A DNA stretch of 11,571 bases. It comes from Spirochaeta sp. (GTDB lineage Bacteria; Spirochaetota; Spirochaetia; DSM-2461). Under the pieces are notes generated by a model. It had not been told where the DNA came from, searched no databases, and saw only the letters and a program-made list of their open reading frames with translations. A program made the translations under genes and the position numbers. Each line of letters begins with the position of its first letter. Position 1 is the stretch's first letter. Positions 1-11,571 of this stretch are shown piece after piece. The stretch lies in contig JAUVIY010000055.1 of NCBI GenBank assembly GCA_030592625.1, positions 1-11,571 of the forward strand, read 5' to 3'.

Positions 1-1
1 C

Positions 2-2368
2 CTCATTACCATCCTGATGATTGCCGTTCTTCTGGGAATTGTCTGGATCAGCATGGAACGTGATACTCTGGCCGAAGGCCTTGAAAGTGAATCCAGGCTG
101 CTGATTGAAACCTTGTCATCCAGTGCCGCAACTATCATCCCGGCAGCCGATCAAGGCAGTCTGCTGTTGCTGCCTGATCGAATAGAAGCGCTCCCTGATG
201 CCCTCTGGACCACCGTGACCGGGCCTCGAGGTGAAATCGGCAATAGCGGGTTGCGGGCAACCAGCGATGGATATAACTATATCTGGGCAACGAATGATCC
301 GGAGATTTTGAATAAGCTCGAAATACCTGATTCCTTGAGTAGCGATAATTTCAATCTTGCATTGGATGGTACCGACAGCGTCGAGGCGGATTTACTGAAG
401 AAGGCTTATCAAGCGGGACCTGACGGCACTTTTATCTTAAACCCCGATTTCCCGGTTGAGAATAGGATCTCTTTAGTTTCCATCCTGCGGCGGAATAATC
501 TGATGCCCCTGGAGATTAAAATGGGTTTTGGTGTACTCGATGACGAACTCTCCTCATCCATAGAGCAGATGCGTAATGATGTATTGGAGGCTGCCCGGGA
601 TGCGAATCTCAATCTCATGATTAAAACATTGACCGATCTCCGGAATCGGCATAATGAAGAACTGACAAGAATATTAAAAACCTTTGATTTCAACGATCCG
701 GGATATGTGGAGGCTGAACAGGCGCTGGCAGCCCAACGTAAGGTAATTCAAACCATGCTTCTGGAGATTTCAAATCGCTTCTTCAGTGTTTATCCCGATT
801 TCAATGCGGATGTACTCCATTCGAACGGATCTGATGTTTTTGTTTTCTACAAACCGATTCTGTTTCTGGAAGGTCAGAATCCGGATATCTTCAAAGGCAT
901 CGTACGCCTCGCTGTTTCGGTTGAAGATATCAACGACTCTCTGGCTTATGTTCAGCGTCGTATCTTGATCATTACCCTGGGCGCCTCGGTAGCGGCATTG
1001 ATATTCGGTGTCGTTGTGGCTCTGTTTATTTCATCGCTGATGCTCCGGCCGATCAATGCACTGGTGAGAGGCGTCAGTAAAATCCGGGATCAACCGGATA
1101 TGCTTCAGTACGAGGATTTCGAAGTCACTCTGAAGACTCATGATGAGTTATCGGAACTGGCCAGTACCATCAATGGGATGGTTCGGGGTCTTTTCCAGGC
1201 AGCTCTTGAACAGAAAGAACTCATTGCAGGCCAGGAGATACAGAAAACCTTCCTGCCTTTGGAGATGGATGAAAACGGTACGAAGTTATCCACAGGTGGT
1301 GTCCGGAATCCATTCTTCCATCTCTTCGGTTACTATGAAGGAGCCGATGCCGTTTCCGGTGACTATTTCGATTTCAGACAGCTGGATGATGACCACTACG
1401 TCATGATCAAATTGGATATTGCCGGGCATGGTGTGACGGCATCACTCATCATGGTGCAAATTGCGGCCCTGTATGTCGATTACTTCCGGAGAGTCCGTGA
1501 CAAGGCCAAAGAAACGGGCAGACTGGACTACAATCTCCGGGATTTCACTTTCGGCATCAACGATCTTATTATCGAAGTCGGTTTCAAAGGTCGTTTTGCC
1601 GCGTTCAATCTCTCGGTAATCAATGTCCGTACTTCCGAATATGAAATGATCCATGCCGGTGATAATCTGGTTCATATCTTCGACGGAAAGACGAGGAAGA
1701 TGAAAGTCATTGAGTTGCCCGAAGCTCCTGCGGCGGGTCAGATTGATTCACTTATGATTGAGATGAATCCCACAATGTATACAGTGGTGAAGGGAAGCTT
1801 GAACCGGGGTGATATTTTATTCCTGTACACCGACGGTATCGAAGAAGCCCATCACATACTTCGCAATGAAAAATTCGAAGTGATTACATATCAGGATTTG
1901 CCGCAACATATGCAGGATGCGGATAAAGCTTTCGTTGAAAAGGGTTTAAAAGGAATAGAAGAAACAATGACTAACGAAGAATTCGATCCGGTTCGTATTG
2001 ATGAAGTCATTGAAGCAGCTATGAACCGCCAATCTTATGAACTCATACGACGCTGCGATCTTACAGTTGGTAAACCTTTGCATTTCGATTTTTCAACATT
2101 GAATGGCAACGGTGAAGATACCATCCTGGCTATGGCATCAGTGGAAAAAGTATTCCGTATCATACCTGACTCTTCGGGTGGAACCACCTCCCGTGTCAGA
2201 GTTGACCGAAAGATCGTCAATTTCCTGAAAGATCATTTTACTGAATACGATGAATTCTACAGTTATCCGGAAGATGATGATGGAAAATCACCATATGTAT
2301 TTTTCTCTCACCTCAAAGAAGATCCTCAGGACGACGACCTGACTCTATGGGCCTACGAGCGGCTCTAG
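2..2368 (+). CDS. Membrane sensor SpoIIE-type PP2C serine phosphatase with HAMP domain (5' end outside window)
   Basis: The reading frame is open from base 2, so the true start lies before the window; the first in-frame ATG is at 17 and residues are counted from it. Order of parts: end of a first membrane helix (about -5 to 12), a roughly 300-residue extracytoplasmic region with a helical stretch (about 176-260), a second membrane helix (about 315-342), a HAMP linker (about 343-390), then a SpoIIE/PP2C catalytic domain. Metal-binding PP2C motifs are visible: GDYFDF near 448, DIAGHG near 467, LYTDGIEEA near 603 and the closing DDDLTL near 772. Proteins of this build dephosphorylate anti-anti-sigma (STAS) proteins or other phosphoserine targets in response to an external signal; the target here is unknown. 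The 150-odd residues between LYTDGIEEA and DDDLTL exceed the usual short linker. Family call is strong, ligand and partner are unknown. Confidence 0.93.
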   Translation, partial: LITILMIAVLLGIVWISMERDTLAEGLESESRLLIETLSSSAATIIPAADQGSLLLLPDRIEALPDALWTTVTGPRGEIGNSGLRATSDGYNYIWATNDPEILNKLEIPDSLSSDNFNLALDGTDSVEADLLKKAYQAGPDGTFILNPDFPVENRISLVSILRRNNLMPLEIKMGFGVLDDELSSSIEQMRNDVLEAARDANLNLMIKTLTDLRNRHNEELTRILKTFDFNDPGYVEAEQALAAQRKVIQTMLLEISNRFFSVYPDFNADVLHSNGSDVFVFYKPILFLEGQNPDIFKGIVRLAVSVEDINDSLAYVQRRILIITLGASVAALIFGVVVALFISSLMLRPINALVRGVSKIRDQPDMLQYEDFEVTLKTHDELSELASTINGMVRGLFQAALEQKELIAGQEIQKTFLPLEMDENGTKLSTGGVRNPFFHLFGYYEGADAVSGDYFDFRQLDDDHYVMIKLDIAGHGVTASLIMVQIAALYVDYFRRVRDKAKETGRLDYNLRDFTFGINDLIIEVGFKGRFAAFNLSVINVRTSEYEMIHAGDNLVHIFDGKTRKMKVIELPEAPAAGQIDSLMIEMNPTMYTVVKGSLNRGDILFLYTDGIEEAHHILRNEKFEVITYQDLPQHMQDADKAFVEKGLKGIEETMTNEEFDPVRIDEVIEAAMNRQSYELIRRCDLTVGKPLHFDFSTLNGNGEDTILAMASVEKVFRIIPDSSGGTTSRVRVDRKIVNFLKDHFTEYDEFYSYPEDDDGKSPYVFFSHLKEDPQDDDLTLWAYERL

Positions 2369-2371
2369 CCG

Positions 2372-2701
2372 ATGAAAAAATCCTTCTTCTGCGAAGCCTG
2401 CGGTGCCGAAGTGAAAGGGCGCTCGGACGCCTGTCCCTCCTGCGGCCGTTCCTTCCTGGGGGTCCGCTGTTCCCGATGCGGAAAAGAGGGGAGCCCTGAG
2501 GATTTCATTCGCGGCTGCCCCGACTGCGGTTACATGACCGAGCAGAAAACCGCCGGGCGGGATTCCGGCGGGACGCCGCTTCCCTGGCCGGAGAAGCGAC
2601 GCTACAAGAAACGTCCCGACTGGCCGACTTCACGGTACTGGACCTTAAGCGCCCTGATTGTCATCGCAGTGGCTCTGATTCTGTATTTCTGGCTTCGCTA
2701 A
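2372..2701 (+). CDS. Double zinc-ribbon protein with C-terminal membrane anchor
   Basis: This 109-residue protein has four CxxC motifs: CEAC (7-10), CPSC (21-24), CSRC (33-36) and CPDC (49-52). They are spaced as two consecutive zinc ribbons and would bind two zinc ions. A basic, proline-rich linker (about 68-85) leads to one hydrophobic helix (about 90-108) ending in LR, so the ribbons probably sit in the cytoplasm on a tail anchor. There is no signal peptide. The ATG lies 3 bases after the phosphatase stop and has only a weak Shine-Dalgarno sequence, which points to translational coupling and a possible link to phosphatase function. The family is not recognised beyond zinc-ribbon. The base composition appears noticeably richer in GC than the phosphatase gene. 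Its TAA stop overlaps the convergent gene's stop. Confidence 0.85.
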   Translation: MKKSFFCEACGAEVKGRSDACPSCGRSFLGVRCSRCGKEGSPEDFIRGCPDCGYMTEQKTAGRDSGGTPLPWPEKRRYKKRPDWPTSRYWTLSALIVIAVALILYFWLR

Positions 2702-4323
2702 CGTATTACCCCGAATTCAATCCCCATGCTCACAACCGGATCGGCGTCCAGTGTACGGACGCCGGTATACACGGCCAGGTAGGACGCATCTCCCGGAAGG
2801 TCGAATCGGCCTTCCAGACCGCTCCAGAGGGTAAAATCCAGGAACTCCCGGGGATAATCAGGGCCCCTCAACGCCGCTGAGGCGCCGACCAGGAAGCGGC
2901 CGTCTTCGTAATAGACACCGGCTCCGATAGACTCCACCAGGCGGGCGGGAGCGGCGAAGCGCCACTCTCCAGAATCGGAACCGAGAAATGTCAGATAAAC
3001 CGAAGGGGACAGAACAAAGTTCCAATTTCCGAGGGCGTATTCCATAGGAGCCGAGAACTGCAGGCCCGGTAGAGCCATACCCGGATTCACAGCAGGGATG
3101 CGGCCGAATTCCGCAGCATAGCCATCGTAAAAGAAGAGCATGGCCAGATTGATCGAATAAGGACCGGACTTCGGATTAGCTCTCCATGAACCGGAAAAGG
3201 ACAATTCGATGCTGGTTGTATCAAAAGGATCCCGGGCGGTGATGCCGAATTTACCGGTGAACTCCAATCGGTTGGCCGGGGAAAACCGCAGGCCGATGAT
3301 GACGGGAATTCCGGTACCGATGTCGATGCCGGCGCCGGTGGATGCCTGCCAGATGCCTCGGGGCAGCATGGCGGAGCCCGGTGCATAGAGCAGCCCCGGC
3401 AGGGGAGCGAATACCGGGCGGGGCTCCCGCCTGAAACGGCTGTCGAGATACAGTGATGATTCGGTTGAATCGATTAATTCATCGTACCCGGTTCCGCCGG
3501 TAACGACACGGTATTCTCCATCAGGCAGAGCCTCGCTTTCCACAGAGGCTGGAACCCAGTTAATCGTTCCCCTGGAGGAAGATACGGCAAACGGGATTGC
3601 CGCCACCTGTTCGCCGTCGGGGTTGTATATCCGGATATCGGCGCTGCCCCCGGATGTTGCGGACCATTCGATTTGAAACCCTCTTCGATCCCCCGGGGGA
3701 AGAACCGGAGGCCGGACTCTGGAGGGTTTGAGTTCAAAGGCGGTCCTCTTACCCTCATAGCGCCATTTGAGGCTTCCGCCTGAGGGGATTTCGATAGTGG
3801 CCTGTACCGTTTCCCAACCGAATGCCGATACTATCAAGCTGCGTTTTCCGGCTGGGGTCGATATCTCATTTCCTTCCACAGGTTGACGATCAATCATCAC
3901 TTCAGCCCCGGGAGGGAGGTCACCCGGAACAAGAGTTCCCGCAGGCTCGCCCATACGTACCAGTACCACAGTCCGGCGGTCATTGCGGACAGTCACCCAG
4001 AACTCGAGAATCTCGAATCCGGTACGTTCCAGTCCCACCCGATATGCACCGGCGGCCAGGTTATCCTGTTCCCAGGGAGTTCTGCCTGTTTTTTCTTCGA
4101 AGAACCGGATTTCCACGTCGTCGATGTCGGTTATGATTTCCAGGCCGGGTTTGAAAGTGAACACATTACCTCGAAGACGGTCCTCTTCTTCCATCCTGGG
4201 ATGGCGGCGGTAATATTCGAATTCGTATTCAGTGATGCTGATCTGTACATCATCGGCGGCTGCGGAAACGGCGACAGCTATCAGCACGGCGGAAAACAGG
4301 AATCTGGCGCTTCGGGTCAACAT
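2698..4323 (-). CDS. Exported PEGA-domain protein with FlgD-like Ig region and beta-rich C-terminus
   Basis: The 541-residue product starts with a signal peptide (residues 1-23, cleavage after SAAA). Two PEGA-like segments follow. The first is about 67-115 (pattern TPW..dnL.aGaYrV.LertGFE). The second is about 128-185 (GDLPPGAEVMIDRQPV, then a TPAGKRSL turn and GWETV). Residues about 213-280 resemble the Ig-like domain of FlgD (IRIYNPDGEQV, W, LPDGEYRV). From about 310 to the end, alternating hydrophobic and polar short strands with many glycines and aromatics suggest an outer-membrane beta-barrel or beta-rich domain, although the last residue is R, not F. It is probably an envelope structural or surface protein; no enzyme motif is seen. 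The ATG at 4323 has no clear Shine-Dalgarno sequence; a TTG is the next codon. Transcribed alone, divergent from the broken gene at 4407. Confidence 0.82.
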   Translation of the reverse strand: MLTRSARFLFSAVLIAVAVSAAADDVQISITEYEFEYYRRHPRMEEEDRLRGNVFTFKPGLEIITDIDDVEIRFFEEKTGRTPWEQDNLAAGAYRVGLERTGFEILEFWVTVRNDRRTVVLVRMGEPAGTLVPGDLPPGAEVMIDRQPVEGNEISTPAGKRSLIVSAFGWETVQATIEIPSGGSLKWRYEGKRTAFELKPSRVRPPVLPPGDRRGFQIEWSATSGGSADIRIYNPDGEQVAAIPFAVSSSRGTINWVPASVESEALPDGEYRVVTGGTGYDELIDSTESSLYLDSRFRREPRPVFAPLPGLLYAPGSAMLPRGIWQASTGAGIDIGTGIPVIIGLRFSPANRLEFTGKFGITARDPFDTTSIELSFSGSWRANPKSGPYSINLAMLFFYDGYAAEFGRIPAVNPGMALPGLQFSAPMEYALGNWNFVLSPSVYLTFLGSDSGEWRFAAPARLVESIGAGVYYEDGRFLVGASAALRGPDYPREFLDFTLWSGLEGRFDLPGDASYLAVYTGVRTLDADPVVSMGIEFGVIR

Positions 4324-4406
4324 ATAACAATCATGGATGCCCGGGCCCTTTGCTTCAACCGCAAATACTTATCTTCTACCGGTGAATTCGCCGATAGCTT
4401 AAGTGA
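4324..4406. promoter_or_regulatory. Divergent intergenic region between the PEGA gene and the broken secreted-protein gene
   Basis: This 83-base gap separates two genes that start away from each other, so promoters for both should lie here or in the flanking coding starts. I looked for -35/-10 pairs on both strands and found none with good boxes and 16-18 base spacing. The only notable sequence is a GC palindrome, GCCCGGGC, around 4339-4346. Promoter function is inferred from gene arrangement alone. Confidence 0.4.
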
Positions 4407-4991
4407 ATGATTATCTATCGACCAAACCGGCTGCATTTTTCTCTACTCGCATTTCTCGGTGCTCTGGCGCTGACTCTGACACTGGTGCAGACGCTCGGTG
4501 CACAAACCGGGGATACCGAATCAGGAAAATCGATTCCTCGAGCATACAGGGGTATTTCCCTGGGTATGAATCCTGATGCAGTGAAAGATCTACTGCTGCT
4601 GGACAGCTGGTTCGATTACCGGGGAGAGGCCGATGTGAGCCTCCTGTAACGACCCAGGGCGTCCCTCATCGATGCCGGTGGATCTCTCTTTATTACCCGG
4701 GGACTGTTTCAATTCGAAGAAGAAGCCCTGAGCGCCATAATGCTGGAACTCAATCCCGAAACGATTGACTGGTTCACCGTTTACACCACACTTGAAGGGC
4801 GATACGGTACTCCTGTGGATTTGAACCCGAGCAAGGCCTGGTGGGAAGATGGGAACACCAGATTGGCTCTGGAACGTCCTCTGACGGTAAAATACCTTGA
4901 TTTGGGTGTGTTTGAAGCGGCGCAGACCGCAGAATCGGATCGTATCGCCTGGCGGGAACAAGCCCGGAAAGAATTTCTTGATGAGTTCTGA
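4407..4991 (+). pseudogene. Secreted hypothetical protein interrupted by one in-frame TAA
   Basis: One reading frame runs from ATG 4407 to TGA 4989-4991, broken only by a TAA at 4647-4649 (codon 81). The first part is a signal peptide (about 1-31, hydrophobic core LLAFLGALALTLTL, cleavage near LGA) followed by YRGISLGM and a stretch ending DVSLL. After the stop, the same frame continues as normal protein sequence (SLFITRGLFQFEEEAL, ERPLTVKYLDLGVFEA) up to the overlap with the next gene. Because the frame is unchanged, this is a nonsense substitution and not an indel; a C-to-T change turning CAA into TAA would explain it. The uninterrupted product would be about 194 residues and periplasmic. 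I do not recognise the family. Alternatives are a sequencing error, or reinitiation at ATG 4740 giving an 83-residue cytoplasmic fragment, which seems unlikely to be functional. Confidence 0.7.
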
Positions 4992-5451
4992 CAGACCCGA
5001 TGGATTCGGCTGCCCGGTCGTTTGGGTTACAATCGCGGGGGCCGTTTTTTTATTTTTTTCCCTGACCTTCATCGCCGGCTGTCATACTGATTCGCTTCCG
5101 ACAGTGGTTCTGAATGTGGCCGGGTATGAGCTGACCGCCGAAATCGCCGATACTCAAGGCACCCGGAACGAGGGTCTGATGAACCGGCGATCCTTGCCCG
5201 AAAATCACGGCATGCTGTTCGTCTTCGAATACGAATACCAGGTGTCGTTCTGGATGAGAAATACAGAAATTCCCCTGTCCATCGCTTTTATTGCCGCTGA
5301 TGGAACGATCCGTCAGATTGAGGATATGGAACCCCGAAGCCGGGCATCGGTTGTGTCCCGGCGTAATGTACTTTATGCCCTGGAAGTGAACCGCGGATGG
5401 TTTACAGAAAGGGGCATCGAGGCCGGCGACAGGGTGATTCTGCCGTTTTAG
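4981..5451 (+). CDS. DUF192 family lipoprotein
   Basis: The chosen ATG at 4981 gives 156 residues and has a GGAAAG Shine-Dalgarno sequence about 8 bases upstream; the frame could extend back to 4897, but that extension lies inside the preceding gene and is not signal-like. Residues 13-33 are hydrophobic and end in the lipobox FIAGC, so Cys34 is the probable lipidated residue. The mature part carries DUF192 hallmarks: RNEGLMNRRSLP (62-73), GMLFVF (77-82), FWMRNTEIPLSIAFI (from 90) and GDRVILP at the end. DUF192 is a small, widespread, often secreted domain without an established biochemical role. The start overlaps the end of the preceding broken gene by 11 bases, so the two were probably translated together. 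The TAG stop overlaps the convergent xseB stop by 4 bases. A T7-A-T7 run (5045-5059) lies in the signal peptide. Confidence 0.9.
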   Translation: MSSDRPDGFGCPVVWVTIAGAVFLFFSLTFIAGCHTDSLPTVVLNVAGYELTAEIADTQGTRNEGLMNRRSLPENHGMLFVFEYEYQVSFWMRNTEIPLSIAFIAADGTIRQIEDMEPRSRASVVSRRNVLYALEVNRGWFTERGIEAGDRVILPF

Positions 5452-5672
5452 AATGGCTTGAGTTCGGCCTTTCCACTGCCGTCTTCTGCCGGTTCGTTGG
5501 ACAGAATTTCCACTTTTCTTTCGAATCCTTCCAATTCTTCTTCAAGACCTTTTGACAGGGTGACGCCTTCATCGAACAGAGCCATGGCTTTTTCCAGCGG
5601 TACATCCCTGTCCCGTATCTGTTCGGCCAGCTCTTCCAGTCGCCCCAGTTTTTCTTCGAATCCCTTCATCAT
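5448..5672 (-). CDS. xseB: Exodeoxyribonuclease VII small subunit
   Basis: The 74-residue product matches the XseB family in length and pattern: FEEKLGRLEELAEQI, then LEKAMALFDEGVTLSKGLEEEL, forming two helices that coil against the large subunit. Several XseB chains bind one XseA to form exonuclease VII, which degrades single-stranded DNA to oligonucleotides in the cytoplasm. A strong AAGGAGA site (5674-5680) precedes two successive ATGs. The first (5672) overlaps the xseA TGA as ATGA; the second (5669) is better spaced from the Shine-Dalgarno sequence, so the real start may be either. The C-terminal tail after about residue 58 is variable. It is the last gene of a leftward unit, and its TAA overlaps the DUF192 stop. 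Confidence 0.95.
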   Translation of the reverse strand: MMKGFEEKLGRLEELAEQIRDRDVPLEKAMALFDEGVTLSKGLEEELEGFERKVEILSNEPAEDGSGKAELKPF

Positions 5673-6886
5673 TTCTCCTTACCGCTGTGCAGCTTGATAA
5701 CCCTGGCATCGGCACCGCCCAGGGCGAATTCCAGGCTGATATTGTCATTTTCCGAGAGCTGGGCTGAATCGGTGATGCTTTTTCCCTTAAGCGCCACCCG
5801 GGCATAACCGCGCTCCATCACCGTTTTCGGGGAAGCGTCGGTCAGGGAGCGCCCTGCCAGCTCTAATCGGCGCCTCAAAAGGCTCAGGCGCTCGGCGGCC
5901 GCCCTTTCCAGTTCTCTTTGCGCCTCATCACTCCTTCTCATGGCCTCCTCGAGGCGGCCGGAAACCAGCCGGATCAGCTCAGGGAGGCTGAATGTCCGCA
6001 GGCTGCGGCGGGCTGTATCGAGGCGGCCAGTCAGTGTTCCTGCCGCCTCTCTCCGGAAGCCCCGGGCCCTGAGCAGAAGATCCTCAGACCGGTCGCTCAC
6101 CAGCTCGGCGGCCGCAGAAGGTGTCGCCGCCCGGACATCCGCCGCCAGATCGGCCAGGCTCACATCGATTTCATGCCCGACGCCGCTTATAACCGGCAGA
6201 GGGCAATCCGCCACCGCACGGGCCACGATTTCCTCGTTGAAGGCCATCAGGTCTTCCAGGGAACCACCGCCCCGGGACAGGATTATCACATCACCGAGGC
6301 CGTAGGCCGCGGCTCTTCGAAGCTGGGCGGCGATTTCAGAAGGCGCATCCGCGCCCTGAACGGGAGTGGGCAGTACCGTCACCCGGGGCGCCGCCGAACG
6401 CCGGGAGAGCACCTGCAGTATGTCCCGAATAGCCGCCCCGGTGGGGGAGGTTATGACGGCCACCCGGCGGGGGTAGGGGGGTAACGCCTGTTTTCGGCCC
6501 TGGTCGAACAATCCCTCGGCAGCCAGTGCCTTTTTACGCCTTTCCAGGGCCTCAAGCAGGGCTCCACGCCCGGCGCCCCGGACATTTTCAACGATGATCT
6601 GGTAGGAACCCCGAGGCGGATAGACGTCGATTTTCCCGGTAATCACGGCCTGCATGCCGTCGACGGGCCTCTCGTCCACCCGGGTGGCCCGCCCCCGGAA
6701 AAGGGCGGCGGAAATCACGGCACCGGCGTCCTTAAGGGTGAAATAAATATGCCCGGCCCCTGATGGCCGGCAGTTGGAGATTTCCCCTTCGACGCTGACC
6801 GAAGGAAAAGTTTCCTCCAGTTGCCCCTTGATGGCCTGGGTGAGCTCGCTGACCGACCAGATGGATCGGCCTTCGTTGGTATACAC
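5669..6886 (-). CDS. xseA: Exodeoxyribonuclease VII large subunit
   Basis: This 405-residue protein is the catalytic subunit of exonuclease VII, within the usual size range. An N-terminal OB-fold (about 8-100) carries VEGEISNCRPSGAGHIYFTL, the single-strand-binding signature. The catalytic domain shows ITSPTGAAIRD (from 145), a glycine-rich SRGGGSLEDLMAFNEE (near 202) and SGVGHEIDVSLADLAAD (near 233). A long charged helical region (about 265-350) would bind XseB, followed by a short closing domain with MERGYARV. The start is GTG at 6886, supported by an AGGAGA site at 6896-6901 nine bases upstream; that site sits inside the 3' end of the preceding lipoprotein gene, 5 bases of gap between the genes. 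The xseB start overlaps the stop. Role is DNA repair and single-strand degradation. Confidence 0.96.
   Translation of the reverse strand: MYTNEGRSIWSVSELTQAIKGQLEETFPSVSVEGEISNCRPSGAGHIYFTLKDAGAVISAALFRGRATRVDERPVDGMQAVITGKIDVYPPRGSYQIIVENVRGAGRGALLEALERRKKALAAEGLFDQGRKQALPPYPRRVAVITSPTGAAIRDILQVLSRRSAAPRVTVLPTPVQGADAPSEIAAQLRRAAAYGLGDVIILSRGGGSLEDLMAFNEEIVARAVADCPLPVISGVGHEIDVSLADLAADVRAATPSAAAELVSDRSEDLLLRARGFRREAAGTLTGRLDTARRSLRTFSLPELIRLVSGRLEEAMRRSDEAQRELERAAAERLSLLRRRLELAGRSLTDASPKTVMERGYARVALKGKSITDSAQLSENDNISLEFALGGADARVIKLHSGKEK
5674..5680 (-). promoter_or_regulatory. Strong ribosome binding site of xseB
   Basis: On the minus strand this reads AAGGAGA, inside the last codons of xseA. 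It lies 1 base from the first ATG (5672) and 4 bases from the second (5669), favouring the second ATG as the efficient start. Confidence 0.75.
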
Positions 6887-6891
6887 GTTCT

Positions 6892-7401
6892 TTAATCTCC
6901 TGAGGTTTCTTCCTGATGGGCCAGGGCATCCTGAAGATCCAGGGCTGATACGGCACTGTCCATCAGGGCGGCACGGAACACCCGGGGAGAAGATCCCTCG
7001 GGAATCCGGGTGACATAAACGAGTACACGGCGTCCGTCGGATGTCATACCGGCCAGAGCCCAGGATCCGAATTTACGGGAAGACCATGTATCTCCCAGTA
7101 GATTTTCAGCGAGTTCTTCCGGCAGATCTCCCGGAATCCGGGCCGCCACCGACCAGATTTCACGCACCCGGACATTGTCGTCAAGAAAAGTGGTGTGGAG
7201 GCTCACTCCTACAGAGGTCTCCCGACCGTCAGGGAGTTCCACCTTCACCCTGTAGTCACCTTCGAAATCTACGGTGTACTCGAGTTTCAGTTTTTTAAGT
7301 ATCCGTTCCACCGGCTTATTGGCCTGGCAGGACATGACGGCGACAGCGAGAATCAGGACGGCGGGAACTGCTAAATGATATGGGTTCCGGTGAAGCATCA
7401 T
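6892..7401 (-). CDS. Putative lipoprotein, possibly YbjN-like fold, upstream of xseAB
   Basis: The frame can extend to 7491, but the chosen ATG at 7401 (or the adjacent one at 7398) gives a standard lipoprotein signal: a short basic start, the hydrophobic stretch AVPAVLILAVAV and a lipobox ending VMSC, putting Cys at residue 25. The longer version would overlap the divergent spiro-SPASM gene and add a second hydrophobic stretch. The mature part of about 145 residues has a beta-rich then helical layout: LEYTVDFEGDYRVKVEL, a strand with VREIWSVAARI, then GSWAL, RVLVYVTRI and a helical end. This order of strands and helices is reminiscent of YbjN or type III chaperone-like domains, a weak inference from pattern only. 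It is the first gene of the unit with xseA and xseB; no functional link to exonuclease VII is known to me. Confidence 0.75.
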   Translation of the reverse strand: MMLHRNPYHLAVPAVLILAVAVMSCQANKPVERILKKLKLEYTVDFEGDYRVKVELPDGRETSVGVSLHTTFLDDNVRVREIWSVAARIPGDLPEELAENLLGDTWSSRKFGSWALAGMTSDGRRVLVYVTRIPEGSSPRVFRAALMDSAVSALDLQDALAHQEETSGD

Positions 7402-7408
7402 CAGGTTT

Positions 7409-7437
7409 AATATGTAAGGGAGCATCGGCGGGGTCAA
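7409..7437 (-). promoter_or_regulatory. Candidate sigma-70 promoter for the lipoprotein-xseAB unit
   Basis: On the minus strand a TTGACC -35 box (7432-7437, five of six matches to TTGACA) is followed after exactly 17 bases by CATATT (7409-7414, four of six matches to TATAAT). Transcription would begin near 7402-7403, at or just before the ATG pair at 7401/7398, so the message would have almost no leader. No Shine-Dalgarno sequence precedes these ATGs, which fits that reading but could equally mean that the start or the promoter is misplaced. Confidence 0.35.
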
Positions 7438-7451
7438 GAAGCCGAGGCCGA

Positions 7452-7457
7452 AAAGGG
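7452..7457 (+). promoter_or_regulatory. Ribosome binding site deciding the spiro-SPASM start
   Basis: The AAAGGG here is 8 bases from ATG 7466 but only 2 bases from ATG 7460, so the second ATG is the better start. It gives a product two residues shorter. Confidence 0.55.
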
Positions 7458-7465
7458 AAATGAGC

Positions 7466-9040
7466 ATGAGAAACCTGGCTATTATCAACATCGCGGGGCT
7501 CTCGCCCCTGGCATATCAGAGGGTTTTCGGCGGTCCATCGGCTTTCGAGAGAGTCCTGGAATGGGGTTCCTCTATCCCTGAGGCTGCCGGCATCGTGTTC
7601 CTGGCCGGACCCGAAACACCGATTCCCGATGGGATGAGGGTGATACGCCGGGAGAAATGGACCGAAGAGGTGCTGATTGAAGCCCTGACCGCAGCATCCC
7701 GGCTGCCGGCAGGCGATAATCCTGATGAAAACAGGGCTGAAGCTCTGTTTTATGTCTGGGGCGATTCACCCCTGATGGATCCTGATGTCACCGCGACTCT
7801 CTGGAAACTTCACTACAAGTACGATGCCGAATACTGCTTCGCCGACGGATATCCCTACGGCCTCGCGCCGGAGATTATCTCTACGGTTCTGCCTGAGAAA
7901 CTCCAGGCTCTGGCGAAAAACCGAAATGCGCCGATGGCCCGGGACAGCATTTTCGAGGTGCTACGGCAGGATATCAACGCTTTCGATGTGGAAACCCATT
8001 TATCACCCAAAGACCTGAGAATGGACCGTGTCTCTATAACCTGCGACACCAGGCGAAATGTGAATATCGCCGAACGGCTATATGCTGCCGGCGGTATCGA
8101 TGCCGAAGCCCTCTGCCGTATCATTCCGGAGAAAAAGGAACTGCTCCGGGACCGGCCGGCTTTTTTTCCGATACAGATTACCGACCACTGCCCCCAGGCC
8201 TGTTCATACTGCCCCTTCCCGAAATCCGGTGACGATCCCCGCAGCGGCAAAAGGTTCATGGATGCCGGGTCTTTTGAAGCTCTCTGTGAAAAAATCGTTG
8301 ATTTTGCCGGAGATGCGGTGATAGGACTGTCCCTCTGGGGCGAACCGGCTTCCCACCCGGAGATCGGCGGGTTGATTCGAGCGGCACTGGCCGCCGGAAC
8401 TTCAGCGCAGGGGATATCAGGCCGTGGGACTGCTGTTGAGGCTCCCCCTCTTACCAGAATCCTTATCGAAACTTCAGGGATAGGCTGGGATGCCGGTCTG
8501 TTGGAGGAACTGGCGGCCGAAACAGAAGAAGGCCGGCTGATGTGGATCGTCTCGCTGGACGCGGCCGATCCCGAGCTGTACCTCAGCCTCCGGGGTGAAG
8601 GTATGGATGAGGCTGAAAATACGGCCCGGCATCTGACGAAGCTCTTCGGTTCCTACTGTTGGCTGCAGGCCGTACGTATGGAAGAGAACGAGGAACATCT
8701 GGAAGATTTTTATAAGAAGTGGAATGAGGAAGGGGTTCAGGTCATTGTCCAGAAATACGATGCCTATGCTGCATTCCTGACCCAGAGGCAGCCTGCGGAT
8801 CTTTCGCCCCTGGAGCGCTTTCCCTGCTGGCACCTCAAAAGGGACATGCCGGTGCTGATTGACGGTACGGTACCGATTTGCCGGGACGATCTGGGTAGAA
8901 GGGATGCCCTGGGCAATGTATTCAAGGATGATTTGGAAACGATCTGGAACGCCGGCGATGCCCTGCACAGGAAGCAGGCCGCCGGCGATTATCCCGGACC
9001 CTGTGCGGACTGCGATGAGTATTACACATTCAATTTCTGA
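7466..9040 (+). CDS. Spiro-SPASM protein: nucleotidyltransferase-like N-terminus fused to radical SAM/SPASM
   Basis: The 524-residue product has two halves. Residues about 1-215 look like the cytidylyltransferase/GT-A fold: NLAIINIAGLS at the start, WGDSPL at 98-103 (compare GDNPL in SpsF/NeuA enzymes) and TCDTRRNVNIAERLY near 191, which matches the place of the LDxPxDY segment in that family. Residues about 235-524 are a radical SAM enzyme: C242xxxC246xxC249 (CPQACSYC) binds the SAM-cleaving 4Fe-4S cluster, SLWGEP follows at about 290, and a C-terminal SPASM domain has four cysteines, C454, C472 (after IDGTVP), C513 and C516, enough for an auxiliary cluster. The family is, to my knowledge, confined to spirochaetes and has no assigned reaction. 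It leads a four-gene unit for sugar activation and transfer, so a radical modification of a sugar or glycan carrier is a reasonable inference. An alternative start is ATG 7460. Confidence 0.9.
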   Translation: MRNLAIINIAGLSPLAYQRVFGGPSAFERVLEWGSSIPEAAGIVFLAGPETPIPDGMRVIRREKWTEEVLIEALTAASRLPAGDNPDENRAEALFYVWGDSPLMDPDVTATLWKLHYKYDAEYCFADGYPYGLAPEIISTVLPEKLQALAKNRNAPMARDSIFEVLRQDINAFDVETHLSPKDLRMDRVSITCDTRRNVNIAERLYAAGGIDAEALCRIIPEKKELLRDRPAFFPIQITDHCPQACSYCPFPKSGDDPRSGKRFMDAGSFEALCEKIVDFAGDAVIGLSLWGEPASHPEIGGLIRAALAAGTSAQGISGRGTAVEAPPLTRILIETSGIGWDAGLLEELAAETEEGRLMWIVSLDAADPELYLSLRGEGMDEAENTARHLTKLFGSYCWLQAVRMEENEEHLEDFYKKWNEEGVQVIVQKYDAYAAFLTQRQPADLSPLERFPCWHLKRDMPVLIDGTVPICRDDLGRRDALGNVFKDDLETIWNAGDALHRKQAAGDYPGPCADCDEYYTFNF

Positions 9041-9992
9041 TCGGACCGTCCAGGATGCCGGATCCTACACGGTCGTCGGCGGAGATATCCTGGACAGGGA
9101 GCTCAAAGACCGTCCGGGACTTTCCATCGTTCTTCTGGGCAGAGGAGCCAGGGTGTTCCGTCGTAACCTTTTCGAGGAACTCTGCAAGCTCGGTGCCCGG
9201 GAAGTTCTGTCCATTGAATCCGGCCCCTGCCCCTATGATGTGGAATCCCTCACAAAAGTACATGATAAACTCCGTTTCCTCATATTCGCAGAGGAATCAA
9301 ATACAGGCGCCCGTATCGATGCGGCGGTAAGAGAAGCCTTAAGCGATCATGTCTTCGTCCTTCATGGAGATATGAAAATCAATTCCGCCGGAATCTCCTC
9401 CCGGGTGTTCTCAAAAATTTCCGAACGCGGACGTCTCTGTACGGTCCCTGTCTTCAAGGATGCCGAAGGTGAACTCCTTCCTACGGCTCTCGGGCCCATG
9501 CCCGGCCGGGGGGGGGCTTTCGACATCCAGCCCAGAGCCGCCGCCGACGGTGAAGTGCCCACCCTGGTTCCCTGGGACTATACCGGCATCTACAGGAAGG
9601 ACAAGCATCTGGCCCTTGGCGGGTTTGATTCCCTGATTTCCGAGCCCTGGTGGCAGAAACTCGATTACGGTATGCGGGCCTGGCTCTGGGGGGAAGAGAT
9701 ACGGACCCATTCGGCACTGAGGGTTGGGTATCTGAATGAAATACTCCCTGAGGATTCGACACCGGGCCCCGGTTATCGGCGCTTTTTTCTGAAAAATCTG
9801 GCCGTCAGGAAACGGGGTGATACCGGGCGGCTTCCGAGGTCGCGTTGGTGGTTTTATATGCGTTCTTCCGGTGAATCGGCGGGGGCCACCAGGGAAATCT
9901 GGCTGGAAATCCGGGCATGGGTGAGTGCCAACCGCTATCGTTTTATCAGGGATGCCGCAGAACTCACCGAACTCTGGGACTGGGGTGAATAG
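9015..9992 (+). CDS. GT2-like (GT-A fold) glycosyltransferase
   Basis: The frame is open further upstream, but the ATG at 9015 (325 residues) is chosen because the upstream extension only shadows the SPASM domain; the start still overlaps the previous gene by 26 bases. After an N-terminal region with a conserved-looking beta strand (LSIVLLGRGARV), the protein shows VFVLHGDMKI with GD at 118-119, where GT-A enzymes carry the metal-binding acidic residues. A typical GT2 acceptor/closing segment follows: GGFDSL at 202 and EPWWQKLDYGMRAWLWGEE, ending at about 228. There is no membrane segment. It probably transfers or handles a nucleotide-activated sugar in the same pathway as its neighbours; donor and acceptor are unknown. 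A run of nine G (9508-9516) encodes R165-G-G-A168, so loss or gain of one G would shift the frame. The canonical DxD is not clear, so a degenerate or nucleotidyltransferase role is possible. Confidence 0.78.
   Translation: MSITHSISDRTVQDAGSYTVVGGDILDRELKDRPGLSIVLLGRGARVFRRNLFEELCKLGAREVLSIESGPCPYDVESLTKVHDKLRFLIFAEESNTGARIDAAVREALSDHVFVLHGDMKINSAGISSRVFSKISERGRLCTVPVFKDAEGELLPTALGPMPGRGGAFDIQPRAAADGEVPTLVPWDYTGIYRKDKHLALGGFDSLISEPWWQKLDYGMRAWLWGEEIRTHSALRVGYLNEILPEDSTPGPGYRRFFLKNLAVRKRGDTGRLPRSRWWFYMRSSGESAGATREIWLEIRAWVSANRYRFIRDAAELTELWDWGE
9508..9516 (+). repeat. G9 homopolymer inside the glycosyltransferase gene
   Basis: Nine consecutive G residues within the coding frame, read here as CGG GGG GGG G. 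Tracts of this length are prone to slipped-strand mispairing, which is the mechanism of on/off switching in several bacterial glycan genes. In this sequence the gene is in the 'on' frame. Confidence 0.9.
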
Positions 9993-10674
9993 TTTGACCT
10001 CGGTATTCCTCCAGGTGCGTCTCGATTCATCCCGGCTGCCCCGGAAGGCTCTGCTGAAACTGGCGGATCTCACGGTTGTGGAGCATGCCATGCGGGCCCT
10101 GAATTCTGTTGAGGCCGATCGCCGCATGCTTCTGACCACCCGGGACTCGGAAGCCGAGCTCCGTCCTCTGGCCGAAGAATCAGGCTGGGGATTGTTTGTC
10201 GGTTCCAAGAACGATGTCCTGGCCCGATATGTTCTGGCGGCCAGAGAGGTGGGAGCGGACAGGATTGTGAGGGCTACCGGGGACAATCCCCTGGTATCGG
10301 CCATCATGGCCAATGCGGCCTTAAGACTGTTTAATGATACCGGCGCCTCTTATGCCGGATTCAGTGAGCTCCCGCTGGGTGCCGGCGTGGAAATCGTCGA
10401 TGTGACTTCCCTGGAGGAAGCCTTTGAGGAAGCTACCGATACCTACGAGCGGGAGCATGTATCACCTTTTCTTTACCACAGGCCCGAACGCTATCGCATC
10501 GAGGTTCACCGGGCTCCCGATGGTTTCCGGGCTCCAGATACACGGATTACCCTGGACAATCCTGCGGATTATGCCTTTCTCAGACACTTGTACAAAGATC
10601 TGTACACCGGAGATCCACTGGATCTGGACGTCGTTGTTCCTTATCTGATGAAGGGGACGGCGAATGCCGGCTGA
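9985..10674 (+). CDS. SpsF/NeuA-like cytidylyltransferase
   Basis: Starting at GTG 9985 the product has 229 residues and overlaps the glycosyltransferase stop by 8 bases; TTG 9994, preceded by GGGGTGA, is the alternative start. The frame extends to an ATG at 9925, but that part is a shadow of the previous gene. Family signatures: QVRLDSSRLPRKAL (10-23), the nucleotide-binding loop of CMP-sugar synthetases (compare ARxxSxRLPxK); GSKNDVLARY (73-82); RATGDNPL (96-103), with the metal-coordinating Asp; EHVSPFLYHRPE; and ITLDNPADYAFL near 190. SpsF/NeuA-type proteins join CMP to an acidic sugar such as a nonulosonic acid. The exact sugar cannot be told from sequence; some SpsF-like proteins are known only by similarity. 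Cytoplasmic, no membrane segment. Position between a glycosyltransferase and a PseG-like protein supports sugar activation. Confidence 0.88.
   Translation: MNSLTSVFLQVRLDSSRLPRKALLKLADLTVVEHAMRALNSVEADRRMLLTTRDSEAELRPLAEESGWGLFVGSKNDVLARYVLAAREVGADRIVRATGDNPLVSAIMANAALRLFNDTGASYAGFSELPLGAGVEIVDVTSLEEAFEEATDTYEREHVSPFLYHRPERYRIEVHRAPDGFRAPDTRITLDNPADYAFLRHLYKDLYTGDPLDLDVVVPYLMKGTANAG
10651..10657 (+). promoter_or_regulatory. Ribosome binding site of the PseG-like gene
   Basis: AAGGGGA lies 6 bases before ATG 10664, inside the end of the cytidylyltransferase gene. It fixes the start of the last gene and shows that it is translated as part of the same message. Confidence 0.7.
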
Positions 10675-11571
10675 ACGGTTTTTCTTTCTTCCCTTGAGCC
10701 GCCGAACTATGGGTTCCGGACACATGAGGCGCTGTTTCGATATCGCCCGGTGTCTTCCGGGCCGCTCGGCCATTCTCATCGATGATACTCCATCAGATAC
10801 CAGATTTCCCGATGAATGGGCGGAAATCATACCGGGCTTTCCCGGGGCCGTACCTGTTTTGCTGACCTCCGAAGCCCTCAGTGGTGATACTCAGCCCGAT
10901 ACCCTGACGGTTTTCGACCGTCGCAGCAGTGAAAAGGCGGATCTGATTCCCTGGACGTATAAAACTACCCCGGTTCTGTTGGACGACAACGGTCCGGCCC
11001 GGCATCTGGCCCCCTTCCTGCTGGATACCATTCCCGGCCCCAGGGTCAGTGAGGCCAACGAGGCCTCACCGTCCTGGTTGAATCTGCCGCCTCGCCGCCG
11101 CAGCCCGGATTCCGCAGGGCCCATCCTGGTGAGTTTCGGCGGGGATGATCCTTCGGGTCTCACTATTCCCCTGATTACCGCCCTGGTGAACCGGATCGGG
11201 ATGGATTCCCGACGGATCAGCGTCACCCTGCCGGCGGGAACCTCCCAGGAGACCCTTCCCGAAGGGGTGAGGGTCCTCAAAATTCCTGACGGTCTGAAAG
11301 ACCACCTTGCAGATTACGGACTGGTTATCTGCTCTTATGGTCTGACCGCCTGGGAAGCCGTCGCCGCCGGATGCGGGGTCCTGACGGCGGATCCTACGGA
11401 TTATCACGCCCGGCTGTCCCGTGAAGCCGGATTCCCCGGGATCGGCCTGGTGAAACTTGAGTTCCGGAGGTCAGTTCCCCGAATCCCCCCGATACCGGGG
11501 AGAAAACTCAAAGTTCTGAAACGCCTGCTGAACTCGCCTGAAAACCTGATTGGTGCCACCGAAAAACTCTC
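10664..11571 (+). CDS. PseG-like GT-B protein (3' end outside window)
   Basis: The frame is open from ATG 10664 to the right edge (302 complete codons) and overlaps the cytidylyltransferase stop by 11 bases. The N-terminus reads RRTMGSGHMRRCFDIARCL (13-31), which carries the GxGHxxRC signature of PseG, the UDP-sugar hydrolase of the pseudaminic acid pathway, whose His in this motif is the proposed catalytic base. The second half starts with ILVSFGGDDPSGLT (near 153), followed by a beta-alpha Rossmann pattern and LVICSYGLTAWEAVAAGCGVL (near 222), which corresponds to the UDP-binding end of PseG and related GT-B enzymes (compare GGxTxxEAxxxGxP). It may hydrolyse a UDP-sugar or be a glycosyltransferase that kept the fold; the neighbours favour nonulosonate-type chemistry. 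No typical pseB, pseC or pseI partner is visible, so pseG itself is not assigned. Confidence 0.8.
   Translation, partial: MPAERFFFLPLSRRTMGSGHMRRCFDIARCLPGRSAILIDDTPSDTRFPDEWAEIIPGFPGAVPVLLTSEALSGDTQPDTLTVFDRRSSEKADLIPWTYKTTPVLLDDNGPARHLAPFLLDTIPGPRVSEANEASPSWLNLPPRRRSPDSAGPILVSFGGDDPSGLTIPLITALVNRIGMDSRRISVTLPAGTSQETLPEGVRVLKIPDGLKDHLADYGLVICSYGLTAWEAVAAGCGVLTADPTDYHARLSREAGFPGIGLVKLEFRRSVPRIPPIPGRKLKVLKRLLNSPENLIGATEKL

Follow-up and report, generated by a model that had tools for sequence, protein, structure and literature searches.

A conserved spirochaetal operon proposed to supply an activated nonulosonic acid for flagellin glycosylation

A four-gene overlap and the longer operon in relatives

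The window, meaning the whole 11,571-bp stretch of DNA that was analyzed, is an entire contig (G000:C33) and carries four plus-strand genes that overlap by 26, 8 and 11 bases, as the preliminary description had recorded. Two minus-strand genes lie upstream, and the features are as follows.

5669..6886, minus strand: xseA (TIGR00237, 422 bits), a conserved neighbor upstream of the operon
6892..7491, minus strand: divergent, conserved gene of no known function (cluster c23, 6 loci)
7460..9040, plus strand: spiroSPASM, 526 aa, ATG at 7460
8189..8212, plus strand: radical-SAM CX3CX2C motif (C244, C248, C251; CPQACSYC), intact in the window protein
8825..9037, plus strand: SPASM region (C456, C474, C515, C518) with the conserved C-terminus EYYTFNF
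9015..9992, plus strand: GT2-like gene, 325 aa, ATG start, 26-base overlap with spiroSPASM
9985..10674, plus strand: SpsF-type cytidylyltransferase, 229 aa, GTG start, 8-base overlap with the GT2-like gene
10664..11571, plus strand: N-terminal part of a PseG-like protein, ATG start, 11-base overlap with the SpsF-like gene

The ATG at 7466 given earlier for spiroSPASM is in frame with the ATG at 7460. The PseG-like reading frame leaves the window and, because the window is the entire contig, the gene is incomplete, with 302 amino acids present here versus 578-770 in 21 aligned relatives. The xseA cluster (c7) is present in 29 loci, and the c23 gene, with matches in L135 and L166, also adjoins the Borrelia-like GT2-like gene.

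In relatives, the operon order is spiroSPASM, GT2-like, SpsF-like, a PseG-like-methyltransferase fusion (PseG-MT), an ATP-grasp ligase, an amidase, a Germane gene and flaA. The window holds the 5′ end of this longer spirochaetal operon, and the four-gene unit described earlier is therefore too short, since the conserved unit runs on to the ATP-grasp, amidase, Germane and flaA genes. Of the 80 named loci, 48 have over 8 kb of sequence downstream, and linkage was counted in these: the GT2-like gene was found in 47, PseG-like in 43, SpsF-like in 42, ATP-grasp and FlaA in 41 each, and the amidase in 39. All 80 were chosen as the relatives scoring best against the query, so this sample is biased toward near kin, and several of the misses are gene-calling artefacts, such as fusions or an ORF picked on the opposite strand. 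The adjacency of the four genes is not due to chance.

Linkage also extends beyond the class of the window. The order spiroSPASM, SpsF, PseG-MT, amidase, Germane, FlaA occurs outside the class in L143, L144, L145 and L205, and an SpsF-like gene lies no more than two genes from spiroSPASM in 24 of 40 further loci outside the class, with no SpsF near spiroSPASM in the other 16. SpsF, PseG and the methyltransferase form a single protein in five loci (L133, L134, L140, L144 and L145), and in one genome (G185) a NeuB gene ends the same flaA-cheA operon. The labels CheW, CheX, CheY, serS, murI and SurA were given to unlabelled ORFs by their look and are our assumption, as is taking families f5, f3 and f18 for Borrelia-like, Treponema-like and Brachyspira-like, and genomes G165 and G056 for T. 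denticola-like and T. pallidum-like, respectively. Could these genes be unrelated neighbors, held together by chance or through a flagellar promoter? The flaA linkage is indeed broken in some families, with no flaA nearby in the Treponema-like loci L133 and L134 or the Brachyspira-like loci L139, L171 and L172. However, the SpsF-PseG-MT fusions, a linkage that recurs in several families beyond the class, and the co-absence described below make this explanation highly improbable.

Domain states of the encoded proteins

The SpsF-like protein matches PF02348 (CTP_transf_3; 77 bits), and its best solved relative is the cytidylyltransferase 6oew (profile E 1.9e-36). Residues Q10, R12, S15, R17, K21, R96, T98, D100 and N101 are invariant in 22/22 aligned rows, and the protein contains a QxRxxSxRLPxK-type loop, which we take to be the motif of CMP-nonulosonate synthetases of the SpsF/NeuA type. 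We propose that it is a CMP-nonulosonate synthetase. The name PseG-like is a weak label, since the TIGR03590 scores (22.9 bits in the window, 20.7 in L037) fall below the cut-off of 153.55. The fused methyltransferase in relatives is of the sugar C-methyltransferase kind; it filled the match lists when the fold of the fusion was compared, so that the absence of PseG from the VIA-align list is uninformative. The ATP-grasp and methyltransferase domains match broad families, and their weak profile matches are thus unspecific.

The spiroSPASM protein scores 513.9 bits against TIGR04321 (curated cut-off 250) and consists of an SpsF-like nucleotidyltransferase fold (approximately residues 9-226), a radical SAM core (PF04055, 49.2 bits) and a SPASM domain, also matched in Pfam. 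The N-terminal part aligned to the SpsF alignment by hhalign with a probability of 96 (E 3.9e-9, 210 columns). This domain lacks the NTP loop, the positions matching SpsF R17 and K21 being neither R nor K, and it is apparently dead. Among solved chains the radical core is nearest to BtrN (E 4.6e-11), presumably a radical dehydrogenase.

Although CX3CX2C is intact in the window, the motif is absent in 45 of the 98 homologues of the tree set, found by a motif search near the aligned columns, and in 14/14 examined homologues from the Treponema-like family, tallied by the aligned columns themselves. On a quick tree, in which 33 of 95 inner branches are weakly supported, the fewest motif-state changes came to 14, and these changes, at least 14 in number, are probably losses. 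The four SPASM cysteines are retained in 173 of 175 loci scanned, with some genomes counted twice. With the motif missing in 45/98 homologues, the conserved role of spiroSPASM does not lie in radical chemistry, and the radical-modified sugar suggested by the preliminary description was rejected as that role. In the open-licence literature searched, we found no paper linking spiroSPASM to flagellar glycosylation, nor the family name spiro-SPASM.

No Pfam or NCBIfam match was found for the GT2-like protein, and one relative (P0001) carries PF00535. Its predicted model is a GT-A fold nearest to polypeptide GalNAc-transferases. Matches of at least 218 bits occur in 39/39 genomes of the same class, including seven Borrelia-like genomes and the flagellin-less G149, where the GT2-like, amidase and Germane genes remain together; beyond the class, 16 genomes match at all, none of them above 68 bits. 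The gene is evolutionarily separable from the sugar genes. As an SpsF relative it gave no match on comparison, and as flagellin transferase it was rejected as a leading idea by its distribution, the profile being matched instead by PF01973 (title MptE-like), which we take to be the flagellin transferase Maf.

These results bear on the view that the four genes form one pathway, in which spiroSPASM performs radical chemistry on a sugar that the GT2-like protein attaches to protein. The order is conserved in the class, the GT2-like start codon sits at the same place within spiroSPASM in relatives, the window motif is intact with a core nearest BtrN, and the GT2-like model resembles polypeptide glycosyltransferases. 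We nevertheless consider a single pathway of this kind quite improbable, given the 45 of 98 homologues without the motif and a GT2-like gene that is kept in genomes lacking the sugar genes and matched at no more than 68 bits outside the class. In B. subtilis, moreover, according to the available part of PMC7439481, the transferase is not SpsA, a putative glycosyltransferase encoded in the sps operon.

Co-occurrence with flagellin across the phylum

Profiles were compared in 198 genomes of the phylum, with matches accepted at E up to 1e-3. spiroSPASM matched in 188 genomes (170 over the TIGR04321 cut-off), PseG-MT and NeuB in 189 each, PF01973 in 190, ATP-grasp in 191 and flagellin in 197. The same eight genomes, seven Borrelia-like and the flagellin-less G149, lack PF01973, spiroSPASM and PseG-MT; the Fisher p of 8.9e-13 for co-absence with PF01973 ignores descent and is not to be taken at face value. 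The profile depends on only some two independent losses, one in the Borrelia-like family and one in genus g13. In family f9, to which G149 belongs, 7/7 flagellin-less genomes lack PseG-MT and spiroSPASM over the cut-off, and 4/4 genomes with flagellin carry spiroSPASM over the cut-off. In several families beyond the window's class, spiroSPASM, SpsF-like and PseG-like genes are kept side by side, and the co-occurrence asked for by the four-gene description holds for these three genes.

Several genomes depart from this pattern. In G109 and G164 spiroSPASM has no match, yet PF01973 and flagellin are present (G164 is without PseG-MT as well, and its NeuB match is only weak), and in G021 and G024 NeuB is absent and spiroSPASM present. 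In 18 of the 198 genomes, all with flagellin and PF01973 and several of them incomplete drafts, TIGR04321 matches are only below the cut-off; such matches also occur in 10 of 14 control genomes, none of which has one over the cut-off, and these 18 genomes may therefore lack spiroSPASM. NeuB occurs in 9 of the 14 controls and PF01973 in four archaea, so that presence alone is not specific.

The genome of the window has one NeuB match, four PF01973 and five flagellin matches. Its NeuB domain protein (G000:C282, E 6.5e-61) lies below the equivalog cut-offs for NeuB_NnaB (227 vs. 399.65 bits) and PseI (199.4 vs. 340.25 bits). A NeuB-type synthase and flagellin are thus both present, with flaA downstream in relatives, and together with the operon linkage and co-absence they agree with the part of the earlier proposal that puts an activated sugar of the nonulosonate type on flagellin.

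Acceptor serine motifs of T. denticola FlaB are named in the available part of PMC7431986. Of 40 loci drawn on for an alignment of FlaB, L220 (from the window's own genome) and L232 were left out because the start pattern used yielded no open frame in them. The two aligned FlaB proteins of the window's genome carry both serines reported to be glycosylated in T. denticola. At least one acceptor serine is present in 36/37 FlaB proteins that are not Borrelia-like and in 0/7 that are; the latter have Glu or Asp at the acceptor sites in 7/7. Acidic residues at these positions may be a general flagellin state rather than compensation.

An alternative is that the nonulosonic acid serves the envelope, as part of a surface glycan, a lipoprotein or a polymer linked to peptidoglycan, with the flaA linkage being no more than an inherited operon structure shared with the amidase and Germane genes. 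Those two, taken for envelope genes, do lie between the sugar genes and flaA, and they stay with the GT2-like gene in flagellin-less G149. We regard an envelope role as unlikely, however, because in f9 it is the genomes without flagellin that have no sugar genes (7/7 vs. 0/4), the absence of these genes matches that of PF01973 (8/8), and in the Borrelia-like genomes, which do not have them either, both acceptor serines of FlaB are missing too (7/7).

Proposed pathway and comparison with known systems

Gene order, co-occurrence, co-loss, motif states and the predicted GT2-like fold are established here. We conclude, with a probability of roughly 0.76, that the operon provides the activated nonulosonic acid with which FlaB, the periplasmic flagellin, is O-glycosylated; we infer each enzymatic step, the order of the steps and the role of spiroSPASM as follows. 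The PseG-like domain would release the sugar, which a NeuB-type synthase encoded elsewhere would turn into a nine-carbon acid. The fused methyltransferase and the ATP-grasp amide ligase may add methyl and acyl decoration, and the SpsF-type protein would couple the sugar to CMP for activation. Its transfer to FlaB serines, before export, would fall to Maf-type proteins (PF01973), also encoded elsewhere, and the FlaA sheath protein of the same operon could then dock on the glycosylated core. spiroSPASM would be an accessory pathway protein, with an apparently dead SpsF-like domain and a radical-SAM/SPASM body whose radical cluster is not needed for the role.

A broader reading, which we offer tentatively, is that nearly all flagellated spirochaetes share an O-methylated, amide-extended FlaB nonulosonate line, that spiroSPASM is its non-radical partner and that Borrelia dropped the line. 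The line would be one polypeptide (SpsF-PseG-methyltransferase) in some genomes. In a T. denticola-like glycan, whose acyl group is reportedly N7 2-methoxy-4,5,6-trihydroxyhexanoyl, the amide might be formed by the ATP-grasp ligase and the methoxy group by the methyltransferase. A radical motif that is often lost beside fixed SPASM cysteines and a fixed, apparently dead SpsF-like domain would point to such a partner; spiroSPASM may have given up radical chemistry many times and now bind a CMP-sugar or the synthetase. Borrelia would have acidic residues in the acceptor sites.

The analysis proposes a function for TIGR04321, a family over its cut-off in 170/198 genomes of the phylum, and puts forward candidate genes for activating and decorating the flagellar glycan of spirochaetes. 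It also presents a radical-SAM family in which the cluster motif appears to have been lost repeatedly and the SPASM cysteines kept. Glycan synthesis and a sheath protein in one operon would fit observations in Leptospira, where an excerpt of PMC13144727 places putative glycans of FlaB1 at the interface between core and sheath and reports that they mediate sheath binding.

The window protein belongs over the cut-off of TIGR04321, spiro-SPASM, whose title gives no function. It shares a radical core and SPASM domain with BtrN and other SPASM/twitch enzymes; unlike them it has an extra N-terminal SpsF-like domain, and the likeness would not imply dehydrogenation. Flagellin glycosylation with pseudaminic acid in Campylobacter and Helicobacter follows the same PseG, PseI, PseF and Maf-type logic. 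Compared with that system, as far as it is covered in the available part of PMC3438082, PseG is here far below its equivalog cut-off, an SpsF-type protein replaces PseF, and there are spirochaete additions.

Closer in gene content is the CMP-legionaminic acid pathway of B. subtilis (SpsC, SpsD, SpsG, SpsE, SpsF), in which, according to the accessible text of PMC7439481, SpsG, SpsE and SpsF act. Both systems have an SpsF-type cytidylyltransferase, a PseG-like protein (SpsG) and a NeuB-type synthase (SpsE), and both operons carry a glycosyltransferase gene whose product is not (SpsA), or here probably is not, the nonulosonate transferase. Here, in contrast, the PseG-like protein is joined to a methyltransferase, the operon also encodes an ATP-grasp ligase and spiroSPASM, the synthase is encoded at another locus, and the association is with flaA and flagella instead of the spore crust. 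For T. denticola, excerpts of two papers report a 450.2-Da FlaB glycan essential to filament assembly (PMC9481697) and a need for PseI in making flagella (PMC9862357, a review). Although in the T. denticola-like genome the genes described here do not adjoin the synthase, the likeness to T. denticola FlaB glycosylation, as reported in those excerpts, extends to a synthase of the NeuB/PseI family (PseI TDE0960) and to the same flagellin serine motifs.

The four-gene unit and its surroundings

Three of the four window genes probably take part in nonulosonate glycosylation of periplasmic flagellin, and one probably lies outside that process. The preliminary description had proposed a four-gene sugar unit with flagellin as a possible acceptor; the finding is real and richer than was stated there, although the proposal probably holds for three genes only. 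Re-reading of the window's open reading frames returned the same four plus-strand genes, overlapping by 26, 8 and 11 bases. Because the 11,571-bp window is an entire contig (draft genome of 2.84 Mb, 73% complete), the fourth, PseG-like gene is cut off. The first protein is a member of the spiroSPASM family (TIGR04321, 513.9 bits against a cut-off of 250), the third carries a CTP_transf_3 domain, the fourth has a weak PseG-like match only, and the second, GT2-like protein had no family match in Pfam or NCBIfam. Upstream (5′) of the unit are xseA and a small divergent gene, both of which were seen again in relatives.

17-2368: SpoIIE-type phosphatase at the start of the window, matching PF07228 at 60.8 bits and carrying a HAMP domain; relatives (cluster c20) also lie upstream in the related loci L035 and L037
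9015-9992, plus strand: GT2-like protein, predicted fold as in polypeptide GalNAc-transferases
9015-9040, plus strand: GT2-like start codon within the codons for the conserved spiroSPASM C-terminus EYYTFNF

The GT2-like protein was found in all 39 same-class genomes, a flagellin-less one among them, and its start position is nearly invariant in a 22-row alignment. By predicted fold and distribution it is a candidate protein O-glycosyltransferase.

Distribution of the sugar genes and flagellin sites

One set of 198 genomes of the phylum was searched with every model at a match threshold of E up to 1e-3. Matches were found for spiroSPASM in 188 genomes (over cut-off in 170), for the PseG-like part with its methyltransferase (PseG-MT) in 189, for NeuB in 189, for ATP-grasp in 191, for flagellin in 197 (all except G149) and for PF01973, a model named MptE-like that we take to be the flagellin transferase Maf, in 190. 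In 14 control genomes, TIGR04321 gave sub-cut-off matches in 10 and none over cut-off, with NeuB matched in 9, flagellin in 4 and PF01973 in 4, the last all archaea.

PF01973 had no match in eight genomes, seven from the Borrelia-like family f5 plus G149. Neither spiroSPASM nor PseG-MT had a match of any strength in any of these eight, and NeuB and ATP-grasp had none in the seven f5 genomes and only weak ones in G149 (1.6e-7 and 1.5e-8). Counter to this pattern, 18 genomes with flagellin and PF01973 have only sub-cut-off spiroSPASM matches. Among drafts that are 80-84% complete, spiroSPASM had no match in G109 and G164, the latter also missing PseG-MT, and NeuB had none in G021 and G024. Eleven genomes of G149's family were examined: all seven of genus g13 are without flagellin, PseG-MT and spiroSPASM over cut-off (two have 25-bit spiroSPASM matches), and all four of genus g105 have flagellin and over-cut-off spiroSPASM. 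PseG-MT was matched in each of these four as well, in G206 only through its methyltransferase half (98 bits). The expected co-occurrence of the unit was borne out for the sugar genes but not for the GT2-like gene, which was matched in 55 of the 198 genomes. The absences reflect roughly two independent losses, so the counts above overstate independence.

The order spiroSPASM-SpsF-PseG-MT-amidase-Germane-FlaA is present outside the class in L143, L144, L145 and L205, and SpsF and PseG-MT form one fused protein in L140, L144, L145 and the Treponema-like L133 and L134. Another 40 loci, all in genomes that do not belong to the class, were examined; by our count, 24 of them have an SpsF-like gene no more than two genes away from spiroSPASM, and in the other 16, some of which are at contig ends, none was seen at that distance. 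The Brachyspira-like L139, L171 and L172 have no linkage. In L181, L187, L188 and L199, also outside the class, the PseG-like part is a separate gene (~300 aa). Genes upstream of spiroSPASM in these four include some that resemble murI, and in L181, L188 and L199 one that we take to be SurA-like.

The motifs VEVSQL and DRIAS are described as glycosylation targets of Treponema denticola FlaB, with both serines replaced in Borrelia burgdorferi (PMC7431986). We aligned 44 FlaB proteins, 37 of them from 31 loci outside f5 and seven from f5, with two fetched loci excluded. Serine occupies both sites in 30 of the 37 and at least one site in 36; the two aligned proteins from the window's own genome, out of its five flagellin matches, have it at both. 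All seven f5 proteins (L212-L218) have Glu and Asp there. The Borrelia-like locus L135 (genome G076, 6604-10180) retains the GT2-like gene, amidase, Germane and flaA, and the sugar genes are missing. Putative FlaB1 glycans in Leptospira are reported to sit between core and sheath (PMC13144727), which would explain why flaA, the sheath gene, shares the operon.

The radical site of spiroSPASM

The N-terminal part of spiroSPASM aligns with SpsF over 210 columns (probability 96). SpsF R17 and K21 (22/22 rows) fall at spiroSPASM positions 13 and 17, mostly Gly/Asn/Ser and Tyr/Phe in 33 rows. All 33 keep D102, D129 and G134, and 32 of them keep P104. The solved chain nearest to the radical core is BtrN.

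The radical-SAM cysteine motif CX3CX2C is intact in the window protein. Across a 98-sequence tree it is present in 53 and missing in 45, with at least 14 changes of state, and it is missing from every sequence examined in the Treponema-like f3 (14/14) and Brachyspira-like f18 (12/12). Among the 80 best-scoring relatives it is intact in 75, missing in three and partial in two, and these five include close kin of the window (L032, L033 and L037). Of 175 loci scanned, with some genomes entering twice, 173 retain the four SPASM cysteines. Since the motif is often missing while the SPASM cysteines stay, radical chemistry is unlikely to be the constant function of spiroSPASM. The family would thus be a radical-SAM family with repeated loss of its radical site.

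Proposed pathway and known flagellar glycans

The search for a NeuB-type synthase and flagellin, as the preliminary description advised, located a NeuB gene on another contig (C282) of the window's genome; that genome also has five flagellin matches. Precedent for the pathway steps comes from SpsG, SpsE and SpsF of Bacillus subtilis (PMC7439481), by which the PseG-like domain would cleave a precursor sugar off UDP, after which a NeuB-type synthase would form the acid and SpsF would activate it. The NeuB-type protein scores under both equivalog cut-offs (NeuB_NnaB and PseI), so the exact acid is not nameable. The flaA-cheA operon of G185 has a convergent NeuB gene (L160, 7883-8992) at its end, past flaA, cheA and three open reading frames that we take to be cheW, cheX and cheY.

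T. denticola flagella are reported to require PseI (TDE0960; PMC9862357), and filament assembly a 450.2-Da glycan (PMC9481697). In a T. denticola-like genome, the NeuB gene is followed by a gene for a 137-aa protein that weakly matches the J-domain (L153, 9660-10073), and the start of a similar protein lies beside NeuB in L155. The 450.2-Da glycan reportedly includes a methoxy substituent and an acyl chain in amide linkage, so that a methyltransferase and an ATP-grasp ligase would be the expected enzymes, and both may fit the decoration of a T. denticola-type glycan.
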